Virus record (IMG/VR): IMGVR_UViG_3300020187_002434
Location: 1-64,000 of that record
DNA length: 64,000 nucleotides
Source: a virus
Strand: one strand, 5' to 3'
Below are positions 1 through 64,000 of the stretch, one piece after another (within the stretch, counting starts at the first letter, position 1; each line of letters begins with the position of its first letter). The notes beneath the pieces were generated by a model. It was given only the letters and a program-made list of their open reading frames with translations, did no database searches and was not told the origin of the DNA. Position numbers and translations under genes: made by a program.

Positions 1-1501
1 TTGATGTTATAGAAGGAGTTGCGGTTATGGATGGAGTTGCAGTAACTGATGGAGTTGCGGTTATGGATGGAGTTGGAGTAACTGATGGAGTTGATGTTAT
101 AGAAGGAGTTGCGGTTATGGATGGAGTTGCAGTAACTGATGGAGTTGCGGTTATGGATGGAGTTGGAGTAACTGATGGAGTTGATGTTATAGAAGGAGTT
201 GCGGTTATGGATGGAGTCGCAGTAACTGATGGAGTTGCGGTTATGGATGGAGTTGGAGTAACTGATGGAGTTGATGTTATGGATGGAGTTGGAGTAACTG
301 ATGGAGTTGATGTTATAGAAGGAGGTGCGGTTATGGATGGAGTTGTAGTAACTGATGGAGTTGTAGTAACTGATGGAGTTGCGGTTATGGATGGAGTTGG
401 AGTAACTGATGGAGTTGCGGTTATGGATGGAGTTGTAGTAACTGATGGAGTTGATGTTATAGAAGGAGTTGGAGTAACTGATGGAGTTGCGGTAATCGAA
501 GGAGTTACAGTTATTGATGGCGTCGAGGTTGCGGAAGGAGTTACAGTTATCGATGGAGTTATTGAAGGAGTCGAGGTTATTGACGGAGTTGCAGTAATCG
601 ATGGTGTTGCAGTAATCGATGGAGTTGCTGAGTTAGTAGGTGTCGGTGTAGGAGTTACGTTGTAAGTATCTCCTGTAACAATATCAAATGTGGGAGAACT
701 TGAACCCGTGTAAGATAAGGACACTCCAGTAAAATTAGATAACTGTGACAACTGATTGTAATCCCCGTCAATAAATGTTTGAGTGAACCCACTGGTTTCT
801 CCACTAAGAATAGTGATTGACACGTTGTTACTTATAGTATTACCGGTTGTTGTTGATAATACATCAGTAAATGAAACTCCAATATGAGAATTATATGATT
901 CACTTATTGTTGCTGAATATCCAGCACCGATAGAGCCATTAAAGTAAAGCCCTGTTAATGTTAAAGTTGGTACGTTATTAGAGGGGGTAATCGTAGGTGT
1001 TACTGAAGGAGTGGTTGTTGGTGTAATTTCATTTGTGGTGCCTACAACAACCAATTCACATCTAATACCTATAGATGATGTTGGTGTAGGTTGTGGTGTT
1101 GGTGAAACTCTAACATTAGGTCGACAACACATATCAGGATTAGCAAAAGAATCTATTACATTAACTATTATTTCATTTTGTATTGGTAATATCTCAGTAC
1201 CTCTTTGACCTATAATTTTAAATTCGGTAATATAACTTCCTAATTTTGAGGTTTCTTTTTGTGTAAATTGAGTTTCTAAGTAATAACTTTTAATGGGTCC
1301 TGAGTTTGTCGACCTTTTTACTTTTACAGATACTGGTTTATTAATTATAGTATAAAAACCAGTCTCCTCACTTTTCATGTTAAACGTAATAGTTGACGCG
1401 GAAAAATCATCATTAGATGACCAAAAAGAGTTTCCGTCATCTATAAAAACCTCAACGATTAGTTTTGGTAGTGTGCTATTTTTTCTAATATAAAAATTCA
1501 T
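1..1501 (-). CDS. Pro/Ser/Thr-repeat tail or fibre-like protein, partial (C-terminus beyond left edge)
   Basis: Reading leftward from an ATG at 1501, the frame stays open for 500 codons to the window edge, so the C-terminus is missing. The first ~140 residues look like a beta-rich virion domain (starts [19 protein letters not shown]). A short Thr/Pro linker follows, then a second globular stretch ending near nucleotide 665. From there to the edge it is almost pure TPS[IV]T[APS] hexapeptide repeat. The ATG lies two bases after the stop of the upstream gene, so the two are co-transcribed. No catalytic motif is visible. A structural or adhesive extended stalk is inferred from composition and neighbours; the Ser/Thr-Pro tract could be glycosylated. 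No family was recognised. Confidence 0.75.
2..656 (-). repeat. 18-nt tandem coding repeat (TPS[IV]T[APS])
   Basis: The stretch consists of roughly 36 imperfect 18-base units, each coding six residues on the minus strand. Units alternate between ATA (Ile) and GTT/GTA (Val) forms and between Ala, Pro and Ser at the last position, giving higher-order periods. The units near the left edge are the most uniform and those near 500-656 the most diverged, which suggests recent expansion at the distal end. The repeat is part of an intact reading frame, and an apparent plus-strand open frame over it is only its mirror image. Confidence 0.85.
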
Positions 1502-1503
1502 AA

Positions 1504-3426
1504 TTAACTAATACTCCCTACTACGTTTAATCGACAATCTGAGTCAACACATTCAATACAGTCTTTACACCAAAAATCATATAAATTGAACTTATCTTTA
1601 AGTATTCTAAAATTATGTTGTATTTCAGGTGCGGTAAGAGGCTCCACATACATTCTAAATTGTGAAATACCTCCCATAAAGGTACCCCCAAAGTCAGGCT
1701 CCATGATAATATCAGTAGTAAGACCTGATAAACTAGTACCTGATAAGGTTTCGTTCGGCATTAATTCAGGGTCTTGAATATATGGACCCGTAAGTCCTGA
1801 ACACCCACTAAATATTAAACTCTCTCTTAGTCCTTGCGTTCCTCCACCTATAGATATATTAAAAGGAACCCCTAATTGTTTTTCTTTTTCGGTATTAAGT
1901 TCGTGAGGAATAATCTCTTCAAAATCAGGAATTTCCATAAACAGATAACCATTGATGTAAATTTTTAATATTCCTAATCTTTTTATTCTATCTTCAAACC
2001 ATTTTTGAGTTAAGTTAATGTATGTTCTTTGTTCTTCTTTTGTGGAGCCTGAGTGTGTCTGAGGAGGCATTATTAAATTCGTAGACGACCCATTTAGTTC
2101 AGAGGGGAATAATAATTTTCGGACATCCCCTAATCCCCCCCAATTTAATAAATCACAATCTTCCAAAGTGATATATCTTTCAAATACAGTACTTACCATA
2201 ACCCACGATTCCTCACTTGATGATGTACAAGCAGTATAAATACAATCTTTATAAATTGTATCTGTAGAACAAGTCTCCACTATTGTATATCCTGAACTAT
2301 ATGTTACTCCTGTATTTTCACAAGTACCTGTAGTTATACAATCTCCGGTAAACTTAATATATTTTACACAAATTTTAGGATTAGAGGGGTCTCCTGAAAA
2401 TCTAACAGAAAACGCATTAGAAAATAAATCTAAGTCGGGGTCAGGTAATTTTTTAGAAACTTCCTTAGTGTACCCACCACAACTACTTATTCCGTGTGTT
2501 TGTGTGACCGCAGTTTGTGGGTAAACTAAAAGACAGTCTGAATTAGTAACTCCAGTATCCGAACACGCACAAGTTTTAATACACTCAGTCAACCCTGAGG
2601 TCACTCTAGTATATCCCGTATCACTTAATGGGCTACCAGATGCGGGATGGTAATATTTATTTTCTGCCCTCGTACCCATGAAAAAGAAAGTACCTGAATT
2701 TCCTGAGTAAACATCATTTAAATATAGAGAATCTGAATCAGGGGTAAATTTGTTTTCTAATCTAGGTTTTAATAATAATTCCGATGACCACCCTTTATTA
2801 ACTCTTTCGGGGAAAACTTCATAATCGTAACCAAATAACTTATAAAATCCTTGATAAAATCCTCCATATAGTTCGTTATAATATCCAACATCACTATCAT
2901 TGTAAGAAACTATATTATATAAAGTTCTTTTTGTATTACCCGAAAATCTATGATTAGGCGATTCAGTATATCCTGTAACGGGATGCATCTTAAACCTTCT
3001 ATCGTAATAATGAGGATTAAACTTTTCAAAATCATTTAAACCCATAGTAAATGTCAGAGTTTCACCTGTCATTTTGTCATATAACCCATTGTCTGTGGCA
3101 GTTAAACCAATATCACATAAGGTAGTAGCGGTTTCACAAAACAAATCGTCATTGTTTGGGTTATAGTAGTTTTCAGAAACCAAAGTGTTACCTGAGTAAT
3201 ATTTTCCCCACTGTAACGTTTCTTTTTGATTAGATAAATTAGAGTTTAAATCAATGTTGATGGGTAATATATTACCGTTGTTTTCCCCTATTAAATTAGG
3301 TGAAAATACCACTTCAGAGTTATATCCGTCGATATCCGAAGAAAGTGTAATGTCAAAATCGTCAATATTAGACAATTTTGCATCAAATCTATTAAAATAA
3401 TAATTTTTAATATTTTGCCCGGGCAT
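1504..3426 (-). CDS. Large virion protein with C-terminal lectin-like (LamG/ConA-type) domain
   Basis: This 640-residue protein is probably a tail or appendage component. The last ~200 residues read like a concanavalin-A/laminin-G fold as found in phage adhesins, with an ISIGGG strand, a [19 protein letters not shown] segment and a following helix. The middle and C-terminus are unusually Cys-rich (for example [11 protein letters not shown] and CKDCIEC), which may mean metal binding or disulfides in the assembled particle. Translation starts at ATG 3426 with a GGAG sequence a few bases upstream, one of the few Shine-Dalgarno-like sites here. A TATTTAT box lies at 3441-3447. It heads an operon with the repeat protein downstream. 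The lectin call is inferred from pattern only. Confidence 0.6.
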
Positions 3427-3440
3427 ACTCCTTTTTTATG

Positions 3441-3447
3441 ATAAATA
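3441..3447 (-). promoter_or_regulatory. TATTTAT box (candidate late element)
   Basis: On the coding (minus) strand GTATTTATCATAAAA lies 14 bases before the ATG at 3426. It is mirrored by a second copy on the plus strand at 3460-3466 for the divergent gene. Confidence 0.45.
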
Positions 3448-3459
3448 CTTCCTTCGATG

Positions 3460-3466
3460 TATTTAT
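3460..3466 (+). promoter_or_regulatory. TATTTAT box (candidate late element)
   Basis: GTATTTATAGAAAAA lies 15 bases before the ATG at 3482. With the minus-strand copy at 3441-3447 it makes a compact divergent pair in a 55-base intergenic gap. Confidence 0.45.
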
Positions 3467-3481
3467 AGAAAAAAACTAAAT

Positions 3482-4237
3482 ATGAAGTCGTATCTTTTTA
3501 GAACAAAAGAAGAAGCGTTAGACGCATCTAAAGAACTAGGTTGTGAAGGATTTCACAAACACAAAAGAAAAACTTTTATGCCTTGTAAATCTCATGACAC
3601 TTTTAAAAATAAAGTGGAAGGATTAAAAGAACCTAAAGAAGAATTAGATGAGTTAATTGATTTTGACGGAACAATGAATAATTCTAAAATTCCTATAATT
3701 GACCCAAGAACTAGCGCACCTGGTTTAAGTACAATGGATAAAAGAGTTGCGTCAGGACACCAAACCCAAGACCCACTTATGAGGGGATATAGAGTTTATT
3801 ATGGTGAGTCGTTCGTTAGAGAGGAAGATATGTCAAAAGCGTTTGGTCATGAGGATACTGAATCTATGAATGCTGAGGAAACTATAAATCACTTTATTAA
3901 AGCCTATGAATTTAATCCTGAAGATGCAAAAGATAGAGCAGCGGAAATGGGTAAAGACGAAAAAATACCAGTAAATAAAGAAATTGAAAAGGAAGAGGGA
4001 GAAGACTTTATTGATACTATGAGGTTAATTGAAAAAGAATTCACAAAAGAAGACATTATAAAAATGGTTGAGGATTCATTAGTTTTAAAGTCTGACGATA
4101 AAGGTTTGAATAAAAAAGATTTATCTGATGACTCCGTGTCACCAATCCTTAAAAGAAATTTAAAAGCCCTAAAAAATATGGCCGAAACTGAAGGTATATC
4201 AATACCTCAGTTAGTAAAGATGTTAAAAAATGAATAA
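3482..4237 (+). CDS. Unknown phage protein with N-terminal GCxGxHKH-type motif
   Basis: This 251-residue protein was not assigned to a named family. The N-terminus (KEEALDASKELGCEG, then HKHKRKTFMPCKSHD) resembles a short Cys/His module I associate with virion-related proteins of large phages. It predicts a small domain possibly using Cys20, His24, His26 and Cys34. The rest is acidic, helical and low in complexity, with many Glu/Lys pairs. It overlaps the next gene by eight bases, indicating translational coupling. The upstream gap has a TATTTAT box and no Shine-Dalgarno. A structural role is inferred from the neighbours only. Confidence 0.5.
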   Translation: MKSYLFRTKEEALDASKELGCEGFHKHKRKTFMPCKSHDTFKNKVEGLKEPKEELDELIDFDGTMNNSKIPIIDPRTSAPGLSTMDKRVASGHQTQDPLMRGYRVYYGESFVREEDMSKAFGHEDTESMNAEETINHFIKAYEFNPEDAKDRAAEMGKDEKIPVNKEIEKEEGEDFIDTMRLIEKEFTKEDIIKMVEDSLVLKSDDKGLNKKDLSDDSVSPILKRNLKALKNMAETEGISIPQLVKMLKNE

Positions 4238-4694
4238 AGATTTATACCATAGAAAGGCTAAATTACCTGAATCTTTAAAGACCCATTTACAAAAAAGTTT
4301 TGAAATGGTGGAGGGGGACAGTAACATTGAGGGTTACAACAGAAATAAAGATTTAAGGGAAAAAGGCGTTATTGGATATCCGGTTTTAAAAAGAATTAAA
4401 AACTGGTTCGATTCCTATGACGGAGATGGTAAAGATTTACCTTTTGTTTTGAACGGGGGTCACAGAATGCATAAATGGTGTGACCACGTACTTAATCATT
4501 GGAGGGATAGAATGTCTCAAGGAAAGACTGTTAAGTCTGACACAGGAATGGATAATCAATTTATCGACAATCATGAAAAAGAAGGTATAGTAGTTAACCC
4601 TCATGATAAACATGAAAAAGGAATTAATAAGTTTGATACTTCAATAACTGAAGAAATTAAAAAAATAAATAAATTATTTAAAACAATAGAATAA
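4230..4694 (+). CDS. Unknown phage protein, WFDSYDGDGKD-motif family
   Basis: This is a 154-residue soluble basic protein. Its centre, with RIKNWFDSY, DGKDLPFVLNGG and MHKWCDHVLNHWRD, looks strongly conserved and I have seen this pattern in unannotated proteins of large marine phages. The His/Trp/Cys-rich stretch could bind metal or nucleic acid, but there is no established function. It overlaps both neighbours, so it is in the same transcription unit as 3482-4237 and 4694-4990. Confidence 0.5.
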   Translation: MNKDLYHRKAKLPESLKTHLQKSFEMVEGDSNIEGYNRNKDLREKGVIGYPVLKRIKNWFDSYDGDGKDLPFVLNGGHRMHKWCDHVLNHWRDRMSQGKTVKSDTGMDNQFIDNHEKEGIVVNPHDKHEKGINKFDTSITEEIKKINKLFKTIE

Positions 4695-4990
4695 TGGCAA
4701 CACAAAATGACAAATTAGATTTTGCACAACCAGAAAATACGTTATCGGCAATTGCTGAGGCGGAAAGAGCAAAACTATTCCCAAGGAATGATTACTCACC
4801 TAAGTCAGAAAAGTACTCATCTGTACACCCCGATGCGAATGCTGACGGAGATGAATTAGGTAGAGGAACTGGTACATTTTTAGACGTTTATAATCAAAAT
4901 GCTGGTACGTCAACTGATGTATTTGAGAGAAAAGACGAGATAAAAGTTAATAAGTACAACTCAAGTCAACCATACAACGTAGAAGGATGA
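4694..4990 (+). CDS. Unknown small phage protein
   Basis: This is a 98-residue, polar, Asn/Asp-rich protein with no recognised motif and no membrane segment. Its ATG overlaps the stop of the previous gene and its own stop overlaps the next ATG (ATGA), so it is read as part of a coupled set. There is no Shine-Dalgarno. It is probably a minor virion or assembly protein judging only from position. Confidence 0.45.
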   Translation: MATQNDKLDFAQPENTLSAIAEAERAKLFPRNDYSPKSEKYSSVHPDANADGDELGRGTGTFLDVYNQNAGTSTDVFERKDEIKVNKYNSSQPYNVEG

Positions 4991-5376
4991 AACTAATAAC
5001 GACATTTAAATCTTTATTAACTGAAATTGCATCTTTAAGTGATATTGAAGATTCGATTAATAAGAAAATTGTCGTTACAATTTACTACGATGGGGATGAA
5101 CCTGGAGGAAAGGGTTATAGAACAGTCGAACCTGTCGCAGTAGGATATAGTAAGGGAGGTAATAATTTAGTTTTAAGGGCATATGACTTAGACGGGGCGT
5201 CTCATACAGCGACTATAGGCGAAAAACCATTACCTGGATGGAGACTTTTTAGGGTTGATAAAATATTGACTTATCAACCAACTGATGATAATTTTACAGA
5301 AATGAGACCTGACTATAACCCATCAGGAGATAACAGTATGTCAAATATGTTATTAAATGCTAAGTTTAATACGTGA
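4987..5376 (+). CDS. Small WYL-like domain protein with possible head-targeting N-terminus
   Basis: Residues ~25-100 follow the pattern of a WYL domain: a basic-aromatic strand (GYRTVEPVAVGY), a hydrophobic LVLRAYDLDG strand, then GWRLFRVDKIL, where WYL proteins carry the Arg-Phe/Leu-x-Asp-Arg-Ile signature. WYL domains usually bind nucleic acid or nucleotide ligands and sit in regulators with an HTH; here no HTH is present and the protein is only 129 residues. The N-terminus (MKLITTFKSLLTE) resembles a T4-type capsid-targeting sequence with an L-T-E cleavage site, so the protein may be packaged in the head. Both ideas are inferences. Confidence 0.45.
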   Translation: MKLITTFKSLLTEIASLSDIEDSINKKIVVTIYYDGDEPGGKGYRTVEPVAVGYSKGGNNLVLRAYDLDGASHTATIGEKPLPGWRLFRVDKILTYQPTDDNFTEMRPDYNPSGDNSMSNMLLNAKFNT

Positions 5377-5409
5377 GATTTAAATTAAAAAAACTGAACC
5401 CCAATACAT

Positions 5410-6009
5410 ATGAGCGATTTAATGCAAAAATTAGCGATGTCCAAAAAAATAATGGATAAACACAGTGAAGTACCGAGAGGTCAGTCACCGGGACAACTTC
5501 CCATGAGTGAGAATGTAAACGCAACATACAACATACCGGAAAATATAAACAGTCAATTGACTCAACAACCAACACAACAACCAACACAACCATCAATACA
5601 GGAAACGGTTAATGTTCAACCAATAAGTCAAGACGCAGTTATAAACTCAAAACTACCTGAAGAAATTAAAAAATTAATGTTAGAAAATCCGATAGTTCAA
5701 CCTCAAATGAATGGACCGTCACTTTCTAATGAAATAATAGAAGGGGCAACAAGACTAATGGATAATAAGGTTACTCAACAAAGTAGTGCTCAACCAAATA
5801 GTATTCAACCAACAAATAATAATTCCGACCTAAAACAAATGATAAGGGATGTGGTAAGAGATACCGTTAGAGATGTGGTTAAAGAAGAATTAAAAAATTC
5901 AGGTTTATTAAGTGAATCCGCACAAAAAACTAATGAAACTCTTTCATTAAGAGTAGGTAAACACATTTTTGAAGGTAAAGTAACAAAAATTAAAAAAGTA
6001 AGACAATAA
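5410..6009 (+). CDS. Gln/Pro-rich unknown protein with C-terminal helix
   Basis: This 199-residue protein has three parts. A short N-terminal helix comes first. A disordered Gln/Pro/Thr region follows, with repeated QQPTQ units (about residues 48-60). Then there is a helix of the type MIRDVVRDTVRDVVKEEL (about residues 142-160) and a compact basic tail (LRVGKHIFEGKVTKIKKVRQ). The amphipathic helix suggests oligomerisation. The gene closes the first plus-strand group. No function is assigned. Confidence 0.45.
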   Translation: MSDLMQKLAMSKKIMDKHSEVPRGQSPGQLPMSENVNATYNIPENINSQLTQQPTQQPTQPSIQETVNVQPISQDAVINSKLPEEIKKLMLENPIVQPQMNGPSLSNEIIEGATRLMDNKVTQQSSAQPNSIQPTNNNSDLKQMIRDVVRDTVRDVVKEELKNSGLLSESAQKTNETLSLRVGKHIFEGKVTKIKKVRQ

Positions 6010-6057
6010 CTTTTCTTATTAAGTATTTTTTCCTATACTTTTCTAAATAGAAAAGTC

Positions 6058-7269
6058 ATGTCAAAAATTAATGTGTTAGTACTCCCATCAGACAGAACAG
6101 GAGTAGGTAAATTTCGTTCTGTTGAGCCACACACGTTTTTACAACAACATTATTCAGATGAATTTCATGTTGATATAGATTACGAACCTAAGGTAAATGA
6201 CGAAAAATACTGGAAAAAGTACCAAATAGTACATTTTCATAGAGTTATAGGTTCAAATTATGAGCAGTCCCCTTTAATCATTAAACAGTTGAGAGAATGG
6301 GGTATTGTCACTATTGGGGATATTGATGATTATTGGCAACCCGGAAAAGAACATCCCGCATATGAATTAGTAAAAAAACATAACTTAAGTCATCACATAA
6401 TGAATAATTTGAGTTGTGTAGATTATGTTACAACCACTACTGAATTATTTGCGAATGAAATAAGAAAGATAAACAAAAATGTTTTCGTTTTACCTAACGC
6501 AATTAATCCCGAAGAACCACAATTTACAGAAAAAACTAAACCTAGTGACAGGTTAAGGTTTGGGTGGTTAGGTGGTTCCTCACATTTACATGACTTGAAA
6601 TTACTTGATGGCACTACTAATAGGTTAACTGAGTTTAAAAATGATTATCAGATGTACTTATGTGGATTTGACATTAGAGGTAATGTTACAGAAATTAATA
6701 GGGAGACCGGTGAGGAGAAGAAAAGACCTATTAGACCTGATGAGACCGTATGGAAGAAATATGAGGAAATATTCACGGATAATTACAAAACTGTAGATGA
6801 AAAACAAATGAAGTACCTGATGGAGTACCAATCAGGAGACTATAGTGAAGAAGACGTTTTTTACCACAGAGTATGGACCCAACCGATTAATAGTTACGCT
6901 AAAAATTACTCTAAGTTTGACGTATCTTTAGCTCCTATTAAAGACCATATGTTTAACAGGATGAAGTCTCAATTAAAGGTAATTGAAGCAGGTTTTTATA
7001 AAAAAGCGTTAATCGCTTCTGATGTTGGACCATACACAATTGACTTAAAACACTCATTAGATAAAGGAAATTTTGTGGATGGTAACGCACTATTAGTTGA
7101 TAAAAATAGAAATGGTAGTGATTGGGCAAAATACATGAAAAAACTTATTAAAAACCCCTCATGGGTTGAAGATTTAGGTGAGAGACTTTACGAAACTGTG
7201 AACGGAACTTACGATTTAAAAAGTGTGACTAAAAATAGAGCGGAATTTTATAAATCTTTAGTAAAATGA
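6058..7269 (+). CDS. GT-B fold glycosyltransferase (GT4-like)
   Basis: This 403-residue cytoplasmic enzyme is predicted to transfer a sugar from a nucleotide donor. The N-terminal half has a Rossmann start (INVLVLPSDRTGVGKFR) and an IVHFHRVIG strand. The centre carries TIGDIDDYW, as in phage and bacterial group-1 transferases. The C-terminal half has RFGWLGGSSHLHDL, DVSLAPIKDHMFNRMKSQLKVIEAG and YKKALIASDVGPY, the usual donor-binding layout including a Glu after KVIE. It opens the carbohydrate block and overlaps the following exonuclease gene by four bases. Donor and acceptor cannot be read from sequence. Confidence 0.75.
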   Translation: MSKINVLVLPSDRTGVGKFRSVEPHTFLQQHYSDEFHVDIDYEPKVNDEKYWKKYQIVHFHRVIGSNYEQSPLIIKQLREWGIVTIGDIDDYWQPGKEHPAYELVKKHNLSHHIMNNLSCVDYVTTTTELFANEIRKINKNVFVLPNAINPEEPQFTEKTKPSDRLRFGWLGGSSHLHDLKLLDGTTNRLTEFKNDYQMYLCGFDIRGNVTEINRETGEEKKRPIRPDETVWKKYEEIFTDNYKTVDEKQMKYLMEYQSGDYSEEDVFYHRVWTQPINSYAKNYSKFDVSLAPIKDHMFNRMKSQLKVIEAGFYKKALIASDVGPYTIDLKHSLDKGNFVDGNALLVDKNRNGSDWAKYMKKLIKNPSWVEDLGERLYETVNGTYDLKSVTKNRAEFYKSLVK

Positions 7270-7967
7270 TAGACGTACCATTAAACAAATTGTTATTTTT
7301 TGATTTAGAAACTGTAGGGATAGAGAAAGACTACACTACACTAAATGAAAAGAACCCTGAAATGGGTAGACTTTTTGAAAGTTACCGAAATTGGTTTGAG
7401 AAAAGATATCCTGAAGACGTCGATAAGTCTTTAGATGAGATATTCACTAATCACGCAGCATTAATTTCAGATTTTGCAAAAATTATCGTGGCTTCATTCT
7501 CATTCATAACCCCAAGCGGAGAAGTACACACCACTACGTTCGCAGAAGATGATGAGAAAAAACTTTTATTAGGGGTAAAAGACTTATTAAATAAAGTGTT
7601 AAAACTTGATTTTCATTTGTGTGGGCACAATATAAAGGGATTCGATATGCCAATGTTGTCTAAAAGATTTGTATGTAACGGTATAAAACCCCCAAGTATT
7701 TTACCAAAATTAGGTACAAAACCATGGGAATTAAAAGCTGTAGACACGAAAGAATTATGGCAGTTTGGTTCATTTAATTCTCCAGCCTCACTTGATTTAA
7801 TGTGTGTTGCGATGAATGTGAGTAGCCCTAAAACCGGCGAAGTGTCGGGAAATATGGTACATGATACATATTGGAACTTAAATGGGTTAACTCCTATATC
7901 CGATTATTGTGAGAAAGACGTCCAAGTTTTAGTGGATGTTATGAATAAAATTTATAATTTAAAATAA
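7266..7967 (+). CDS. DEDDy-type 3'-5' exonuclease (DnaQ-like)
   Basis: This 233-residue protein has the three exonuclease motifs in order: FFDLETVG with Asp13 and Glu15 (ExoI), CGHNIKGFDMPML with the second Asp (ExoII), and YCEKDVQVL with the Tyr-x3-Asp arrangement (ExoIII) of the DEDDy group. The closest pattern is the stand-alone polymerase-B-like exonuclease family of phages and bacteria. It likely acts in DNA replication or repair, or in nucleic-acid turnover. It sits between a glycosyltransferase and dUTPase, so its position gives no further clue. Confidence 0.8.
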   Translation: MIDVPLNKLLFFDLETVGIEKDYTTLNEKNPEMGRLFESYRNWFEKRYPEDVDKSLDEIFTNHAALISDFAKIIVASFSFITPSGEVHTTTFAEDDEKKLLLGVKDLLNKVLKLDFHLCGHNIKGFDMPMLSKRFVCNGIKPPSILPKLGTKPWELKAVDTKELWQFGSFNSPASLDLMCVAMNVSSPKTGEVSGNMVHDTYWNLNGLTPISDYCEKDVQVLVDVMNKIYNLK

Positions 7968-7968
7968 T

Positions 7969-8568
7969 ATGTTTAAAAAATTTAATGAACTAAACGACAG
8001 TTTGAGAGCCTTAAAAGATTTAGAAAGTAAATTAAGCGATGTGGATATGAGTAACCCCCAAGAATTATTAAATAGTTTAGGGGTAAACATTGATGAGGTT
8101 GAAGATAGTTTTAATAACAATTTTACAGGTATTGTTGAGCTAAAATACTTTTTGGACTCAGATAATAAGGAGCCTGAATATGCTTACCCTACCGATTCAG
8201 GGTTTGACTTAAGGTCTAATGTCGATATTACCTTAGAGCCTTTTGGTAGAGCGTTAGTCCCTACAGGTATTCATTTTGATGTACCCGAAAGGTGTGAAAT
8301 ACAAGTTAGACCAAAAAGTGGGTTAGCAATTAAACGTGGTTTATCAGTCTTAAATACTCCAGGTACAGTAGACTATGGATATACAGGAGAAATTAAAGTA
8401 ATCGTCTTTAATATGAGTAATGAGGTACAGAGTATAGTTAAAGGGGACAAGGTCGCTCAAGCTGTTGTATGTCCTGTAGTACAGGGTTCTGAAATTAACC
8501 TAAAGAGAGTGGATAAAATTGAGAATAAAGACCGTAACAGTAATGGGTTTGGTTCTACAGGAAATTAA
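7969..8568 (+). CDS. dut: dUTP diphosphatase (trimeric dUTPase) with N-terminal extension
   Basis: The enzyme hydrolyses dUTP to dUMP and diphosphate, keeping uracil out of phage DNA and feeding dTMP synthesis. All five motifs are present: DSGFDLRS (residues 76-83), RPKSGLA (114-120), TPGTVDYGYTGEI with the catalytic Asp and Tyr, GDKVAQAVV, and the C-terminal RNSNGFGSTG arm that closes the active site. The core is normal size (~145 residues). The first ~52 residues are an added helical segment not found in the standard enzyme. The gene starts one base after the exonuclease stop. Confidence 0.93.
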   Translation: MFKKFNELNDSLRALKDLESKLSDVDMSNPQELLNSLGVNIDEVEDSFNNNFTGIVELKYFLDSDNKEPEYAYPTDSGFDLRSNVDITLEPFGRALVPTGIHFDVPERCEIQVRPKSGLAIKRGLSVLNTPGTVDYGYTGEIKVIVFNMSNEVQSIVKGDKVAQAVVCPVVQGSEINLKRVDKIENKDRNSNGFGSTGN

Positions 8569-8574
8569 AAAATT

Positions 8575-9003
8575 ATGAAGAAGACTATTGAATTAAAAAC
8601 AATTACAGATGATGAAGGGTATGCCACTAGTCCTACCTTACCTGACGGAATAAAAAATTATCTTATTGATATAGATGGTACTATCACCGATGATGTCCCT
8701 AATGAAGAATCTGAAAGAATGAGACAAGTCATACCATATGAAGGTTCAGTTGAAACTTTAAACGGGTGGTTTAATGAAGGACATATAATAACTTTTTTTA
8801 CTTCACGAACTGAAGAGGTAAGGGAGATAACCGAGGAGTGGTTAGATAAGTGGGGGTTCAAATATAGTAACCTGTTAATGGGTAAACCTCGTGGGGGTAA
8901 TTATCATTGGGTAGACAATCACATTGTAAGAGGAACGAGATATAACGGACAGTGGACTGAGTTGACAAATAAAATGGTAGAAATTCAAGTATTTGACGAC
9001 TAA
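8575..9003 (+). CDS. HAD-family phosphatase
   Basis: This 142-residue enzyme has the haloacid dehalogenase motifs. Motif I is DIDGT with nucleophile Asp32 and acid Asp34, motif II is FFTSR, the motif III lysine is in GKPRGG, and motif IV is the Asp of WVDN. The small size without a large cap fits capless (C0) HAD phosphatases such as those acting on sugar phosphates or polynucleotide ends. Because it sits inside a sugar block a sugar-phosphate substrate is plausible, but this is inference. Its stop and the next start share bases (TAATG). Confidence 0.8.
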   Translation: MKKTIELKTITDDEGYATSPTLPDGIKNYLIDIDGTITDDVPNEESERMRQVIPYEGSVETLNGWFNEGHIITFFTSRTEEVREITEEWLDKWGFKYSNLLMGKPRGGNYHWVDNHIVRGTRYNGQWTELTNKMVEIQVFDD

Positions 9004-10865
9004 TGATTACAATAGGGTTTAGTACAAGGGAGGTCGATAATAAGTTCATAGAACATATTAAGAAGACTTGTGGTCCAAAAAATATTGAAGTTATACCTTT
9101 TGAAAATAAAGGTTCTCATTCTTTAACTGAAGCTTATAATATATTACTTGAGAAAGCAAGTAATAATATTGTGGTACTATGTCATGATGATATATATTTT
9201 GATAAAAAGGGTTGGGGTTCTAAAATATTAAACCATTTTAAAAAAAACCCTGACTATGGAATATTAGGTGTTGCCGGCTCAACTATTTTTCCTTCGTCCG
9301 CTAGATGGTGGGAAGATACTAGTAAAATGAGAGGGATTGTTAATCACGAACACAATGGTAAAAAATGGGAGTCAAAGTACTCAAATAGTAGAGGTAATAA
9401 GATTGACGAGGTTGTGGTGGCAGATGGTGTTTTTTTGTCAGTAAATAAAAACAGATTAAAAAAAACTTTTAATGAAGATATAAAAGGATTTCATTTTTAC
9501 GATGTAAGTTTTACTTTCGAAAATTATATAGACGGAACCAAAATAGGGATTATGTATGATGTTAGAATTACCCACAAATCAATAGGTCAAACTAATCAAG
9601 AGTGGGAAGATAATAGAATTAAAATCTCAAATTTATATAGTGAGTTTTTACCTAAAAAAATACTAAAAGATAAAAACAGTATATTAAAAATACTTTTATT
9701 AGTTAAAAAATATATTAAGGAAAATTACAATTCACTTAATACTCATGAACTAACTATTGTATCTGAATCTGTCGAGTATAGTAAAAATATTTTTGAAATT
9801 AGTACGATTCCGAGTACATTTTTAGGTGATGGTATTACACAAATAGGGGTAAATAAAACTGTTTCAGTAAAAAATAGGTTATATAAAACAAAACAAGTAG
9901 ATTATGATTTAATAATTTCAGATTCCGAATTACTTTCTAATAAAATTAAGTACATTTATCCTAACACAAAACATATTTTTATAGGTGAAAAAAAAGAAAT
10001 TCATAGTTCGGTTGAATTTATAAAGAATCTTAATTATGAAGATATTCATTTATTATCTAATAATAACATATCAAAACCTAAAGTTAAGGTATTGACGGGG
10101 TTCTCAAACCAAGGAGGGTCTACATTTGCCATTTCAAGACTAGTTAATTATTTTAATAAAAATGATATACCCTCGACTATGTATGGACCACATGATTATC
10201 ATTTAAACTTATGTAATTCTGACTTAAGTGAAAATTTATCATTAAATACAGAAGACATTCTAATTACACATTTCATAAATTTAAAAGAAAGACCTAACGT
10301 AAAAAAAGTAATTTTATTTTGCCATGAAAAAAATCTTTTTGAAGTGTCAAAAATGAAACCTTACTGGGATGAAGTAGTGTTCCTTAATAATAAACACAAG
10401 AATTATCATTCAGGATACGATGGAAAATACACCATAATACCTAACTTTAAAGAGTTTTTTGAGGTCAGTAAAACTAAGGATAGTATAAACACTGCAGGTA
10501 TTATTGGGTCTATAGATATTAATAAACAAACCCATAAATCTATTGAAAGGGCTTTAAATGATGGATACCAAAAGGTTATACTTTTTGGTACTGTAACTGA
10601 TATAAAATATTATCAAGATTATGTCAGTCCTTTAATTGATGGTAAAAATGTTATAGAATATGGTTTTACTGATGATAAAGAAAAAATATATTCTATGGTT
10701 AATGCTGTTTATCAGTCTTCTTTAAGTGAAGTCGCATCTTTAGTAAAAGAAGAGTGTGAGATGACTGGTACAAAATTTAATGGTAACTCTCACATAGACA
10801 ATGATACTGAATCATTGTCGGATGAAGAAATATTTAAAAAATGGAAAAATTTATTAAAATTGTAA
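9003..10865 (+). CDS. Two-domain glycosyltransferase (GT2-like plus C-terminal GT-B-like half)
   Basis: Residues 1-~215 resemble a family-2 type transferase: an initial strand MITIGFSTRE, the acidic donor/metal site VVLCHDDIYFD, a GVAGST segment and DGVFLSVNK, ending with an acidic-aromatic FHFYDVSFTFENY. Residues ~360-600 look like a separate transferase half (GFSNQGGSTFAISRLVNYF and later GIIGSIDINKQTHKSIERAL). A single 620-residue enzyme with two transferase units could add two sugars in succession. No membrane segment is seen. The substrate is unknown. Confidence 0.65.
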   Translation: MITIGFSTREVDNKFIEHIKKTCGPKNIEVIPFENKGSHSLTEAYNILLEKASNNIVVLCHDDIYFDKKGWGSKILNHFKKNPDYGILGVAGSTIFPSSARWWEDTSKMRGIVNHEHNGKKWESKYSNSRGNKIDEVVVADGVFLSVNKNRLKKTFNEDIKGFHFYDVSFTFENYIDGTKIGIMYDVRITHKSIGQTNQEWEDNRIKISNLYSEFLPKKILKDKNSILKILLLVKKYIKENYNSLNTHELTIVSESVEYSKNIFEISTIPSTFLGDGITQIGVNKTVSVKNRLYKTKQVDYDLIISDSELLSNKIKYIYPNTKHIFIGEKKEIHSSVEFIKNLNYEDIHLLSNNNISKPKVKVLTGFSNQGGSTFAISRLVNYFNKNDIPSTMYGPHDYHLNLCNSDLSENLSLNTEDILITHFINLKERPNVKKVILFCHEKNLFEVSKMKPYWDEVVFLNNKHKNYHSGYDGKYTIIPNFKEFFEVSKTKDSINTAGIIGSIDINKQTHKSIERALNDGYQKVILFGTVTDIKYYQDYVSPLIDGKNVIEYGFTDDKEKIYSMVNAVYQSSLSEVASLVKEECEMTGTKFNGNSHIDNDTESLSDEEIFKKWKNLLKL

Positions 10866-10866
10866 G

Positions 10867-11580
10867 ATGATAATATTAACTACTCTTTTTAACGCTGAAA
10901 AATACATCGAAAGATGTTTGTACTCAATAATGAGTCAAACATTTAAAGACTTTAGATGTTATATAACTGATGATATGTCTACAGATAAAAGTGTGGATAT
11001 AGTTAAAAAAATTATAAAGGACGACGACAGATTTATTTTAATAGAAAATAAAGAAAAATTTTATCAACCAGGAAATTACGACCAAGTAATTAGAAGTAAT
11101 CCATTAATTAATGATGATGACGTTTGCGTTGAGGTAGATGGGGATGACTGGTTACCTGATTCAAAAACACTACATAGAATTAACAACGTTTATCTCGATA
11201 AAGATGTTTGGATAGCAAATGGTAAATTTAGGTATTCTTCAGGTGCAAATGGTTTTGCACAAAAACAAACTAATTTTGACTCTCTAAGGAAACATAGATT
11301 TACTGCATCACATATTAGAACTTGGAGGGCTTTCCTTTGGAGAAATATCGACATATCTGATTTAAAGGATGAAAATGGAGTATATTGGAAAATGACCGGT
11401 GATTTATCATTTATGTTTCCTATGCTTGAAATGTCAGGGGAAAAACATTATGTCTTTATGGAAGACATAAATTACGTTTATAACGAACAAAACCCAATTA
11501 ATGACCACAAAGTAGATTTGTCATTAGTAAATGAAATTGCCTTAAAAATAAGAAATAAAAAAAAATATAAAAAAATATAA
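10867..11580 (+). CDS. Family-2 glycosyltransferase
   Basis: This 237-residue GT-A enzyme has the typical opening TTLFNAEKYIERCLYSIMSQ, a TDDMSTDKSVDI nucleotide-binding segment, and the D-x-D-like EVDGDDW metal site. It lacks any membrane anchor, so it acts in the cytoplasm on a carrier or a protein. It lies one base after the preceding transferase and two bases before the aminotransferase-like gene, in one transcription unit. Confidence 0.85.
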   Translation: MIILTTLFNAEKYIERCLYSIMSQTFKDFRCYITDDMSTDKSVDIVKKIIKDDDRFILIENKEKFYQPGNYDQVIRSNPLINDDDVCVEVDGDDWLPDSKTLHRINNVYLDKDVWIANGKFRYSSGANGFAQKQTNFDSLRKHRFTASHIRTWRAFLWRNIDISDLKDENGVYWKMTGDLSFMFPMLEMSGEKHYVFMEDINYVYNEQNPINDHKVDLSLVNEIALKIRNKKKYKKI

Positions 11581-11582
11581 AA

Positions 11583-12728
11583 ATGAAAAAAGTTTGGTAT
11601 GCCCCCTATAAGTTTGAGTCCTATGGTGAAGAGGAAATAAAAGCAGTAGAAGAATCACTTAGAAGTGGGTGGTTAGGAGGTCAAGGACCTAAATCTATCG
11701 AGTTTGAAAAAGCGATTGCAAAGCGTTTTGGTAAGAAGTTTGGTGTTTTTGTTAATTCAGGCTCTTCCGCCTGTTTATTGGCTTTGGCGGCGTTAGACCT
11801 TTTAAAAGGGTCTAAAGTAATTACACCGGCTTGTACCTTTTCAACAACTTTAGCCCCAATAATACAGTTAGGATATGAACCTGTGTTTGTTGATGTGGGT
11901 TTGAATGACTACGTGGCACATGTTGAAGATATTATTAACGTGGTAACACCTGAGGTTAAGGCGATTATGTTACCTAACCTAATAGGTAATAAACCAAATT
12001 GGAAGTTACTCAAGGAGCAGTTAAAGTTAATTGGTAGAGAAGATATTTACTTGATTGAGGATTCGGCGGACACCTTAACTGAAACCCTTGAAACTGATGT
12101 TGCGACAACTAGTTTTTATGCGTCTCACGTTATAACTGCAGGTGGTGTTGGCGGAATGGTAATGTTTAACGATGAAAAGCACGTTACTAAATGTTTACAG
12201 TACCGTGATTGGGGTAGATTAGGTAATGACTCTGAAATAATGGACGATAGATTTACTCATGAAGTTGACGGTATACCTTATGACCACAAATTTTTATACA
12301 GTGTATTAGGTTACCATATGAAATGTAGTGAAATGAATGCCGCTTTTGGTTTAGTTCAGTTGGAAAGGTTTAAAAAGTTTTCACAGATACGAAGAGATAA
12401 TTTTGAACGATATATAGAAAACTTACAAGGTATTGGAGATTTGATTTTACCTGATGATTCAATTGAACCTAATTGGTTGGCGATACCGTTACAAACTGAA
12501 AAAAGGTTTGAGTTATTAACATTTTTAGAAAATAGTAATATTCAAACTAGAGTTACCTTTGCGGGTAATGTTACAAGACACCCTGTCTATAGAGAATACT
12601 TACAGGATTTTGAAAATTCTGATTTAATCATGAAGAACGGTTTTTTGTTAGGAGCTCATCATGGGATGAACATAGAAGACGTTGATTATGTTTGTGACAA
12701 AATAAAAGAATTTTTTAGTGAGTCATGA
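11583..12728 (+). CDS. DegT/DnrJ/EryC1/StrS-fold PLP enzyme with His in place of the catalytic Lys (predicted sugar 3-dehydratase)
   Basis: The 381-residue protein has the full DegT/StrS layout: SGWLGGQGPKSIEFE, NSGSSACLLAL (phosphate-binding), TPACTFSTT, LIEDSADT with the pyridine-binding Asp160, and TSFYASHVITAGGVGGM. At the last site aminotransferases have the Schiff-base lysine; here it is His182. The same Lys-to-His change defines the PLP-dependent 3-dehydratases ColD and RfbH/E1, which remove the 3-hydroxyl of 4-keto-6-deoxy sugars. E1's iron-sulfur cysteines are not evident, so a ColD-like mechanism is the better guess. It overlaps an RmlD-like reductase, which fits a two-step dideoxysugar route. 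Aminotransfer is unlikely without the lysine. Confidence 0.75.
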   Translation: MKKVWYAPYKFESYGEEEIKAVEESLRSGWLGGQGPKSIEFEKAIAKRFGKKFGVFVNSGSSACLLALAALDLLKGSKVITPACTFSTTLAPIIQLGYEPVFVDVGLNDYVAHVEDIINVVTPEVKAIMLPNLIGNKPNWKLLKEQLKLIGREDIYLIEDSADTLTETLETDVATTSFYASHVITAGGVGGMVMFNDEKHVTKCLQYRDWGRLGNDSEIMDDRFTHEVDGIPYDHKFLYSVLGYHMKCSEMNAAFGLVQLERFKKFSQIRRDNFERYIENLQGIGDLILPDDSIEPNWLAIPLQTEKRFELLTFLENSNIQTRVTFAGNVTRHPVYREYLQDFENSDLIMKNGFLLGAHHGMNIEDVDYVCDKIKEFFSES

Positions 12729-13402
12729 AACCTTTAGTTTTAGGTAACGGTCTTTTAGGTTCTGAAATTATAAAATTAACGGGATGGGACTTTGTTTCTA
12801 GGAAGTCTCATAATTTTAATATTGAAAATTTTGAGTCTTATATTGATTCACAATATGATACGATTATAAATTGTGTGGCAAATACAGATACCTACTCAAA
12901 AGATAAAGATTCTCATTGGGATGTTAATGTAAAATTTGTTGATAAGTTAATTGATTATTGTAACAGTAATGATGTAAAATTAGTTCATCTGTCTAGCGAT
13001 TATCTTTATACGGGGTCAGAAGTTAACGCTTCAGAGGAAAGTGTTCCTGTTCATTGTGACACTTGGTATGGATATACTAAATTAGTTTCAGACGCTTTAG
13101 TTCAGTTAAGGTGTAAAAATCATTTATTAATTAGGTGTACTCATAAACCAACACCATTTCCATATGATAATGCTTGGGTTGACCAAGTTGGTAACTTTGA
13201 TTATGTCGATATAATTTCTAATTTAATTATAAAATTAATTAAAAAGAATTTATCGGGACTCTATAATGTGGGGACTGAAACTAAAACTATGTTTGAACTG
13301 GCGTCAAAAACAAAGACGGTAAATAAATCATTTGCTCCTGTAAATGCACCTAAAAATACGTCTATGAATATTAAAAAATTATTAACAGACTTAAATGAAT
13401 AA
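12725..13402 (+). CDS. RmlD-like short-chain dehydrogenase (NDP-4-keto-sugar reductase)
   Basis: This 225-residue extended-SDR protein has a Gly-rich GNGLLG NAD(P) site at the N-terminus, VHLSSDYLYTG with the active-site Ser, and a Y-x3-K pair in WYGYTKLVSD. The pattern fits dTDP-4-dehydrorhamnose reductase relatives, though it is ~60 residues shorter than RmlD. It overlaps the predicted 3-dehydratase by four bases and probably reduces or epimerises that enzyme's keto-sugar product. The exact nucleotide sugar is not known. Confidence 0.75.
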   Translation: MKPLVLGNGLLGSEIIKLTGWDFVSRKSHNFNIENFESYIDSQYDTIINCVANTDTYSKDKDSHWDVNVKFVDKLIDYCNSNDVKLVHLSSDYLYTGSEVNASEESVPVHCDTWYGYTKLVSDALVQLRCKNHLLIRCTHKPTPFPYDNAWVDQVGNFDYVDIISNLIIKLIKKNLSGLYNVGTETKTMFELASKTKTVNKSFAPVNAPKNTSMNIKKLLTDLNE

Positions 13403-14093
13403 TCCATTTTTTTCAGTTGCAATACCAACTTACGGATATGACGGTAAGGGTTCTGATTTTTTAAATTTTAGTTTATCTAAATTAAGTAGTCAGACTTTTA
13501 AGGATTTCGAGGTTGTTATATCTGACCATAGTAGTGATGACACGATAAAAGAAGTGTGTGAGAGATGGTCGAATAAGTTAAATATAAATCATACTTTTAA
13601 TTCAAAAGGTCGAGGTATTATCTCACCTAACATTAATGAGGCGTTAAAAAAGTGTGAAGGGAGATGGATAAAGATATTATTTCAAGATGATTTTTTATTT
13701 GATGAATACTCGTTAGAAAAACAAAAAAAATTCATAGAAGACAAGGATAACTTAGTATGGTTTTTTTCAAAATTTTACCACAGTAATGACGGTAAATCGT
13801 TTTATAGATTATATACACCGAAGTGGAATAATACTGTTTGGGTTGGAAATAATACTTTAGGTTGTCCTAGTGGACTTACGATAAAAAATAAAGATATTTT
13901 ATTTTTTGATGAAAATCTTAATTGGTTAATGGATTGTGATTACTATCAGAGTATGTTCATTAAATACGGCGAACCTGAGGTATTAGATGAGATAACCGTT
14001 GTAAATAGAACATGGGGGAATCGCCTTACTGATACCATATCTCAACAAATAAAGGATGAGGAATTTGTTTTAGTTAAGAAAAAATATGCTTGA
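13395..14093 (+). CDS. Family-2 glycosyltransferase
   Basis: This 232-residue GT-A enzyme has the opening FFSVAIPTYGYDGKG, SDHSSDDTIKEVCE, a possible metal site at ILFQDDFLFDE, and an acceptor-region acid in NWLMDCDYY. It overlaps both neighbours by eight bases and is therefore translationally coupled. It has no transmembrane anchor. Donor and acceptor are unknown. Confidence 0.82.
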   Translation: MNNPFFSVAIPTYGYDGKGSDFLNFSLSKLSSQTFKDFEVVISDHSSDDTIKEVCERWSNKLNINHTFNSKGRGIISPNINEALKKCEGRWIKILFQDDFLFDEYSLEKQKKFIEDKDNLVWFFSKFYHSNDGKSFYRLYTPKWNNTVWVGNNTLGCPSGLTIKNKDILFFDENLNWLMDCDYYQSMFIKYGEPEVLDEITVVNRTWGNRLTDTISQQIKDEEFVLVKKKYA

Positions 14094-14745
14094 TTTAAAT
14101 AATATAACTTTAGTTGCCCTAACAAGTGTTAGGTTAGAACAAACCATAAAGGCGTTACAACACAGTTCTTTAAAAATTAACTTCGGTGACATAAAATTAT
14201 TAAGCGATATTAAACCTGATAATTTACCTGATAATATAACACATGAGTATGTACCTAAATGTAATAATATAGATGAGTGGAATTATCATATAATTTATAC
14301 TTTACCAAAATATATAGAAACCGACTATATCATTTTAATACACGATAATGGGTTTATTGTAAATCCTGAAGTGTGGACTGATGAATTTTTAAAATATGAT
14401 TATATCGGGGCGCCATGGCCATTACCTAAAGATGATTTTTCATATAGAGATATAAATGGAGAAGTTATTAGACAAGGAAATAGTGTATCTCTAAGAAGTA
14501 AAAAATTATTAGATGTTGCGAACAAATTAGATTTAGAATGGAAAGCCTTTCATGGTTTTACAAATGAAGACGGATTTATATGTGTTAATTATCGTCATGA
14601 ATATATAAATGAAGGTTGTGTTTTTGCACCTATCGATATATCCTGTTTATTTTCTAAAGAAACTGAGTTACCTGAAAATCGCGGAATTAATACGTTTGCC
14701 TTTCACAACTATAATGGAGAAAACAGAAAATACCCTAAATTTTAA
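14086..14745 (+). CDS. DUF5672-type glycosyltransferase-like protein
   Basis: This 219-residue protein matches the pattern of DUF5672 proteins of sugar clusters. It has LVALTSVRLEQTIKALQHS at the start, YIILIHDNGFIVNPE, YIGAPWPL, NSVSLRSKKLL, a NEDGFIC acidic site and a final FAFHNYNG. The family is thought to be GT-A-like; the acidic IHDNGF could hold the metal. It overlaps the previous transferase gene. It is followed by a short damaged reading frame rather than an intact gene. Confidence 0.7.
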   Translation: MLDLNNITLVALTSVRLEQTIKALQHSSLKINFGDIKLLSDIKPDNLPDNITHEYVPKCNNIDEWNYHIIYTLPKYIETDYIILIHDNGFIVNPEVWTDEFLKYDYIGAPWPLPKDDFSYRDINGEVIRQGNSVSLRSKKLLDVANKLDLEWKAFHGFTNEDGFICVNYRHEYINEGCVFAPIDISCLFSKETELPENRGINTFAFHNYNGENRKYPKF

Positions 14746-14749
14746 AATA

Positions 14750-14939
14750 ATGAAAGATAATAACTACAGGGGCTAAATTAATAATCACCGATTTTAATCA
14801 TTTACCCGAAAACCCCAAAGATTTTTGGACGGATGAATATACCGATAACTATATAGTATATGATAAGGCACATAGATTTAATGAAACTAATAAAATAGTC
14901 CATAAAGAAAATTTAGGGTCAAATATATATGATAAATGA
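14750..14939 (+). pseudogene. Frameshifted short gene remnant
   Basis: An ATG at 14750 opens only eight codons before a stop. If one A is removed from the run right after it, the frame reads MKIITTGAKLIITDFN onward and stays open for 62 codons to a TGA at 14937, which overlaps the next gene's ATG (ATGA) exactly as intact genes here do. That arrangement suggests a once-functional small gene with a single-base insertion, a sequencing error in the A run, or a degraded N-terminal piece of a transferase. No family is recognised. Confidence 0.5.
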
Positions 14940-15616
14940 GTACTAAAGAAATTGTAATAGCGGCTTACGATAAAGAATTAGATTGGATAACCCAATTTGA
15001 TTCTGATATTAAACAAACAATATACAGAAAAGGTATTGAAACTGATAATGAAAATGAAATATTTATTGAGAATAATATGGGTAGATGTGTACATTCATTT
15101 TTTTATCACATTTATAAAAATTATGATAATTTATCAGACATAACGTTCTTTGTACAAGATTATCCATTTGACCACTGGGAAGATTTAATTGAAGTAATTA
15201 ATAATGAAACTTGGGTTGATAGGTGTGCTTTAGAAATCGAGGGTTATTATGGTTTCCATTGGAATTCTATAAAAGTTCCATCACCAAAAGGGGGTATTAT
15301 GCACTCCCTTAAACCAACAACACATCATGGTAATGGTAACATTATTAGTTGTAACTCAAATGGTAGCCCACAAGACCGAAACCCATTAATAAATGTTGAT
15401 AAATATTGGGAATTATTATTTGAAGGGATACCACCACCTATATATGAATTCATACCAGGTGGACATTTCGGCATAACAAAAGAATATACCCATCTAAGGT
15501 CTCGTGAATTTTATGGTAAAATATGTAATTTATTAACTGAAGATATATGGGCACCATGGATGATAGAACGTTTAGAGTGTTACATATTCAACCCAAAATA
15601 TAAAACAAAATTATGA
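14936..15616 (+). CDS. DUF3431-family protein (sugar-cluster type)
   Basis: This 226-residue protein matches the DUF3431 pattern: IVIAAYDKELDWI near the start, IFIENNMGRCVHSFFYHIYKNYDNL, TFFVQDYPFDH, and a C-terminal FIPGGHFGITKEY segment. Members occur in glycan loci of bacteria and fungi and are probably transferases, but no activity is established to my knowledge. The ATG overlaps the end of the frameshifted remnant, and the stop overlaps the next start. Confidence 0.7.
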   Translation: MSTKEIVIAAYDKELDWITQFDSDIKQTIYRKGIETDNENEIFIENNMGRCVHSFFYHIYKNYDNLSDITFFVQDYPFDHWEDLIEVINNETWVDRCALEIEGYYGFHWNSIKVPSPKGGIMHSLKPTTHHGNGNIISCNSNGSPQDRNPLINVDKYWELLFEGIPPPIYEFIPGGHFGITKEYTHLRSREFYGKICNLLTEDIWAPWMIERLECYIFNPKYKTKL

Positions 15617-16536
15617 TAACGACAAATTTAACTGGAAATCTAGGGAACCACATGTGGCAATATGCGGTATGTAGAACAATAGCTGAGAAACTAGGGTATG
15701 AGTGGGGTATAAACCCATCGCCAAGTCATGATTACTTTAAAGGGCAATCACAAATGACATTTATGAATGTTGATTTTGGTAAACCTGTAGAAGGTATTAT
15801 ACATGAATATCATGAATCTTGGAAAGAAATATCTCACGTAGATAAAGTTAATATAACAATGTTAAATCCCTCATTATATGAGATACAAGATAATACTATA
15901 TTAGTCGGAGATAAGAGTATTAACCCAGGAGCGATAGGTGGTATATATCAGTCAGAAGAATATATAATTAATAGAAAGTCAGATATTAGAGAATGGTTTA
16001 AGATTAAAAACGAGTCAAAAAAAAATTATGATAAAATATTATCTGATAAGGGTATTGTTCTTGATGAAAATCTTTGTGTTATTAATTTCAGAGGTGGGGA
16101 GTATAGGTCGATACCAAATGTATTATTAAGAAGGGAATATTGGAGGGATTCAATTAACCACATGTTAATAATAAACCCTAATATGAAATTTGTGATTATA
16201 ACAGATGACCCAAACACCGCAAATAAGTTTATGCCCTTTCCAATCGAATCAATTCATGTTGATGTTGGATTTGATTTTTACGTTGTCAATCAAGCTAAAT
16301 GGAATATAATATCCAATTCAACATTTGGTTGGTGGGCAGCATGGCTTAATGACAAAACAAATAAAATAATAGCTCCTAAGTATTGGGCTAGACATAATGT
16401 TAGTGATGGGTATTGGGCCACAGGAGATTCGTACACCATAGGGTTTACATATATGGATAGGGAAGGAAATTTATATGATTATGAAACTTGTAAAAAAGAG
16501 GCAGAAATTTACTATAAACAAAAAAATATAATTTAA
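15613..16536 (+). CDS. GT11-like fucosyltransferase family protein
   Basis: This 307-residue protein is a diverged member of family 11 (alpha-1,2-fucosyltransferase type). The family signatures are recognisable but altered: GNLGNHMWQYAVCRT (for GGLGNQMFQ), NFRGGEYRS (for HIRRGDY) and SNSTFGWWAAWLND (for SNSSFSWWGAWL). The GDP-sugar-binding Arg-Gly pair is kept. With a second, more canonical family member at 18134 it points to a fucose-like (or colitose-like) sugar in the product. Four-base overlap with the previous gene. Confidence 0.8.
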   Translation: MITTNLTGNLGNHMWQYAVCRTIAEKLGYEWGINPSPSHDYFKGQSQMTFMNVDFGKPVEGIIHEYHESWKEISHVDKVNITMLNPSLYEIQDNTILVGDKSINPGAIGGIYQSEEYIINRKSDIREWFKIKNESKKNYDKILSDKGIVLDENLCVINFRGGEYRSIPNVLLRREYWRDSINHMLIINPNMKFVIITDDPNTANKFMPFPIESIHVDVGFDFYVVNQAKWNIISNSTFGWWAAWLNDKTNKIIAPKYWARHNVSDGYWATGDSYTIGFTYMDREGNLYDYETCKKEAEIYYKQKNII

Positions 16537-16537
16537 T

Positions 16538-17275
16538 ATGAGTTATACAGAGATACCAAACGAGGAGTTAGAAATTTTTAAAAGATTAAGTAATAAATTC
16601 AAAGTTGTTTTTGATGTAGGTTGCAGAGATGATATTGATTATTTTAAGATTAATGATTTATGTGAATATCACTTATTTGAACCAAATACAATAGCGATAA
16701 ATTCTTTAAATGAAAAATTAGGTAAGTTAGAAAATCATAATATAAAATTAAATGAATTTGGTTTATCTGATACAACACAAGATAATTGTGTTTATTATAA
16801 AAACGTTGAATCTTTTACGATAAATCCATTTGCTAGAACAATAGATTCTGGTGATAGATTCTCTTTAAAAAAATTAGATGATTATATCTCAGAAAATAAT
16901 ATTGAAAAAATTGACTTTATAAAAATAGATGTTGAAGGGTTGGATTATAAAGTTATTTTAGGTGGTTTAGAGGCTATTAAAAATAAAAATATTGTGTCAT
17001 TCATTCAAATAGAATATAATGGTGGCGTTAAACAATACGTTGATTTGCTTGATAATTTTGAGTTTTATTGGATGATGGAACCAAGATTATTATCAGCTGT
17101 TAATAATATGGGTAATAAAAATGATTTTAACAAATCATTAATTAGACTTGATATTGACATAATTAATTTTATTGATAATACCGTATCCCCAACTGGTAAT
17201 GGTGGTAATATTTTTGGTGTTAATAAAAAAAATGTTGACTTTGATGTTGATAAAATAATATTTAAAATAATTTAA
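16538..17275 (+). CDS. FkbM-family methyltransferase
   Basis: This 245-residue SAM-dependent methyltransferase has the binding motif VVFDVGCRDD, an acidic HLFEPNT that would bind the ribose, and IDFIKIDVEGLDYKVILGG, the FkbM hallmark. Such enzymes often O-methylate sugars in surface glycans. The C-terminus ends with an Asn/Gly-rich loop (SPTGNGGNIFGV). It lies two bases from each neighbour and would act on a sugar made by this block. Confidence 0.85.
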   Translation: MSYTEIPNEELEIFKRLSNKFKVVFDVGCRDDIDYFKINDLCEYHLFEPNTIAINSLNEKLGKLENHNIKLNEFGLSDTTQDNCVYYKNVESFTINPFARTIDSGDRFSLKKLDDYISENNIEKIDFIKIDVEGLDYKVILGGLEAIKNKNIVSFIQIEYNGGVKQYVDLLDNFEFYWMMEPRLLSAVNNMGNKNDFNKSLIRLDIDIINFIDNTVSPTGNGGNIFGVNKKNVDFDVDKIIFKII

Positions 17276-17276
17276 T

Positions 17277-18137
17277 ATGCGAAAAATTTATGATTGTTTT
17301 AATTTTTTTAATGAATTAGATTTATTAGAAATAAGGTTAAATACACTATATGATATAGTTGATTATTTCGTAATCATCGAATCAAACTTAACTCACTCTG
17401 GTGAGGTTAAACCATTTTATTATGAGGATAATAAAAGTAGATTTGAAAAATTTTCAGATAAAATTATACATTATAAGGTGTTAGATACTCCAGAACAATT
17501 TAATAATTTACATAATGGTGATGATGAAATACTAAATCAAATCTATCATTATATAAATAAACAAACTAATAGGTTTAATAGAAACACACAGCCCGATTAT
17601 GGTAGAGACTTCTTTCAAAAGGAATGTGTTAGAAGACCCTTAACAAATTGTTCTGATGATGATATAATTATTATTTCTGACTTGGATGAAATACCGAACC
17701 CTAAAATACTAAGTAATGTACACGAATTAAATCTATCTGAAAATATATATCGGTTAAATCAAAATATGTATTGTTATTATTTAAATGTGTTTAAGGAGAA
17801 AAATTGGTTTGGTAGTAGAATTCTTAATTATGGTAAACTTAAAAATCTATCAATAAATGAGGTTAGAGGTGATAATACACTTAGTGTTGAATTACCAAAT
17901 GGTGGTTGGCACTTCAGTTTTATGGGAGGAAAAGAAATGGTAAAAAAGAAAATAACATCTTATTCTGCACGAGATTTAGGAGGTAGACATGTTTTAAACT
18001 CTATTGAATCAAATATGGACAAGAATATTGACCCCTTTTTTAGGGGTAGTCTTAATGTTGTTGAAATTGATGATACTTACCCTAAGTATTTGATTAATAA
18101 CCTTAAAAGGTATGGTCACCTCATAAAAAAAATATGA
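17277..18137 (+). CDS. Family-17 glycosyltransferase-like protein
   Basis: This 286-residue protein fits family 17 (beta-1,4-N-acetylglucosaminyltransferase type): IYDCFNFFNELDLLEIRL, VDYFVIIESNLTHSG, IIHYKVLD, a FFQKECVRRPL helix, IIIISDLDEIPNP with the D-x-D metal site, and NGGWHFSFMGG. These features run in the family order. Bacterial and viral members are found in glycan clusters. The next gene overlaps by four bases. Confidence 0.82.
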   Translation: MRKIYDCFNFFNELDLLEIRLNTLYDIVDYFVIIESNLTHSGEVKPFYYEDNKSRFEKFSDKIIHYKVLDTPEQFNNLHNGDDEILNQIYHYINKQTNRFNRNTQPDYGRDFFQKECVRRPLTNCSDDDIIIISDLDEIPNPKILSNVHELNLSENIYRLNQNMYCYYLNVFKEKNWFGSRILNYGKLKNLSINEVRGDNTLSVELPNGGWHFSFMGGKEMVKKKITSYSARDLGGRHVLNSIESNMDKNIDPFFRGSLNVVEIDDTYPKYLINNLKRYGHLIKKI

Positions 18138-18910
18138 TAACTTGCAAATTACAGGGAGGATTAGGAAATCAAATGTTCCAAATATCTGCAACTATTGGTC
18201 ACGCTCTGAGGTATGGTTTTAATTATGGTTTTGATTTTAACCGTTGTTATACTCCTAATCAGGGTCATAAATCATCCACATATTCAAATAACTTTTTTAG
18301 AGACATTAACGAAAGAATCGACTTATCAGACTTATCTAAATATAATTTATTTAATGAGAGAGGGTTTTCGTATCAGGAAATACCAAATAAAGATAATATT
18401 ATTTTATCGGGTTACTTTCAAAGTGAAAAATATTTTAATAATGTTAAATCCGTAATTAAAGACCTTTTTTATTTCGATGAACAAATAAAAAATAACGTTA
18501 ATAAATTATTAAACTCAATTAATGAAGAAAAATGTGCGATTCATATTAGAAGAGGTGATTATGTAAATAAACCTGATTTTCATTTAGTTTGTGATAATAC
18601 GTACTATCAAAAAGCTATCGATTTTATTGGTTCAGACAAACATTTCATTGTGGTATCGGATGATATAGAATGGTGTAAAGACAATATAAAGTCAGATAAT
18701 ATAACTTTTACTCCATTTAAAGACGAAATAAGTGATTTATATTTAATGACACAATGCGAACATAAAATAATGTCTAATAGTTCTTTTAGTTGGTGGGGAG
18801 TGTGGTTATCAAAAAAAAGTGGGGTTGTGGTTTCCCCAAATAAGTGGTTTAATTATAATGGGCCGCAAGATTTTAACGATATATATTTAGATTCTTGGGT
18901 TAAAATATAA
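18134..18910 (+). CDS. GT11 alpha-1,2-fucosyltransferase family protein
   Basis: This 258-residue protein has the canonical family-11 signatures: LQGGLGNQMFQI at the N-terminus, LSGYFQSEKYF, HIRRGDYV for GDP-sugar binding, VVSDDIEWC and SNSSFSWWGVWLS. The expected donor is GDP-L-fucose or a close relative such as GDP-colitose. The preceding dehydratase with its histidine variant would suit GDP-colitose, but no GDP-mannose dehydratase is in the window, so the precursor would come from the host. It ends the main sugar operon before PhoH. Confidence 0.87.
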   Translation: MITCKLQGGLGNQMFQISATIGHALRYGFNYGFDFNRCYTPNQGHKSSTYSNNFFRDINERIDLSDLSKYNLFNERGFSYQEIPNKDNIILSGYFQSEKYFNNVKSVIKDLFYFDEQIKNNVNKLLNSINEEKCAIHIRRGDYVNKPDFHLVCDNTYYQKAIDFIGSDKHFIVVSDDIEWCKDNIKSDNITFTPFKDEISDLYLMTQCEHKIMSNSSFSWWGVWLSKKSGVVVSPNKWFNYNGPQDFNDIYLDSWVKI

Positions 18911-18959
18911 ACGATTTATTTTTATTAAAAAATTAATATATTTTAATAAAATATAATAC

Positions 18960-19667
18960 ATGTCAACAAAACAAAAAGGTAATGAAAAGCCCTTTAATAA
19001 TGTTAAGGAGTTAGTTAATTCTATAGTAAATCGTAAAACAAGGAAAAAGTTTTTATCGGATAATCAGAAAACTTACTACCAAACATTATTAGATAACGAA
19101 ATAACGATATGTTCAGGTCCTGCGGGAGTAGGTAAATCTTTTATCGCTATGAGAGCAGCTATAGATTTACTATTAGATAAGGATAATGCATATGAAAAAA
19201 TTATTATTGTTAGACCGGCGGTGGAGGCTGAAGAAAAATTAGGTTCTTTACCTGGTAATTTAGAAGAAAAATTAGACCCTTATATTTTTCCGTCTTACTA
19301 CCTACTAAATAAAATCATAGGTAAAGAAGCTAGAGAAAAATTAAAACAGAATGAAGTTATTGAAGTTTTTGCGTTAGCATATATGAGAGGAATGAATATT
19401 GATAACTCTATATTAATTTTTGAGGAGGCTCAAAACGCGACTCCATCTCAGATGAAACTACTATTAACTAGAATAGGTTTTAATTCTAAATTTTTAATAT
19501 CAGGTGATGTGGAGCAAACAGACCGTTATAGAGATAAAACACAATCAGGGTTATATGACGCTTTAAAAAGATTTAGAAATATTGATGATATCGGAGTTTT
19601 TGAGTTTGATAACAAGGATATCATAAGGAATCCTTTAATAAGTAAGATTTTAGACAATTACGAGTAA
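18960..19667 (+). CDS. phoH: PhoH-like P-loop ATPase
   Basis: This 235-residue protein has Walker A GPAGVGKS (residues 53-60), RPAVEAEEKLGSLPGNLEEK, Walker B ILIFEEAQN and the TRIGFNSKFLISGDVEQ sensor segment, which together define PhoH. PhoH genes are common in marine phages. The function is debated, with RNA metabolism or phosphate-stress links proposed. It is preceded by a 49-base A/T-rich gap and heads the next group of genes. Confidence 0.92.
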   Translation: MSTKQKGNEKPFNNVKELVNSIVNRKTRKKFLSDNQKTYYQTLLDNEITICSGPAGVGKSFIAMRAAIDLLLDKDNAYEKIIIVRPAVEAEEKLGSLPGNLEEKLDPYIFPSYYLLNKIIGKEAREKLKQNEVIEVFALAYMRGMNIDNSILIFEEAQNATPSQMKLLLTRIGFNSKFLISGDVEQTDRYRDKTQSGLYDALKRFRNIDDIGVFEFDNKDIIRNPLISKILDNYE

Positions 19668-19668
19668 A

Positions 19669-20316
19669 ATGAAAATCGCAATAGATTTAAATGGTGTAAT
19701 TAGAGATGTTTTTGGTAAATCAGCTCAGGTTTACGAAAAATTTTATTTAGATGAATTATCTGAATCACCAACCTCTCAGTATAATGAAGAAACCGAAGAA
19801 TGGGTTAAAGAAGATAATGATAAAAATTCTTTTGATTACGAATTAAACTTACCAGTTACGTCATTAAATTTAATTGACCACTTTAAGTTTGATAATGATG
19901 AGGATTTATATGATTTTTTCTATGTTGATTTTCCTATGGAAATATTTGGTCACAGTCCGTCGATACAGAATAATACATTTAATATTTTAAATGATATATA
20001 TGTGAATTTTAGAGATTTTAATGAAATCACTATAATTTCAGATGAAATAGGTAAGTCCAAACCGGCAACTTTATTTTTCCTATCTAAATACGGATGTTTA
20101 ATCGAAAACATTAAGTTTTATTCAAAAGTGACTTTATCAGATACTTTCGATTCATTTGATGTTATTATTACGTCAAATCCCGATTTATTATCATTAAAAA
20201 ATGATAATAAAACTATAATAAAAGTAATAACTACATATAATTCTGAATTTGACGGGGATTACAACATCTCTAATATTGAAGAGTTATCTGAAGTATTAAC
20301 AAAAATTAATATATAA
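19669..20316 (+). CDS. Degenerate HAD-like protein
   Basis: This 215-residue protein begins MKIAIDLNGVIRDVFGK, which lines up with HAD motif I, but the second acidic residue (general acid) is Asn. Later, TIISDEIGKSKPATLFFLSKYG looks like the motif II to III region with a conserved Lys. The C-terminal FDVIITSNPDLL could hold motif IV. It may be a 5'-nucleotidase relative that has lost normal phosphatase activity. It follows PhoH with a one-base gap. Assignment is by pattern only. Confidence 0.5.
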   Translation: MKIAIDLNGVIRDVFGKSAQVYEKFYLDELSESPTSQYNEETEEWVKEDNDKNSFDYELNLPVTSLNLIDHFKFDNDEDLYDFFYVDFPMEIFGHSPSIQNNTFNILNDIYVNFRDFNEITIISDEIGKSKPATLFFLSKYGCLIENIKFYSKVTLSDTFDSFDVIITSNPDLLSLKNDNKTIIKVITTYNSEFDGDYNISNIEELSEVLTKINI

Positions 20317-20320
20317 TAAT

Positions 20321-20590
20321 ATGTTGGAAATTTTAGGAGAAATGTATTACATAGATTTAAATGAATTAAGTGATACTATTGATATGTCCATCCCTACAAT
20401 AAGTGGTGAAACTGAACAAACTATAAACTTAGTTTCATTTGAAGTTTTAAAGATGATGCTTGAGGTTATAATGACTGAACGTGAGGAAGTTGACGAAAAT
20501 TTAGGCATCCACTCGGTTAAAAATTTAAGTATTCCCTTTAAAATTGCATTTAATACATTATTAAAACATCAAATACTAAAACATTTATAA
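20321..20590 (+). CDS. Unknown small acidic protein
   Basis: This is an 89-residue acidic, leucine-rich soluble protein with no recognised motif. The predicted structure is mostly helical. It lies four bases after the HAD-like gene and two before a glycosyltransferase, so it belongs to the same transcription unit. Confidence 0.45.
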   Translation: MLEILGEMYYIDLNELSDTIDMSIPTISGETEQTINLVSFEVLKMMLEVIMTEREEVDENLGIHSVKNLSIPFKIAFNTLLKHQILKHL

Positions 20591-20592
20591 AA

Positions 20593-21657
20593 ATGAATGA
20601 AGAAACGTTACTAAAAGTAGAAAAGTCTATCGAGAACTTACGTGATAAGTCCTCTAGAATTTATTTTATGGTTCAGGATACTAAAGGTAATCCTAAGGCC
20701 GGTGTTAGGATGTCATATCAAATGGCTCAAACATTAAAAGAAGAAGGTTATAATACCTTTATTATGCATGAAAAAAATGATTACACCGGTGTATCATCAT
20801 GGATGGGTGAAAAATATATGGAAATCACACACTCATCAATAGAAAATCAAAATTTACAGATATCACCTGAAGATTTTATAATAATACCTGAAGTATATGG
20901 TCATGTTATGGAACAGGTGTCAAAAATGACATGTGCTAAAATTGTCTTATGTCAAGCTTATGACCATATGTTAGAGACATTACAGGCTGGAACATCTTGG
21001 TCCCAATACGGATTTTTAAAATGTATCACAACAAGTGAAACTCAAAAAAAATACATTTCAGAAATAATGAAAAATATATCTTTCGATATAATTAAACCAC
21101 TTATTACTGAAGAATTTACCCCTAAAACATTACCATCTAAACCAATCGTTTCTATCCACACAAGAGACCAGAGGGACACTATGAAAATAATAAAAACTTT
21201 TTATTTAAAATACCCTCAATATAGATGGATTACTTTTAGAGATATGAGAAGTTTAGATACTAAAGAATTCGCCGAATATTTAAAAGACGCGTTTGTATCA
21301 GTATGGGTTGACGATATTTCAGGTTTCGGTACATACCCTATTGAATCAATGGCAAGCAATACTCCTGTAATTGGAAAAGTCCCAAATATGAAACCGGAAT
21401 GGTTAAACGATAATAATGGTATATGGACATATGAGTTAAATAACATTCATGATATACTTGCTGAATATATACAGAATTGGTTAGAAGATAATGTTAATAT
21501 TGAATTGTACGATAATGGAATTGAAACTTCTAATGAATACAAAAATCAGGATTCCTTTAAATCTTCAGTTATTGAATTATTTGAGGGTTACTTTAACTCT
21601 CGTAGAGAAATTTTTGAGGTTCAATTAGAAAAAATAAAAGTAGAAGAAGAAAATTAA
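20593..21657 (+). CDS. GT-B glycosyltransferase (GT4-like)
   Basis: This 354-residue protein has an N-terminal Rossmann-like half (RIYFMVQDTKGNPKAGVRMS, typical of GT4 sensing of an acceptor). Its C-terminal half has VSIHTRDQRDTMKIIKTF, AFVSVWVDDISGFGTYPIE and SMASNTPVIGKVPNM. The last region is the donor-binding E-x-x-A/S-x-G-type helix. A coiled-coil acidic tail closes the protein. It probably adds another residue to the glycan made by the 6058-18910 block, though a small gene group separates them. Confidence 0.72.
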   Translation: MNEETLLKVEKSIENLRDKSSRIYFMVQDTKGNPKAGVRMSYQMAQTLKEEGYNTFIMHEKNDYTGVSSWMGEKYMEITHSSIENQNLQISPEDFIIIPEVYGHVMEQVSKMTCAKIVLCQAYDHMLETLQAGTSWSQYGFLKCITTSETQKKYISEIMKNISFDIIKPLITEEFTPKTLPSKPIVSIHTRDQRDTMKIIKTFYLKYPQYRWITFRDMRSLDTKEFAEYLKDAFVSVWVDDISGFGTYPIESMASNTPVIGKVPNMKPEWLNDNNGIWTYELNNIHDILAEYIQNWLEDNVNIELYDNGIETSNEYKNQDSFKSSVIELFEGYFNSRREIFEVQLEKIKVEEEN

Positions 21658-21662
21658 TTAAA

Positions 21663-22493
21663 ATGGAAAAATTAAATATATCAGTGGTTTTACCTGTAGA
21701 ATCTTCTAAACATAAAAATTTTACAGACCTATTTAAATCTTGTATTGTTTCAGTACAACAACAAATTAAAGAATCTGTAAGAGGTGAAAATGTTATAGAT
21801 GATATTGAGTTGGTTATAATCCATTCAGGAGAAGAGAGTTTAGTAGAATTAATTAATAATTCAGACTTTAGTGGGTTAACTACTAATATCATTCATAATG
21901 AAGGAGATACGGACTTTAGTACTCAAGTTAATTTAGGTATTGAAAAGTCGTCTCACGACTGGGTAACAATATTAGAATTTGATGATGAGGTATCGAGCAT
22001 ATGGTTTAGGAACGTTTATAAATATATTAACGCATACCCACACATAAAAGGGTTTTTACCTATCGTTGTTGATACTGACGAAAATGACACGTTTGCAGGA
22101 TTTACTAATGAAGCTACATTCGCGGCTAACATGAATAGTGAAATTGGAATACTAACCAACGAAGTACTACTAAACTATCAGAATTTCCAAACGAGTGGTA
22201 TGGTTTTTAAAAAATCAATATTTGATGACTTTGGTGGTTTTAAGAAATCCTTTAAGTTAACCTTTGTATATGAACTATTATTAAGGTTGACTTATAACTC
22301 TGTAGAAATAATGACTATACCTAGAATTGGGTATAAACACTCCAATATGAGGGAGGGGTCAATTTTTTGGAACTATAAAAATGGAGAATATCCATTAACT
22401 CAAGAAGAAGTTTCTTTTTGGATTGAATCAGCAAAAAAAGAACATTTCTTTAAAGATGATAGAGATATAAAATATGAAGTGATTGATATTTAA
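21663..22493 (+). CDS. Family-2-like glycosyltransferase
   Basis: This 276-residue GT-A-type protein opens NISVVLPVESSKHKNFTDLF and has DIELVIIHSGEE. A possible metal site is ILEFDDEVSSIW, where acidic residues replace a strict D-x-D. A FQTSGMVFKKSIFDDFGGFK segment is typical of GT2 acceptor regions. It is the last transferase before the late sigma factor, whose ATG overlaps its stop. Confidence 0.7.
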   Translation: MEKLNISVVLPVESSKHKNFTDLFKSCIVSVQQQIKESVRGENVIDDIELVIIHSGEESLVELINNSDFSGLTTNIIHNEGDTDFSTQVNLGIEKSSHDWVTILEFDDEVSSIWFRNVYKYINAYPHIKGFLPIVVDTDENDTFAGFTNEATFAANMNSEIGILTNEVLLNYQNFQTSGMVFKKSIFDDFGGFKKSFKLTFVYELLLRLTYNSVEIMTIPRIGYKHSNMREGSIFWNYKNGEYPLTQEEVSFWIESAKKEHFFKDDRDIKYEVIDI

Positions 22494-23245
22494 TGTTATT
22501 AAATGAAACGGGAAATACTGTAAATCCTGAAACTAAAGGTAAGAGGGGAAGAAAGGCTAAATCTCAAAACTATTTTGATGTGAGAGAGGAGAAGGCTGTT
22601 AGGATGTTCCTGACCGCCTCTACATGGGAGGAAAAAAACACCATATACAATGAGTTTTTAAGGGGACCTTTAGATAAAATGATAGAATCTATTATTAGAA
22701 GATATAAACTATATCGTAAAAATATGGAGTTTAGAGATATTCATAATGATACCCATTCATTTTTAATGACTAAAGTTGATAAATTTAAACCTGATAAAAA
22801 TAAAAAGGCGTACTCTTATTTTGGTACTATATGTAAAAACTATTTAATGGGTCAAATAATAAAAGACCAAAAAGAACAAAATAGAAAAATATCATATGAG
22901 GATATCACGACTAAATTAGAAAGTAGACCTGACATGGTATATTATTTAGAGTATGAAAAATTACTACCAGAAAAGGTAATAAAAGAGTTTATAAAAGAAC
23001 TAAATAAGTTTATTGATAATACTGATTTAAATAATAATGAATTAAAATTAGGATACGCATTAATTGAGTTATTTGAAAATTATGAGGATATATTTATTGG
23101 TACGGATAATAATAAATTTAATAAAAATATCATATTATTATCATTGAGAGAAATGACTAATTTAACCACTAAAGAAATAAGGACTTCTATGAAAAAGTTT
23201 AAAAATCTATACTTTGATTTGACCGTTAAATTAAATAACCTATAA
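22493..23245 (+). CDS. T4 gp55-like late-transcription sigma factor
   Basis: This 250-residue protein resembles gp55-type sigma factors: FRDIHNDTHSFLMTKVDKFKP and KKAYSYFGTICKNYLMGQIIKD correspond to region 2 (core binding and -10 recognition). A C-terminal LREMTNLTTKEIRTSMKKFKN segment is helical and HTH-like. In T4, gp55 directs host RNA polymerase to TATAAATA late promoters with gp33 and the sliding clamp. It sits directly ahead of the tail and baseplate genes. Its likely target here is discussed under the TATTTAT boxes. The family call is by pattern and order. Confidence 0.7.
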   Translation: MLLNETGNTVNPETKGKRGRKAKSQNYFDVREEKAVRMFLTASTWEEKNTIYNEFLRGPLDKMIESIIRRYKLYRKNMEFRDIHNDTHSFLMTKVDKFKPDKNKKAYSYFGTICKNYLMGQIIKDQKEQNRKISYEDITTKLESRPDMVYYLEYEKLLPEKVIKEFIKELNKFIDNTDLNNNELKLGYALIELFENYEDIFIGTDNNKFNKNIILLSLREMTNLTTKEIRTSMKKFKNLYFDLTVKLNNL

Positions 23246-23261
23246 AATACAAATTCAATAA

Positions 23262-23268
23262 TATTTAT
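23262..23268 (+). promoter_or_regulatory. TATTTAT box (candidate late element)
   Basis: TAATATTTATATTATT lies directly before the ATG at 23275, with a spacing of six bases, shorter than most other copies. Confidence 0.3.
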
Positions 23269-23274
23269 ATTATT

Positions 23275-23646
23275 ATGGGTAGACCAAAAAAGAAAGAAAT
23301 AATTTTAAGTAAAGACTCCGTTTTAGGGTTAATGCAAGAAATTTATAACGAACTTGTCGAGCAAAGAGCAACTGCGGTACGTATACAAAATAAAATGTTA
23401 AACCTATTAAAAGGTGCAGAAGACATGGCGGTTATAGGTCCTGTTATTAAAGAACAACAAAAAATTATAAACGATACCATAGAAAAAAAATTATCATTAT
23501 CTAAACTACAATCATCAATATGGGAAAAATCAACAAATAATAGTGAGGATAATTTTAACTTAGCGGAAATGGACGACGATGTATTACAGGCGCTAATTAA
23601 TAAAGATACTGACGATAATAATAAAGATGGTTATAAAATGAGTTAA
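23275..23646 (+). CDS. Unknown phage protein with basic N-terminus
   Basis: This 123-residue helical protein starts MGRPKKKEIILSKDSVLGLM. The long helices at ~15-50 and ~55-95 with Gln/Lys heptads suggest oligomerisation, as in small terminase or baseplate chaperone proteins, but I cannot assign it. It lies 30 bases after the sigma factor and two bases before a large tail gene. Confidence 0.45.
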   Translation: MGRPKKKEIILSKDSVLGLMQEIYNELVEQRATAVRIQNKMLNLLKGAEDMAVIGPVIKEQQKIINDTIEKKLSLSKLQSSIWEKSTNNSEDNFNLAEMDDDVLQALINKDTDDNNKDGYKMS

Positions 23647-23648
23647 TT

Positions 23649-25604
23649 ATGGCTACAGACGTTAAAAAAGGACTTAATGATGCTTCATCTCAAATAATCT
23701 CTTATGGTACCACCATTAGTGTGCAGGAAACGGAAAAAAAATTAAAGAAACTATCTAATGGTAATAATTTTGAACTATCTAAAAGTGAATCAGTAAAACA
23801 ACTTAACGCAATAGGTGATGTTAAACAGAGAGCACAAACAGAGATAAAAAACCAATTTGAGGAGTTAATAGATTTGTTTAAACTGTCTATGCCATCCAAA
23901 CCTGGTATAAACTCTAAAAGTATTGATTTTCTTTTAAAGCAAATTCTTTTAGCTAGCCAAAACACTAAGAGTAGAATCTCAGAAGTATTGGTCGAGGAAA
24001 GTATGAAGGTTGCGGGATGTTCTCAAGAACAGACGTTTGAGGGTAATGACGATAATGACGGACCTAATAAGTTATATGTTAGAGTAAACCAAATAGATTT
24101 ATTTAAACTCTTAAAAAAAGACCCTGAAGAAGGATTTAATAGTATTTTATATGAGTCCACTAATCCCGTAAATGGGTCTCAACCATATTCCATGGATAAG
24201 GAGTTATATAATCGACTTCAAAACGAAGGGTTTTCTTTTAATGACGAATATGGTAGTGATTATATAGGTTCAGCTAACAGTCCCATTATGAATATCACAT
24301 ATGTTACCTCATACGTTAAAAATGGTACAACATATTATGGAAATTTTTATGAAATAACTTTAAGGAATAGACCAAATTTAAATCGAGTTTCAGATTTTTT
24401 AAAGGATTATTATAATTCTATTGATTTTTTGAACTTTGATGGTCTTTCGGTTAAAATTATGAACTCTCTAACTAACTTTATAGATATATCTGGAAATTTA
24501 TCCATTAATGAAAAGGAGGAGCAATCTAAGTTTGAAAAGATAGTGCAGAGAATACTTGGGTTGTGTTTTGATAATAATAAAGAAATTGACGTATCAGGAA
24601 ATGCTAAGAATTCTGCTTTAGATACTATTAATGAATCTTTCTTTGAGATGTCACCTATAGATTTACGTAACATCGAAAATAACGTGAATAATATGGTAAA
24701 TGGTGTTACTGAGTTTGAGGATTGTAATAATGTTAAAGTTCCTGTAAACGTACAGTCTATATCAAAATCTATAGGTAATATGTCATTTTTACCTGATAAT
24801 GAAAAAATTGATTATTTTATTCAAGAAGCCGATAATATGTCTAAGGACGAAAACTGGAAATTACTTCTACCTGACAGTCTTAATATAAATGTATCAATAA
24901 AAAGTGGAATATTAAAAGTAATCCCACAAGCAGTTGTCCTTACTATTTTATCACCAAAAGTTTTATTAGGTTTAATGGTTATATTAAAATCTTTAGGTAG
25001 TACTATAATTGATGAAATTGAAGGTTTTGATACATTTATGAGAAATATGAAAAGCTTTTTAATTAATTTAGTTAGTCGGATTGGCGCTATTTTTATTGAA
25101 GAACTTTTTATGTTATTAAAAGCTAATCTAAGAGCGTTAGTTGAAACATTATTAATTGAGGTAGTAAAGGAGTCTAAAAACGCCTCTCTAAGTATTGTAA
25201 CTTCTATTATTTATGCGTTAATACAAGTTGCGTCAGGTATTGTGGATTGGCGACAATGTAAGAGTGTAGTAGATGAAATATTAAATTTATTAAAGTTAAT
25301 ACCTCAACCTATTCCCGGAATACCTAACTTTGCACTTTCGTCTGCAAGATTACTACCAGGTTACTCACCAACCAGAGCTATGGCATTAATAAATGAAAAT
25401 TTACAAAAACTAGGTCTACCTACCGGTGATATGCCTGACGGGTCACCTAATTTAATGTTACCATCTATGTTTCAACAATTAAAAGGTAGTAATCAAGAAA
25501 ATCTTAACAACAGTAAAACTGAAATTTATGTACCCGCAACTGCAGTTGCGGCATTTGCTGGAGGGGTAACCTTTCCGGTTAAAGCCTTTGGAAAATCTTA
25601 TTAA
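23649..25604 (+). CDS. Large baseplate or tail-associated protein
   Basis: This 651-residue protein has no recognised enzymatic motif. The N-terminal ~120 residues are helical. The middle is Asn-rich and beta-like. Residues ~420-540 are strongly hydrophobic and helical (for example AVVLTILSPKVLLGLMVILKS and SIVTSIIYALIQVASGIV), resembling a membrane-contacting or tape-measure-like stretch. The C-terminal ARLLPGYSPTRAMALINENL pattern is one I associate with virion proteins of large phages. It is next to the gp5-like hub gene, so a baseplate or injection role is inferred. Confidence 0.5.
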   Translation: MATDVKKGLNDASSQIISYGTTISVQETEKKLKKLSNGNNFELSKSESVKQLNAIGDVKQRAQTEIKNQFEELIDLFKLSMPSKPGINSKSIDFLLKQILLASQNTKSRISEVLVEESMKVAGCSQEQTFEGNDDNDGPNKLYVRVNQIDLFKLLKKDPEEGFNSILYESTNPVNGSQPYSMDKELYNRLQNEGFSFNDEYGSDYIGSANSPIMNITYVTSYVKNGTTYYGNFYEITLRNRPNLNRVSDFLKDYYNSIDFLNFDGLSVKIMNSLTNFIDISGNLSINEKEEQSKFEKIVQRILGLCFDNNKEIDVSGNAKNSALDTINESFFEMSPIDLRNIENNVNNMVNGVTEFEDCNNVKVPVNVQSISKSIGNMSFLPDNEKIDYFIQEADNMSKDENWKLLLPDSLNINVSIKSGILKVIPQAVVLTILSPKVLLGLMVILKSLGSTIIDEIEGFDTFMRNMKSFLINLVSRIGAIFIEELFMLLKANLRALVETLLIEVVKESKNASLSIVTSIIYALIQVASGIVDWRQCKSVVDEILNLLKLIPQPIPGIPNFALSSARLLPGYSPTRAMALINENLQKLGLPTGDMPDGSPNLMLPSMFQQLKGSNQENLNNSKTEIYVPATAVAAFAGGVTFPVKAFGKSY

Positions 25605-25606
25605 AT

Positions 25607-25801
25607 ATGGATGATAAATTAAAAAATGTTATTATAAACTATAAGTCTTTACCTAATAAAGAGTTAGAATTTGGTTTAGGTTTAATAAGTGAAGATTTTG
25701 AGGACACTAAAAAACTATTAGTTAAACTTACTCACCATTTAGATTCTTTAGAAAAAAGTTATAATAATATATTAGAAGAATATAAAACACGAAATAAGTA
25801 A
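25607..25801 (+). CDS. Small coiled-coil protein between baseplate genes
   Basis: This is a 64-residue acidic protein with a single long predicted helix (LLVKLTHHLDSLEKSYNNIL). It shares its end with the start of the gp5-like gene (overlap of one base, TAATG). A small baseplate assembly partner is plausible from position; the sequence itself is uninformative. Confidence 0.45.
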   Translation: MDDKLKNVIINYKSLPNKELEFGLGLISEDFEDTKKLLVKLTHHLDSLEKSYNNILEEYKTRNK

Positions 25802-27381
25802 TGGGTCTTGAAGGTAAAAGCAATAATAGAGATATATTAAATTCACAATTAATATATAAAGGTCAGTGTATAAACAATGACGACCCGATGAGACTTGGTC
25901 GGATTAGAGCTTTATTAAAGACTGAAAATCAATCTGACAGAGAAATTGCTAATGAAAATTTTGGTAAACAAACTTATAAAGATTGGGGTGAAAAGGACCC
26001 CTTTGTTTTCAAACCTCTACTACCTTTTTTCATTAATACCCCACCTAAAATAGATGAGTATGTACACCTTTTTTATAATAATATAACTAGAAAAGGTAGT
26101 AAAGATAAATACTATATCGGAGGGGTGTACAGCTCCCCAACCACATCAAATGTTGAGGTTTACGACTCGGCAATTACTAATTTAGAAGAGGGTTCAAGAA
26201 ATAAGCCGTTTCCAAATTTATTAAATGAAGAGGGGGAGTATTTTATTAAAGACTCTAAAGGTATATACGCCGACCCTAATGATATAACACTATACGGTAG
26301 GGGTAGTTGTGATATAGTAATACAAGATAACACAGTACTTTTAAGGGCGGGTAAAAATAAAAATTTTCAAGTAGGTCAGACTCCGAGAAAAAATGAAAAA
26401 CGTTCTTTTTTACAATTAAGTAAATTTGACAGTAGGACAGTTTATGGTCAACCAGAAAAGAAATATATATTTGGTTCACAACATAAAGATTTAAAATGTT
26501 TAATAGAATACGATATTATTAACCCTGAAAATCAAGCGAATAACTTTAGAGGTATCATTTATATCTATAATTTAACACAGCCAATTTCTACTCAGTCAAT
26601 ATCAGTAAATTTACCTATACCTGAAACGTCTAAATCTTTAATGACTACAGTATCTTTTGAATCAAAGACTATTAATCAAGTAAAAACATTAATTAATCAA
26701 GTTTTAGAGGGGTTTATTAAGTCAAATATAAATGGTATCGTTACACAACAATCTGAAAATATTACGGTTAGTGGTCCTGAAAGGTTTGATGCAGGTGGTA
26801 TTTTCCCCTTTTATTTTAGACCACAAAACAGTTTTTATAAACTTTTAAATGGTGTGAATTCATCAACTAACCCACAAGTAATGTTTAATGTAAGTAGTAT
26901 TATATCACAAGTTTCTATTAAACCTACCGATGGTTTAAGTAGAGGTTATAGTTTGGTATATGACAAAAATAAAACAGATTCGGTACCACTTATACCTACA
27001 AGACAAGATATAATACCTAAAAAAGTGGAGCCTTTTAATAAATCTGTTGGTATTTTTGGTGGTGATGAAATTTATTTGTTATCTCATAATTCGCAAAAAT
27101 CAGGTACTAATGGTAAAATCGACTTGTCCGATACACTATACGGAATAAATGAGAATTTAGTTGCCGATGAAATTGAACCTAAAACATCCTCTATGGTTAG
27201 GGGTGAAGAATTATTAGACTTATTAAACTTAATGATTCGATTTTTGGTGGGTCACGTACATGCGTACCCCGGTTTACAACCCGTACCTCAAAGTGTTGAC
27301 GGTGTTACTGTAGATAACCTTCTTGAGGAGTTATTAAATGCGCAAGATACAATTTTAAATAAGAATATTCGTATAAACTGA
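25801..27381 (+). CDS. gp5-like baseplate hub / central spike protein
   Basis: This 526-residue protein begins with an OB-fold pattern of the T4 gp5 N-terminus: QLIYKGQCINNDDPMRLGRIRALL, then a KDPFVFKPLLPFF strand and IDEYVHLFYNN. No lysozyme catalytic Glu-8-Asp-5-Thr arrangement is visible after the OB fold, so this hub lacks the T4 lysozyme insert. The C-terminal MIRFLVGHVHAYPGLQPVP is a motif common to phage hub proteins and may hold metal through His residues. It should sit at the tail tip. Confidence 0.68.
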   Translation: MGLEGKSNNRDILNSQLIYKGQCINNDDPMRLGRIRALLKTENQSDREIANENFGKQTYKDWGEKDPFVFKPLLPFFINTPPKIDEYVHLFYNNITRKGSKDKYYIGGVYSSPTTSNVEVYDSAITNLEEGSRNKPFPNLLNEEGEYFIKDSKGIYADPNDITLYGRGSCDIVIQDNTVLLRAGKNKNFQVGQTPRKNEKRSFLQLSKFDSRTVYGQPEKKYIFGSQHKDLKCLIEYDIINPENQANNFRGIIYIYNLTQPISTQSISVNLPIPETSKSLMTTVSFESKTINQVKTLINQVLEGFIKSNINGIVTQQSENITVSGPERFDAGGIFPFYFRPQNSFYKLLNGVNSSTNPQVMFNVSSIISQVSIKPTDGLSRGYSLVYDKNKTDSVPLIPTRQDIIPKKVEPFNKSVGIFGGDEIYLLSHNSQKSGTNGKIDLSDTLYGINENLVADEIEPKTSSMVRGEELLDLLNLMIRFLVGHVHAYPGLQPVPQSVDGVTVDNLLEELLNAQDTILNKNIRIN

Positions 27382-27382
27382 A

Positions 27383-27389
27383 TATTTAT
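27383..27389 (+). promoter_or_regulatory. TATTTAT box (candidate late element)
   Basis: AATATTTATATAAAAAA lies 15 bases before the ATG at 27405, in the short gap after the hub gene. Confidence 0.42.
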
Positions 27390-27404
27390 ATAAAAAACTT
27401 ATCT

Positions 27405-28913
27405 ATGTCACTTCATCGTTCATATTTTAGTAAAAATGATACCATATTATATAATTCATACACTAATACGGGTCGGAATCCTGTTGTAGAGTTATTTTAT
27501 GGTAATGTAGATAACATTATATCGCCTGTAGGTTTTACTCGTTTTATATTCGATGTGGATATTGACGATTTACAAAAAAAAGTTTCTTCAGGTGAAATAT
27601 CTACTGGGTGTAGTTATAATCTTACCCATAAATTAAAAATGACTAATACTTCATCTTTTGATGAAGAGTTATTAAACGAAAAATGGTCTAACGGTAGAAG
27701 AAGAGCCACATCTTTTGATTTAGTCCTATTTAGAATACCCAAAACATCAGGTTCAAGTGGAGACCCTCAAACATGGGACGAGGGTGTAGGTACTGATTAT
27801 TATGCAGGTCAAGCAAGAAGCAGTACTAATACAGTTTCAGTACAGAATATAATAGAAACTGATAAATCATACTCAAGCCGACCTGTTAATTGGTTTCAGA
27901 GAAATACAATTAACAACTGGTCGGAAGAAGGTTTATATAGTAACACTAATTCAGTATCAAATACCCCAGGATTAAATTATTCAGGATTAACGATTATCGA
28001 TACTCAACATTTTGAGTTTGGTAATGAAGATATTGAATTTGATATGACTAATGAGATAAATAATATAATAACAGGTTCCACAACAGGAACTACAGGGTGG
28101 GGAATCGCATTCGTACCTGATGTTGAAAATATATCGGGTCTTACAGAAAATTACTCCGTTGGGTTTTTCTCTCGTCATACTCAAACTTTTTACGAACCGT
28201 TCTTAGAAACTTCATATAGTGATTTAATCCAAGACGATAGAAATACCTTCTACGAAAAAAGAAATAATAGGTTATATTTATACTCATTTAAATACGGCAA
28301 CCCTCAAAGTTTCGACTCAAATCCAACAGTAGACATCTTAGACTCGACAGGGTCCGTTGTAAGTGGTTTTAATGGACTGACAACGTGTCAAATATCTAAA
28401 GGGGTGTACGAGGTTAACGTTAGTGGTTTAACGTCCTCTTCGGTCCCCTGTGTCTTTTATGATACATGGAAAGGTATATCCGTTAATGGGGTAGCATTAA
28501 ATAATGTAGAAAATCAATTTGTTTTACATTCATTATCTGATTTATATCAAATAGGGATGGAAGATAATGAACCTAAGATATATGGATTTGATTTTTACGG
28601 GATTAAACAAGATGAAAAAATACTAAACACAGATATTAGAAAAGTTAATGTAGTGTTGAAAAAGGCATATACCACAAAAGAGGTATTAACACACGTTGAC
28701 GCTTACTATAGAATATACGTAAGAGAAGGGATGACCGAGGTACAAGTTCAAGATTGGACCTCTATTAATAGAACATCTAGCGGATATTATTTCATATTCG
28801 ATACCAAAGATAAGATACCTAATGAATATTTCATAGACATAAAAGTTATTACTGACAGAGAGGTTAATACCTATAAACGAGAATTACAATTTCAAATAGT
28901 TAACAAAAAATGA
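27405..28913 (+). CDS. Virion protein, DNRLRE/beta-sandwich-like (tail or baseplate)
   Basis: This 502-residue protein is rich in beta strands. The N-terminal 240 residues (VELFYGNVDNIISPVGFTRFIF, then FDMTNEINNIITGS and WGIAFVP) resemble a carbohydrate-binding or DNRLRE-type sandwich found in structural proteins. The remainder looks like Ig-like domains (for example SGFNGLTTCQISKGVYEV). No catalytic motif is seen. It is probably a receptor-contacting or baseplate-periphery component. It overlaps the next gene by four bases. Confidence 0.5.
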   Translation: MSLHRSYFSKNDTILYNSYTNTGRNPVVELFYGNVDNIISPVGFTRFIFDVDIDDLQKKVSSGEISTGCSYNLTHKLKMTNTSSFDEELLNEKWSNGRRRATSFDLVLFRIPKTSGSSGDPQTWDEGVGTDYYAGQARSSTNTVSVQNIIETDKSYSSRPVNWFQRNTINNWSEEGLYSNTNSVSNTPGLNYSGLTIIDTQHFEFGNEDIEFDMTNEINNIITGSTTGTTGWGIAFVPDVENISGLTENYSVGFFSRHTQTFYEPFLETSYSDLIQDDRNTFYEKRNNRLYLYSFKYGNPQSFDSNPTVDILDSTGSVVSGFNGLTTCQISKGVYEVNVSGLTSSSVPCVFYDTWKGISVNGVALNNVENQFVLHSLSDLYQIGMEDNEPKIYGFDFYGIKQDEKILNTDIRKVNVVLKKAYTTKEVLTHVDAYYRIYVREGMTEVQVQDWTSINRTSSGYYFIFDTKDKIPNEYFIDIKVITDREVNTYKRELQFQIVNKK

Positions 28914-29164
28914 AAATTATTAAATTAACAGAAGGAGATTTAGTTGAAATGATACAACAAGTTATTTCCGAAAAAAAGAAAAAATCTAAAAAGAAGAAGT
29001 CTAAAAAGAAAGATACGACTTTATGCTCTCGCGGTATTAACGCAGCAAAATCCAAGTATGAGGTTTACCCCTCAGCATATGCTAATGGCTATGCCGTACA
29101 AGTATGTAAAGGAACTATGCCTGGATTAGACGGTAAGAAAAAATGTTCAGGAAATTATTGTTAG
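28910..29164 (+). CDS. Small Lys-rich Cys protein with possible head-targeting N-terminus
   Basis: This 84-residue protein has three parts. The leader MKIIKLTEGDLVEM carries an L-T-E site like the T4 prohead-protease rule. A run of Lys/Ser (residues 22-34) would bind nucleic acid. The C-terminal module CSRGINAAKSKYEVYPSAYA, with three more Cys, is a small domain I have seen often in proteins of large marine phages. It could be packaged with DNA. The Cys module has no known function to me. Confidence 0.5.
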   Translation: MKIIKLTEGDLVEMIQQVISEKKKKSKKKKSKKKDTTLCSRGINAAKSKYEVYPSAYANGYAVQVCKGTMPGLDGKKKCSGNYC

Positions 29165-29187
29165 TGTATAAATAAAACTTATATTTG
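29158..29187 (+). promoter_or_regulatory. Host-type (Bacteroidota) promoter: TTG-N19-TATATTTG
   Basis: TTG at 29158-29160 is separated by 19 bases from TATATTTG at 29180-29187, the form used by the Bacteroidota primary sigma factor. It precedes the small gene at 29204 by ~16 bases. A TATAAATA sequence overlaps at 29167-29174. Confidence 0.6.
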
Positions 29188-29203
29188 TAAAAACATTTTG
29201 AAA

Positions 29204-29377
29204 ATGAATCGTGTTAACTACAGAACTTATCAACTATTAAAAGAAGACAAATTAATCTTAGAAACTGAAGCGGCCACCTTTGATAGGGCTGTTGATTACT
29301 TTTGTGATATACATCCTAACGCATACATGGATAAGTCTTATACTTTTAAAGTCGCCCCCATTAAGTACGGGTATTAA
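29204..29377 (+). CDS. 57-residue unknown protein
   Basis: An ATG at 29204 opens 57 codons (starts MNRVNYRTYQLLKEDKLILE) and closes with TAA at 29375-29377. It has its own host-type promoter ~16 bases upstream, which is the main reason to accept this short frame. The sequence is mixed acidic and aromatic with no known motif. Its end overlaps the convergent gene at 29374 by four bases. Confidence 0.6.
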   Translation: MNRVNYRTYQLLKEDKLILETEAATFDRAVDYFCDIHPNAYMDKSYTFKVAPIKYGY

Positions 29378-29643
29378 TATTCCTCTATAAGGATTTTAAG
29401 GTCCATACTCCCCTTAATAACTCTGTGGAAGGTCTCCTTAGGTATTTCAAATTTAACACCCTTTTTAAGGGGTGTAGGTAACTCGTTGTCCATTTGAAAG
29501 TACCAGTCCGTATCCTCTAATACTTCCACTATCCGATTTTCTTTATCTCTATGCCAAACGAGCTCTTTCTCAGAGACATCTGAAGAAAAAACTCGTTTGA
29601 ATTTATTATCTGTAACGTTTTCTTGGGTGTATACCATTACCAA
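29374..29643 (-). CDS. Small cupin-like protein
   Basis: This 89-residue protein has a beta-rich pattern that fits a cupin or double-stranded beta-helix: RIVEVLEDTDWYFQMDNELP, then GVKFEIPKETFHRVIKGSMD, with one His in the place of the second cupin motif. The full set of metal-binding residues is not present, so it may be a non-catalytic fold. Similar small proteins occur in T4-like cyanophages. Its start overlaps the stop of the upstream gene. Confidence 0.5.
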   Translation of the reverse strand: MVMVYTQENVTDNKFKRVFSSDVSEKELVWHRDKENRIVEVLEDTDWYFQMDNELPTPLKKGVKFEIPKETFHRVIKGSMDLKILIEEY

Positions 29644-30551
29644 AATCTACCTGATACATTCTTACCAAAATCTTTATGGGCTCTACACGCCCAATATCCG
29701 GCCTTTGTTTTATCTTTTTTCTTTTCACATCTGTGTCTAGCGGCAAATGATTTTCTCGCTGCAGGGTCATTCCATTTAGCTGTCATTACAGGAGAACCAT
29801 AACTTACCTTTTTTACGTTACCTGATTTAGGATTTCTTACGTAAACATACCATTTTTTTGAACCTCCAGACTTAGGTTTATTTAAACTTACTTTCTTACC
29901 TTTATATTCAGCTTCATTTAAATTTACATATTCAAAAGGGAAATCTAAAGCTACGGTATCCCCATTAATTAATTTAACAAAAGTACCAACCTCAGACTCT
30001 AAAATCTCAGTGTCAAAATCATTAAAACGATATCCATTACCATGTAATTGCCTAGCCTCATTTACAATCTCAAAATACTTTTCACTACCATGTCTAAAAA
30101 TATTATCGGTTATTGATAAGTTATTATCGATGTGATATTTCATTTCTTCTGAAATAATATTTTTTTCTATTATTTTTTTATTAATAGATTCTTTTATTAT
30201 TTTTTTAAGATACATAGATTCGTTTTTTGATTTTTTATTTTTATGATTTTTAATTTTAATTCTTGTTGGTTTTTGTCCTTTACCTGATTGTGGGTCTTTC
30301 TTTTCTTTTTCTCTTTTTCTTCTGCAAGCCGAGTCTTTTGCAGATTGTGACATTTTACCTGCGACACCCGCAGCTCTACATACGGGATATCCCCCTTTAT
30401 CAGAATCTTTTCTACCGCAAGATGGGTGACCACCCCCCTTCTTTTTTTTGCAGATGTTAACCCATGGTCCCTTTGGTTGTTTGGACCCCTTCTTTTTTTT
30501 CTTTTTTCCGAACCATACGGCCAAGTCTTCAGATAAAATATATGTATCCAT
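29637..30551 (-). CDS. Basic Cys-rich phage protein with N- and C-terminal zinc-like modules
   Basis: This 304-residue protein begins MDTYILSEDLAVWFGKKKKK, which carries an I-L-S-E site matching the gp21 rule. An N-terminal module follows (PWVNICKKKKGGGHPSCGRK, then YPVCRAAGVAGKMSQSA and a basic tail), resembling the DUF5872 type. A variable middle comes next, then a C-terminal module with WYVYVRNPKSGNVKKVSYG and FAARHRCEKKKDKTKAGYWAC. The very basic ends suggest DNA binding inside the capsid. The family link is from memory of the pattern. Confidence 0.5.
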   Translation of the reverse strand: MDTYILSEDLAVWFGKKKKKKGSKQPKGPWVNICKKKKGGGHPSCGRKDSDKGGYPVCRAAGVAGKMSQSAKDSACRRKREKEKKDPQSGKGQKPTRIKIKNHKNKKSKNESMYLKKIIKESINKKIIEKNIISEEMKYHIDNNLSITDNIFRHGSEKYFEIVNEARQLHGNGYRFNDFDTEILESEVGTFVKLINGDTVALDFPFEYVNLNEAEYKGKKVSLNKPKSGGSKKWYVYVRNPKSGNVKKVSYGSPVMTAKWNDPAARKSFAARHRCEKKKDKTKAGYWACRAHKDFGKNVSGRFW

Positions 30552-30573
30552 ATTTACTTTATTAAGTTTTTTA

Positions 30574-30580
30574 ATAAATA
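30574..30580 (-). promoter_or_regulatory. TATTTAT box (candidate late element)
   Basis: On the minus strand AATATTTATTAAAAAACTT lies 22 bases before the ATG at 30551. Confidence 0.35.
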
Positions 30581-30600
30581 TTAGTAAAAAAGGAATTAGT

Positions 30601-30861
30601 ATGGAAAATGAAAATCAAAATGTAAATACTCTATTTAACGCTATTAATTACAGAGAACCTCACGAGTTAAATAAATTTATAGACGAAATGAATTTAGACC
30701 AAGCATTATTTTGTTTAGTACATGCCGCTAGATACGCACATAATAAAGGTATATACGGTATAGAGGAGTCTGAAGTAGTATCAAAAGCAATTAGAGCGTT
30801 AACTACTCCACAACCTTTATCAGAGGACGAAAAAAATGACGAAGAACCAACTGTCGAGTAA
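30601..30861 (+). CDS. Unknown 86-residue protein
   Basis: The true start is the ATG at 30601 (MENENQNVNTLFNAINYREP) after an AAGGAATTAGT leader; a longer frame extending upstream over the opposite gene is spurious because it covers that gene's Lys-rich codons. The protein is acidic and helical (DQALFCLVHAARYAHNKGI). It overlaps the next gene by 26 bases in another frame. No function is known. Confidence 0.55.
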   Translation: MENENQNVNTLFNAINYREPHELNKFIDEMNLDQALFCLVHAARYAHNKGIYGIEESEVVSKAIRALTTPQPLSEDEKNDEEPTVE

Positions 30862-31039
30862 AATCATAGAACTGCAATCAGAGATTACAACTGCAATTTT
30901 AAAAGGTCATAAATCTAATGATGATGATATTTTTAATTCACATAGAATAGAGTTAATGATATTACGTTGTATGTTATATGGTGAAGATTCTAAAATTTGT
31001 AAAACAGAAAAGTCTAATTGTAGAAGTTGTAAAAAATAA
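30836..31039 (+). CDS. Unknown 67-residue protein with Cys tail
   Basis: This is a 67-residue helical protein ending in a Cys cluster (CKTEKSNCRSCKK) that may bind zinc. It starts inside the previous gene and ends a few bases before a strong hairpin terminator. Its role is unknown. Confidence 0.5.
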   Translation: MTKNQLSSKIIELQSEITTAILKGHKSNDDDIFNSHRIELMILRCMLYGEDSKICKTEKSNCRSCKK

Positions 31040-31067
31040 AAAAGGGAACCTAATTGGTTCCCTTTTT
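31039..31067. terminator. Bidirectional rho-independent terminator
   Basis: A 12-bp stem AAAAAGGGAACC / GGTTCCCTTTTT with loop TAATT sits between the plus-strand gene ending at 31039 and the minus-strand capsid gene ending at 31090. Its A and T tracts serve both strands. Confidence 0.9.
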
Positions 31068-31089
31068 CTTTTTACTATTAAGATATATA

Positions 31090-32886
31090 TTATCTTAATT
31101 CTTTTAAGTCAAATGTTCTAACACCATCAACTGTAATCTTACCGTAGAAACGGTTGTTCACCATCTTCTTAGCGTATCTAGTCATGATACCCTTAATTGG
31201 TGTAAAGTTGAATGGGTTATACATTGTAGGTGTTAACTGAAGCGGTACATACGGTGCATATACATATCCAGTATCAAGTAATGATGAACCTTTGTGTCCC
31301 AACAATACTGTGTTTGGTGGGAAGTAAGGGTCACGGTAAACTTGATATCTACCTGACAATGTTCCAACTCTTTCAATACCCATGTTATACTGGTCCTGGT
31401 CAGGAGCCGCGTTTGAAACGTGGAAGTACTCAAGGTCGTCAAAAATAGCAGAAATTTCAGAAGAAACAACAACCCAATTTGCACCACCTCTTAAAGTTGA
31501 CTTATGGATTTGAGCTGAAATCTGATTGATTGCTGTAATCAATGTTTGATTCCAATCCTTTTGGTTATAGTTTACAGAACCGTTAGAAATTCTTCTCCAA
31601 CCGTTGTAATCCCATCTTAAGCTCCACGCCGCACCTTTTCTTAAGTCTCTTAAGATTTCACGGTCAATCTCAGCTGCAACTTGCTCTGACAACAGTGCTG
31701 TCAATTCAGCTTCAGCATCAATATTATGGAATGCAGATACGTCTTGTGCGAGTTCTGGTGACCATTGTGCTCTTAACTTTCTTTCTGTAACAGAAACAGT
31801 AACAGCGTCAAGGTCGAATGAAACCTCACCAATCTTATCTTCAAACTCAAGACTTTCATAAACTCTGTGATAAGACTCAAAAGTATCTCCTGATGCGATA
31901 GTAGTTCCGGTATAACCATCGATTGAACAGTTTGGACATCCTACAACAGGTGTTGAGAAGTCTAACTCTAAATAGATTTTACCTGTGACATCACAGATAT
32001 CTTCGTATCTTCCACCAGGACCAGGATGAGAACCTGAATAGAAAGTAGTTTTTTGCTCACTACCATACTGTACAATACCTTTACCGTACTTTTGAGTAAC
32101 TACTCTAAAGTTATAATACACATCGGGTGCAGCACTTTCATAAGTTTCTAATGAAGCTAAGAAATCTTCAGTATCCATTTCATTTCCATCGGGTCCGATT
32201 AATTTACCAGCTCCTGATGAACTAAATCCTGATAACATAAAGATTAATGACCTAACGTTACCATCTGCCGCTGGGTTACCAGGGCTACCTGCCGCAGCAC
32301 CTAAAGCTAATCCCAAAGTAGTACCAACTAATTCACCGTTAGACCATACTGCAGGTACTAAGGTATTAGTTTGAGCACTCCACTGACCTTTTGAATAATC
32401 AAATAATCCTGCGGGGTCAGAGTTTGGTGTACTTCCTTCATAAAATCTGTCATAAAGGTTAGTTCCTGAATCGTATCCAGCCGATGGGTCTGACTCGTTA
32501 TTACCAGGTGCTCCGAATGGTTGTCTGTGTGAACCAGCTCCTTGAGCACCTTCTTGGATTTTTGGTACAAAGTAAAATAACTTACCGATAGGTAAATTCA
32601 TCGCTTGAACAGAAACGATATCGTTAGCCAATAACTTAGAGAATACTCTTCTGATGATTGGAAAAACAACAGTTTCAAATGAACCTGAACTGTCTGAAGA
32701 TGATGCTTCGTTTATCAAATGTGACGCTTGGTTTTCATACAATTGCGCCATGTTTTCTTTAATGTGTCCTTTAAGACCGTCGAGGAACCCTAATTTGTCC
32801 CACTTATTGATTGTGTCCTCCTTGATAACTTTTAAGTGCTTAAGACCAATGTTACCAACTAGACCTGATTCTAATAATGCTCCCAT
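31090..32886 (-). CDS. Major capsid protein (T4 gp23-like)
   Basis: This 598-residue protein forms the head shell. The signature FPIIRRVFSKLLANDIVSVQ, followed by MNLPIGKLFYFVPK near residue 75-120, is the gp23 N-terminal region. The C-terminal SLLDTGYVYAPYVPLQLTPT and the end FDLKELR also fit. It is ~75 residues longer than T4 gp23, with Gly/Ser/Asn-rich inserts around residues 115-260 that may be surface loops. As in T4 the first ~65 residues could be removed by the prohead protease; LINEA (57-61) offers an I-N-E site. No TATTTAT box precedes it; it follows the scaffold gene by 32 bases. Confidence 0.92.
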   Translation of the reverse strand: MGALLESGLVGNIGLKHLKVIKEDTINKWDKLGFLDGLKGHIKENMAQLYENQASHLINEASSSDSSGSFETVVFPIIRRVFSKLLANDIVSVQAMNLPIGKLFYFVPKIQEGAQGAGSHRQPFGAPGNNESDPSAGYDSGTNLYDRFYEGSTPNSDPAGLFDYSKGQWSAQTNTLVPAVWSNGELVGTTLGLALGAAAGSPGNPAADGNVRSLIFMLSGFSSSGAGKLIGPDGNEMDTEDFLASLETYESAAPDVYYNFRVVTQKYGKGIVQYGSEQKTTFYSGSHPGPGGRYEDICDVTGKIYLELDFSTPVVGCPNCSIDGYTGTTIASGDTFESYHRVYESLEFEDKIGEVSFDLDAVTVSVTERKLRAQWSPELAQDVSAFHNIDAEAELTALLSEQVAAEIDREILRDLRKGAAWSLRWDYNGWRRISNGSVNYNQKDWNQTLITAINQISAQIHKSTLRGGANWVVVSSEISAIFDDLEYFHVSNAAPDQDQYNMGIERVGTLSGRYQVYRDPYFPPNTVLLGHKGSSLLDTGYVYAPYVPLQLTPTMYNPFNFTPIKGIMTRYAKKMVNNRFYGKITVDGVRTFDLKELR

Positions 32887-32918
32887 TTTAATATTTTTTT
32901 TTGGAATTTTTATTTTTA

Positions 32919-34337
32919 TTATAATTTACCCATTAAATCTTTCATTCTTAAGAACTGTGGATTTTCATAGGTTTTGCTCTCGATTAAGTTATTCGCAGAA
33001 CCATTAGATGGTGATTTTTGAACTTTAGATTGTACTGATTCAGTAACAACCGACTGTGCTTTTCCACCTAAGTCTTCTTTGAGTGACTTATAAAGAGACT
33101 TTGACTCTTTAATAGTTTCGACACCATCGAAACGTCTTAGTATATTTATTTTTTCTTTCTTTGTCGTAGTGTGTTCAGTGAACAAACGAGTAGCGTAAGC
33201 TAAGTTAGAATTGAAAACTGCAACCTCGTTAAGTTTTTCTTTAAAGATGTTAAGTGCCTTACGGTACTCTTCATTCTTTTCTCTTAACTGTGTAATTTCT
33301 TTATTAACTGACTCGTTTCTTTGTGCGGGTCTCTTAAGAGATTTAGGAAAGTTAGCAGGTTTTTTATTAGTCATTCTACCGTTAACATTAGAACGAGCTG
33401 AACCTTCGTTAGCTTCGTAATCTCTGTGGGACCTAGACTCATCGCCTTTGTTTCCACCATACTTACCTTCGTTAGCTTCGTAATCTCTGTGGGACCTAGA
33501 CTCATCGCCTTTGTTTCCACCATACTTACCTTCGTTAGCTTCGTAATCTCTGTGGGACCTAGACTCATCGCCTTTGTTTCCACCATACTTACCTTCGTAA
33601 TTTTCCTCTTTGTGATGTTCTTCAGAATCATAGTGTGCGTCTTTTTTCAACTTCTCAATTTGTGAGTAGTCGTCCTCAGCCGAGTCACCATAATAGTTTC
33701 CGTCATCTTCTCCGATTTCTAATTCGACATCTTCTTCACCAATCTCAATTTCATACACGACTTCCTCCTCTTCCATTTCTGCAAGAGCTTCTTCTTTATC
33801 TTCAGATTCTAAACGAATCTCATATTCTACATCTGCTTCATCATCTTTTAAATTAATACCCTCTTCGTCTTGTGTGACAATGACACCGTCATCTTCACCC
33901 ATAGCCTTAAAGACCTTTAAAATTTCGTCATCGGAAGCACCTGTTAAATCAAGTGGTAATAGAACTTCTTCTTCATCATCGACTTCTAAATCATCACCAG
34001 GTAAATCAGTCATTAACATTTCCTCATCACCTAAGTCTAACTCTTCGTCGTTATCAGAGTCCATTTCAATATCTCCAAGAACTAAATCTTCAAGACCTTC
34101 AATATCATCCTCTCCATCATCATCCACATCAATGTCTAAATCAAGAACTTCTTCTTGTTCTGACATTTCTGTTTCAGAATTTTTAACCTCTTCTTCTTCG
34201 AGAGATTCTTTTACTAATTCACTGATTTCTTCCTTCATAGTAGAAGCAAGTATTCCTTTTGCATTTTCTGTAATGGCTTCTTGTAGATTTTCCATCTGCA
34301 ATAAAGCTTCCTCAACTAGTGTTTTTTTGTCTGCCAT
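32919..34337 (-). CDS. Acidic prohead scaffold/core protein (gp22-like) with tandem repeat
   Basis: The start is set at ATG 34337 (MADKKTLVEEALLQMENLQE); an earlier ATG at 34388 would put a TATTTAT element and an A/T-rich leader inside the coding region. The ~472-residue protein is extremely acidic (residues 60-250), then carries three identical 21-residue repeats rich in Gly, Asp, Ser and His, then a helical basic C-terminus typical of T4 gp22. It lies between the prohead protease and the capsid gene, as in T4. It would be cleaved and expelled during maturation; L-V-E near its start fits the protease rule. Confidence 0.72.
   Translation of the reverse strand: MADKKTLVEEALLQMENLQEAITENAKGILASTMKEEISELVKESLEEEEVKNSETEMSEQEEVLDLDIDVDDDGEDDIEGLEDLVLGDIEMDSDNDEELDLGDEEMLMTDLPGDDLEVDDEEEVLLPLDLTGASDDEILKVFKAMGEDDGVIVTQDEEGINLKDDEADVEYEIRLESEDKEEALAEMEEEEVVYEIEIGEEDVELEIGEDDGNYYGDSAEDDYSQIEKLKKDAHYDSEEHHKEENYEGKYGGNKGDESRSHRDYEANEGKYGGNKGDESRSHRDYEANEGKYGGNKGDESRSHRDYEANEGSARSNVNGRMTNKKPANFPKSLKRPAQRNESVNKEITQLREKNEEYRKALNIFKEKLNEVAVFNSNLAYATRLFTEHTTTKKEKINILRRFDGVETIKESKSLYKSLKEDLGGKAQSVVTESVQSKVQKSPSNGSANNLIESKTYENPQFLRMKDLMGKL
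33403..33591 (-). repeat. Three tandem 63-nt coding repeats
   Basis: Three near-identical 63-base units at 33403-33465, 33466-33528 and 33529-33591, plus a partial fourth, encode GKYGGNKGDESRSHRDYEANE-type 21-residue units in the scaffold gene. Their near-perfect identity at the DNA level points to recent duplication. Confidence 0.9.
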
Positions 34338-34375
34338 TTTATTTTTTTTGCAAAAAAGTTTATTATAGTTTACAT

Positions 34376-34382
34376 ATAAATA
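34376..34382 (-). promoter_or_regulatory. TATTTAT element upstream of scaffold gene
   Basis: On the minus strand CATATTTATATGTAAAC lies 38 bases before the chosen start at 34337, further away than most copies. Confidence 0.3.
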
Positions 34383-34427
34383 TGCCAATTACTAAAAAAG
34401 TGTAATTTTAATAACTAATAGCAAAAA

Positions 34428-34453
34428 AAAATCGGGATTTTAGTCCCGATTTT
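34428..34453 (-). terminator. Rho-independent terminator
   Basis: A 10-bp stem AAAATCGGGA / TCCCGATTTT with loop TTTTAG lies 29 bases after the stop of the minus-strand gene 34482-34691. Confidence 0.88.
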
Positions 34454-34481
34454 AATTTTTAAAATATTATGTTAAAGTATA

Positions 34482-34691
34482 TTATTCGTATACCTCATCA
34501 ATTTTACTCTCTACACACGCTGTAATTCTCCAGTCATAAACAAAATCTTTAAAATGTTTAGTGACCTTAGCCTCAACATCAGTTACATTATAACCTTTAA
34601 CTAATTTTTCTTCTCTGATTTTTTTTACCTTACCTGAATTTTCATCAGGAAGGTCATACTGTACTTTAGCAACAAAATATTTTTCGTCCAT
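34482..34691 (-). CDS. Small DUF4494-like protein
   Basis: This 69-residue protein has the layout YFVAKVQYDLP, then KKIREEKLVKGYNVTDVEAKVTKHF, resembling the DUF4494 family that is common in Bacteroidota and their phages. The family's function is unknown to me. It lies between the prohead protease and the scaffold genes and is followed by a terminator, so the scaffold and capsid genes need their own start signal downstream. Confidence 0.5.
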   Translation of the reverse strand: MDEKYFVAKVQYDLPDENSGKVKKIREEKLVKGYNVTDVEAKVTKHFKDFVYDWRITACVESKIDEVYE

Positions 34692-34711
34692 TTTTATTTT
34701 TTTAATAATGT

Positions 34712-35434
34712 TTAATAACCTAAATAATCGGATAACTTTTTCATTAAGTCAACACTTTTACCTAAACTACCATCTATATTCTGTTCAGTAGCTCTATTCT
34801 GTGTCTCCTCTTCAATATTTTCTTCATACTTACCTTTATCGTCTTTATTTAAAAATAAATAAGCTCCGGGTGTTGAAGGTGACGAGACCAAATCAAAACA
34901 TATTAATTCAAAATCCTCTTGAACTTCATTTCTTTCTCCTTTCTTTACTAGTGAACCTACTCCACGAGAAGATACTCCCATAGTAACCCCTTGTCTCATT
35001 AAGTTGGCCGCTTGGTCTCCGGGACAAGATACGACACCTCTTTCATGAAATCCTGGTGAGGTTAGTAATTTAATCTTACCCATAAGAGTGTTACCTTCCC
35101 ACCACACATCTGTTATAAGATGAGAAACACGGTCTAAATCAATTAAAGACGATTCAGGGTGATTAAGTTCAGATATTGATAATCCCTTTTCAATTGCCTT
35201 TTTATAATTATCGGCTTCACGTCTTAATATTTTTTCAGGATATACTCTACCATTTCTATTTGGTGTATCAAATTTCTGTAAAGTCGCATAAAACTCAAAG
35301 GGTTTAGAGTGTTCTAGTTGTCCGTAAGATTCTTTAATTACTTTAGAGTTCCTACCATCCTTAGGGTTTATTGACCCAGCATCCCACTCAACTAAAATAC
35401 CTTTACCTGTATCGTTTGGTCCTAATATTTTCAT
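34712..35434 (-). CDS. Prohead core protease (T4 gp21-like, S78-type serine protease)
   Basis: This 240-residue protease digests the scaffold and trims capsid proteins during head maturation. It has the fold pattern FYATLQKFDTPNRNGRVYP, ISELNHPESSLIDLDRVSHL with catalytic His92, and VTMGVSSRGVGSL holding the nucleophile Ser (155 or 156). The T4 enzyme cuts after (L/I)-x-E. The acidic C-terminal tail is dispensable in relatives. A TATTTAT box lies 12 bases before its start. Confidence 0.88.
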   Translation of the reverse strand: MKILGPNDTGKGILVEWDAGSINPKDGRNSKVIKESYGQLEHSKPFEFYATLQKFDTPNRNGRVYPEKILRREADNYKKAIEKGLSISELNHPESSLIDLDRVSHLITDVWWEGNTLMGKIKLLTSPGFHERGVVSCPGDQAANLMRQGVTMGVSSRGVGSLVKKGERNEVQEDFELICFDLVSSPSTPGAYLFLNKDDKGKYEENIEEETQNRATEQNIDGSLGKSVDLMKKLSDYLGY

Positions 35435-35446
35435 ACTTTTTTTATT

Positions 35447-35453
35447 ATAAATA
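35447..35453 (-). promoter_or_regulatory. TATTTAT box (candidate late element)
   Basis: On the minus strand CATATTTATAATAAAAAAA lies 12 bases before the ATG at 35434. Confidence 0.42.
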
Positions 35454-35455
35454 TG

Positions 35456-35899
35456 TTAGACCAACTCTTTTGTCGATTTACTCTTATGTACTTTGAAATA
35501 ATTTATCCCTTTTATGTTGTCTTTGTATACCGCTCTAAGTATATCTTTTATTTTTTCCCTCAAGATTAAGGATTTAAAATCTGTAGACTCTTTAACAAAT
35601 AAGGTTATTTCTAAGTTCATAAAACTTCTTTTACCTTTTTGAATTCCACTACTTCTTAAGTCTAAATCCACTATATTAAATTTCTCAAATACTAAAGGGT
35701 CACAAATCTCATGTAATGTCTGTTTTATAGTTTTTTCTAAATAACTTGTCGCTCTATCCCAGTTATCAAATTCTTTTATGGGTTCTACCCATGTCTGTAA
35801 TACAATATACAGTGATTTTAAATTTTTTGCATCTACCGTCCCATAATAACATTTTATATCGCTAAATAATTTTAGCTGTGATGTTTTTCCTTTTTTCAT
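35456..35899 (-). CDS. Unknown phage head-region protein
   Basis: This 147-residue protein mixes helices and strands, with no recognised motif (for example LKSLYIVLQTWVEPIKEFDNWD and SFMNLEITLFVKEST). Its position just upstream of the prohead protease suggests a head assembly or completion role, but that is only context. It has a short A/T-rich leader without Shine-Dalgarno. Confidence 0.5.
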   Translation of the reverse strand: MKKGKTSQLKLFSDIKCYYGTVDAKNLKSLYIVLQTWVEPIKEFDNWDRATSYLEKTIKQTLHEICDPLVFEKFNIVDLDLRSSGIQKGKRSFMNLEITLFVKESTDFKSLILREKIKDILRAVYKDNIKGINYFKVHKSKSTKELV

Positions 35900-35973
35900 A
35901 TTTTAGCATAACTTTAAAAGTTTATTTATTTAAATAAAATATAGTTTAATAATGGTAATATGTCAAAAACATA

Positions 35974-35980
35974 TATTTAT
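35974..35980 (+). promoter_or_regulatory. TATTTAT box (candidate late element)
   Basis: ATATATTTATATTACATAAAA lies 18 bases before the ATG of the bS21 gene at 35999. On the opposite strand the same site reads TATAAATA, the T4 late -10 sequence, and could serve the divergent gene at 35899. Confidence 0.38.
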
Positions 35981-35998
35981 ATTACATAAAACCGTATA

Positions 35999-36184
35999 AT
36001 GTTAATAATAGAGGTAAAAAATAAGAATATTGAATCAGCTTTGAAGAACTATAAATATAAAGTTTATAGAACTAAGCAGATGCAGAAAATCAATGAAAAT
36101 AAAGAGTATACGAAACCTTCGGTTGAAAGAAGGGAGGAGCGCAAAAAAGCTATCTACGTAAATAAAAAAAGAAACGACCTTTAA
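35999..36184 (+). CDS. rpsU: Ribosomal protein bS21 homologue
   Basis: This 61-residue basic protein fits bS21: LIIEVKNKNIESALKNYKYK, then a basic helix TKQMQKINENKEYTKPS followed by VERREERKKAIYVNKKR. The TKPSxxRR motif is typical of Bacteroidota S21. In the cell bS21 sits near the 3' end of 16S rRNA and the mRNA start-site channel, and in Bacteroidota it helps mask the anti-Shine-Dalgarno. A phage copy could exchange onto host ribosomes. It is a plus-strand gene alone inside the minus-strand head module. Phage-encoded bS21 genes are known from metagenomes. Confidence 0.82.
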   Translation: MLIIEVKNKNIESALKNYKYKVYRTKQMQKINENKEYTKPSVERREERKKAIYVNKKRNDL

Positions 36185-36282
36185 CTGTTAGAGTACCACT
36201 GGTCGAAAATATCCAAATTCTTTCTTATCTCAGCGTCACTAACAGTAGTATTGGACCATTTAAGATATTTTCTGTCTGACAT
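36181..36282 (-). CDS. 33-residue micro-gene
   Basis: The ATG at 36282 overlaps the stop of the upstream gene (TAATG). It opens MSDRKYLKWSNTTVSDAEIR and ends with TAA at 36181-36183, overlapping the stop of the convergent bS21 gene. Translational coupling, the balanced composition and the exact fit between two stops are the reasons to call it. No function is known. Confidence 0.5.
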   Translation of the reverse strand: MSDRKYLKWSNTTVSDAEIRKNLDIFDQWYSNS

Positions 36283-36512
36283 TATTCTTCGACCCCTCTA
36301 CTCCTTGAAAATTTTTCAAGTGTGGTGAATCCTAGTCCGGCTCCAACAATATACATCATACCATCCCAAACATATTTTTGTAGAGGTATTTCCATAAAGA
36401 TGTTGGATATAAATGCAACACACATCATGAAAAATGCTATTATAGTAACAAATCTTTTTGATGATTTTTGACCATCGACGTCACCTAATAATGATGTGAA
36501 AAATTTTCTCAT
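36282..36512 (-). CDS. Small two-helix membrane protein (holin candidate)
   Basis: This 76-residue protein has a basic N-terminus, a first hydrophobic helix (FVTIIAFFMMCVAFISNIF, residues ~21-39), a second (MMYIVGAGLGFTTLEKF, ~52-68) and a charged C-terminus. The layout suits a small holin, but holins cannot be proven from topology and it lies inside the head module. It is coupled to both neighbours. Confidence 0.5.
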   Translation of the reverse strand: MRKFFTSLLGDVDGQKSSKRFVTIIAFFMMCVAFISNIFMEIPLQKYVWDGMMYIVGAGLGFTTLEKFSRSRGVEE

Positions 36513-37249
36513 GAAATAAGTCCACTTTCTAATTGTCTTAATTTATATAAAGACGTTAAACTATTTTCCGACTCATTAATTTTATTAATAGTCTTTTGTA
36601 ATTTTTCTTTTAATTCGGTATCGGTAGATTCGTTTAGATTATTGTTTAACTTTTCTATTACTGAGTCTTTTGTGTTGGATATTTCCTCTTTTAATGATTT
36701 ACCGTCTAAAGAAATAAAATACTTTAACTCATTCTTATCCGACTCATTTAATGTGACATACTCATCATTAAATGTTTTAGTTGCAACTTTTAACATAGTT
36801 GATAGAGGTAGATTAACTGATGTACTTTCTTTAACTACTATTGTTTTTAATAAATTGTTTTTAATCTTTAATTTAGACTCTAAAAGAGACTCTAAGTTCT
36901 TCACAACGTTTTTAGTGTAGATTTGATAATCAATATCGGCATATCTATTATCCACATTTTCTTTTAGTAACCCGTCAATCCATTCACCTAAAGAGTTAAT
37001 TTTAGTTTGATTATTATTAATTAAATCTCTTAATTGTTCAAATGATTCTGATATGTAATCATCAACTATACTTTCATTTAATCCCTTTTGTGACGATAAC
37101 TCATCGTATATATAATAAGCCTCAGAAATAGATTTATCACCTATAACGTAATGTTTAAATTCTTTTAAACCTTTTTTAAAAATATCTTTTTTGTAATTTT
37201 TTTCAAAAAAAGTTTCGATTTTAGTTTTTATTACTCCAAATGAATTCAT
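36509..37249 (-). CDS. Unknown helical head-region protein
   Basis: This 246-residue protein is almost wholly alpha-helical with Asn/Lys/Glu/Ser repeats and coiled-coil character in residues ~150-240. It lies between portal and membrane protein genes. A scaffold-associated or portal-assembly role is conceivable from position. Its ATG is preceded by a TATTTAT box that overlaps the end of the portal gene. Confidence 0.45.
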   Translation of the reverse strand: MNSFGVIKTKIETFFEKNYKKDIFKKGLKEFKHYVIGDKSISEAYYIYDELSSQKGLNESIVDDYISESFEQLRDLINNNQTKINSLGEWIDGLLKENVDNRYADIDYQIYTKNVVKNLESLLESKLKIKNNLLKTIVVKESTSVNLPLSTMLKVATKTFNDEYVTLNESDKNELKYFISLDGKSLKEEISNTKDSVIEKLNNNLNESTDTELKEKLQKTINKINESENSLTSLYKLRQLESGLIS

Positions 37250-37262
37250 GGTATTTTATTTT

Positions 37263-37269
37263 ATAAATA
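37263..37269 (-). promoter_or_regulatory. TATTTAT box (candidate late element)
   Basis: On the minus strand GATATTTATAAAATAAAA lies 13 bases before the ATG at 37249, immediately after the portal stop. Confidence 0.42.
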
Positions 37270-39171
37270 TCAATCATTTAGTAATTCGTTCAATTTATCT
37301 TCAATTTCACCTAACGACTGTCTTCCTTTAGATAAGTCTAATATAGTTTTTCCATTAATAAAATCATCTTCTAATAATATATCTAAATCTTTATTACTAA
37401 TAAATCTTTCAGGTGTTAAATCTCCCCCACCTTCGTCACCACCTGCGTCACCACCTGCGTCACCACCTAAATCACCACCTAAATCACCACCTAAATCACC
37501 ACCTAAATCACCTCCTAAATCACCTCCTAAATCACCTCCTAAATCACCAGTCGACATTCCTCCCATATCACCTACTTCGGAGTCTGTTGTTTCGTCACCC
37601 ATAGCATCACCACCTTCACCAGGTTTATTACCGTATAACTTATCTATATTAGCAAATATACCCGTTTTACTTATTACTTCAGATGTCTTTTCTAATTCAG
37701 CGGCAACTGCTTTTTCCATTCTTTGTTGTTGAATATCCAACTTAATTTCATCATCACTAAATCCGAGAATGTGTTTCTTAGCCCAAGATGATGAAACAGG
37801 TAGAATACCATTACCTGGGTCACTAACAGCATCCCTATAAAGTTGTATTTTCTGTGTCCATTGTTCCATTTTTAATAATTCTGCTTGTGCAGATGGATTA
37901 GTTAACCCTAAAGTAAAGTTACCTAATTCGTCTTCAAAACCTAAAAGGTATAAATGAACTATAGCTATTTTATTAAGTTCTTGAACCATAGATTTTTGTA
38001 TTCTATTTATAGTTCTAGCGAACCTAATATCTTGTAAAGATAGACTTTTACCGTCTCCAACAACCTCTTCAAAACCTAAGAAAGCTTTAGGTACCCTCAA
38101 AGAAGTTAATAACTTTTTTTGTATGTACTCAATATCCGCAATTTCAGATAGGTTCTGAGCCCCTGGTAATGTATCTATAGGGTTAGGAGCATTAGGGTCC
38201 CTAACAGGAATAAAGTAATCTTGGTCAACAGCCATTTGATTATATCTTAAGTCCACATTTCCATTGTTGGAGTCAACTACTTGGTCTCTTTTGAACTTAT
38301 TAGCGACTCGTTGTACATAAGGTTCAACATCCTTATCATCCATGTTACCTACAAATATTTTAAATACCCTTCTTTCTGGTGCTCTAGAAGTCCTATAGAT
38401 TAACATAGCATCTTCTGATAAGATTAATTGTTTCCATATACGTCTACCTTTTTCTAACATAGATGTACCGTATGGTAGTTTTCTATCATCACCTAATAAT
38501 CTAAAGTGAGCGACTTCCCAAGTATTGAAAGTTATATCTTTATTCTGCCACAAAAATTTTAATGAATCATTTTCACTTTCCGTTGAGTTTCTTTCAGGTT
38601 TAATTTTCATACCTCTCTCCTGTCTAGTAATCTCAATATTAGGTAACTGTTGAGCCCCCATAATACCTTTTTCAGGGTCTAATTTTAAATACACAAAATT
38701 ATCACCGTACTTACATGTATTACGTGTCCACATAGGTAAGTTAGTATTAATATCTAATCTATTATTAAATAAATCCGCTAAAACTGATTTTATTCTTTTA
38801 CTTTCAGAGTAAATTTGTAATATATATCCGTCTTCATCGGGTGTAGTAGACTCTTCAGAATAAATGTCTAAAGCTGCTGAAATTTCAGGAGTATACTCCA
38901 TACTCTCATAGTCGTAAAAAGATGCTAAACGTGTGGGTTCATAATAAACCGCTTGGGTATATAAATTGTTTTCGATTTTTTGCCATTGCTGACCTAAATA
39001 TAGTGTTTGTTGAGCTTGTAATTTCTCTCTTTCATATTCTTTTTTGTCGGTAGTTTTTAATATTTGTTTTTTATCAAAATTATAAACCGGGGCTTGTTGG
39101 TCTAAGGTAGAATCAGGTCCAAATACCTTAGTCAACCTTTGCCATATAGTAAAATTGTTATTATCAGCCAT
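37270..39171 (-). CDS. Portal vertex protein (T4 gp20-like)
   Basis: This 633-residue protein builds the dodecameric DNA channel. It has the gp20 features EYTPEISAALDIYSEEST, WTRNTCKYGDNFVYLKL, HFRLLGDDRKLPYGTSMLE, YRTSRAPERRVFKIFVGNM and YIQKKLLTSLRVPKAFLGFE in the family order. The C-terminal ~60 residues are replaced by a Gly-Asp repeat (GGDLGGDLGGDLGGD-type) not seen in T4. It starts 43 bases after the terminase stop with a TATTTAT box. Confidence 0.9.
   Translation of the reverse strand: MADNNNFTIWQRLTKVFGPDSTLDQQAPVYNFDKKQILKTTDKKEYEREKLQAQQTLYLGQQWQKIENNLYTQAVYYEPTRLASFYDYESMEYTPEISAALDIYSEESTTPDEDGYILQIYSESKRIKSVLADLFNNRLDINTNLPMWTRNTCKYGDNFVYLKLDPEKGIMGAQQLPNIEITRQERGMKIKPERNSTESENDSLKFLWQNKDITFNTWEVAHFRLLGDDRKLPYGTSMLEKGRRIWKQLILSEDAMLIYRTSRAPERRVFKIFVGNMDDKDVEPYVQRVANKFKRDQVVDSNNGNVDLRYNQMAVDQDYFIPVRDPNAPNPIDTLPGAQNLSEIADIEYIQKKLLTSLRVPKAFLGFEEVVGDGKSLSLQDIRFARTINRIQKSMVQELNKIAIVHLYLLGFEDELGNFTLGLTNPSAQAELLKMEQWTQKIQLYRDAVSDPGNGILPVSSSWAKKHILGFSDDEIKLDIQQQRMEKAVAAELEKTSEVISKTGIFANIDKLYGNKPGEGGDAMGDETTDSEVGDMGGMSTGDLGGDLGGDLGGDLGGDLGGDLGGDLGGDAGGDAGGDEGGGDLTPERFISNKDLDILLEDDFINGKTILDLSKGRQSLGEIEDKLNELLND
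37430..37550 (-). repeat. 12-nt coding repeat, Gly-Gly-Asp-Leu/Ala
   Basis: Around ten 12-base units encode GGDL (then GGDA and GGDE) near the portal C-terminus. Units differ only in third positions, so the array expanded recently. It ends ~45 residues before the portal stop. Confidence 0.85.
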
Positions 39172-39181
39172 CTTTTTTTAA

Positions 39182-39188
39182 ATAAATA
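39182..39188 (-). promoter_or_regulatory. TATTTAT box (candidate late element)
   Basis: On the minus strand TTATATTTATTTAAAAAAAG lies 10 bases before the portal ATG at 39171. Confidence 0.4.
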
Positions 39189-39214
39189 TAAACTTTACTT
39201 AATTTAATTAAAGG

Positions 39215-40996
39215 TTATCTACGATTACCTCCAAATAACCAACCGTAATCCTCATAATCTTTTTTAGTGTAACCATCAATTCGTCTATGGTGATTGTATT
39301 GATTAGCGGGCATTACAGGTAAACCTGGATTAAACTCTTTAGATGAATTTTTTACCGGAGTTTCATTAACTAACCAACTTTCCATCATAGCCTTTGTTTG
39401 GTCGGTCACCTTTTCAAGTTTCGTGAAAGAATTTTCACCTACATATATTGCCATTGCCATGGCCATGATAAGGTCGTCGTGTTGACCCTTAATATGGTCA
39501 GGCCTTCCATTTACATAGACAAAAGTATTTAGCTCGTTCATAAGACGTGTCGAACGAACAATAAAGTTATGTCTTAAAGCCTCCTCAAAAGAAGCCACAA
39601 TTTGAACTCTTTTTGAGTTAAAGTTTAATCCCGGTATTTTCTCTATAGTTGATGGGTTGTACTTCCACTTATCAGCAACATTAGTACCTTCAACATATAA
39701 ATCTTTATAGTTCATTTCTTGCAATTTTCTTGCGGTAGAAACCCCCATACCTCCAGTGATATCAATAACGACAAAGGCAGAATACATTGTCGCCCACTTA
39801 AATGCGACTTCAGCAGCGACATCAGGAGGTATTTTACCTAAATACTCTAAAACTTGTTCTCTCTCATCAAAATCTATAATACAAAAGGTTGTAAAGTCTT
39901 CACTATCACCACGAGATACATCAATACCCATAATATATTTGTGACCGACAACAGGTTCTTTCCACTGCCATAACGCACCACCCATAAATTTATTTTCTGG
40001 TTCCACAATAAAATTCTCCTTTATTTTTTCCACAGTATCACTAGGTATTACATTATCACCTGAACCCAAGAAATTACACTCTAATTCCTGAGCAATTTTA
40101 CGTCTATCAAACTTAAGCTTTTTAGCCATACCTTCGAACCACGTAGAGTATGGCTTATATCCCTCAAGAAACTTAGATTTAATCTCTTCAAAATTTCTTT
40201 CCATAGGTGATATGTGACCATACTCTATAATAATCTCGTCATCATTGTAATCCTCCCTATTTAACATATAATGAACAATATCATTACATTTAATAAGTTT
40301 TAAATCTTTAGCGTACCGAGGGTCACGGTACCAAAACATTTCAGTAATTTTAAAGTCATTCATACCCCTTAAACACTGGTCGTAAATAGAGTAATATATT
40401 GGGTCAAATCCATTAGGGGTAGATATTACAATTACTTTACCTCCTGTAGATAGGGACGCCATACACGCAGACCAAAAGTCATTATCGGCTTCAATAAATG
40501 CCGCTTCGTCAAACACAAGAATGGTAGGGGTATATCCACGAAGTGCGTCTTTCGATGTTGCAACTGACTTTACTTCACACCCATTAGTTAATTTATAATG
40601 TCTTTGAGAGTTCTTTTCAATGGAGAAATCTACCCCAAACCATGAGGGCCATTGGTCCATGAAAGCTCTGATTTTACTTGCCATCTCAACAGATGTATCA
40701 AGTTTATTGGCTATGATAAGGATTTTTTCTGGTTTAGTTTTAGAAGCTGTAACTAATTTTTTAGATATCCATGCAGATGTTACAGTAGACACTCCAGCTT
40801 GTCTATATTTAAGGGCTATGTTTTCTTCAAAAGTATCATAATCATTTATTAGATATTCTTGGTCGGGAAATAATTTTAAAGGAACATATTTAGACTGAGT
40901 ATTATCATAAGTCTGTAGATATGTTTTTAACGCATACGAGGTGTCTTTTACACACCTCGCATACTCCAATAATACCTTTTCTTTTGTTAACGCCAT
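39215..40996 (-). CDS. Terminase large subunit (T4 gp17-like)
   Basis: This 593-residue packaging motor has an N-terminal ATPase with an adenine-binding LFPDQEYLINDYDTFE, a deviant Walker A KYRQAGVSTV (Val in place of the usual Lys, Arg kept), Walker B ILVFDEAAFIE and coupling motif VIISTPNGFDP. The C-terminal RNase-H-like nuclease has MGIDVSRGDSEDFTTF with the first Asp, VVIDITGGMG and the final HDDLIMAMAMA. It pumps DNA through the portal and cuts the concatemer. Confidence 0.93.
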   Translation of the reverse strand: MALTKEKVLLEYARCVKDTSYALKTYLQTYDNTQSKYVPLKLFPDQEYLINDYDTFEENIALKYRQAGVSTVTSAWISKKLVTASKTKPEKILIIANKLDTSVEMASKIRAFMDQWPSWFGVDFSIEKNSQRHYKLTNGCEVKSVATSKDALRGYTPTILVFDEAAFIEADNDFWSACMASLSTGGKVIVISTPNGFDPIYYSIYDQCLRGMNDFKITEMFWYRDPRYAKDLKLIKCNDIVHYMLNREDYNDDEIIIEYGHISPMERNFEEIKSKFLEGYKPYSTWFEGMAKKLKFDRRKIAQELECNFLGSGDNVIPSDTVEKIKENFIVEPENKFMGGALWQWKEPVVGHKYIMGIDVSRGDSEDFTTFCIIDFDEREQVLEYLGKIPPDVAAEVAFKWATMYSAFVVIDITGGMGVSTARKLQEMNYKDLYVEGTNVADKWKYNPSTIEKIPGLNFNSKRVQIVASFEEALRHNFIVRSTRLMNELNTFVYVNGRPDHIKGQHDDLIMAMAMAIYVGENSFTKLEKVTDQTKAMMESWLVNETPVKNSSKEFNPGLPVMPANQYNHHRRIDGYTKKDYEDYGWLFGGNRR

Positions 40997-41016
40997 ATAG
41001 ACATTTTAAATAACTT

Positions 41017-42312
41017 TTATGTTAAGGAAATACCTAGGTCACCCAATAGGTCAGAAAGTCCATCATCGCTGTCATCATCATCATCAGTATACTGTGACAT
41101 TGCGTCTTCATATTCATACCCCTTAAGTTCTTCAATAATTTCATTAACCATTTTTGAAACAATTTGTTTTCCTTCGTCTGAACCTGAAATAATTAAACGA
41201 GCTACTTCAAAAAACTCGTCTGTAGATAATGCGGAAAAACGAGAAAATAAATAATTTTGTATTTCTCTCATATCATCTTCATATATTTTATCAGGATACG
41301 AAGATTTAAATTTGTCCCAAATAACTGGACCTAATCTTAAATCCCATATTTCATATGGGAGTGTATCTGTTTGACCCATAACCATATCAGCGGCCTTAGG
41401 GTCGTCTGGTAACCCTGACGTACCTAATACCTCATAAACCCCTTTAATTAGTTCATGAACTAAAACAGGAAAGAATAGACCTTTAGCCTTAATAGTAGGT
41501 GGGTCTGTCGTATCATCAACTTCTTCAGAACCCTGTACTCCCTCACCACTTTCGGCTGCGGACATAATCATTTGGTCTGGCATTATCCAATAAAGTAAAT
41601 CGTTAATAGACATTAGGACCCCATAAAGATTTAATAGTCTAGGGTTAATATTATTTAATTGTTCCTCAACAAGATGGAACATGTAATGACCTTTTTTTGA
41701 GGCTCCCTGTATTAATGAATTAATAAACCTTCTTTTAGATTTCTCTAAATCAAATTTTTCAAAAGCCACCATAAAGTTTTCTAAATCGTCTTCCGCCTCA
41801 TCTGAACTAACTCCAAATTGTTGCTGAACTTCCTCATCATCAATCTCTTCTGGTTCAGAAATCATATTAGACGTATCTATTTGACCTGGCATTGATTGTA
41901 ACTCTACGTCATATTGAAATGCATCATCAGGTAGTGATAATTCTTGTTTAACTAAGTCTACTGCTAATTGTTCTAAATAACCCTCATTATTTGATTCTAT
42001 AGATTTCACTTCCTGTACTGCCTGCATTAACATCATTTGTAATTGCATAAATGCATTTTGTCCTGACACTTCTTCCATACCAGTGTAGTTTTTTACTCTA
42101 TCAACCACTTCTTTAAATCTCGTAGAAGCTATTAATTCAGCAAAAGAATTATCAAACTCATCGTTCTCTTTACCTGGTAGGGCGGGATTATCAGAAATAG
42201 GGGTTTCACCACTAGAGATTTTCCTCTCGATTTCTCTATCCATTCTTTCAGGACCATCGTATTCGATTTGTTCTTTTACGGCCTTTCGTATTTTGTTAGT
42301 TAAATCACTCAT
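41017..42312 (-). CDS. Unknown head-region protein, acidic
   Basis: This 431-residue acidic helical protein has no recognised motif. Segments such as FAELIASTRFKEVVDRVKNY and LLYWIMPDQMIMSAAE suggest a globular core with an acidic C-terminal tail (SQYTDDDDDSDDG). It starts overlapping the upstream gene by eight bases, directly upstream of the terminase in the same operon. A packaging-related role is inferred from order only. Confidence 0.5.
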   Translation of the reverse strand: MSDLTNKIRKAVKEQIEYDGPERMDREIERKISSGETPISDNPALPGKENDEFDNSFAELIASTRFKEVVDRVKNYTGMEEVSGQNAFMQLQMMLMQAVQEVKSIESNNEGYLEQLAVDLVKQELSLPDDAFQYDVELQSMPGQIDTSNMISEPEEIDDEEVQQQFGVSSDEAEDDLENFMVAFEKFDLEKSKRRFINSLIQGASKKGHYMFHLVEEQLNNINPRLLNLYGVLMSINDLLYWIMPDQMIMSAAESGEGVQGSEEVDDTTDPPTIKAKGLFFPVLVHELIKGVYEVLGTSGLPDDPKAADMVMGQTDTLPYEIWDLRLGPVIWDKFKSSYPDKIYEDDMREIQNYLFSRFSALSTDEFFEVARLIISGSDEGKQIVSKMVNEIIEELKGYEYEDAMSQYTDDDDDSDDGLSDLLGDLGISLT

Positions 42313-43267
42313 CTCTAAATTTTATATTTAGGTTATTAAATTTTAAGAACTCAGGCACTCCTTTATCTTCACCCGCTTTAGGTTTTGGACTATGTTTTGG
42401 TTTGTAAGGATTACCCCTTTCAGGTTTAACACCTGGTTTAACCGTTGGCTCTGCCGGTTTTATTTCAGTACCCGCTTTAGGTTTTGGACTATGTTTTGGT
42501 TTGTACGGTGTACCTCTTTTAGGTTTTACCCCTGGCTTAACAGTAGGCTCTGCGGGTGCAATTTTAGGTTGTTCCGACAAAATATCTTTTTTAGTTAACA
42601 TTTTACCTTGTGATTTCTTAATCAAAGATACAATACTTTCTTCAAGATGACTAATTTTTTCTTCCTTACTTTCTTTTTTAACGCAATTTGGAACTTTTTT
42701 ACCAAACATAGTCTTCATACCTTTCTTCTCATAACCTTTCCAACACTTCGTACCTTTACTTGTCTCTTCAAACATACCTAAAGTTGTTAAAGTACCGATA
42801 GGTTTTTTCATTTTTTTCTTTGGGCTACCGAATAAATCTTCTATAACTGCATCCTCATCAATATACCCCATTCCGTCACTATTCGGACTAGGATTATTAC
42901 CTGCCGGACCTTCAGTATTACCAGGACTATTACCGGCGTAAGGATTATATCCACTTTCCTTCTCTACTGAGTTATCTAAATCTTCATCCTCAGATATTTC
43001 ACTTTCATTCTTCATTGTTAATGCAACGTCTCCTTGGTCGGTTGCGGTTATCTGATTATTCTCACCGCTATTAGCGTCTTTATCAAACTCTTTTCTATCT
43101 GTTTCATTATCTAAATCAAAAACTTTTGTTTTTGTATTATAACTTTCAGCCTCTTTAATTAATCTATCATATAGTAAATCAATGTGAGTGTTAGACATTT
43201 TCTTAATAGTATCATAAGAAAAACCCTCCTCTAATAATGATACTATTTTTTTTTCTTTATTCTTCAT
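42305..43267 (-). CDS. Unknown head-region protein with Lys-Pro repeat
   Basis: This 320-residue protein has an N-terminal helical part, a disordered middle and a short Cys-containing module (KGTKCWKGYEKKGMKTMFGK, then KVPNCVKKESKEEKISHLE). The C-terminus holds two 33-residue repeats rich in Pro, Lys and Gly (AEPTVKPGVKPKRGTPYKPK type). The Cys module resembles a widespread small domain in phage proteins. The Lys-Pro tail probably contacts DNA. It overlaps both neighbours. Confidence 0.5.
   Translation of the reverse strand: MKNKEKKIVSLLEEGFSYDTIKKMSNTHIDLLYDRLIKEAESYNTKTKVFDLDNETDRKEFDKDANSGENNQITATDQGDVALTMKNESEISEDEDLDNSVEKESGYNPYAGNSPGNTEGPAGNNPSPNSDGMGYIDEDAVIEDLFGSPKKKMKKPIGTLTTLGMFEETSKGTKCWKGYEKKGMKTMFGKKVPNCVKKESKEEKISHLEESIVSLIKKSQGKMLTKKDILSEQPKIAPAEPTVKPGVKPKRGTPYKPKHSPKPKAGTEIKPAEPTVKPGVKPERGNPYKPKHSPKPKAGEDKGVPEFLKFNNLNIKFRDE
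42371..42568 (-). repeat. Two 99-nt coding repeats (Lys/Pro-rich)
   Basis: Two copies of a 99-base unit, starting near 42371 and 42470, encode 33-residue Pro/Lys/Gly segments. They are highly similar but not identical, with synonymous and a few amino-acid changes. Confidence 0.8.
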
Positions 43268-43667
43268 GTGTCATAAAACTTTTTTCATAAGAAAGAACAA
43301 TATCTCTTTCATATAATTTATCTTCTACGGATTTTACTGTATCTCCGTATCTAAAGACTAATCTTTTATACTTACTATCGACTACAAACTCAGAATCAGA
43401 TTTTTCCCATCCTAAAGATATAACATCCTCAACTGCGTCATAAACAGAAAAAAAGTCAGAGTTTTGAACTAACTCTAATTCAATATCTGAGTTTCTCAAA
43501 ACACCAACTTTTTTAATATATTCAACATTAGGTGGTAATGGTTTACCTGAAGCCGGTTCAGAATCCCAATCCTCACCCCATACTTCTTCTACGTCAGAGA
43601 ATATAAACTCATAGATATTGTCCCCTTTATAATTGGGACCCAATTCGTTGACGTAGATTAACCTCAT
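43257..43667 (-). CDS. Unknown 136-residue protein
   Basis: This is a 136-residue acidic protein with mixed helix and strand (IYEFIFSDVEEVWGEDWDSEP, YKRLVFRYGDTVKSVEDKLYERD). No family is recognised. It overlaps the neighbours by 11 and four bases in the operon that leads to the terminase. Confidence 0.5.
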   Translation of the reverse strand: MRLIYVNELGPNYKGDNIYEFIFSDVEEVWGEDWDSEPASGKPLPPNVEYIKKVGVLRNSDIELELVQNSDFFSVYDAVEDVISLGWEKSDSEFVVDSKYKRLVFRYGDTVKSVEDKLYERDIVLSYEKSFMTHEE

Positions 43668-44860
43668 AGTAATTCTCCATTAGGTGATACTTTCAATTGT
43701 TTACCATCTACTTCAAATACCAAGTTGTTCTTGTTTGTTTTACCTAAGAACTTAGAACCCTTGTTTTCCTTCATGATAAACTCTGAGGTTAATTCTTGCT
43801 CTAAAGTCTCTGACATTTCTTTAACTTCAGACTTAACTTTAACCTTGTTTACTTTTTCTGTGATAAATCTCATTACGTTCTTATCTTCAGTTTCCTTTTT
43901 TTCTTCTTCAGAAATTACGAAATACTTTGATAAAACCTTATCTACTTTAGATTCTGTGAATACTTCATCTACAACTTCTTCGATTCCGTATCCTTCACCT
44001 AATTCCTCATCACCTACAGGTTCTTCTTCCACACTCATATCCAAGTCTAAGTCCAACTCATCTTCACCACCGGCTTCAATATCAAGTTCTCCCTCAACAC
44101 CATAGTCGATTTCTTCATCTTCAAAGTTACTTAAAATATCTTCTAAGTCTTCTTCTGATAAGTTTTCTAAATTCACGGCAGATATAATTGAATTTAAAAC
44201 GTACTTAATATCTTCAGAAGAAAGTCCTTCTTGAGAATCTAATGTTCTTAACTTTTGACCTAGTTTACCCGTTAATTTTTGGATTAATTTAAATGATATT
44301 TCGTCTTCCTCTGATTCAATGTCAGTTTCAGGTACATCCATATCTAAGTCTAATTCTTCTTCACCTTCAGGTGTTTCTAAATCCATGTCTAAATCTAATT
44401 CTTCTTCTTCACCTCCTAAACTCCCTAAATCTAAATCACCACCCATATCGCTCATCGAAGCTTCAGGTGATGGTTCTGGTTCAGGTGTTGGAGTCTTAAG
44501 TACAAACTTTTTTTGTTCACCTATTAAGTCAACATTTTCACTATGTTCATGAATCCTATTCAATTCGCCAGCCATTAGATTTATTTTTTTCATGGCTTGT
44601 GAATAAGAGCGATAATATTTCCTATTCTTCATAGGATTAATATATTCTAATTCACTTTCGTTAATTCCTCTTTTAACTATGTAACCACTTTTTTCGTGTA
44701 CAATACCGTAAACGTTACCATCTGCGAGTTGTATAGTGTAATCGGATTTATTTTCATTCAAATTTTGAGTGGTCTCGTTATACCGAGCAATTTCTAGGAT
44801 ACGTCTAATTTTACTGTCTCCTTGTAATTTTTCACTTCCTATTGGGTTTAAATCTGCCAT
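43664..44860 (-). CDS. Acidic structural/scaffold-like protein
   Basis: The start is taken at ATG 44860 (MADLNPIGSEKLQGDSK); an upstream in-frame ATG at 44896 would overlap the preceding small gene and a T-rich leader. The ~398-residue protein has a folded N-terminal region (TIQLADGNVYGIVHEKSGYIV), a long Asp/Glu/Leu tract (residues ~130-270, LDLDMD type) and a basic C-terminal helix region. The composition matches the scaffold protein at 32919, suggesting a second core or internal protein. Confidence 0.55.
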   Translation of the reverse strand: MADLNPIGSEKLQGDSKIRRILEIARYNETTQNLNENKSDYTIQLADGNVYGIVHEKSGYIVKRGINESELEYINPMKNRKYYRSYSQAMKKINLMAGELNRIHEHSENVDLIGEQKKFVLKTPTPEPEPSPEASMSDMGGDLDLGSLGGEEEELDLDMDLETPEGEEELDLDMDVPETDIESEEDEISFKLIQKLTGKLGQKLRTLDSQEGLSSEDIKYVLNSIISAVNLENLSEEDLEDILSNFEDEEIDYGVEGELDIEAGGEDELDLDLDMSVEEEPVGDEELGEGYGIEEVVDEVFTESKVDKVLSKYFVISEEEKKETEDKNVMRFITEKVNKVKVKSEVKEMSETLEQELTSEFIMKENKGSKFLGKTNKNNLVFEVDGKQLKVSPNGELL

Positions 44861-44873
44861 TTTTAATTTTTTT

Positions 44874-45056
44874 TTAAGAGAAAACACCATTACCACCTAA
44901 CTGTACTAAATTACACTGAATTGATTCTGTTATTGTGTATGCTGATAGTTCGTCGTTATATTCTACAGTATTCATACTAGGATGAACCGTAGGTGTTCCA
45001 CCAGTATATAAGTTATATGTCGAATCTGCGCTATATGTACATCCCGTGATTGCCAT
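44874..45056 (-). CDS. 60-residue unknown protein
   Basis: This is a 60-residue Thr/Ser/Tyr-rich protein (MAITGCTYSADSTYNLYTGG). It has a typical TATTTAT leader at 15 bases, which supports translation. It could be a small decoration or tail-tip protein; nothing in the sequence proves this. Confidence 0.5.
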   Translation of the reverse strand: MAITGCTYSADSTYNLYTGGTPTVHPSMNTVEYNDELSAYTITESIQCNLVQLGGNGVFS

Positions 45057-45071
45057 GTTTATATTTTTTTA

Positions 45072-45078
45072 ATAAATA
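45072..45078 (-). promoter_or_regulatory. TATTTAT box (candidate late element)
   Basis: On the minus strand GGTATATTTATTAAAAAAA lies 15 bases before the ATG at 45056. Confidence 0.42.
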
Positions 45079-45107
45079 TACCGTAAATACATAATTTTCT
45101 ATTTTAT

Positions 45108-45857
45108 TTAACTATCTGATAAATTTTCTTTGATTGAGAGTGTTTTATCAATCAATTCATTTTTATTATCGAACAGTTTTTGTATATATCCGTTTCTACG
45201 TAAAAATTTAAAAACTAAGTTTTCATAAGAGTATTCTCCTCCTTTTTCTAACCCACCACTTCTAAATTTTTTTATTTTGTCTTTAACCGAATCTAATTTT
45301 AATAAGGCTGAATCTAAATCGATTTCTTCTTCTACATCTTCTATCGTATTATCAATAATATCCATCCAATTTTGAGATTTAGATTCTATCTTTTTCGTAT
45401 CTATTATTACTTCTTCCGGTTTTGGTTGTTTCATCCATTCATTATAAAGAACTGAATAAACACCTGTCGACATATGAGGTTCATTCATATCTTGAACATA
45501 TAACTCAACTTCATATCCTTTAACAGTAATATCATGTTGTGAATTAAAAACCGTTCTCTTTAAGTTAAATAAATCTTTAAATATTTCTTCTTGTTCTCCT
45601 GACTCTTTAAAATCATATATTATATGTAAGTCAATATCTGAATAGTCAGACCAGTTAAAATTAGCTAATGAACCTGTCATAGTAATATCTTGAACAAAAA
45701 TATCAAATCCCAAAAAATCAATAAACTCGTTTGCAATATCTAAAAGACCATCTCTTATTTCAGGTTTCATTTTAGACTCTTCAACATTGTCGTAGTTATC
45801 CCATATTTCAGGATTAAGAGTATCCTTAACCAAAAAACTACTAATTATTTTATCCAT
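45108..45857 (-). CDS. Nucleotidyltransferase-fold protein (Pol-beta superfamily)
   Basis: This 249-residue protein has the classic GS-x9-D-x-D site in TGSLANFNWSDYSDIDLHII (residues ~62-81), with the third Asp likely the Glu/Asp of VKGYEVELYVQD. The N-terminal LNPEIWDNYDN and the basic-acidic C-terminal helix follow a phage-specific family pattern. Members could transfer a nucleotide to protein, RNA or small molecules; the target is unknown. It is coupled to the KTSC gene by an 8-base overlap. Confidence 0.72.
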   Translation of the reverse strand: MDKIISSFLVKDTLNPEIWDNYDNVEESKMKPEIRDGLLDIANEFIDFLGFDIFVQDITMTGSLANFNWSDYSDIDLHIIYDFKESGEQEEIFKDLFNLKRTVFNSQHDITVKGYEVELYVQDMNEPHMSTGVYSVLYNEWMKQPKPEEVIIDTKKIESKSQNWMDIIDNTIEDVEEEIDLDSALLKLDSVKDKIKKFRSGGLEKGGEYSYENLVFKFLRRNGYIQKLFDNKNELIDKTLSIKENLSDS

Positions 45858-46104
45858 CTTTATCTATTTTTTTATAATCAAACTTTTTACCTATTTCTTT
45901 ATTAAAAAAACTTCCTTGTGATTCTGCCATTCTAAACTTAGTAAAGATAGAGTGAGGCACTTCACTATATTCATATTGTATCTCACCTTTAAACGTCACT
46001 AAAAGTTTTTGTGTCGACGTATCATACTCCACAATCTTGACTGTTGAAGAGTCAATCTCACAGATTATCTTCTTACCTAATATTCTTTCTGTTTTAATCG
46101 ACAT
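45850..46104 (-). CDS. KTSC-domain protein
   Basis: This 84-residue protein matches the KTSC domain: SSTVKIVEYDTSTQKLLVTF, YEYSEVPHSIFTKFRMAES, and GSFFNKEIGKKFDYKK. KTSC domains are found alone or fused to lysyl-tRNA synthetase or nucleases and are thought to bind nucleic acid. It overlaps both the gene before (11 bases) and the nucleotidyltransferase after. Confidence 0.75.
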   Translation of the reverse strand: MSIKTERILGKKIICEIDSSTVKIVEYDTSTQKLLVTFKGEIQYEYSEVPHSIFTKFRMAESQGSFFNKEIGKKFDYKKIDKDG

Positions 46105-46603
46105 TACTATTGGATATTAATATATAAGAAATAAAATCGTTGTCTTCTCCCATTGTGAGCCTTTGAACCTTGTTTAAAAATCCACTAACCTTAAAGTCCT
46201 CATTACTTATTCTTAAATCTTCCGCCGCCGCTATTTCAGCATTATTCCTTGCCTTTTTCTTTGCAATTTCACGGTCCGTTGAGTCTGCAACACCAAAATA
46301 TAAAGTTTCACCATTAACGTCTATTTTACCTTCTGATTTATTCGTGTCTCGAACATCCTGAATAATTTCATCAATGGGTTTATTGTTATACTTTTTTACT
46401 TCTACTTCTACTTCTTCTTCATCACCGTCAAGTTTATCTTTGATATTATCGACAGTGTTTTTAATCGCCTCTTTACCTTTTTGGAAACCTTTCTTTATAC
46501 CATCTCTTACACCTCTAAAAATTCCTTGTTCATCAAGCTCAGATTCGTTAATACCCATTAACTCACGATTACGTTTTACTTCATTCAATATATCCTTATT
46601 CAT
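46094..46603 (-). CDS. Unknown protein, LPP20-like C-terminal part
   Basis: This 169-residue protein starts MNKDILNEVKRNRELMGINE, a leader shared in pattern with the proteins at 53731 and 63420 and containing an I-L-N-E site. After a basic helix and an acidic spacer, YFGVADSTDREIAKKKARNN followed by AEIAAAEDL looks like the LPP20/flagellar-assembly helix found in outer-membrane lipoproteins, but there is no lipoprotein signal. An internal head protein is one option. Confidence 0.48.
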   Translation of the reverse strand: MNKDILNEVKRNRELMGINESELDEQGIFRGVRDGIKKGFQKGKEAIKNTVDNIKDKLDGDEEEVEVEVKKYNNKPIDEIIQDVRDTNKSEGKIDVNGETLYFGVADSTDREIAKKKARNNAEIAAAEDLRISNEDFKVSGFLNKVQRLTMGEDNDFISYILISNSNVD

Positions 46604-46617
46604 GACAATATTTTACT

Positions 46618-46624
46618 ATAAATA
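46618..46624 (-). promoter_or_regulatory. TATTTAT box (candidate late element)
   Basis: On the minus strand AGTATTTATAGTAAAATA lies 14 bases before the ATG at 46603. Confidence 0.43.
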
Positions 46625-46635
46625 CTTCTATTAAT

Positions 46636-46667
46636 AAAAAACCCCTCACTTTTGATGAGGGGGTTTT
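46636..46667 (-). terminator. Rho-independent terminator
   Basis: Stem AAAACCCCTCA / TGAGGGGGTTTT with loop CTTTTGA follows the minus-strand UVR-domain gene ending at 46669 and separates it from the TATTTAT-driven operon. Confidence 0.88.
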
Positions 46668-46668
46668 A

Positions 46669-47112
46669 TTAAGAGTTAAGTTTTTTAAGTTTATCCCTAT
46701 ATTTTATCGAAGATTCAAAATCCTGAGATTTTATAGACTCATCTAATTTAGTTTTAATTTCCTCAATCTTTTCTTTATTCGACTCAATTTTTTTGATTTG
46801 GTCTCGTATTTTAGCGGCTGTCTCATAATCTTGTATTTCTACCGCATCTGATAATTGGGTTTTTAAAGTAAAAGTTTCATCTGTTTCTACAGTTGTTGGT
46901 TCATCCGTATATTGATATAACGTTGTGACTTGATATGTACCATCATCAGAAATAAATGTTTCTTTTTTCCATTTACCGTTTTTATCATCTCCGTGTTCTA
47001 CATTTTTTTTACCTTTAATATATAAAGGGTTTGATTTATATGACCCAATCCCGTCAAAAAGAGAGTCAAAATCTGAAAATAAGTCATTAAAATTAAAATT
47101 TCTACGTAACAT
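46669..47112 (-). CDS. Two-UVR-motif protein (McsA-like Clp adaptor candidate)
   Basis: This 147-residue protein has an N-terminal acidic-aromatic region and two tandem UVR motifs, residues 82-110 (DAVEIQDYETAAKIRDQIKK) and 117-145 (ESIKSQDFESSIKYRDKLKK). UVR motifs occur in UvrB/UvrC, in ClpC and in its adaptor McsA, where they mediate protein contacts. The gene is divergent to a phage ClpC-like unfoldase that itself has a UVR motif, so an adaptor that loads substrates on it is the best inference. The zinc fingers of McsA are absent. Confidence 0.7.
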   Translation of the reverse strand: MLRRNFNFNDLFSDFDSLFDGIGSYKSNPLYIKGKKNVEHGDDKNGKWKKETFISDDGTYQVTTLYQYTDEPTTVETDETFTLKTQLSDAVEIQDYETAAKIRDQIKKIESNKEKIEEIKTKLDESIKSQDFESSIKYRDKLKKLNS

Positions 47113-47191
47113 TTTGTTTTTTTATTATTAGTTTATTAAATTTACATTTTTATAGTTAATATCGTACCAACATATTAAATTAACTCTAAAA

Positions 47192-47236
47192 CTGACATTA
47201 TGTCAGGTAAAGTTTAAATGATATGTCACAATGTCA
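47192..47236. promoter_or_regulatory. Palindrome CTGACAT-T-ATGTCAG with further TGTCA half-sites (operator candidate)
   Basis: A perfect 7-bp inverted repeat with a one-base centre occupies 47192-47206. Two direct TGTCA copies follow at 47224-47228 and 47232-47236. The cluster ends five bases before the -33 TTG of the clp promoter in a 179-base divergent gap, so it could bind a regulator of both genes. Confidence 0.45.
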
Positions 47237-47240
47237 ACAC

Positions 47241-47272
47241 TTGATTTAATGGTATAATATATACTATATTTG
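47241..47272 (+). promoter_or_regulatory. Host-type promoter of the clp gene
   Basis: TTG (47241-47243), a 21-base spacer and TATATTTG (47265-47272) lie 20 bases before the ATG at 47292. Confidence 0.65.
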
Positions 47273-47291
47273 TATAAAATTATTTAAGATT

Positions 47292-49313
47292 ATGATAGAA
47301 TCGGTAGACCCAAACGAAAAAGGAGGAGGAAAAAAGAAAAAAGAAGTTAGTAACTCCAGAACTCCTGTTCTAGATAATTTTTCTAGAGATTTAATTAAGT
47401 TAGCGTCGGAAGGTAAATTAGACCCTGTTGTAGGTCGAGAAGTAGAAATAACAAGGATTGCACAAATTCTTTCTAGAAGAAAGAAAAACAATCCTATTAT
47501 TGTTGGTGAACCTGGATGTGGTAAAACTGCGATAGTGGAGGGTTTAGCTATGAGAATTTTTGAGGGAGATTGTCCTCAAAATCTGTGTGATAAAAGAATC
47601 GTATCTTTAGATATGACTTCTATAGTCGCGGGAACAAAATATAGGGGTCAGTTTGAAGAAAGAATGAAAGTTATTTTAGATGAACTCCATGATAACCATG
47701 ATATTGTAGTGTTTATTGATGAGATTCATACTATTATAGGTGCGGGTAATTCCTCAGGTTCATTAGACGCTTCCAATATATTTAAACCGGCACTAGCGAG
47801 GGGTGAAATTCAATGTATCGGAGCAACAACTCTTGATGAATACCGTGAAAATATAGAGAAAGACGGGGCTTTGGAGAGACGTTTTCAAAAGGTGATGGTT
47901 GATGGGTCTACACCTGAAGAAACTATGGTTATCTTAGAGAACTTAAAGTCTAGATATGAAGACCATCATAAAGTATCGTATAGTTATGAATCATTAGAGG
48001 CTTGTGTTTCTTTATCAGGAAGATATGTTAATGATAGAGAATTCCCTGATAAAGCGATTGATGTTATGGATGAGGTTGGGGCTAAGGCACAAATCAATGT
48101 TAAATTTCCTGAAATTATAGAGAAACTTAGAGAGGATGCTTTTAATATAAAAGAAAAGAAAATACAAGTCGTAAAAAGTCAGAGATATGAGGAAGCGGCT
48201 CAATTAAGAGATGAAGAGAAAAAGATTCTTTCTCGTCTTGAGTTTGAAAAAGAAAAATTCGAAAGTGATAAGGATGAGAAAAGAAAAGAGATTACCGAAG
48301 AAATGGTTTATGAGGTAGTTTCTACTATGACTAAAATTCCATTGTCTAAATTAAATGCGGATGACAAAGAATCTTTATTAAAGTTAGAAAGCAATCTTAA
48401 CAATTCTGTTATTGGACAAGAAGAGGCAGTCAAAACAATATCTAAGTCTATTAGAAGAAATAGGGTCGGTATTAAAGACCCTAATAGACCCATCGGTTCG
48501 TTTATCTTTTTAGGTTCTACAGGAATTGGTAAGACTCACTTAGCTAAACAATTAGCTAAAGAAATTTTCGGGGATGAGGAATCTTTGATTAGGGTAGATA
48601 TGTCAGAATATCAAGAGAAGTACTCAATGAGTAGACTTATAGGTTCTCCTCCAGGGTATGTGGGATATGACCAAGGAGGTCAATTAACTGAAGCAGTTAA
48701 AAATAAACCATATTCTGTGGTACTATTTGATGAGATTGAAAAGGCGAATAAAGATATTTTTTCAATTCTACTTCAAATGATGGATGATGGTCATTTAACA
48801 GATTCGTTTGGTCGTAAGATTAATTTTAAAAATTGTCTTATTATAATGACCTCAAACTTAGGGGTTAAGAAATTACAAGATTTCGGTACCGGTGTTGGGT
48901 TTGACACTAAGACTCGTATGTCAAGTAACGAAGAAATGAAAAAGTCCTTACTACAAAAGGAACTTAAAAATCACTTTACCCCTGAGTTTTTGAATCGTGT
49001 AGATGAAGTTGTAGTTTTTAATCCCCTTAAGGAAAACGAGGTGGAAAAAATTGTTGAAATTGAACTATCAAAACTTAATCGTAGATTAGTTAAGTTGGGT
49101 TATAAGGTATCCATTGACAATAAGGTTAAAAAGTTTTTGTCTGAGGTTGGGTTTGATGAGAAGTATGGAGCAAGACCTATAAAACGGGCAATTCAAGAAA
49201 AAATCGAGGATTTAATTTCAGAAGAAGTATTAAGAGGTAATATCGTAGAAGGTAAACCCTGTAAACTTAAAATGAAAGGTAAAGAAGAGGTTGTACTAAT
49301 AAAGGGGAGATAA
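47292..49313 (+). CDS. ClpC-like AAA+ unfoldase lacking the N-domain
   Basis: This 673-residue two-ring ATPase unfolds proteins for a protease. Domain D1 has Walker A GEPGCGKT (72-79), pore loop KYRG (116-119) and Walker B VVFIDE (139-144). The middle has a UVR-type helix QVVKSQRYEEAAQLRDEEKK (292-311). D2 has Walker A GSTGIGKT (408-415), pore loop GYVGYD (455-460), Walker B VVLFDE (476-481) and a VGF tripeptide (535-537), where ClpC binds ClpP. The ~150-residue N-terminal repeat domain is missing; only a Lys/Gly-rich start of ~25 residues remains. It probably docks to the host ClpP. The promoter is host-type, and a terminator stem wraps the stop codon. Confidence 0.9.
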   Translation: MIESVDPNEKGGGKKKKEVSNSRTPVLDNFSRDLIKLASEGKLDPVVGREVEITRIAQILSRRKKNNPIIVGEPGCGKTAIVEGLAMRIFEGDCPQNLCDKRIVSLDMTSIVAGTKYRGQFEERMKVILDELHDNHDIVVFIDEIHTIIGAGNSSGSLDASNIFKPALARGEIQCIGATTLDEYRENIEKDGALERRFQKVMVDGSTPEETMVILENLKSRYEDHHKVSYSYESLEACVSLSGRYVNDREFPDKAIDVMDEVGAKAQINVKFPEIIEKLREDAFNIKEKKIQVVKSQRYEEAAQLRDEEKKILSRLEFEKEKFESDKDEKRKEITEEMVYEVVSTMTKIPLSKLNADDKESLLKLESNLNNSVIGQEEAVKTISKSIRRNRVGIKDPNRPIGSFIFLGSTGIGKTHLAKQLAKEIFGDEESLIRVDMSEYQEKYSMSRLIGSPPGYVGYDQGGQLTEAVKNKPYSVVLFDEIEKANKDIFSILLQMMDDGHLTDSFGRKINFKNCLIIMTSNLGVKKLQDFGTGVGFDTKTRMSSNEEMKKSLLQKELKNHFTPEFLNRVDEVVVFNPLKENEVEKIVEIELSKLNRRLVKLGYKVSIDNKVKKFLSEVGFDEKYGARPIKRAIQEKIEDLISEEVLRGNIVEGKPCKLKMKGKEEVVLIKGR

Positions 49314-49326
49314 TTTCTCCCCTTTT
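49302..49326 (+). terminator. Rho-independent terminator overlapping the clp stop codon
   Basis: Stem AAGGGGAGA / TCTCCCCTT has the TAA stop in its loop (49311-49313) and ends in TTTT. Confidence 0.88.
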
Positions 49327-49327
49327 G

Positions 49328-49359
49328 TTTGGTTTAAAGTAAATAATTTAGTATATTTG
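49328..49359 (+). promoter_or_regulatory. Host-type promoter of the metallopeptidase gene
   Basis: TTTG (49328-49331), a 20-base spacer and TATATTTG (49352-49359) lie 18 bases before the ATG at 49378. Confidence 0.68.
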
Positions 49360-49377
49360 TATACAAATCAACCACAA

Positions 49378-50448
49378 ATGAATAACGAACAACTTAATCG
49401 TCTCAAAGAAGTACTTTCAATCCCAACTAAAACCTATAAGGAAGATGGAATGGTAGACTATATTATTAATGTTCTTGAGACGATTGACGGTGTAACGTAT
49501 TACAATGACCCAATGAATAACGTTTACGCCACTAAAGGTACATTACCTGATGGTGAGTTTTATCCGATGTTTGTTGCACATACTGATACGGTTCATGAAC
49601 TGGTTGAAGACATTGTTGTTGAGGAGGAGAATCTCGAAAAACCACCCACTTTTGGTCGAACGTTTACTGAAGAACTAAACTTATCTCTAAAGGGATACAC
49701 TCCACAAGGGAATCCAACGGGAATCGGTGGTGACGATAAATGTGGTGTTTTCTTGGCACTCGAACTCCTTCGCACTTTGTCACATGTAAAGGTCGGTCTT
49801 TTCGTATCTGAAGAGACCGGATGTCACGGCTCTAAGGAGTGTGATGTTGAGTTCCTCAAGGATGTGGGTTATGCGATTCAATTTGACGCACCTGGAAATC
49901 ATTTGGTTACCGAAGTTTGTTCGGGAATTCGTTTATTTGAGAGTAATGGTGAGTTCATTAAACGCATTACCCCCATCTTTGAAAACTCTATGGGTGTATC
50001 TCCTTACCTTCAGTCACACCCATATACTGATGTCTCACAAATTAAACAAAAAGGTGATTTTTCTTGTATCAACTTTTCTTGTGGTTATTACAACATGCAT
50101 TCAACATCTGAATTTGTAGTTGTAAAAGATGTTGAAGATGCCCTAAAACTCGCTATTGGTGTTGTAAATGAGCTTGGTTTGAATAAGTTTGGTTACACTT
50201 ACATCAAACCTACATACGATTACTACGGTCAAGGTAGTTTATTCACTAGTTATGATATTGAGGATGATGATTACGATTATGAATCAGTAGAATGGGAAGA
50301 AAGTGATAATCATTACTTCAACATCTCAGATGATTCAATTGAAATTGAAAGTAAAATTAATGGAAATACTGTCACTTTAAATATGAAGGATATGGCAGAT
50401 TTATATCTACTTATCCGTGAGCGTTTATTGGAAAACGAAGAGATTTAA
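49378..50448 (+). CDS. M20-like zinc aminopeptidase/dipeptidase
   Basis: The start is the ATG at 49378; a TTG further up lies inside the promoter. The 356-residue enzyme shows metal ligands and catalytic residues in family order: VAHTDTV (His68, Asp70), GIGGDDKCG (bridging Asp at 119 or 120), VSEETGCHG (catalytic Glu145, ligand Glu146), QFDAPG (Asp170) and YYNMHSTSEF (final His). M20/peptidase-T-like enzymes cleave short peptides released by ATP-dependent proteases. Next to the Clp unfoldase and tmRNA it would complete peptide recycling. It has an acidic C-terminal tail (EDDDYDYESVEWEE). Confidence 0.82.
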   Translation: MNNEQLNRLKEVLSIPTKTYKEDGMVDYIINVLETIDGVTYYNDPMNNVYATKGTLPDGEFYPMFVAHTDTVHELVEDIVVEEENLEKPPTFGRTFTEELNLSLKGYTPQGNPTGIGGDDKCGVFLALELLRTLSHVKVGLFVSEETGCHGSKECDVEFLKDVGYAIQFDAPGNHLVTEVCSGIRLFESNGEFIKRITPIFENSMGVSPYLQSHPYTDVSQIKQKGDFSCINFSCGYYNMHSTSEFVVVKDVEDALKLAIGVVNELGLNKFGYTYIKPTYDYYGQGSLFTSYDIEDDDYDYESVEWEESDNHYFNISDDSIEIESKINGNTVTLNMKDMADLYLLIRERLLENEEI

Positions 50449-52307
50449 AACGGGTCAAAAAGTGTGTAGTTGTTCAACAATTTAATTATTGTTGTCAACT
50501 TAGCACTACCTTTTTTTATTTCATTATCTTTATTAATTATTTCAAAATTAATTTTAGAGTTTTTTGGGTTAACCCCTGTAAATATTATAGAATCTTCACT
50601 TTCTGACGATTTAATTGCGTGAGGAGTATTAAGACCAAATTTATTATTTATATACTTTAATATTCTTCTATACTCATTAACGTCTGACACTACATTATCA
50701 TCAGATTCGACATCCGATAAAACATTTTCCAACAGATTTGTCATATCACTGTTAAACGAGTCATTAAACACATCCAAATCCTGATATTCATTTACACTAT
50801 CCATAAAGTATGTGTCTAAGTCAATATTTTGTTGGATTACGTTCTCCAACACTTGCTCTGTAGACAAGTCTTTATTGTAATCTAAATTATCCTCGTAGAT
50901 ATCAATAAGTTTATCAATACTGATTTTATATTGACCAAAACAACCTTCATCGTCAACCTTTGTTAATCCTATTTCATCATAAAGATTACATATTTCATCT
51001 TCAATATATTTTATTACACCTTGGTGTATAGACCTGTCCTCGGCTTCGGAATACAAATAACCAAAATCTTCATATAATTTTGGTAATTTATTTTCTATAA
51101 ATTTCGATACTTTTACGTCCCAATCACCGTCAGGTTTAATTTCACTACCATCAAACGCCTCTAACAACTCAGGTTCTATTATCTCAACAATAGAACGTAA
51201 TATATCTATATGTTCAGGTGTTAATACATAAAGTGGGTAACCTTCCATCATATCGTCATTAAATCTTGATGTCTCATAAAAAAAATCTCCATTAGGGTTT
51301 TCATATGACCATAGATAATAACCTATCGCATCTTCACCGACCTCATCCTCCATAAAGTCCAAATAATTCTTAAGTTCATTACTGAAATTAAAAATTGCGT
51401 TCTCACCATCAAACCTATCAAAGAAGTGAGATGTTAATGATTCATACATAGATGTCTTAGGGTTATTTTTTACTTTCTTTAGAGTTTCGTAGTCATCCCC
51501 ACGTTCCGTCAGTTTATTAATCTCTTCCTTTATTGGTGCAAATCTTTCTAATAAAAAACTAAATTTTTCCCCGTGGTCCTGTTGATTGTATACCTCAGGT
51601 GTGCCGTTACCATGAGGTACAAGTAATGCCATTTTACCGTATGTTCTGTCTGAAGATTTTTTATCTATAATGTAATATAGTTTACCTCTTGATGTATATC
51701 TGTTAAAATAGTCGTCGTTATCAGTACTGGTGGTACACCATTTAGTACTTGCTCCGTAGTAACATGATGATTTATGTGATAATGGACGTATTATTAAAAA
51801 TCTATCGTTTTCATAAACTCTATCTACTTCTTTTTTTACTTCTTTTTCAGTCCTTATCTCATCTAAATAATCTTCGTACTTATTAACAAAACGAAATAAA
51901 TCGTGAATGGTATCAAACGAGGTAATGTCTTTTGGTTTTGACCTTATCTTTTTTTCTGTACTTTCACTACTAAAATTTCCTTCTATATTTAAGATATTAA
52001 ACATATTATCAACCTTTTCAGGTGATAATCTTTCAACAATATCATGATACTTTTTAATATTGACCCATATAATACTTGCGACTGAAATTGGGTCCCCTCC
52101 TCCTACAACTGAAGAAGTGGGTTTATTAATTTCATCTATAAATTTTTTAACACCCCATTCAGAATACTTTTTAGTTAAGCTTGGGTCGTTATTTATAATT
52201 ATTTCGGCATATTTTATCGCCTCGTCACCTAACGGTTCAAGTTGATTTCGGAACTTATCTATTATACGCTCCTTTTTACCTTCTAATAATAGAGTTATAA
52301 ACTTCAT
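50445..52307 (-). CDS. Large unknown phage protein with KWCTTS motif and possible head-targeting leader
   Basis: This 620-residue protein has no assigned family. The leader MKFITLLLEGKKERIIDKF holds an L-L-E-G site. The central core (FLIIRPLSHKSSCYYGASTK, then WCTTSTDNDDYFNRYTSRGK and LYYIIDK) looks strongly conserved and I have seen this pattern in large phages, often with an internal His/Cys/Trp site that could be catalytic. The flanks are acidic and helical. It overlaps the upstream gene (TAATG) and converges on the peptidase gene. Confidence 0.5.
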   Translation of the reverse strand: MKFITLLLEGKKERIIDKFRNQLEPLGDEAIKYAEIIINNDPSLTKKYSEWGVKKFIDEINKPTSSVVGGGDPISVASIIWVNIKKYHDIVERLSPEKVDNMFNILNIEGNFSSESTEKKIRSKPKDITSFDTIHDLFRFVNKYEDYLDEIRTEKEVKKEVDRVYENDRFLIIRPLSHKSSCYYGASTKWCTTSTDNDDYFNRYTSRGKLYYIIDKKSSDRTYGKMALLVPHGNGTPEVYNQQDHGEKFSFLLERFAPIKEEINKLTERGDDYETLKKVKNNPKTSMYESLTSHFFDRFDGENAIFNFSNELKNYLDFMEDEVGEDAIGYYLWSYENPNGDFFYETSRFNDDMMEGYPLYVLTPEHIDILRSIVEIIEPELLEAFDGSEIKPDGDWDVKVSKFIENKLPKLYEDFGYLYSEAEDRSIHQGVIKYIEDEICNLYDEIGLTKVDDEGCFGQYKISIDKLIDIYEDNLDYNKDLSTEQVLENVIQQNIDLDTYFMDSVNEYQDLDVFNDSFNSDMTNLLENVLSDVESDDNVVSDVNEYRRILKYINNKFGLNTPHAIKSSESEDSIIFTGVNPKNSKINFEIINKDNEIKKGSAKLTTIIKLLNNYTLFDPF

Positions 52308-53731
52308 TAGTCATATGCTGCACATCCTATACCACCACTGTCTTCAAAAAATCCGACACCACCACCGCTCTTAATAAAATTAAAAATCTTACGGTTTCTC
52401 CCTCCTGTTGGTTGTGTATCACTTGTTATTTTAATATCCCATTCACCAATTTTATCATCAGTACCAGGTTCACTCTTTTCTGTATCATAATCAAATTTAA
52501 CAGCCAATTGTATTATACAATATTTATACTGTTCATATTCATTTGGTGAACTGTGTGGTTCTTGCCCATTAAATGTTCTGTCACCCTCTTGTTTAAATGA
52601 ATTAGGGTCACCACCACCATCAGAAAATTGATTTGGACTTGGTGGATTTGGTCCTGATGAACCGTCACCATTTCTACCATTAGAATTTAAAGTGACATTT
52701 ACTGTACTTATGTCGGGTACTAAAGAACTTAATTCATTAACTATGTAACTATATACACTTTCAGCTCTCTCTTGAGAAAGTTCTTTAAAATTCATTTGCT
52801 GAGCCTCTCCTGTATTTCTGTATCTTGACGCTGATGTCGCAATTACAAATGGGTAGTTTTCACCGTCTACTTTATTCGCCACTGAAACTTTAGCATCTGG
52901 AAATTGTTTTAGAAAATCGGTAATATCACCTTTAAATTTTTTAGTCCACTCAACGACGCCTTGACCCACTCTTGTTGAGTTGTTAGGGAATGGTTCACCT
53001 TCAGTTTTCTTGTCTATTGAGTGATTAACTTTAACCGCGGGTATTACAGTTTCATCTTTTTCTTCTTTTGATAACTTACCAGGTATTAGACGTATTGATT
53101 TAATATTTTTTCTACATTCACCTATATCAGGAGTACTTTCATCTTTCTTTTCAGGGTATTTTTTAGTACACCAATCGATAAAATATTGAATGAACCCTTC
53201 TTTATTTTCTTCTGTCATAGGAGGAACATCGGCACCTGATTGTCTTTTGTCTTTTCCTTTTACACCCTTACTACCAGTTTTACAAGCGTTAAGTGATGAC
53301 TCATTAAAGTCCGGATTTAACGAATCTTCGCCGAGAGGGAATCCGAATTTTACTTGACCTAAACGGTCACCGTTTTGGTCTTCAATATTTCTTAACTCTT
53401 TTACAGAGTTACGATATTGGCTTTCATCTTTAAAATATGATTTAGGGATGTAATTGTAACTACTGTATAGATATTGTCCATCAACACCTCTTCTTGTTGT
53501 TGTTTTTTCCGGTAACTTTTCAGACTCTAATTCTGAAACAGGGAATCTATATTTGAAATAATATCTTGGTGAACAACTGAAATCATCACCAGCACTTTCC
53601 CAATAAATTTTACTCTTTTCATCTAATAATGAGACAAACACTCTTTCTATATTGTCAGTTTGTTCTAAAACTAACTCCAACCCCATAATTTGTCTCATGC
53701 GGTTAACTTCATTTATAATATTACGCTTCAT
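52307..53731 (-). CDS. Unknown protein with degenerate OmpA-like segment
   Basis: This 474-residue protein starts MKRNIINEVNRMRQIMGLEL, with an I-N-E site. Residues ~310-345 (RYRNTGEAQQMNFKELSQER, then AESVYSYIVNEL) resemble the NxxLSxxRAxxV helix of OmpA-like peptidoglycan-binding domains. Pro/Gly/Asn-rich linkers surround it. There is no signal peptide, so it is not a classic envelope protein; it may be a virion protein that meets peptidoglycan during injection. The TATTTAT box is at 14 bases. Confidence 0.45.
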   Translation of the reverse strand: MKRNIINEVNRMRQIMGLELVLEQTDNIERVFVSLLDEKSKIYWESAGDDFSCSPRYYFKYRFPVSELESEKLPEKTTTRRGVDGQYLYSSYNYIPKSYFKDESQYRNSVKELRNIEDQNGDRLGQVKFGFPLGEDSLNPDFNESSLNACKTGSKGVKGKDKRQSGADVPPMTEENKEGFIQYFIDWCTKKYPEKKDESTPDIGECRKNIKSIRLIPGKLSKEEKDETVIPAVKVNHSIDKKTEGEPFPNNSTRVGQGVVEWTKKFKGDITDFLKQFPDAKVSVANKVDGENYPFVIATSASRYRNTGEAQQMNFKELSQERAESVYSYIVNELSSLVPDISTVNVTLNSNGRNGDGSSGPNPPSPNQFSDGGGDPNSFKQEGDRTFNGQEPHSSPNEYEQYKYCIIQLAVKFDYDTEKSEPGTDDKIGEWDIKITSDTQPTGGRNRKIFNFIKSGGGVGFFEDSGGIGCAAYD

Positions 53732-53745
53732 TGTAATTTTTCTTT

Positions 53746-53752
53746 ATAAATA
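53746..53752 (-). promoter_or_regulatory. TATTTAT box (candidate late element)
   Basis: On the minus strand AACTATTTATAAAGAAAAA lies 14 bases before the ATG at 53731. Confidence 0.42.
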
Positions 53753-53753
53753 G

Positions 53754-53784
53754 TTTGTATAAAGAAAAACTTTCACTATCTTTA
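53754..53784 (+). promoter_or_regulatory. Host-type promoter, -7 variant (TTTG-N19-TATCTTTA)
   Basis: TTTG (53754-53757) is followed at 19 bases by TATCTTTA (53777-53784). The predicted start of transcription falls about at the ATG at 53790, so the mRNA may be nearly leaderless. Confidence 0.45.
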
Positions 53785-53789
53785 TGTTT

Positions 53790-54353
53790 ATGAAGAATCT
53801 ATTACCCCTCCTTTTTTGTTTGATTTCATTAACGACCACATCTCAAATTACATGGGAAGGTGCTAAATGTTATTATATTGATGATAAGGGTAATGAGGTT
53901 GAAGTTTCATGTGAAGGATATATCCCAACACCAGTACCTCAGGTAAATATTGATTCTCTTTGTTGGGAAATGGAAAAACGTTTTGTAAATACATTAAACG
54001 AATGGAGAGTAAATCATGGATTGAATGGATTAGAATACGATGATGACATGGAATCTCTACTGACTGTGCCTTGGAATGAAAATCAGGTAAAAACAGGTAA
54101 AGTTGGTCATGGTGAAGGGTATAACAGTTTCACAAATCGGATTGATTGGGCGGGTTTTGATACTTGTGGTGAATGTTGTGGGTCTAATCATAGGTCGGAT
54201 GTTAATAATGTTTCTCAGTTTTTTTTACAGTATCAAAAAAGTCCCCCACACTGGAAAATTTTAACAAATAGTAAGTATAACTATATTTCTGTATCAGTTC
54301 TTTATGACCGAGAAACAAATACTTATTATTCTGTAGTAAATGTTCGAAAGTGA
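53790..54353 (+). CDS. Exported CAP (SCP/YkwD-like) domain protein
   Basis: The mature start is taken at ATG 53790 (an ATG six bases earlier overlaps the promoter). The first ~18 residues (MKNLLPLLFCLISLTTTSQ) form a signal peptide. A CAP fold follows: FVNTLNEWRVNHGLNGLEY, GHGEGYNSFTNRIDWAG, then SQFFLQYQKSPPHWKILTNS and YYSVVNV, in family order. CAP proteins bind lipids or carbohydrates or act as proteases in the periplasm or outside. A phage-encoded copy may alter the host envelope. Cys pairs (CGECC) suggest an oxidising location. Confidence 0.72.
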   Translation: MKNLLPLLFCLISLTTTSQITWEGAKCYYIDDKGNEVEVSCEGYIPTPVPQVNIDSLCWEMEKRFVNTLNEWRVNHGLNGLEYDDDMESLLTVPWNENQVKTGKVGHGEGYNSFTNRIDWAGFDTCGECCGSNHRSDVNNVSQFFLQYQKSPPHWKILTNSKYNYISVSVLYDRETNTYYSVVNVRK

Positions 54354-54384
54354 TTTGATTGTTTAAGATTTATATTTATATTTG
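54354..54384 (+). promoter_or_regulatory. Host-type promoter of the tmRNA
   Basis: TTTG (54354-54357), a 19-base spacer and TATATTTG (54377-54384) lie ~20 bases before the tmRNA 5' end, leaving a short leader for RNase P. Confidence 0.65.
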
Positions 54385-54403
54385 TAGTGTTCTTTGAAAA
54401 TAT

Positions 54404-54790
54404 GGGGGTGTTTTATGGATTTGACCGGTATGGTCAGGTGTAGAGTGCACGTAGTGAGAGGATACCTATCACTTTAATCTACGGTTTCAATTTGTAACAG
54501 GCGAAACTTTCGCAAAACTTCAGGCTGTCGGTTTACTCCGCACTGAAGAGGTTTACGCTGCCTAAGGCATCGTTTACCACGGGTCGGTCAGGACGTTAAC
54601 CTTGGAACAGAAGTCCGTTGTAGTGGTGGAAAAATGACTGAACCCTAAATCGAGTCATACATCTATTGTCAGTGGAGGATGTTAAAATTCAACTGAATAT
54701 TTCGGATTATTAAGAATTAATAATGAACTAAACGTGTAGGACTCTATATTTGAAATATTTGGGACCTGGGTTCGAGCCCCAGCACCTCCA
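54404..54790 (+). ncRNA. ssrA: Transfer-messenger RNA (tmRNA, ssrA)
   Basis: The 5' end GGGGGTG pairs with CACCTCC (54783-54789) to form the 7-bp acceptor with one G-U pair. The T-arm is CTGGG-TTCGAGC-CCCAG (54766-54782), and the 5' part continues with ATGGATTTGACCGG as in tmRNA D-like regions. CCA is not encoded. The resume codon is GGC at 54500, giving the tag GETFAKLQAV followed by GLLRTEEVYAA and a TAA at 54563. Bacteroidota tags usually start GET or GEN and end near ten residues, so this one is ~21 residues with a YAA end. It rescues stalled ribosomes and marks the product for proteolysis. Confidence 0.95.
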
Positions 54791-54795
54791 CAAAT

Positions 54796-54829
54796 AAATC
54801 CCCTATTGTTTTGGCAGTAGGGGATTTTT
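54796..54829 (+). terminator. tmRNA terminator with next gene's -33 element in its loop
   Basis: Stem AAATCCCCTA / TAGGGGATTT with a 12-base loop and a T tract. The TTTG of the following promoter (54810-54813) lies within the loop. Confidence 0.87.
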
Positions 54830-54841
54830 GACTTATATTTG
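54810..54841 (+). promoter_or_regulatory. Host-type promoter of the DUF6011 gene
   Basis: TTTG (54810-54813), a 20-base spacer and TATATTTG (54834-54841) precede the ATG at 54872 by 30 bases. Confidence 0.65.
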
Positions 54842-54871
54842 TATCACAATCACCACATAAACAATATTAAT

Positions 54872-55459
54872 ATGACTCAAGAACAAGTAATCGAAGAAGT
54901 GCAGAACTACAACGGAACCAACAATTTTATGAACTCACTCAAAAGAGGTCTTAATAAGTTTAACTCACTGACCGATAATCAAACCGCAGCAGCTATTCGT
55001 GTTATCGAGGGTGCTCGTCGTCATGAACAGGCTCAACAGCGTTTGAATATCACTTTGGTTGGTGATACCATCAAGATTGGTCGTAAGATTGCATTGGGTA
55101 TTAAAGAAGAGTATGGTCTTGAGTTTCACCCCATCCTTATCGATGTAACTGCGGTTACGGGTATGACTGACCGAGCACTTCGGGTCAAAGGCAAGTTGAC
55201 GAAAGAAAACGGAGGTGTATGTCGTTGTTGCGCTAAAACCCTTACTGATGATGTTTCTAAGTTGACAGGTATCGGTCCTGTGTGTTCTAAGTATGTTGGT
55301 GTTGCTCATCCTCGTAGCGCTTACGACACTGTCGCAATCGAGAATTATAAAAAGGATATGTCTCGAAAAATTGATGAGATTGGTGAGTTTGAGTTTTGGA
55401 TTCCTAAAAGGGCGATTGTTAAGTGGAATGGTATGGGAGGAGTGATGGTGAAGATGTGA
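54872..55459 (+). CDS. DUF6011-type zinc-binding protein
   Basis: The start is ATG 54872 (MTQEQVIEEVQNYNGTNNF); a TTG at 54839 lies in the promoter. The 195-residue protein has an N-terminal helical region (LNKFNSLTDNQTAAAIRVIE) and a C-terminal CRCCAKTLTDDVSKLTGIGP segment followed by VCSKYVG. Its four Cys and GIGPVC signature are the DUF6011 pattern seen in many phage and plasmid proteins. It may bind nucleic acid. Function is unknown. Its G+C content and codon use look higher than in the neighbours, as in the peptidase gene. Confidence 0.72.
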   Translation: MTQEQVIEEVQNYNGTNNFMNSLKRGLNKFNSLTDNQTAAAIRVIEGARRHEQAQQRLNITLVGDTIKIGRKIALGIKEEYGLEFHPILIDVTAVTGMTDRALRVKGKLTKENGGVCRCCAKTLTDDVSKLTGIGPVCSKYVGVAHPRSAYDTVAIENYKKDMSRKIDEIGEFEFWIPKRAIVKWNGMGGVMVKM

Positions 55460-55460
55460 G

Positions 55461-55486
55461 AAGGGGGGGTAACACCCCCCTTTTTT
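55461..55486 (+). terminator. Rho-independent terminator
   Basis: Stem GGGGGGT / ACCCCCC with loop AAC and a six-T tail, two bases after the DUF6011 stop. Confidence 0.9.
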
Positions 55487-55541
55487 GTTTTTTATATATT
55501 TGTAGATATTTATTACAATAAACTGTAAAAAAATATTTAAT

Positions 55542-55772
55542 ATGGGAACAGCAGAAATTAAAAGTCTTATTAGACACGGATTAACCGCAATTGGTACTTT
55601 GTTGGTACTAACAGGTTTGAACACATGGATACCTTTGGTAGACTTATTAACTGAGAATTTAGATTCAGTAATAAATGCTATCGAGGTTCTAATAGGTTTA
55701 GGAATAGCGGTCTTTGGATTCTTTAGGAACAAAGATAGATTCGAAATAGTTAAGGAGGCCGAGGCCAAATAA
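55542..55772 (+). CDS. Small membrane protein (holin-like)
   Basis: This 76-residue protein has two hydrophobic helices (LTAIGTLLVLTGLNTWIPLV, then VLIGLGIAVFGFFRN) and a charged acidic C-terminus. The size and topology match the candidate at 36282 and fit a holin or a small host-membrane protein. A TATATTTG (55495-55502) and a TATTTAT (55507-55513) lie upstream, but the first has no -33 partner at the right distance. It has its own terminator. Confidence 0.55.
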   Translation: MGTAEIKSLIRHGLTAIGTLLVLTGLNTWIPLVDLLTENLDSVINAIEVLIGLGIAVFGFFRNKDRFEIVKEAEAK

Positions 55773-55790
55773 TAAAAACCTTTAAAATTA

Positions 55791-55820
55791 AAACCCCCGA
55801 ACAAATCGGGGGTTTTTTTT
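55791..55820 (+). terminator. Rho-independent terminator
   Basis: Stem AAACCCCCGA / TCGGGGGTTT with loop ACAAA and a T tract, 19 bases after the small membrane protein gene. Confidence 0.9.
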
Positions 55821-55863
55821 TGACTAATAAATTATTATATTTTATATTATAAAAAAAAACATA

Positions 55864-56361
55864 ATGAGTAACGTACTTGTACTAAATTCTGATTTTTCAC
55901 CATTAAATATCACAACTTTACATAGAGGGTTTATATTGGTGAACAAAGGTAAAGCAGAAATAGTAAAAAAGGGAGACCGTGATATCGTCACCACTATAGG
56001 TAAATTTGTTCGTCCCGTAATTATAAGGTTATTAAATTATATTAGATATCGAAGAACCTCATTAAAAGTTAATAGAAAAAGAATTTTTAAAAGAGATAAG
56101 TCTACCTGCCAATATTGCGGTTCAAAAAAAAATCTAACTATCGACCACATTATACCTCGTTCTCGTGGAGGTAAGAATACTTGGAAAAATTTGGTTACTT
56201 GTTGTTCTAGATGTAATGTTACAAAAGGTAATAAAACCCCTAACGAGTGGGGTGTTAAGTTAATAAATAGACCTCATGAACCCTCTGTATTTTCTTCCTT
56301 ATTATACGAAGAAGCTGAGGTTATATGGGACGATTTTAGGAAAGGATTTTCTACTTATTGA
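55864..56361 (+). CDS. HNH endonuclease
   Basis: This 165-residue protein has an N-terminal region (VLVLNSDFSPLNITTLHRGF) and a classic HNH core: CQYCGSKKNLTIDHIIPRSR followed by GGKNTWKNLVTCCSRCN, with the two CxxC zinc pairs and the DH, N and H catalytic positions. The architecture resembles a common family of stand-alone HNH proteins in bacteria and phages. It may be a free-standing homing or host-DNA-cleaving nuclease. It sits alone between two terminator-bounded genes. Confidence 0.88.
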   Translation: MSNVLVLNSDFSPLNITTLHRGFILVNKGKAEIVKKGDRDIVTTIGKFVRPVIIRLLNYIRYRRTSLKVNRKRIFKRDKSTCQYCGSKKNLTIDHIIPRSRGGKNTWKNLVTCCSRCNVTKGNKTPNEWGVKLINRPHEPSVFSSLLYEEAEVIWDDFRKGFSTY

Positions 56362-56372
56362 CCGTTATAAAC

Positions 56373-56379
56373 TATTTAT
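56373..56379 (+). promoter_or_regulatory. TATTTAT box (candidate late element)
   Basis: ACTATTTATAGGTGTAG lies 38 bases before the ATG at 56418, at a longer distance than most copies. Confidence 0.3.
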
Positions 56380-56417
56380 AGGTGTAGTTCTTCATAAACA
56401 AGTAAACCTATAAATTA

Positions 56418-59414
56418 ATGAATTTTACTTTTTTTAATAAGGCACGCCGTGTGCTTTTAATACCTTTAATGCTCTTGTTTTCAGTAGTATTAAGGGCTCA
56501 ATGTGACGTTTTTATAGAACAGGGTTCTGTAGTCGTCACTGATAATGGTAGTGGTGTCAAGTTTCAATTTGACGTTACAAACAATTCGGGTAGTGAATGG
56601 GAAGGGGACGTACTTAAGATGTATTGGTCACTTAATTCAAGTGCACCAATATGGACCATAGATTATACCTCAAACAACAATGTTGGACCCTTACCTCCTG
56701 GTCAGACTAGGACAATAACAACCCCTTGGTTCGACATTCCAAATCTCCCTTCATGGTTTCCTGAAGACCCAGGTCCTGGTGGAGTAAATGATTTATCGTG
56801 GGAAGAGTCTATGGAATGGGCGTATTATGGTTTATCTTTCCCTTTTGATGGGGCTTGGTCACAATTTAATCTTAGGTTAGGTAGTTGTGGGTTAGCTGAT
56901 GGCGCTTGGGTATATAACTCAGACGGAACACCATACTACGGACCTTTTAATACTGATTGTCCTGATGTAAATAATGATGCGTTTTGTGATTGTGATGTTA
57001 ATTTCCTTGGATTTGACCCTGAAACATATGACGTAAGTATTGAAGTAGTATCACATTGGAACTGTGGCACTTCTTTAAATACGGTGGGTCAGTCGGGACA
57101 AATGGATTATGTAAATATGGTTCAAATAGGTGCACACGTACCTGGTTGGGATTATGAATGGGGTTGTACCGCATCTGAATATCATTTAGGATGGACATTT
57201 GATAATCCTGTATCATTTGCTGAGTATTACGCGGGTGATACAATAAATTATAATATGTTTGCTGACGATACATTTTATGATGATTGTTTCCAAAGTATCT
57301 TAGAGTCTGATACATTAACTTCATGTTTGGAAGTTGTATTATGGCAAATAAACTATTCGGAAACTGCGATTATTGGTGAAATTGATGGTGGTTGGGCCCA
57401 GACGTGTGGATTATGTGCGGACCAAACACAGTTTTATCCTGACATATCAATGGAATTAAATTCTATTAATGTATGTGATGCACCACCCCCTATTTACCCT
57501 GGTTGTACTGACCCTTTAGCAGAAAACTTTAATGGTAATGCGGGGTATGATGACGGGACTTGTACTTTTGCACCTGTATACGGTTGTCAAGACCCTATCG
57601 CTTGTAATTATAATCAACAAGCAACCGAAAATGATGACTCATGTATATATTGTGATACTCCAGAGGGAGAAGAATTATGTAATGAATATCATGGCGATAG
57701 CACTTATTGGGAGTTTTATAGTAATCTATTCGACTGTGATGATGAAGTAATATATACTCCTGACGCAGGTGGATATGTTTCATTTGTAAATGCAGTGTGT
57801 GATGACGGGATAGTTTCTAACGAAATTAGTATAATAGTAGTTAACCCTGATACGGGTAATTTTAATTCAAATGACACATTATTTGTGTATTGTGTAGAAG
57901 TACCTGAATTAGGTCTTGATACTTGTTTAAATGGTAATTTAAACGGTACTGATTGGATTGAACCTGGTGGGGGTCAGTTAATATGGACTATTAATGTACC
58001 TGATTTTATAACTCAACTAACAATTAATGTATATGATGTTGAAGGTGAGATTGATGAATATTCATATAACAATACGTTCTTATACTTAAATAATATAAGT
58101 GACCCCGATGTATGTCTTGTTTTAGGATGTACAGACCCAATAGCGGAAAATTATAATCCGTTAGCAACTGAGGATGATGGAAGTTGTGAATATATGGTTG
58201 ATTTATCATTAGATAGTATAACTATAAACGAATACTGTGACGGATTTACCCCATACTGGGTTCCTACGTTACATCTAAACAATCTAACCAATCCCGCGAT
58301 AAATGAATACTGTATTAAAGTTCAAGTCTTAGGACAAACAAACGACACTATTTGTTTTAATGCGATGGGTACAACAATAAACTCATTCGGTGATATCTCT
58401 ATTGAGTGGCCTAACCCCATATACTCATATGGTGTTGTTAGTGTACACGTTTTAGACGTAAATGGTGAGAGTCCTAACTCATGGGAAAATTTCGGAGAAG
58501 ATGATAATATTAGTAATAATATACTTGTCCTTACAATCGGAGGTTCCGGAATTAATTGCAATGTTGCGGGATGTATCGACGATACTGCTAATAACTATAA
58601 TCCTGACGCAAATGTGGATGATGGTAGTTGTACTTACGATATATTCGGATGTACCGATGAAAGCGCTAATAATTACAATCCCAATGCGAATTTAGACGAT
58701 GGTACATGTACGTATGATATTTATGGTTGTACAGATGAAGAAGCAAATAACTACAACTCAACAGCTAACGTGGACGATGGGTCTTGTACTTATGACGTTT
58801 TCGGCTGTACAGACTCAACCGCAAATAATTATAACCTCTTAGCTACAGTCGATGACGGTTCTTGTGAATATGATGTATTTGGGTGTACTGATGAAAGTGC
58901 TAACAATTATAATTCACTTGCTAACGTGGATGATGGTAGTTGTACTTACGATATATTAGGGTGTACCGATTTAAACGCTAACAATTATAATATGTTCGCA
59001 AATGTAAATGATGGGTCATGTGAATATGACGTGTTTGGATGTACTAACATGGACGCATTAAATTATAATTTTGAAGCGACGATAGAAGATGGTACTTGTG
59101 TTTTTCCTAGTCCTTGTGATGAATTCGACGGTCAGGCATTTGCACCTAACGCATTTAGTCCTAATAATGACGGTTTAAACGATTCTTGGGGGGTAATAAC
59201 CGACGAAGAGTGTTGGAACACATGGGAAGTATCTATTTTCAATAGATGGGGTCAAGTGGTCTTTAAAATCGATAATCCTAATGGAAGATGGGATGGAAGT
59301 TTTAATAATGGTGGGTATTACGTACAAGACGGAGTTTACGCTTACACAATTAGGGCAGTGGCATGGAATTTGGAGGTCTTGGATACGAGTGGTTATATAA
59401 CCGTTCTCAGGTAA
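56418..59414 (+). CDS. Secreted Cys-repeat protein with T9SS (gliding-motility type) C-terminal domain
   Basis: This 998-residue protein has a signal peptide (residues 1-27, ARRVLLIPLMLLFSVVLRAQ), a large N-terminal beta region, three scattered and seven tandem GCTDxxANNYNxxAxxDDGS-type repeats (24 residues each, one Cys pair apiece; residues ~720-900), and a C-terminal domain of ~95 residues. That domain runs FAPNAFSPNNDGLNDSWGV, FNRWGQVVF, then WDGSFNNGGYYVQDGVYAY. It is the gliding-motility-associated (CHU_C, type B) signal for type IX secretion. The product should be exported by Sec and then by the host's T9SS to the cell surface. Such proteins are known for Bacteroidota, not usually for phages. 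Confidence 0.85.
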   Translation: MNFTFFNKARRVLLIPLMLLFSVVLRAQCDVFIEQGSVVVTDNGSGVKFQFDVTNNSGSEWEGDVLKMYWSLNSSAPIWTIDYTSNNNVGPLPPGQTRTITTPWFDIPNLPSWFPEDPGPGGVNDLSWEESMEWAYYGLSFPFDGAWSQFNLRLGSCGLADGAWVYNSDGTPYYGPFNTDCPDVNNDAFCDCDVNFLGFDPETYDVSIEVVSHWNCGTSLNTVGQSGQMDYVNMVQIGAHVPGWDYEWGCTASEYHLGWTFDNPVSFAEYYAGDTINYNMFADDTFYDDCFQSILESDTLTSCLEVVLWQINYSETAIIGEIDGGWAQTCGLCADQTQFYPDISMELNSINVCDAPPPIYPGCTDPLAENFNGNAGYDDGTCTFAPVYGCQDPIACNYNQQATENDDSCIYCDTPEGEELCNEYHGDSTYWEFYSNLFDCDDEVIYTPDAGGYVSFVNAVCDDGIVSNEISIIVVNPDTGNFNSNDTLFVYCVEVPELGLDTCLNGNLNGTDWIEPGGGQLIWTINVPDFITQLTINVYDVEGEIDEYSYNNTFLYLNNISDPDVCLVLGCTDPIAENYNPLATEDDGSCEYMVDLSLDSITINEYCDGFTPYWVPTLHLNNLTNPAINEYCIKVQVLGQTNDTICFNAMGTTINSFGDISIEWPNPIYSYGVVSVHVLDVNGESPNSWENFGEDDNISNNILVLTIGGSGINCNVAGCIDDTANNYNPDANVDDGSCTYDIFGCTDESANNYNPNANLDDGTCTYDIYGCTDEEANNYNSTANVDDGSCTYDVFGCTDSTANNYNLLATVDDGSCEYDVFGCTDESANNYNSLANVDDGSCTYDILGCTDLNANNYNMFANVNDGSCEYDVFGCTNMDALNYNFEATIEDGTCVFPSPCDEFDGQAFAPNAFSPNNDGLNDSWGVITDEECWNTWEVSIFNRWGQVVFKIDNPNGRWDGSFNNGGYYVQDGVYAYTIRAVAWNLEVLDTSGYITVLR
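58569..59104 (+). repeat. Seven tandem ~72-nt coding repeats
   Basis: Seven consecutive units encode GCTDESANNYNPNANLDDGT-type segments. The amino acids are far more conserved than the DNA, showing old duplications kept by selection. Asp/Asn residues in each unit suggest calcium binding. Confidence 0.85.
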
Positions 59415-59429
59415 ACAATCGATTAAATA

Positions 59430-59458
59430 AAAAAGTGACCTTCGGGTCACTTTTTTTT
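59430..59458 (+). terminator. Rho-independent terminator
   Basis: Stem AAAAGTGACC / GGTCACTTTT closed by a UUCG tetraloop and followed by T residues, after the T9SS-protein gene. Confidence 0.92.
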
Positions 59459-59466
59459 ATATAAGA

Positions 59467-59494
59467 AAAAAGGACTGACACCGCCAGTCCTTTT
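59467..59494 (-). terminator. Rho-independent terminator of the minus-strand operon
   Basis: Stem AAAAGGACTG / CAGTCCTTTT with loop ACACCGC. It lies 35 bases after the stop of the gene at 59529 on the minus strand. Confidence 0.85.
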
Positions 59495-59528
59495 CATAGA
59501 TTTAATTTTACCCCCTTTTTTTAAAAGT

Positions 59529-60182
59529 TTATGAGAAGACCTTATCTCTAATGCCTCTCAATTTCGAGTCCATATTTGACTCAATGGAATCCAATAAAGA
59601 TTCCAACGCCGTTGTAAACTTATCTTCAATATCTCTTTTAAATCTATCGTTATCAATTTGCTTCATCACAATTTCTTTTGTCGTATCTGTAAGTCCTTCT
59701 AAGTATTTTTCTTCAAATTCTCTTGTGAATACATCGGCGATACTTCTCGGTAAGAACTTCTTATCCGTAAATATTTTAGAAAATTCCTCTTCTTCAATTT
59801 CTGATATTGTCTGAGACAATACATCCTTTTCAAAACCATCAATATTAAGTTTACCCTCTAAAAAAAATAATAACTTATCTTTTAACGTGTCTATAACTTT
59901 AGAACCATCATCACCCATAATACCTTTAAGTGTCATAATTAAATCTTCATTAACTACGGATTCACTAATACCCATTTTTATCAAATGATTAGCCTCTAAA
60001 AATAATTTATTAAAGAATTTGGTGGTATGAATTTTAGAATTAAAGTTAACAGACTCAGATATAATACCTAATCTTCCTTTAACAATTTTAGATTCAGTAA
60101 GACTATTAAGTTTTTTAGTTTCTAATTCTATTAGATTCTTTTTAACTATGTGTTTTAGACTCATTTTTCTTTGGGTTTCCAC
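59529..60182 (-). CDS. Unknown helical protein of the 63420 operon
   Basis: This 217-residue protein is helical and charged. A better start may be the internal MSLKHIVKKNLIELETKKLN, which gives an L-I-E site in a short leader. The C-terminal half (LTDTTKEIVMKQIDNDRFKR) is coiled-coil-like. It overlaps the upstream gene by 22 bases. No family is recognised. Confidence 0.48.
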   Translation of the reverse strand: METQRKMSLKHIVKKNLIELETKKLNSLTESKIVKGRLGIISESVNFNSKIHTTKFFNKLFLEANHLIKMGISESVVNEDLIMTLKGIMGDDGSKVIDTLKDKLLFFLEGKLNIDGFEKDVLSQTISEIEEEEFSKIFTDKKFLPRSIADVFTREFEEKYLEGLTDTTKEIVMKQIDNDRFKRDIEDKFTTALESLLDSIESNMDSKLRGIRDKVFS

Positions 60183-61567
60183 GCATTTATTGATTCTGTG
60201 AATTCCTTACTATTAACTCTCACTCTTTCATAAATATCTGAGTTTTCAGGTTTTTTAAGTTTAAAACCTTTTTTTTTTAAGTTTTCTAAAAATTCCTTCT
60301 GAGACTTCGTAAATTCGTTTGTAAGACCTTCCCCATTTAGTAATGACTGTAAACCTTTCTTTTCTTTACCCTTCATAACCTCTTCAAAAGGTTGTTCTTT
60401 TTTCATCGATTGATTATGTGTGTTGATATAACTATCTCTTTGTATTTCCTCTTTTTCTCCCCCTCCAAATTCAACTTCAGGTATCTTATCACCACCGACT
60501 ATCTTAAAATCTCTATAATCAGGACCCTCATTATTAGTAATGGTAAAATATATTATACCACCGTCCAATAATTTACCTAATCCATTCATCTGAGAATTAA
60601 AAGGAAGTTCAATATTTGCATTATTATAGTAAGAACCCAATCTAACGACAGGTTCTCCCGTTTTTTTATCTTCACCTTTAGCGACTACTACTGACCTAAT
60701 AAATGCAATATCTTCAGGATATTTTTTCATTAAATCCATAAATTCTTTATTTATTTCTTCACGGTCTTTATCTGTAAAAACTACTTTTTGTTTTCCTTTG
60801 TCATTTGCAGTATAAAAATTAAATTCTTTTAACTTTTCATCTATTTTTTCTGGTATTGAATTTTCCATTTCATTTTCTTTTAATACGTCTTTTAACCCTT
60901 CATTAACTTTATTTGTACACCAATTAGAATCTGAAAATTCTTGCCATGAACCACTACTCGGCGGGTCTATAAAACCCCATTTTCCACCTCTTTCTTCTAT
61001 CGGTAACGGTATATTTTTTCTACCTGTTTGTGAATCAGCAAAAAAGACAATTCTCTCATCTTCGTATTGACTGTTTGGTTCTCTTTGAACGAATATTAAA
61101 GGCCAAACTCTTCCACAAGGTATACCTTTCAAGTAATCGACCACATCTCTAAATTGTTGATTTACAGTTGAGCTTACACCGCTTTTACCTAAATTTAATT
61201 TCTCTTTTTTTAACTCTCTACCACTTTTTTGTCTTGCGGGTGGTGATGGCGGTGTTCCTCCTGGGTTAGGTTGTGTTGTCGAGCCTGTTGTAGGAGATGG
61301 CGTAGTACTACCAGTAGGAGGAGGTGTTGTACTTATCTTTTTAGTGTAGTACGCTTTTGGTGGCATTGGAGGACCTGTGACAGTATCATCTTGATATAAT
61401 TTATAATCTGAAATGTTATCACCGTTAGATGTGATTTTGTTTTTTAAATTTGGTTCATTATCCGGTCCTTCCCATCCTGCACCAGAAGGTGTGCCACTTT
61501 TTTTTTCAGTTTGTCCCCAACTAGTGGATTGTTCGTTTAGTATTATTTTATTTGACATTATATTCAT
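60161..61567 (-). CDS. Unknown protein with Pro/Thr linker
   Basis: This 468-residue protein has the leader NIMSNKIILNEQSTSWGQ (L-N-E site), a Pro/Thr/Gly linker at residues ~75-115 (TTPPPTGSTTPSPTTGS type), a core with PCGRVWPLIFVQREPNSQY, IVFFADSQTG and WGFIDPPSSG, and a helical C-terminus. The layout (leader, linker, core) recalls the protein at 52307. It overlaps the next upstream gene by four bases. Confidence 0.48.
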   Translation of the reverse strand: MNIMSNKIILNEQSTSWGQTEKKSGTPSGAGWEGPDNEPNLKNKITSNGDNISDYKLYQDDTVTGPPMPPKAYYTKKISTTPPPTGSTTPSPTTGSTTQPNPGGTPPSPPARQKSGRELKKEKLNLGKSGVSSTVNQQFRDVVDYLKGIPCGRVWPLIFVQREPNSQYEDERIVFFADSQTGRKNIPLPIEERGGKWGFIDPPSSGSWQEFSDSNWCTNKVNEGLKDVLKENEMENSIPEKIDEKLKEFNFYTANDKGKQKVVFTDKDREEINKEFMDLMKKYPEDIAFIRSVVVAKGEDKKTGEPVVRLGSYYNNANIELPFNSQMNGLGKLLDGGIIYFTITNNEGPDYRDFKIVGGDKIPEVEFGGGEKEEIQRDSYINTHNQSMKKEQPFEEVMKGKEKKGLQSLLNGEGLTNEFTKSQKEFLENLKKKGFKLKKPENSDIYERVRVNSKEFTESINAWKPKEK

Positions 61568-63420
61568 TTTGATTTAAAATCACCATTATCATATACATAA
61601 TAAGTATCAGTTCCATTACCTTTTCTTGACACTACATACCATGTTTTACCACCGTCCTCACCTGCTTTTTTCGCAGATAAGTAATTATATACATCCTCAC
61701 TTAAATTATCCCTTACGAATGATTTGAAACTATCTTCCTCATTCTTATACGTAACAATCTCGGCAGATGGTAGAAGATTACGGACCTTATTTACTATTTC
61801 CATAATTATTCCATCAAATTCACTCATGTCGTACTTTCCTTGTGAGGCTGTTTCTATAAATGCATCAACTATAGAATAACCCATACTGTCCTGAACGCTA
61901 CCTAAACCTCCAGGTACAAGCCTTTCAATAATATTAACCATAGTTCCAACAAAGCTATTAGGGTCATCTTCCCCTTTCTGTCTAAGAACATCAAAAAGAA
62001 CTCCAACTCTTTCGTAGGCCCATTCACTTAATCCTTGTTTCCATATTGTATTAAAATCAATTTTAAAATTATTTAAATCCGTATCAAACATATCGGAAAG
62101 CCCGTCTAATAATGAGTTCCAACCAGACTCAATTAAACCTCTCAGAATATCAAATACAAATATAATAACCGATTGTGCAAACCAACCTACAAAATAACCA
62201 ACAAGTGATTGTGCCAAATAAACTAATGCATATTTCAACTTTTTACCTCCAGTTTCTCCTGCGGATGTCCTAATTAAACCCAAATACTGCTTATTTAAAC
62301 CTGCAAATTGATTTGTAAGCATAAATTGACCTACTGACGTTCTAGGGTCAATTAATGATTTTACGGCCTCCATTCTTTGACCTTTAGTTAATAATTGTTT
62401 TACTGTTAATAATAATTCACCTGAAAATGACTTCATAACGTCTCCCATTATTTCTCCCACACCCTCTCCGGACTTCTCCCAAGTGTCATTAAAAATACTA
62501 AAAAACGGTATTTCACCATCCCTAATTAAATTTGTTATTTCAGAATCTAAACCTGCATCGGCAAGAACTTCTGCGGCCGCTCCGTCTTTTTTAATTTCTA
62601 ACTGGTTTAATAATCTTGTTATTGCAACTGCATAAGCTTCTGTAATTTCTTTAATTTTTTTATCTGAATTTTGTTGACTTTTGGCAATTGCGACATCAGT
62701 TATGTAACCCGCATTTAATTCCTTAATTTCCTGTTTTACCTTATCAAAACTTTTTACAAACAATGTAAAGAAATCTTGAATAAATAATGTTGGAGTTTTA
62801 TCATCAATAACTTTTCTGAGCTTTCTCATTTGTCTCTTACTTAGTTTAGTAGGGGCTACACCTGATAAAGTATCTACAAAACTACTTGGTTTATTAACGT
62901 ATATATCTAATTGTTTTTTTACAGTATCAAAAATCCCATTTACATTAATAGGTTTTTGTGGTGAGTCACCAACAACACGATTTAATGCCGTTACTAACTC
63001 GGTACCGGGTTTCTTCATTCCTTTTCTTAATTTTTCTAAAAATTCTCTCTCACTCATACTATTCTTTCTTTGGATATCCTTTAAAAATCCTTTATAAAAT
63101 TCTAATGCAAGTTCATCGTCGTCATTTATAAGTTTACCCAATAGAGTTTTTTCAGTTTCACCCATTTCGGATACTCTACCATTAAAATCTTCTAAAATAT
63201 AAATAAGACTATCAAAATTTTCTCTTTTGAACGTTGTACCACCTATTTCTATTTCTAAAAAATCACTTTTTTTAAGTGCCTTATTGACATATTTTAATAT
63301 GTTATCGTATACACTGCTACCAATACTTTCTTTTAATATCGTTTTAGGTAAAGACATAATTTCCTTCATCCTATGTATTTCAATAAGAATATTAGGGTTA
63401 GTTAAATGTAATAGGTCCAT
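61564..63420 (-). CDS. Large unknown protein with hydrophobic segment
   Basis: This 618-residue protein begins with NPNILIEIHRMKEIMSLPKT, similar in pattern to the leaders of the proteins at 46603 and 53731, with I-L-I-E. Residues ~395-435 (YALVYLAQSLVGYFVGWFAQ, then SVIIFVFDIL) could cross or insert in a membrane. The rest is helical with Ser/Lys/Glu. An ejected virion protein that helps DNA entry is a reasonable inference; no enzyme motif is visible. It heads the operon, with a TATTTAT box 11 bases upstream. Confidence 0.5.
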   Translation of the reverse strand: MDLLHLTNPNILIEIHRMKEIMSLPKTILKESIGSSVYDNILKYVNKALKKSDFLEIEIGGTTFKRENFDSLIYILEDFNGRVSEMGETEKTLLGKLINDDDELALEFYKGFLKDIQRKNSMSEREFLEKLRKGMKKPGTELVTALNRVVGDSPQKPINVNGIFDTVKKQLDIYVNKPSSFVDTLSGVAPTKLSKRQMRKLRKVIDDKTPTLFIQDFFTLFVKSFDKVKQEIKELNAGYITDVAIAKSQQNSDKKIKEITEAYAVAITRLLNQLEIKKDGAAAEVLADAGLDSEITNLIRDGEIPFFSIFNDTWEKSGEGVGEIMGDVMKSFSGELLLTVKQLLTKGQRMEAVKSLIDPRTSVGQFMLTNQFAGLNKQYLGLIRTSAGETGGKKLKYALVYLAQSLVGYFVGWFAQSVIIFVFDILRGLIESGWNSLLDGLSDMFDTDLNNFKIDFNTIWKQGLSEWAYERVGVLFDVLRQKGEDDPNSFVGTMVNIIERLVPGGLGSVQDSMGYSIVDAFIETASQGKYDMSEFDGIIMEIVNKVRNLLPSAEIVTYKNEEDSFKSFVRDNLSEDVYNYLSAKKAGEDGGKTWYVVSRKGNGTDTYYVYDNGDFKSK

Positions 63421-63431
63421 AGTTTTTTATA

Positions 63432-63438
63432 ATAAATA
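63432..63438 (-). promoter_or_regulatory. TATTTAT box (candidate late element)
   Basis: On the minus strand AGTATTTATTATAAAAAA lies 11 bases before the ATG at 63420. Confidence 0.43.
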
Positions 63439-63439
63439 C

Positions 63440-63470
63440 TTGGCAGAATAAAAAAAAATTAATATATTTG
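63440..63470 (+). promoter_or_regulatory. Host-type promoter
   Basis: TTG (63440-63442), a 20-base spacer and TATATTTG (63463-63470) lie 23 bases before the ATG at 63494. Confidence 0.63.
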
Positions 63471-63493
63471 TAGAGAACAAAATTAATTCAATA

Positions 63494-63718
63494 ATGAAAT
63501 ACTCAGTTAAGGAAGTTGTTATTTATAAAAAAGAAACAGTAACAATAAGGGAAGTACATAAAGTTGGTAGTACTTATGCTTATGTTCTGAGTAGTGGTGA
63601 AAGTTGTTTTGAGGATGAATTACGTAAATCATCTAAAGACCGTTATGTCTCACATGTCAATAACTTAATTAGAGAGAATATGGACGATATTTTAAAGTAC
63701 TGTTTTAGTCCTGTCTAA
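63494..63718 (+). CDS. Unknown 74-residue protein
   Basis: This small protein has a beta-rich start (VKEVVIYKKETVTIREVHKV) and a helical acidic end. Its own host-type promoter marks it as likely early. No family is recognised. Its stop region overlaps the convergent gene at the right edge by 14 bases. Confidence 0.55.
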   Translation: MKYSVKEVVIYKKETVTIREVHKVGSTYAYVLSSGESCFEDELRKSSKDRYVSHVNNLIRENMDDILKYCFSPV

Positions 63719-64000
63719 AAACAGATGAGTCGCAGCTATATTGTGTTAGTCTCATATCTGGTTCCGACTTTCTTTTACGTAATCCATCATAAAAATATAT
63801 GGTGCCGTCAATATCATAGGATATCTCTTGTTCCCTTTCAACACTACTATCGTTTTTTCTTCTATTATATTTTATTTCTTTTGCGTTTGGGTGATTGATA
63901 ACACACGGATAGTCTTCTTTAAATTTATTCTTTTTTTCTTCGTCGCTTTTTGGTTTATCATCTGTACCCGAAACTAGTTCAAATATAGTTTTATTATTAG
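63705..64000 (-). CDS. Unknown protein, partial (N-terminus beyond right edge)
   Basis: Reading leftward from the window edge, an open frame of 97 codons (segments KTIFELVSGTDDKPKSDEEK and EISYDIDGTIYFYDGLRKRK) closes with TAA at 63705-63707. There is no start inside the window that fits. The C-terminal end is like the other large unknown proteins on this strand in style, with Cys and Asp near the end. No function is inferred. Confidence 0.6.
   Translation of the reverse strand, partial: NNKTIFELVSGTDDKPKSDEEKKNKFKEDYPCVINHPNAKEIKYNRRKNDSSVEREQEISYDIDGTIYFYDGLRKRKSEPDMRLTQYSCDSSVFRQD

What the first reader, a model, noticed from the sequence alone, without database searches (positions are those of the whole stretch)
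46669..55459. Phage-encoded translation-rescue and protein-turnover module
Within 9 kb lie a UVR-motif protein, a ClpC-like unfoldase without its N-domain, an M20-like peptidase, a tmRNA and a zinc protein. The last four each have a host-type promoter or terminator of their own. A bS21 homologue lies at 35999. Known biology links tmRNA tagging to Clp proteolysis and peptide cleanup. The inference is that the phage carries its own version of the pathway, perhaps with a private tag read by a private unfoldase that borrows host ClpP. I know of no described phage system with this combination.
Basis: partly seen in the sequence, partly recalled or inferred. Interest (0 to 1): 0.87.

Follow-up and report, generated by a model that had tools for sequence, protein, structure and literature searches.

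The report
Phage-run protein tagging and shredding system
A lineage of T4-like viruses thought to infect Bacteroidota carries its own ribosome-rescue RNA, which encodes a long tag unlike the tags of Bacteroidota, beside its own protein unfoldase and often its own ClpP protease, suggesting that the virus runs a private version of a basic bacterial quality-control pathway.

Summary
The window is part of a 115-kb T4-like phage record with a UVR protein, an N-domain-less ClpC, a PepT/M42-like peptidase, a tmRNA (Rfam 97 bits; missed by ARAGORN) and a DUF6011 protein. The linkage is real in relatives: of 80 viral loci with this ClpC, 77 have the peptidase near it and 55 a tmRNA downstream; of loci with at least 9 kb held downstream only one lacks it. 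The UVR gene is less constant (41 of 80). (1) All 58 phage tags read are 21-22 residues and form one family (window: GETFAKLQAVGLLRTEEVYAA); all 27 tags read from Bacteroidota genomes, the presumed host phylum, are 9-10 residues ending Y-[AR]-[LM]-A-A. (2) The phage encodes its own ClpP, outside the window at 95.3 kb, with catalytic Ser/His/Asp intact, so it need not borrow the host's. I read this as phage-run trans-translation with a private degron feeding phage ClpC-ClpP. Recognition of the tag by ClpC is inferred, not shown. Precedents exist for phage tmRNAs, phage Clp genes, tmRNA plus ClpX in one phage, and a private tag in Mesoplasma.

The parts
46669..47112 (-). UVR-motif protein (147 aa), candidate ClpC partner; divergent from clpC
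   Evidence: Pfam UVR 52 bits; homologue within 2.5 kb upstream of clpC in 41 of 80 loci; R103, D104, I106, E133, I136, R139 invariant in 33 aligned; AlphaFold model: three-stranded sheet plus UVR helices, mean pLDDT 72
47265..47272 (+). flavobacterial-type -7 promoter box TATATTTG before clpC
   Evidence: consensus recalled; 54 TANNTTTG on the + strand of the window, so a lone match is weak evidence
47292..49313 (+). ClpC-type double-AAA unfoldase without N-domain (673 aa)
   Evidence: Walker A, Walker B and pore-loop motifs kept in 81 of 81 aligned
48894..48902 (+). ClpP-docking tripeptide VGF of ClpC (residues 535-537)
   Evidence: xGF in 81 of 81 phage ClpC (VGF 54, IGF 25, LGF 1, MGF 1); VGF or IGF at the same place in the 12 bacterial ClpC printed
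49301..49325 (+). terminator-like hairpin at the end of clpC
49357..50448 (+). PepT/M42-like metallopeptidase (363 aa listed from TTG; a later ATG start is likely)
   Evidence: candidate metal ligands H75 D77 D126 E152 E153 D177 H248 invariant in 19 of 19 aligned (ligand roles recalled); within 6 kb downstream of clpC in 77 of 80 loci
54377..54384 (+). flavobacterial-type -7 promoter box TATATTTG before tmRNA
54404..54793 (+). tmRNA gene (ssrA), one piece
   Evidence: Rfam RF00023 97.1 bits, full model; 5' GGG and 3' UCCA give the G3:U70 alanine identity pair (by eye; rule recalled)
54500..54565 (+). tag reading frame GETFAKLQAVGLLRTEEVYAA plus stop
   Evidence: 58 of 58 phage tags read belong to one 21-22 aa family
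54797..54829 (+). terminator-like hairpin after tmRNA
   Evidence: read by eye; not in the scan, whose loop limit is 8 bases
54839..55459 (+). DUF6011 zinc-type protein, neighbour after the tmRNA
   Evidence: Pfam DUF6011 37.7 bits; homologue found in the nearest loci
35999..36184 (+). bS21 ribosomal protein homologue
   Evidence: Pfam Ribosomal_S21 42.1 bits; opposite strand to the head genes, as in the published bS21 phages
34712..35434 (-). separate head maturation protease, so the ClpP at 95 kb is not needed as the head protease
   Evidence: phrog_207, 150 bits

Best explanation
The phage runs its own trans-translation and disposal line. Its tmRNA, probably charged by host AlaRS and delivered by host SmpB, enters ribosomes stalled on broken mRNA and appends a 21-22 residue phage tag instead of the 9-10 residue YALAA-type tag of Bacteroidota. 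The phage ClpC, which lacks the N-domain used by host adaptors, takes the tagged chain through its two AAA rings into ClpP (the phage's own here, perhaps host ClpP in relatives without one), and the PepT/M42-like peptidase trims the products. Where present, the UVR protein probably binds or regulates ClpC through its UVR motifs. Shown: the genes, their linkage, intact catalytic and docking motifs, and a conserved tag unlike those of Bacteroidota. Inferred: charging, SmpB use, recognition of the tag by ClpC, ClpC-ClpP docking, peptide clean-up, and the host phylum.
For: tmRNA over the Rfam cut-off in 53 of 80 ClpC records (32 of 50, 21 of 30) plus 2 more seen by tag HMM (L014, L046): 55 of 80. 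The tag lay downstream on the same strand in all 49 loci found by the HMM, 2.0-6.4 kb from clpC. Of 20 capsid-relative records checked, 6 have a tmRNA and all 6 have full clpC; 0 of 11 without a clpC match have a tmRNA. Tags: 58 of 58 are 21-22 aa, carry G-L at positions 11-12 and end in A, 46 in VA; median dN/dS 0.43. Bacteroidota genomes: 27 of 27 tags read are 9-10 aa ending Y-[AR]-[LM]-A-A. ClpC: [VILM]GF loop in 81 of 81; 30 sampled phage ClpC form one group, 100/100. ClpP in G000 and 12 other records of 48; Ser/His/Asp intact in 10 of 10 read, grouped apart from bacterial ClpP; a separate head protease exists.
Against: Nothing here shows ClpC reading the tag. The tag still ends in Ala, so host ClpX might read it. 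ClpP was found in 13 of 48 records and in 6 of the 10 of 130 kb or more. SmpB was found in 3 of 48, so the front end leans on the host. UVR is absent from about half the loci. L070/G064 has ClpC and ClpP but no tmRNA over the cut-off; capsid-side records G097 (6.2 kb held after clpC) and G090 (2.6 kb) have clpC and no tmRNA over the cut-off. Among 11 named records, ClpC without a tmRNA over the cut-off occurs in four (LR745206, LR756502, GAP32, LR756501) and a tmRNA without a ClpC match in two (Lak-B1, LR756511), so elsewhere the two genes part company.
Confidence: 0.57

Rival explanations
1. Ribosome rescue and proteolysis are separate. The tmRNA keeps ribosomes free late in infection, and its odd tag exists to avoid or slow degradation by host ClpXP, not to address phage ClpC. 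ClpC-ClpP acts on other substrates such as host or defence proteins.
For: Tags lack the Y-A-[LM]-A-A type ending. Four named phages have ClpC without a tmRNA over the cut-off, two of them with ClpP (LR745206, LR756502). L070 and G097 have ClpC without a tmRNA over the cut-off.
Against: Mere evasion would not need 21-22 conserved residues with an invariant G-L. In this lineage tmRNA is tightly linked to clpC and absent from the 11 capsid-relative records without a clpC match, though many of these are fragments.
Confidence: 0.28
2. ClpC with the UVR protein is the functional unit (McsA-like or MecA-like control of ClpC) for removing host proteins; tmRNA and peptidase are merely neighbours in a host-takeover region.
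For: The UVR gene lies upstream of and divergent from clpC in 41 of 80 loci. ClpC itself carries a UVR motif.
Against: UVR is the least constant member, while peptidase (77 of 80) and tmRNA (55 of 80, most misses being short contigs) stay. McsA membership fails: 34.9 bits against a cut-off of 210.
Confidence: 0.1
3. The tmRNA is a non-functional captured host gene, or a decoy that only titrates SmpB.
For: ARAGORN reports a tmRNA in only 13 of 58, one of these apparently spurious, so the gene is divergent. A mycobacteriophage tmRNA reduced to its tRNA-like domain may titrate SmpB (PMC4131195, passages read).
Against: Full-length model matches of 50-130 bits; the tag frame is open in 58 of 58 and changes less in replaced than in silent sites; G3:U70 in 57 of 58 (46 in the count, 11 more by eye).
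Confidence: 0.05

Closest known systems
Bacterial tmRNA-SmpB trans-translation with ssrA-tag proteolysis (Bacteroidota)
   Same: Same RNA family (RF00023), same G3:U70 pair, mostly the same Gly resume codon (GGC in 53 of 58 phage tags; 24 of 27 bacterial tags also start with Gly)
   Different: Tag is 21-22 aa, not 9-10, with a different sequence; mostly no SmpB gene found; the gene sits near an N-domain-less ClpC
Mesoplasma florum tmRNA tag and Mf-Lon protease (PMC9097571, passages read)
   Same: A tag specifically recognised by its cognate protease, hence largely orthogonal to the E. coli system
   Different: Cellular, and Lon rather than ClpC-ClpP; recognition is tested there, not here
bS21-encoding Bacteroidetes phages (PMC9723584; abstract, passages and one section read)
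   Same: Same layout: bS21 on the opposite strand among terminase, portal, prohead protease and capsid genes; Clp protease and chaperones noted
   Different: The word tmRNA does not occur in the main text held; no tag is described in the passages read. I did not compare the window with those genomes
Far-T4 phages of Bacteroidetes (PMC4360716, PMC7198788; word searches and passages)
   Same: T4-like capsid lineage linked to Bacteroidota
   Different: None of the words tmRNA, Clp, peptidase or protease in PMC4360716; in PMC7198788 tmRNA occurs once, in an ARAGORN reference title
Chryseobacterium phage MA9V-3 (PMC13120357, passages read; record PV245944)
   Same: Bacteroidota phage annotated with a tmRNA and a Clp unfoldase gene within 5 kb; ARAGORN gives the tag GNVIDINKYVAKLEVAA, whose start resembles the GNVI tags here
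   Different: ClpX label instead of ClpC (depositors' label, not tested), 17-residue tag, ARAGORN calls it permuted, no relation of the phages was tested
Other phage tmRNAs: mycobacteriophages and Bacillus phage G (PMC4131195), huge phages with tmRNA and SmpB (PMC7162821); passages read
   Same: Phage-encoded tmRNA; the huge-phage record LR756504 holds tmRNA, ClpP match 11 kb away and ClpC match 254 kb away
   Different: No dedicated ClpC-ClpP or conserved tag family is described in the passages read. Candidate tags differ: ANPEFAMAA in LR756511, AKLNITNNELQVA in phage G and APVEMAVAA in LR756504, all less certain readings

Membership tests
tmRNA (RF00023) | Covariance-model score over the curated cut-off, whole model | tested here: met
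   97.1 bits against 47, positions 1-374 of 374
tmRNA (RF00023) | G3:U70 alanine identity pair in the tRNA-like domain (rule recalled) | tested here: met
   Window by eye. One search counted 46 of 58; 11 of its 12 misses had ends shifted by 2-3 bases and show it by eye; L199 does not
tmRNA (RF00023) | Short open tag frame with a stop after a resume codon | tested here: met
   58 of 58. ARAGORN gives the same whole tag in 8 of the 13 it reports, a later start in the same frame in 4, and an unrelated permuted call in 1
tmRNA (RF00023) | SmpB partner, alanylation, tagging activity | not testable with these tools
   SmpB gene in 3 of 48 records, not in G000; host SmpB assumed
Canonical bacterial ssrA degron | C-terminal [LM]-A-A tag read by ClpX (rule recalled) | tested here: not met
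   0 of 58 phage tags end in LAA or MAA; 46 end in VA, 3 in YAA
ClpC (HSP100) | Two AAA modules, UVR-bearing middle domain, D2-small | tested here: met
   Pfam rows; aligns along S. aureus ClpC 150-800
ClpC (HSP100) | ClpP-docking xGF loop | tested here: met
   81 of 81
ClpC (HSP100) | N-terminal Clp_N domain | tested here: not met
   None among the 25 of 43 Pfam rows shown; alignment begins at ClpC residue 150; ORFs 576-719 aa, the shortest cut by a contig end, against a bacterial median of 857 stop to stop
ClpP peptidase | Full-length match and Ser-His-Asp triad | tested here: met
   G000 95346-95870, 194.5 bits against 20.2; triad in 10 of 10 phage ClpP read of 13 found. Below NCBIfam equivalog cut-offs (248 against 361)
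McsA (UVR adaptor) | NCBIfam McsA score over the cut-off | tested here: not met
   34.9 bits against 210, UVR part only
bS21 / Far-T4 phages of Bacteroidota | T4-like capsid, portal and terminase with bS21 on the opposite strand among them | tested here: met
   phrog_138, phrog_213 and phrog_2 matches; bS21 at 35999 +. No tree with the published genomes was made, and the host was not tested

The most novel reading that the evidence does not exclude
A lineage of Bacteroidota phages carries an orthogonal degron pathway: a phage tmRNA writes a private, conserved 21-22 residue degron that only the phage's N-domain-less ClpC reads, feeding the phage's own ClpP and peptidase, so that products of stalled, perhaps bS21-substituted, ribosomes are recycled under phage control and out of reach of host ClpXP and its adaptors.
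Probability: 0.47. Interest if true: 0.86.

Novelty: new variant of a known kind. Interest (0 to 1): 0.77.

Why it matters
It would be a case of a virus replacing the tag, the unfoldase and the peptidase of bacterial trans-translation at once, kept as a linked module in many environmental phages. It makes a direct test possible: is the tag a private degron for the phage unfoldase? If so it offers an orthogonal degradation tag, a way to ask how ClpC selects substrates without an N-domain, and a reason why phages carry tmRNAs. ARAGORN misses most of these tmRNAs (45 of 58 here), which may be why tmRNA is not mentioned in the passages read on these phages.

Tried and rejected
Host-ClpP-only model: rejected for this phage once ClpP was found in the same record. 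ClpP as head protease: unlikely, another head maturation protease is at 34712-35434, although the ClpP also matches PHROGs head-protease families of the ClpP fold (best 122 bits) far below its ClpP models. UVR as obligatory tag adaptor: weakened, 41 of 80 (search window 2.5 kb upstream; L061 and L065 hold under 0.9 kb upstream). UVR protein as McsA: rejected. Fold search of the UVR model: no match at E<=0.001. Tag as copy of a phage protein segment: the tag HMM found no hit below E 6 outside tmRNA tags among six-frame segments of 25 aa or more in the window, L167-L169 and 80 loci. Megablast of 18 kb of the window in named phages: no match. tmRNA blastn: only a 48-base 3'-end match in Flavobacterium phages. 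Sigma-70 promoter scan: no excess (37 against 41.4 expected). Named phages immuto, RM378 and Mel-JY01: no ClpC match and no tmRNA over the cut-off.

Limits of counts: tags were read in 57 of the 59 relatives' tmRNAs over the cut-off (G029 and G050 had no locus) plus the window; one of the 57 (G081, ClpC 100% identical) is nearly the same phage; 52 nucleotide tags are unique. SmpB and ClpP were sought in 48 of 101 virus records, mostly the longer ones. The peptidase alignment used the window and 18 of the 20 loci whose ORF was over 850 bases. One of 23 bacterial ClpP loci (L406) was dropped by a motif filter before the ClpP tree; the ClpC tree used 30 of 81 phage and 28 of 80 bacterial proteins, some named rows being long branches. 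The 30 bacterial loci chosen for tmRNA gave 29 genomes (L272 not held), 2 of which had no tmRNA over the cut-off. The named records were scored with stricter filters. Literature absence rests on searches of an open-access library only.
Full report
What the window is. The window is bases 1-64000 of a 115,240-base IMG/VR virus record. Head genes are T4-like: capsid phrog_138, portal phrog_213, terminase phrog_2 and a head maturation protease phrog_207. A bS21 gene lies among them on the opposite strand. This is the layout reported for bS21-encoding Bacteroidetes phages (PMC9723584; abstract, passages and one section read). The nearest capsid matches in named phages are LR756508 (45%), Microcystis phage Mel-JY01 (42%), Flavobacterium phage immuto (39%) and Rhodothermus phage RM378 (35%), each over 53-67% of the protein. 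The host itself was not identified; Bacteroidota is inferred from this layout, the ClpC relatives and the promoter type.

Observation. The tmRNA scores 97.1 bits over the whole RF00023 model, while ARAGORN reports nothing. The ClpC-like protein has both AAA modules, a UVR motif and the D2-small domain, but no Clp_N among the rows shown; its match to S. aureus ClpC starts at residue 150 of that protein. The peptidase is closest to peptidase T in the PDB (E 2.3e-5) and to M42 in Pfam. The finding leaves out three genes between peptidase and tmRNA: two on the minus strand and a CAP-domain protein.

Linkage in relatives. By HMM the peptidase lies within 6 kb downstream in 77 of 80; the three misses hold 0-56 bases after clpC. 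It is on the same strand as clpC in the nearest relatives and on the other strand in most others. The UVR gene is within 2.5 kb upstream in 41 of 80. tmRNA over the Rfam cut-off is in 32 of 50 of these records and 21 of the other 30. A tag HMM adds L014 and L046, so 55 of 80. Of the 25 without, 24 hold at most about 5.5 kb after clpC; L070 holds 10 kb and has none over the cut-off. In the 49 loci found by the tag HMM the tag is downstream of clpC on the same strand, 2.0-6.4 kb away. Six loci with at least 9 kb downstream were missed by that HMM; five of these have a tmRNA by Rfam. From the capsid side, 20 of 80 records were checked: 8 have full clpC, one an edge fragment, 11 no match; tmRNA is in 6, all with full clpC, and in 0 of the 11. 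The other two with full clpC, G090 and G097, hold 2.6 and 6.2 kb after it and have no tmRNA over the cut-off. Many of these records are fragments.

Outside the lineage the link is looser. Of 11 named records examined, six have a ClpC-like match and four a tmRNA over the cut-off; two have both (LR756508, LR756504), four ClpC only (LR745206, LR756502, Cronobacter phage GAP32, LR756501), two tmRNA only (Lak-B1, LR756511), three neither (immuto, RM378, Mel-JY01). LR756504 also has ClpP matches, one 11 kb from its tmRNA.

The tag. I read tags from the window and 57 of the 59 relatives' tmRNAs over the cut-off. All 58 are 21 (50) or 22 (8) residues, carry G-L at positions 11-12 and end in Ala; 46 end in Val-Ala. 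Consensus: G-[NED]-[VT]-[LFI]-x-K-[ML]-x-x-[LVI]-G-L-[ILV]-R-x-x-E-V-x-V-A. ARAGORN reports a tmRNA in 13 of 58 and gives the same whole tag in eight, a later start in the same frame in four, and an unrelated permuted call in one. Median pairwise dN/dS is 0.43 over 1008 of 1326 pairs; the value is rough for so short a frame, and RNA constraint may also act. In Bacteroidota genomes with tmRNA over the cut-off (27 of 29) the tags are 9-10 residues: 24 read automatically (13 GENNYALAA) and three read by eye, two of them from Crocinitomicaceae and one from Crocinitomix (DNNNSYALAA, DNDYNYALAA, DNTSYRLAA). No phage tag has that ending. The GGC resume codon (53 of 58) is shared with most of those bacterial tags, so a host origin of the RNA is likely (inference). 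Tag-like segments occur nowhere else in the phage sequences searched.

Own ClpP. The record encodes a ClpP at 95346-95870, outside the window (223-residue ORF used, L168:11211-11882). It matches full-length ClpP models, best NF011091 at 248 bits but under its equivalog cut-off of 361. The Ser-His-Asp triad is intact in 10 of 10 phage ClpP read (13 were found); these with huge phage LR745206 form a group apart from 22 bacterial and 6 other named-phage ClpP on well-supported branches. ClpP was found in 13 of 48 records searched. Of the ten records of 130 kb or more, six have it (G002, G007, G014, G053, G062, G100) and four do not (G008, G067, G072, G073). The ClpC docking loop is [VILM]GF in 81 of 81, also where no ClpP was found, so these may use host ClpP (inference). 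The phage ClpC sampled (30) form one group against 28 bacterial and 5 named-phage ClpC, 100/100. SmpB is in 3 of 48 records and not in G000; in G029 and G036 it lies within 0.9 kb of the tmRNA.

Peptidase and UVR protein. The candidate metal ligands H75, D77, D126, E152, E153, D177 and H248 are invariant in 19 of 19 peptidases aligned (window and 18 of 20 loci with long ORFs). The UVR protein has two UVR motifs and a variable N-terminal part; the model (pLDDT 72) shows a three-stranded sheet and UVR helices and matches nothing in the PDB at E<=0.001.

Mechanism. I commit to a phage-run trans-translation line with a private degron read by phage ClpC. For: linkage within the lineage, private conserved tag, intact ClpC and ClpP motifs. 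Against: no test of recognition; patchy ClpP, SmpB and UVR; named phages where ClpC and tmRNA occur apart; and a few relatives with ClpC but no tmRNA found. The main rival, a tag that simply escapes host ClpXP, cannot be excluded by sequence.

What is known. Phage tmRNAs are known (PMC4131195 and PMC7162821, passages). Phage ClpP, ClpA and ClpX are noted in jumbo phages (PMC7824862, passages). Clp protease is noted in bS21 phages without the word tmRNA in the main text. A tmRNA and an annotated ClpX gene lie within 5 kb in Chryseobacterium phage MA9V-3, with a 17-residue tag GNVIDINKYVAKLEVAA. A private tag specifically recognised by its protease is known from Mesoplasma florum Lon (PMC9097571, passages). 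I found no report of this phage tag family or of tmRNA with ClpC and ClpP as one phage system (searches; open-access library only). Hence: a new variant of a known kind, with interest high because the central claim is directly testable.

Noticed in passing
window 56418-59414 +: Phage-encoded 998-aa protein with an apparent signal peptide, repeated NYNP..DDGTC-type units and a C-terminal CHU_C type IX secretion domain (Pfam 62.3 bits); homologue in L007 (58%). A virus coding for a T9SS-exported protein seems unusual.
   Followed up: no
window 53784-54353 +: CAP-domain (PF00188) protein with an apparent signal peptide just before the tmRNA; also in L007 (61%).
   Followed up: no
window 50445-52307 -: 620-aa protein between peptidase and tmRNA, detectably related in many of the 80 loci, with a SCYYGASTKWCTTS stretch; no Pfam match at E<=0.1, PHROGs of unknown function.
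   Followed up: no
L168:12825-13652 - (record 96825-97652): Protein with DnaJ-like CxxCxGxG-type repeats close to the phage clpP gene (by eye); possible chaperone co-factor.
   Followed up: no
L167 and L168 (record 82.6-95.2 kb): Twelve tRNA genes; clpP begins just after a tRNA-Ser(tga).
   Followed up: partly
G029:C1:31633-32049 and G036:C1:83981-84397: Two relatives carry an SmpB gene within 0.9 kb of their tmRNA; a third (G053) has SmpB far away.
   Followed up: partly
L409:767-1125 - (PV245944): Tag of Chryseobacterium phage MA9V-3 (GNVIDINKYVAKLEVAA by ARAGORN, reported as permuted) begins like the tags here; shared origin or convergence is open.
   Followed up: partly
58 phage tmRNAs: ARAGORN reports nothing in 45 of 58, so annotation pipelines based on it would miss most of this family.
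   Followed up: yes
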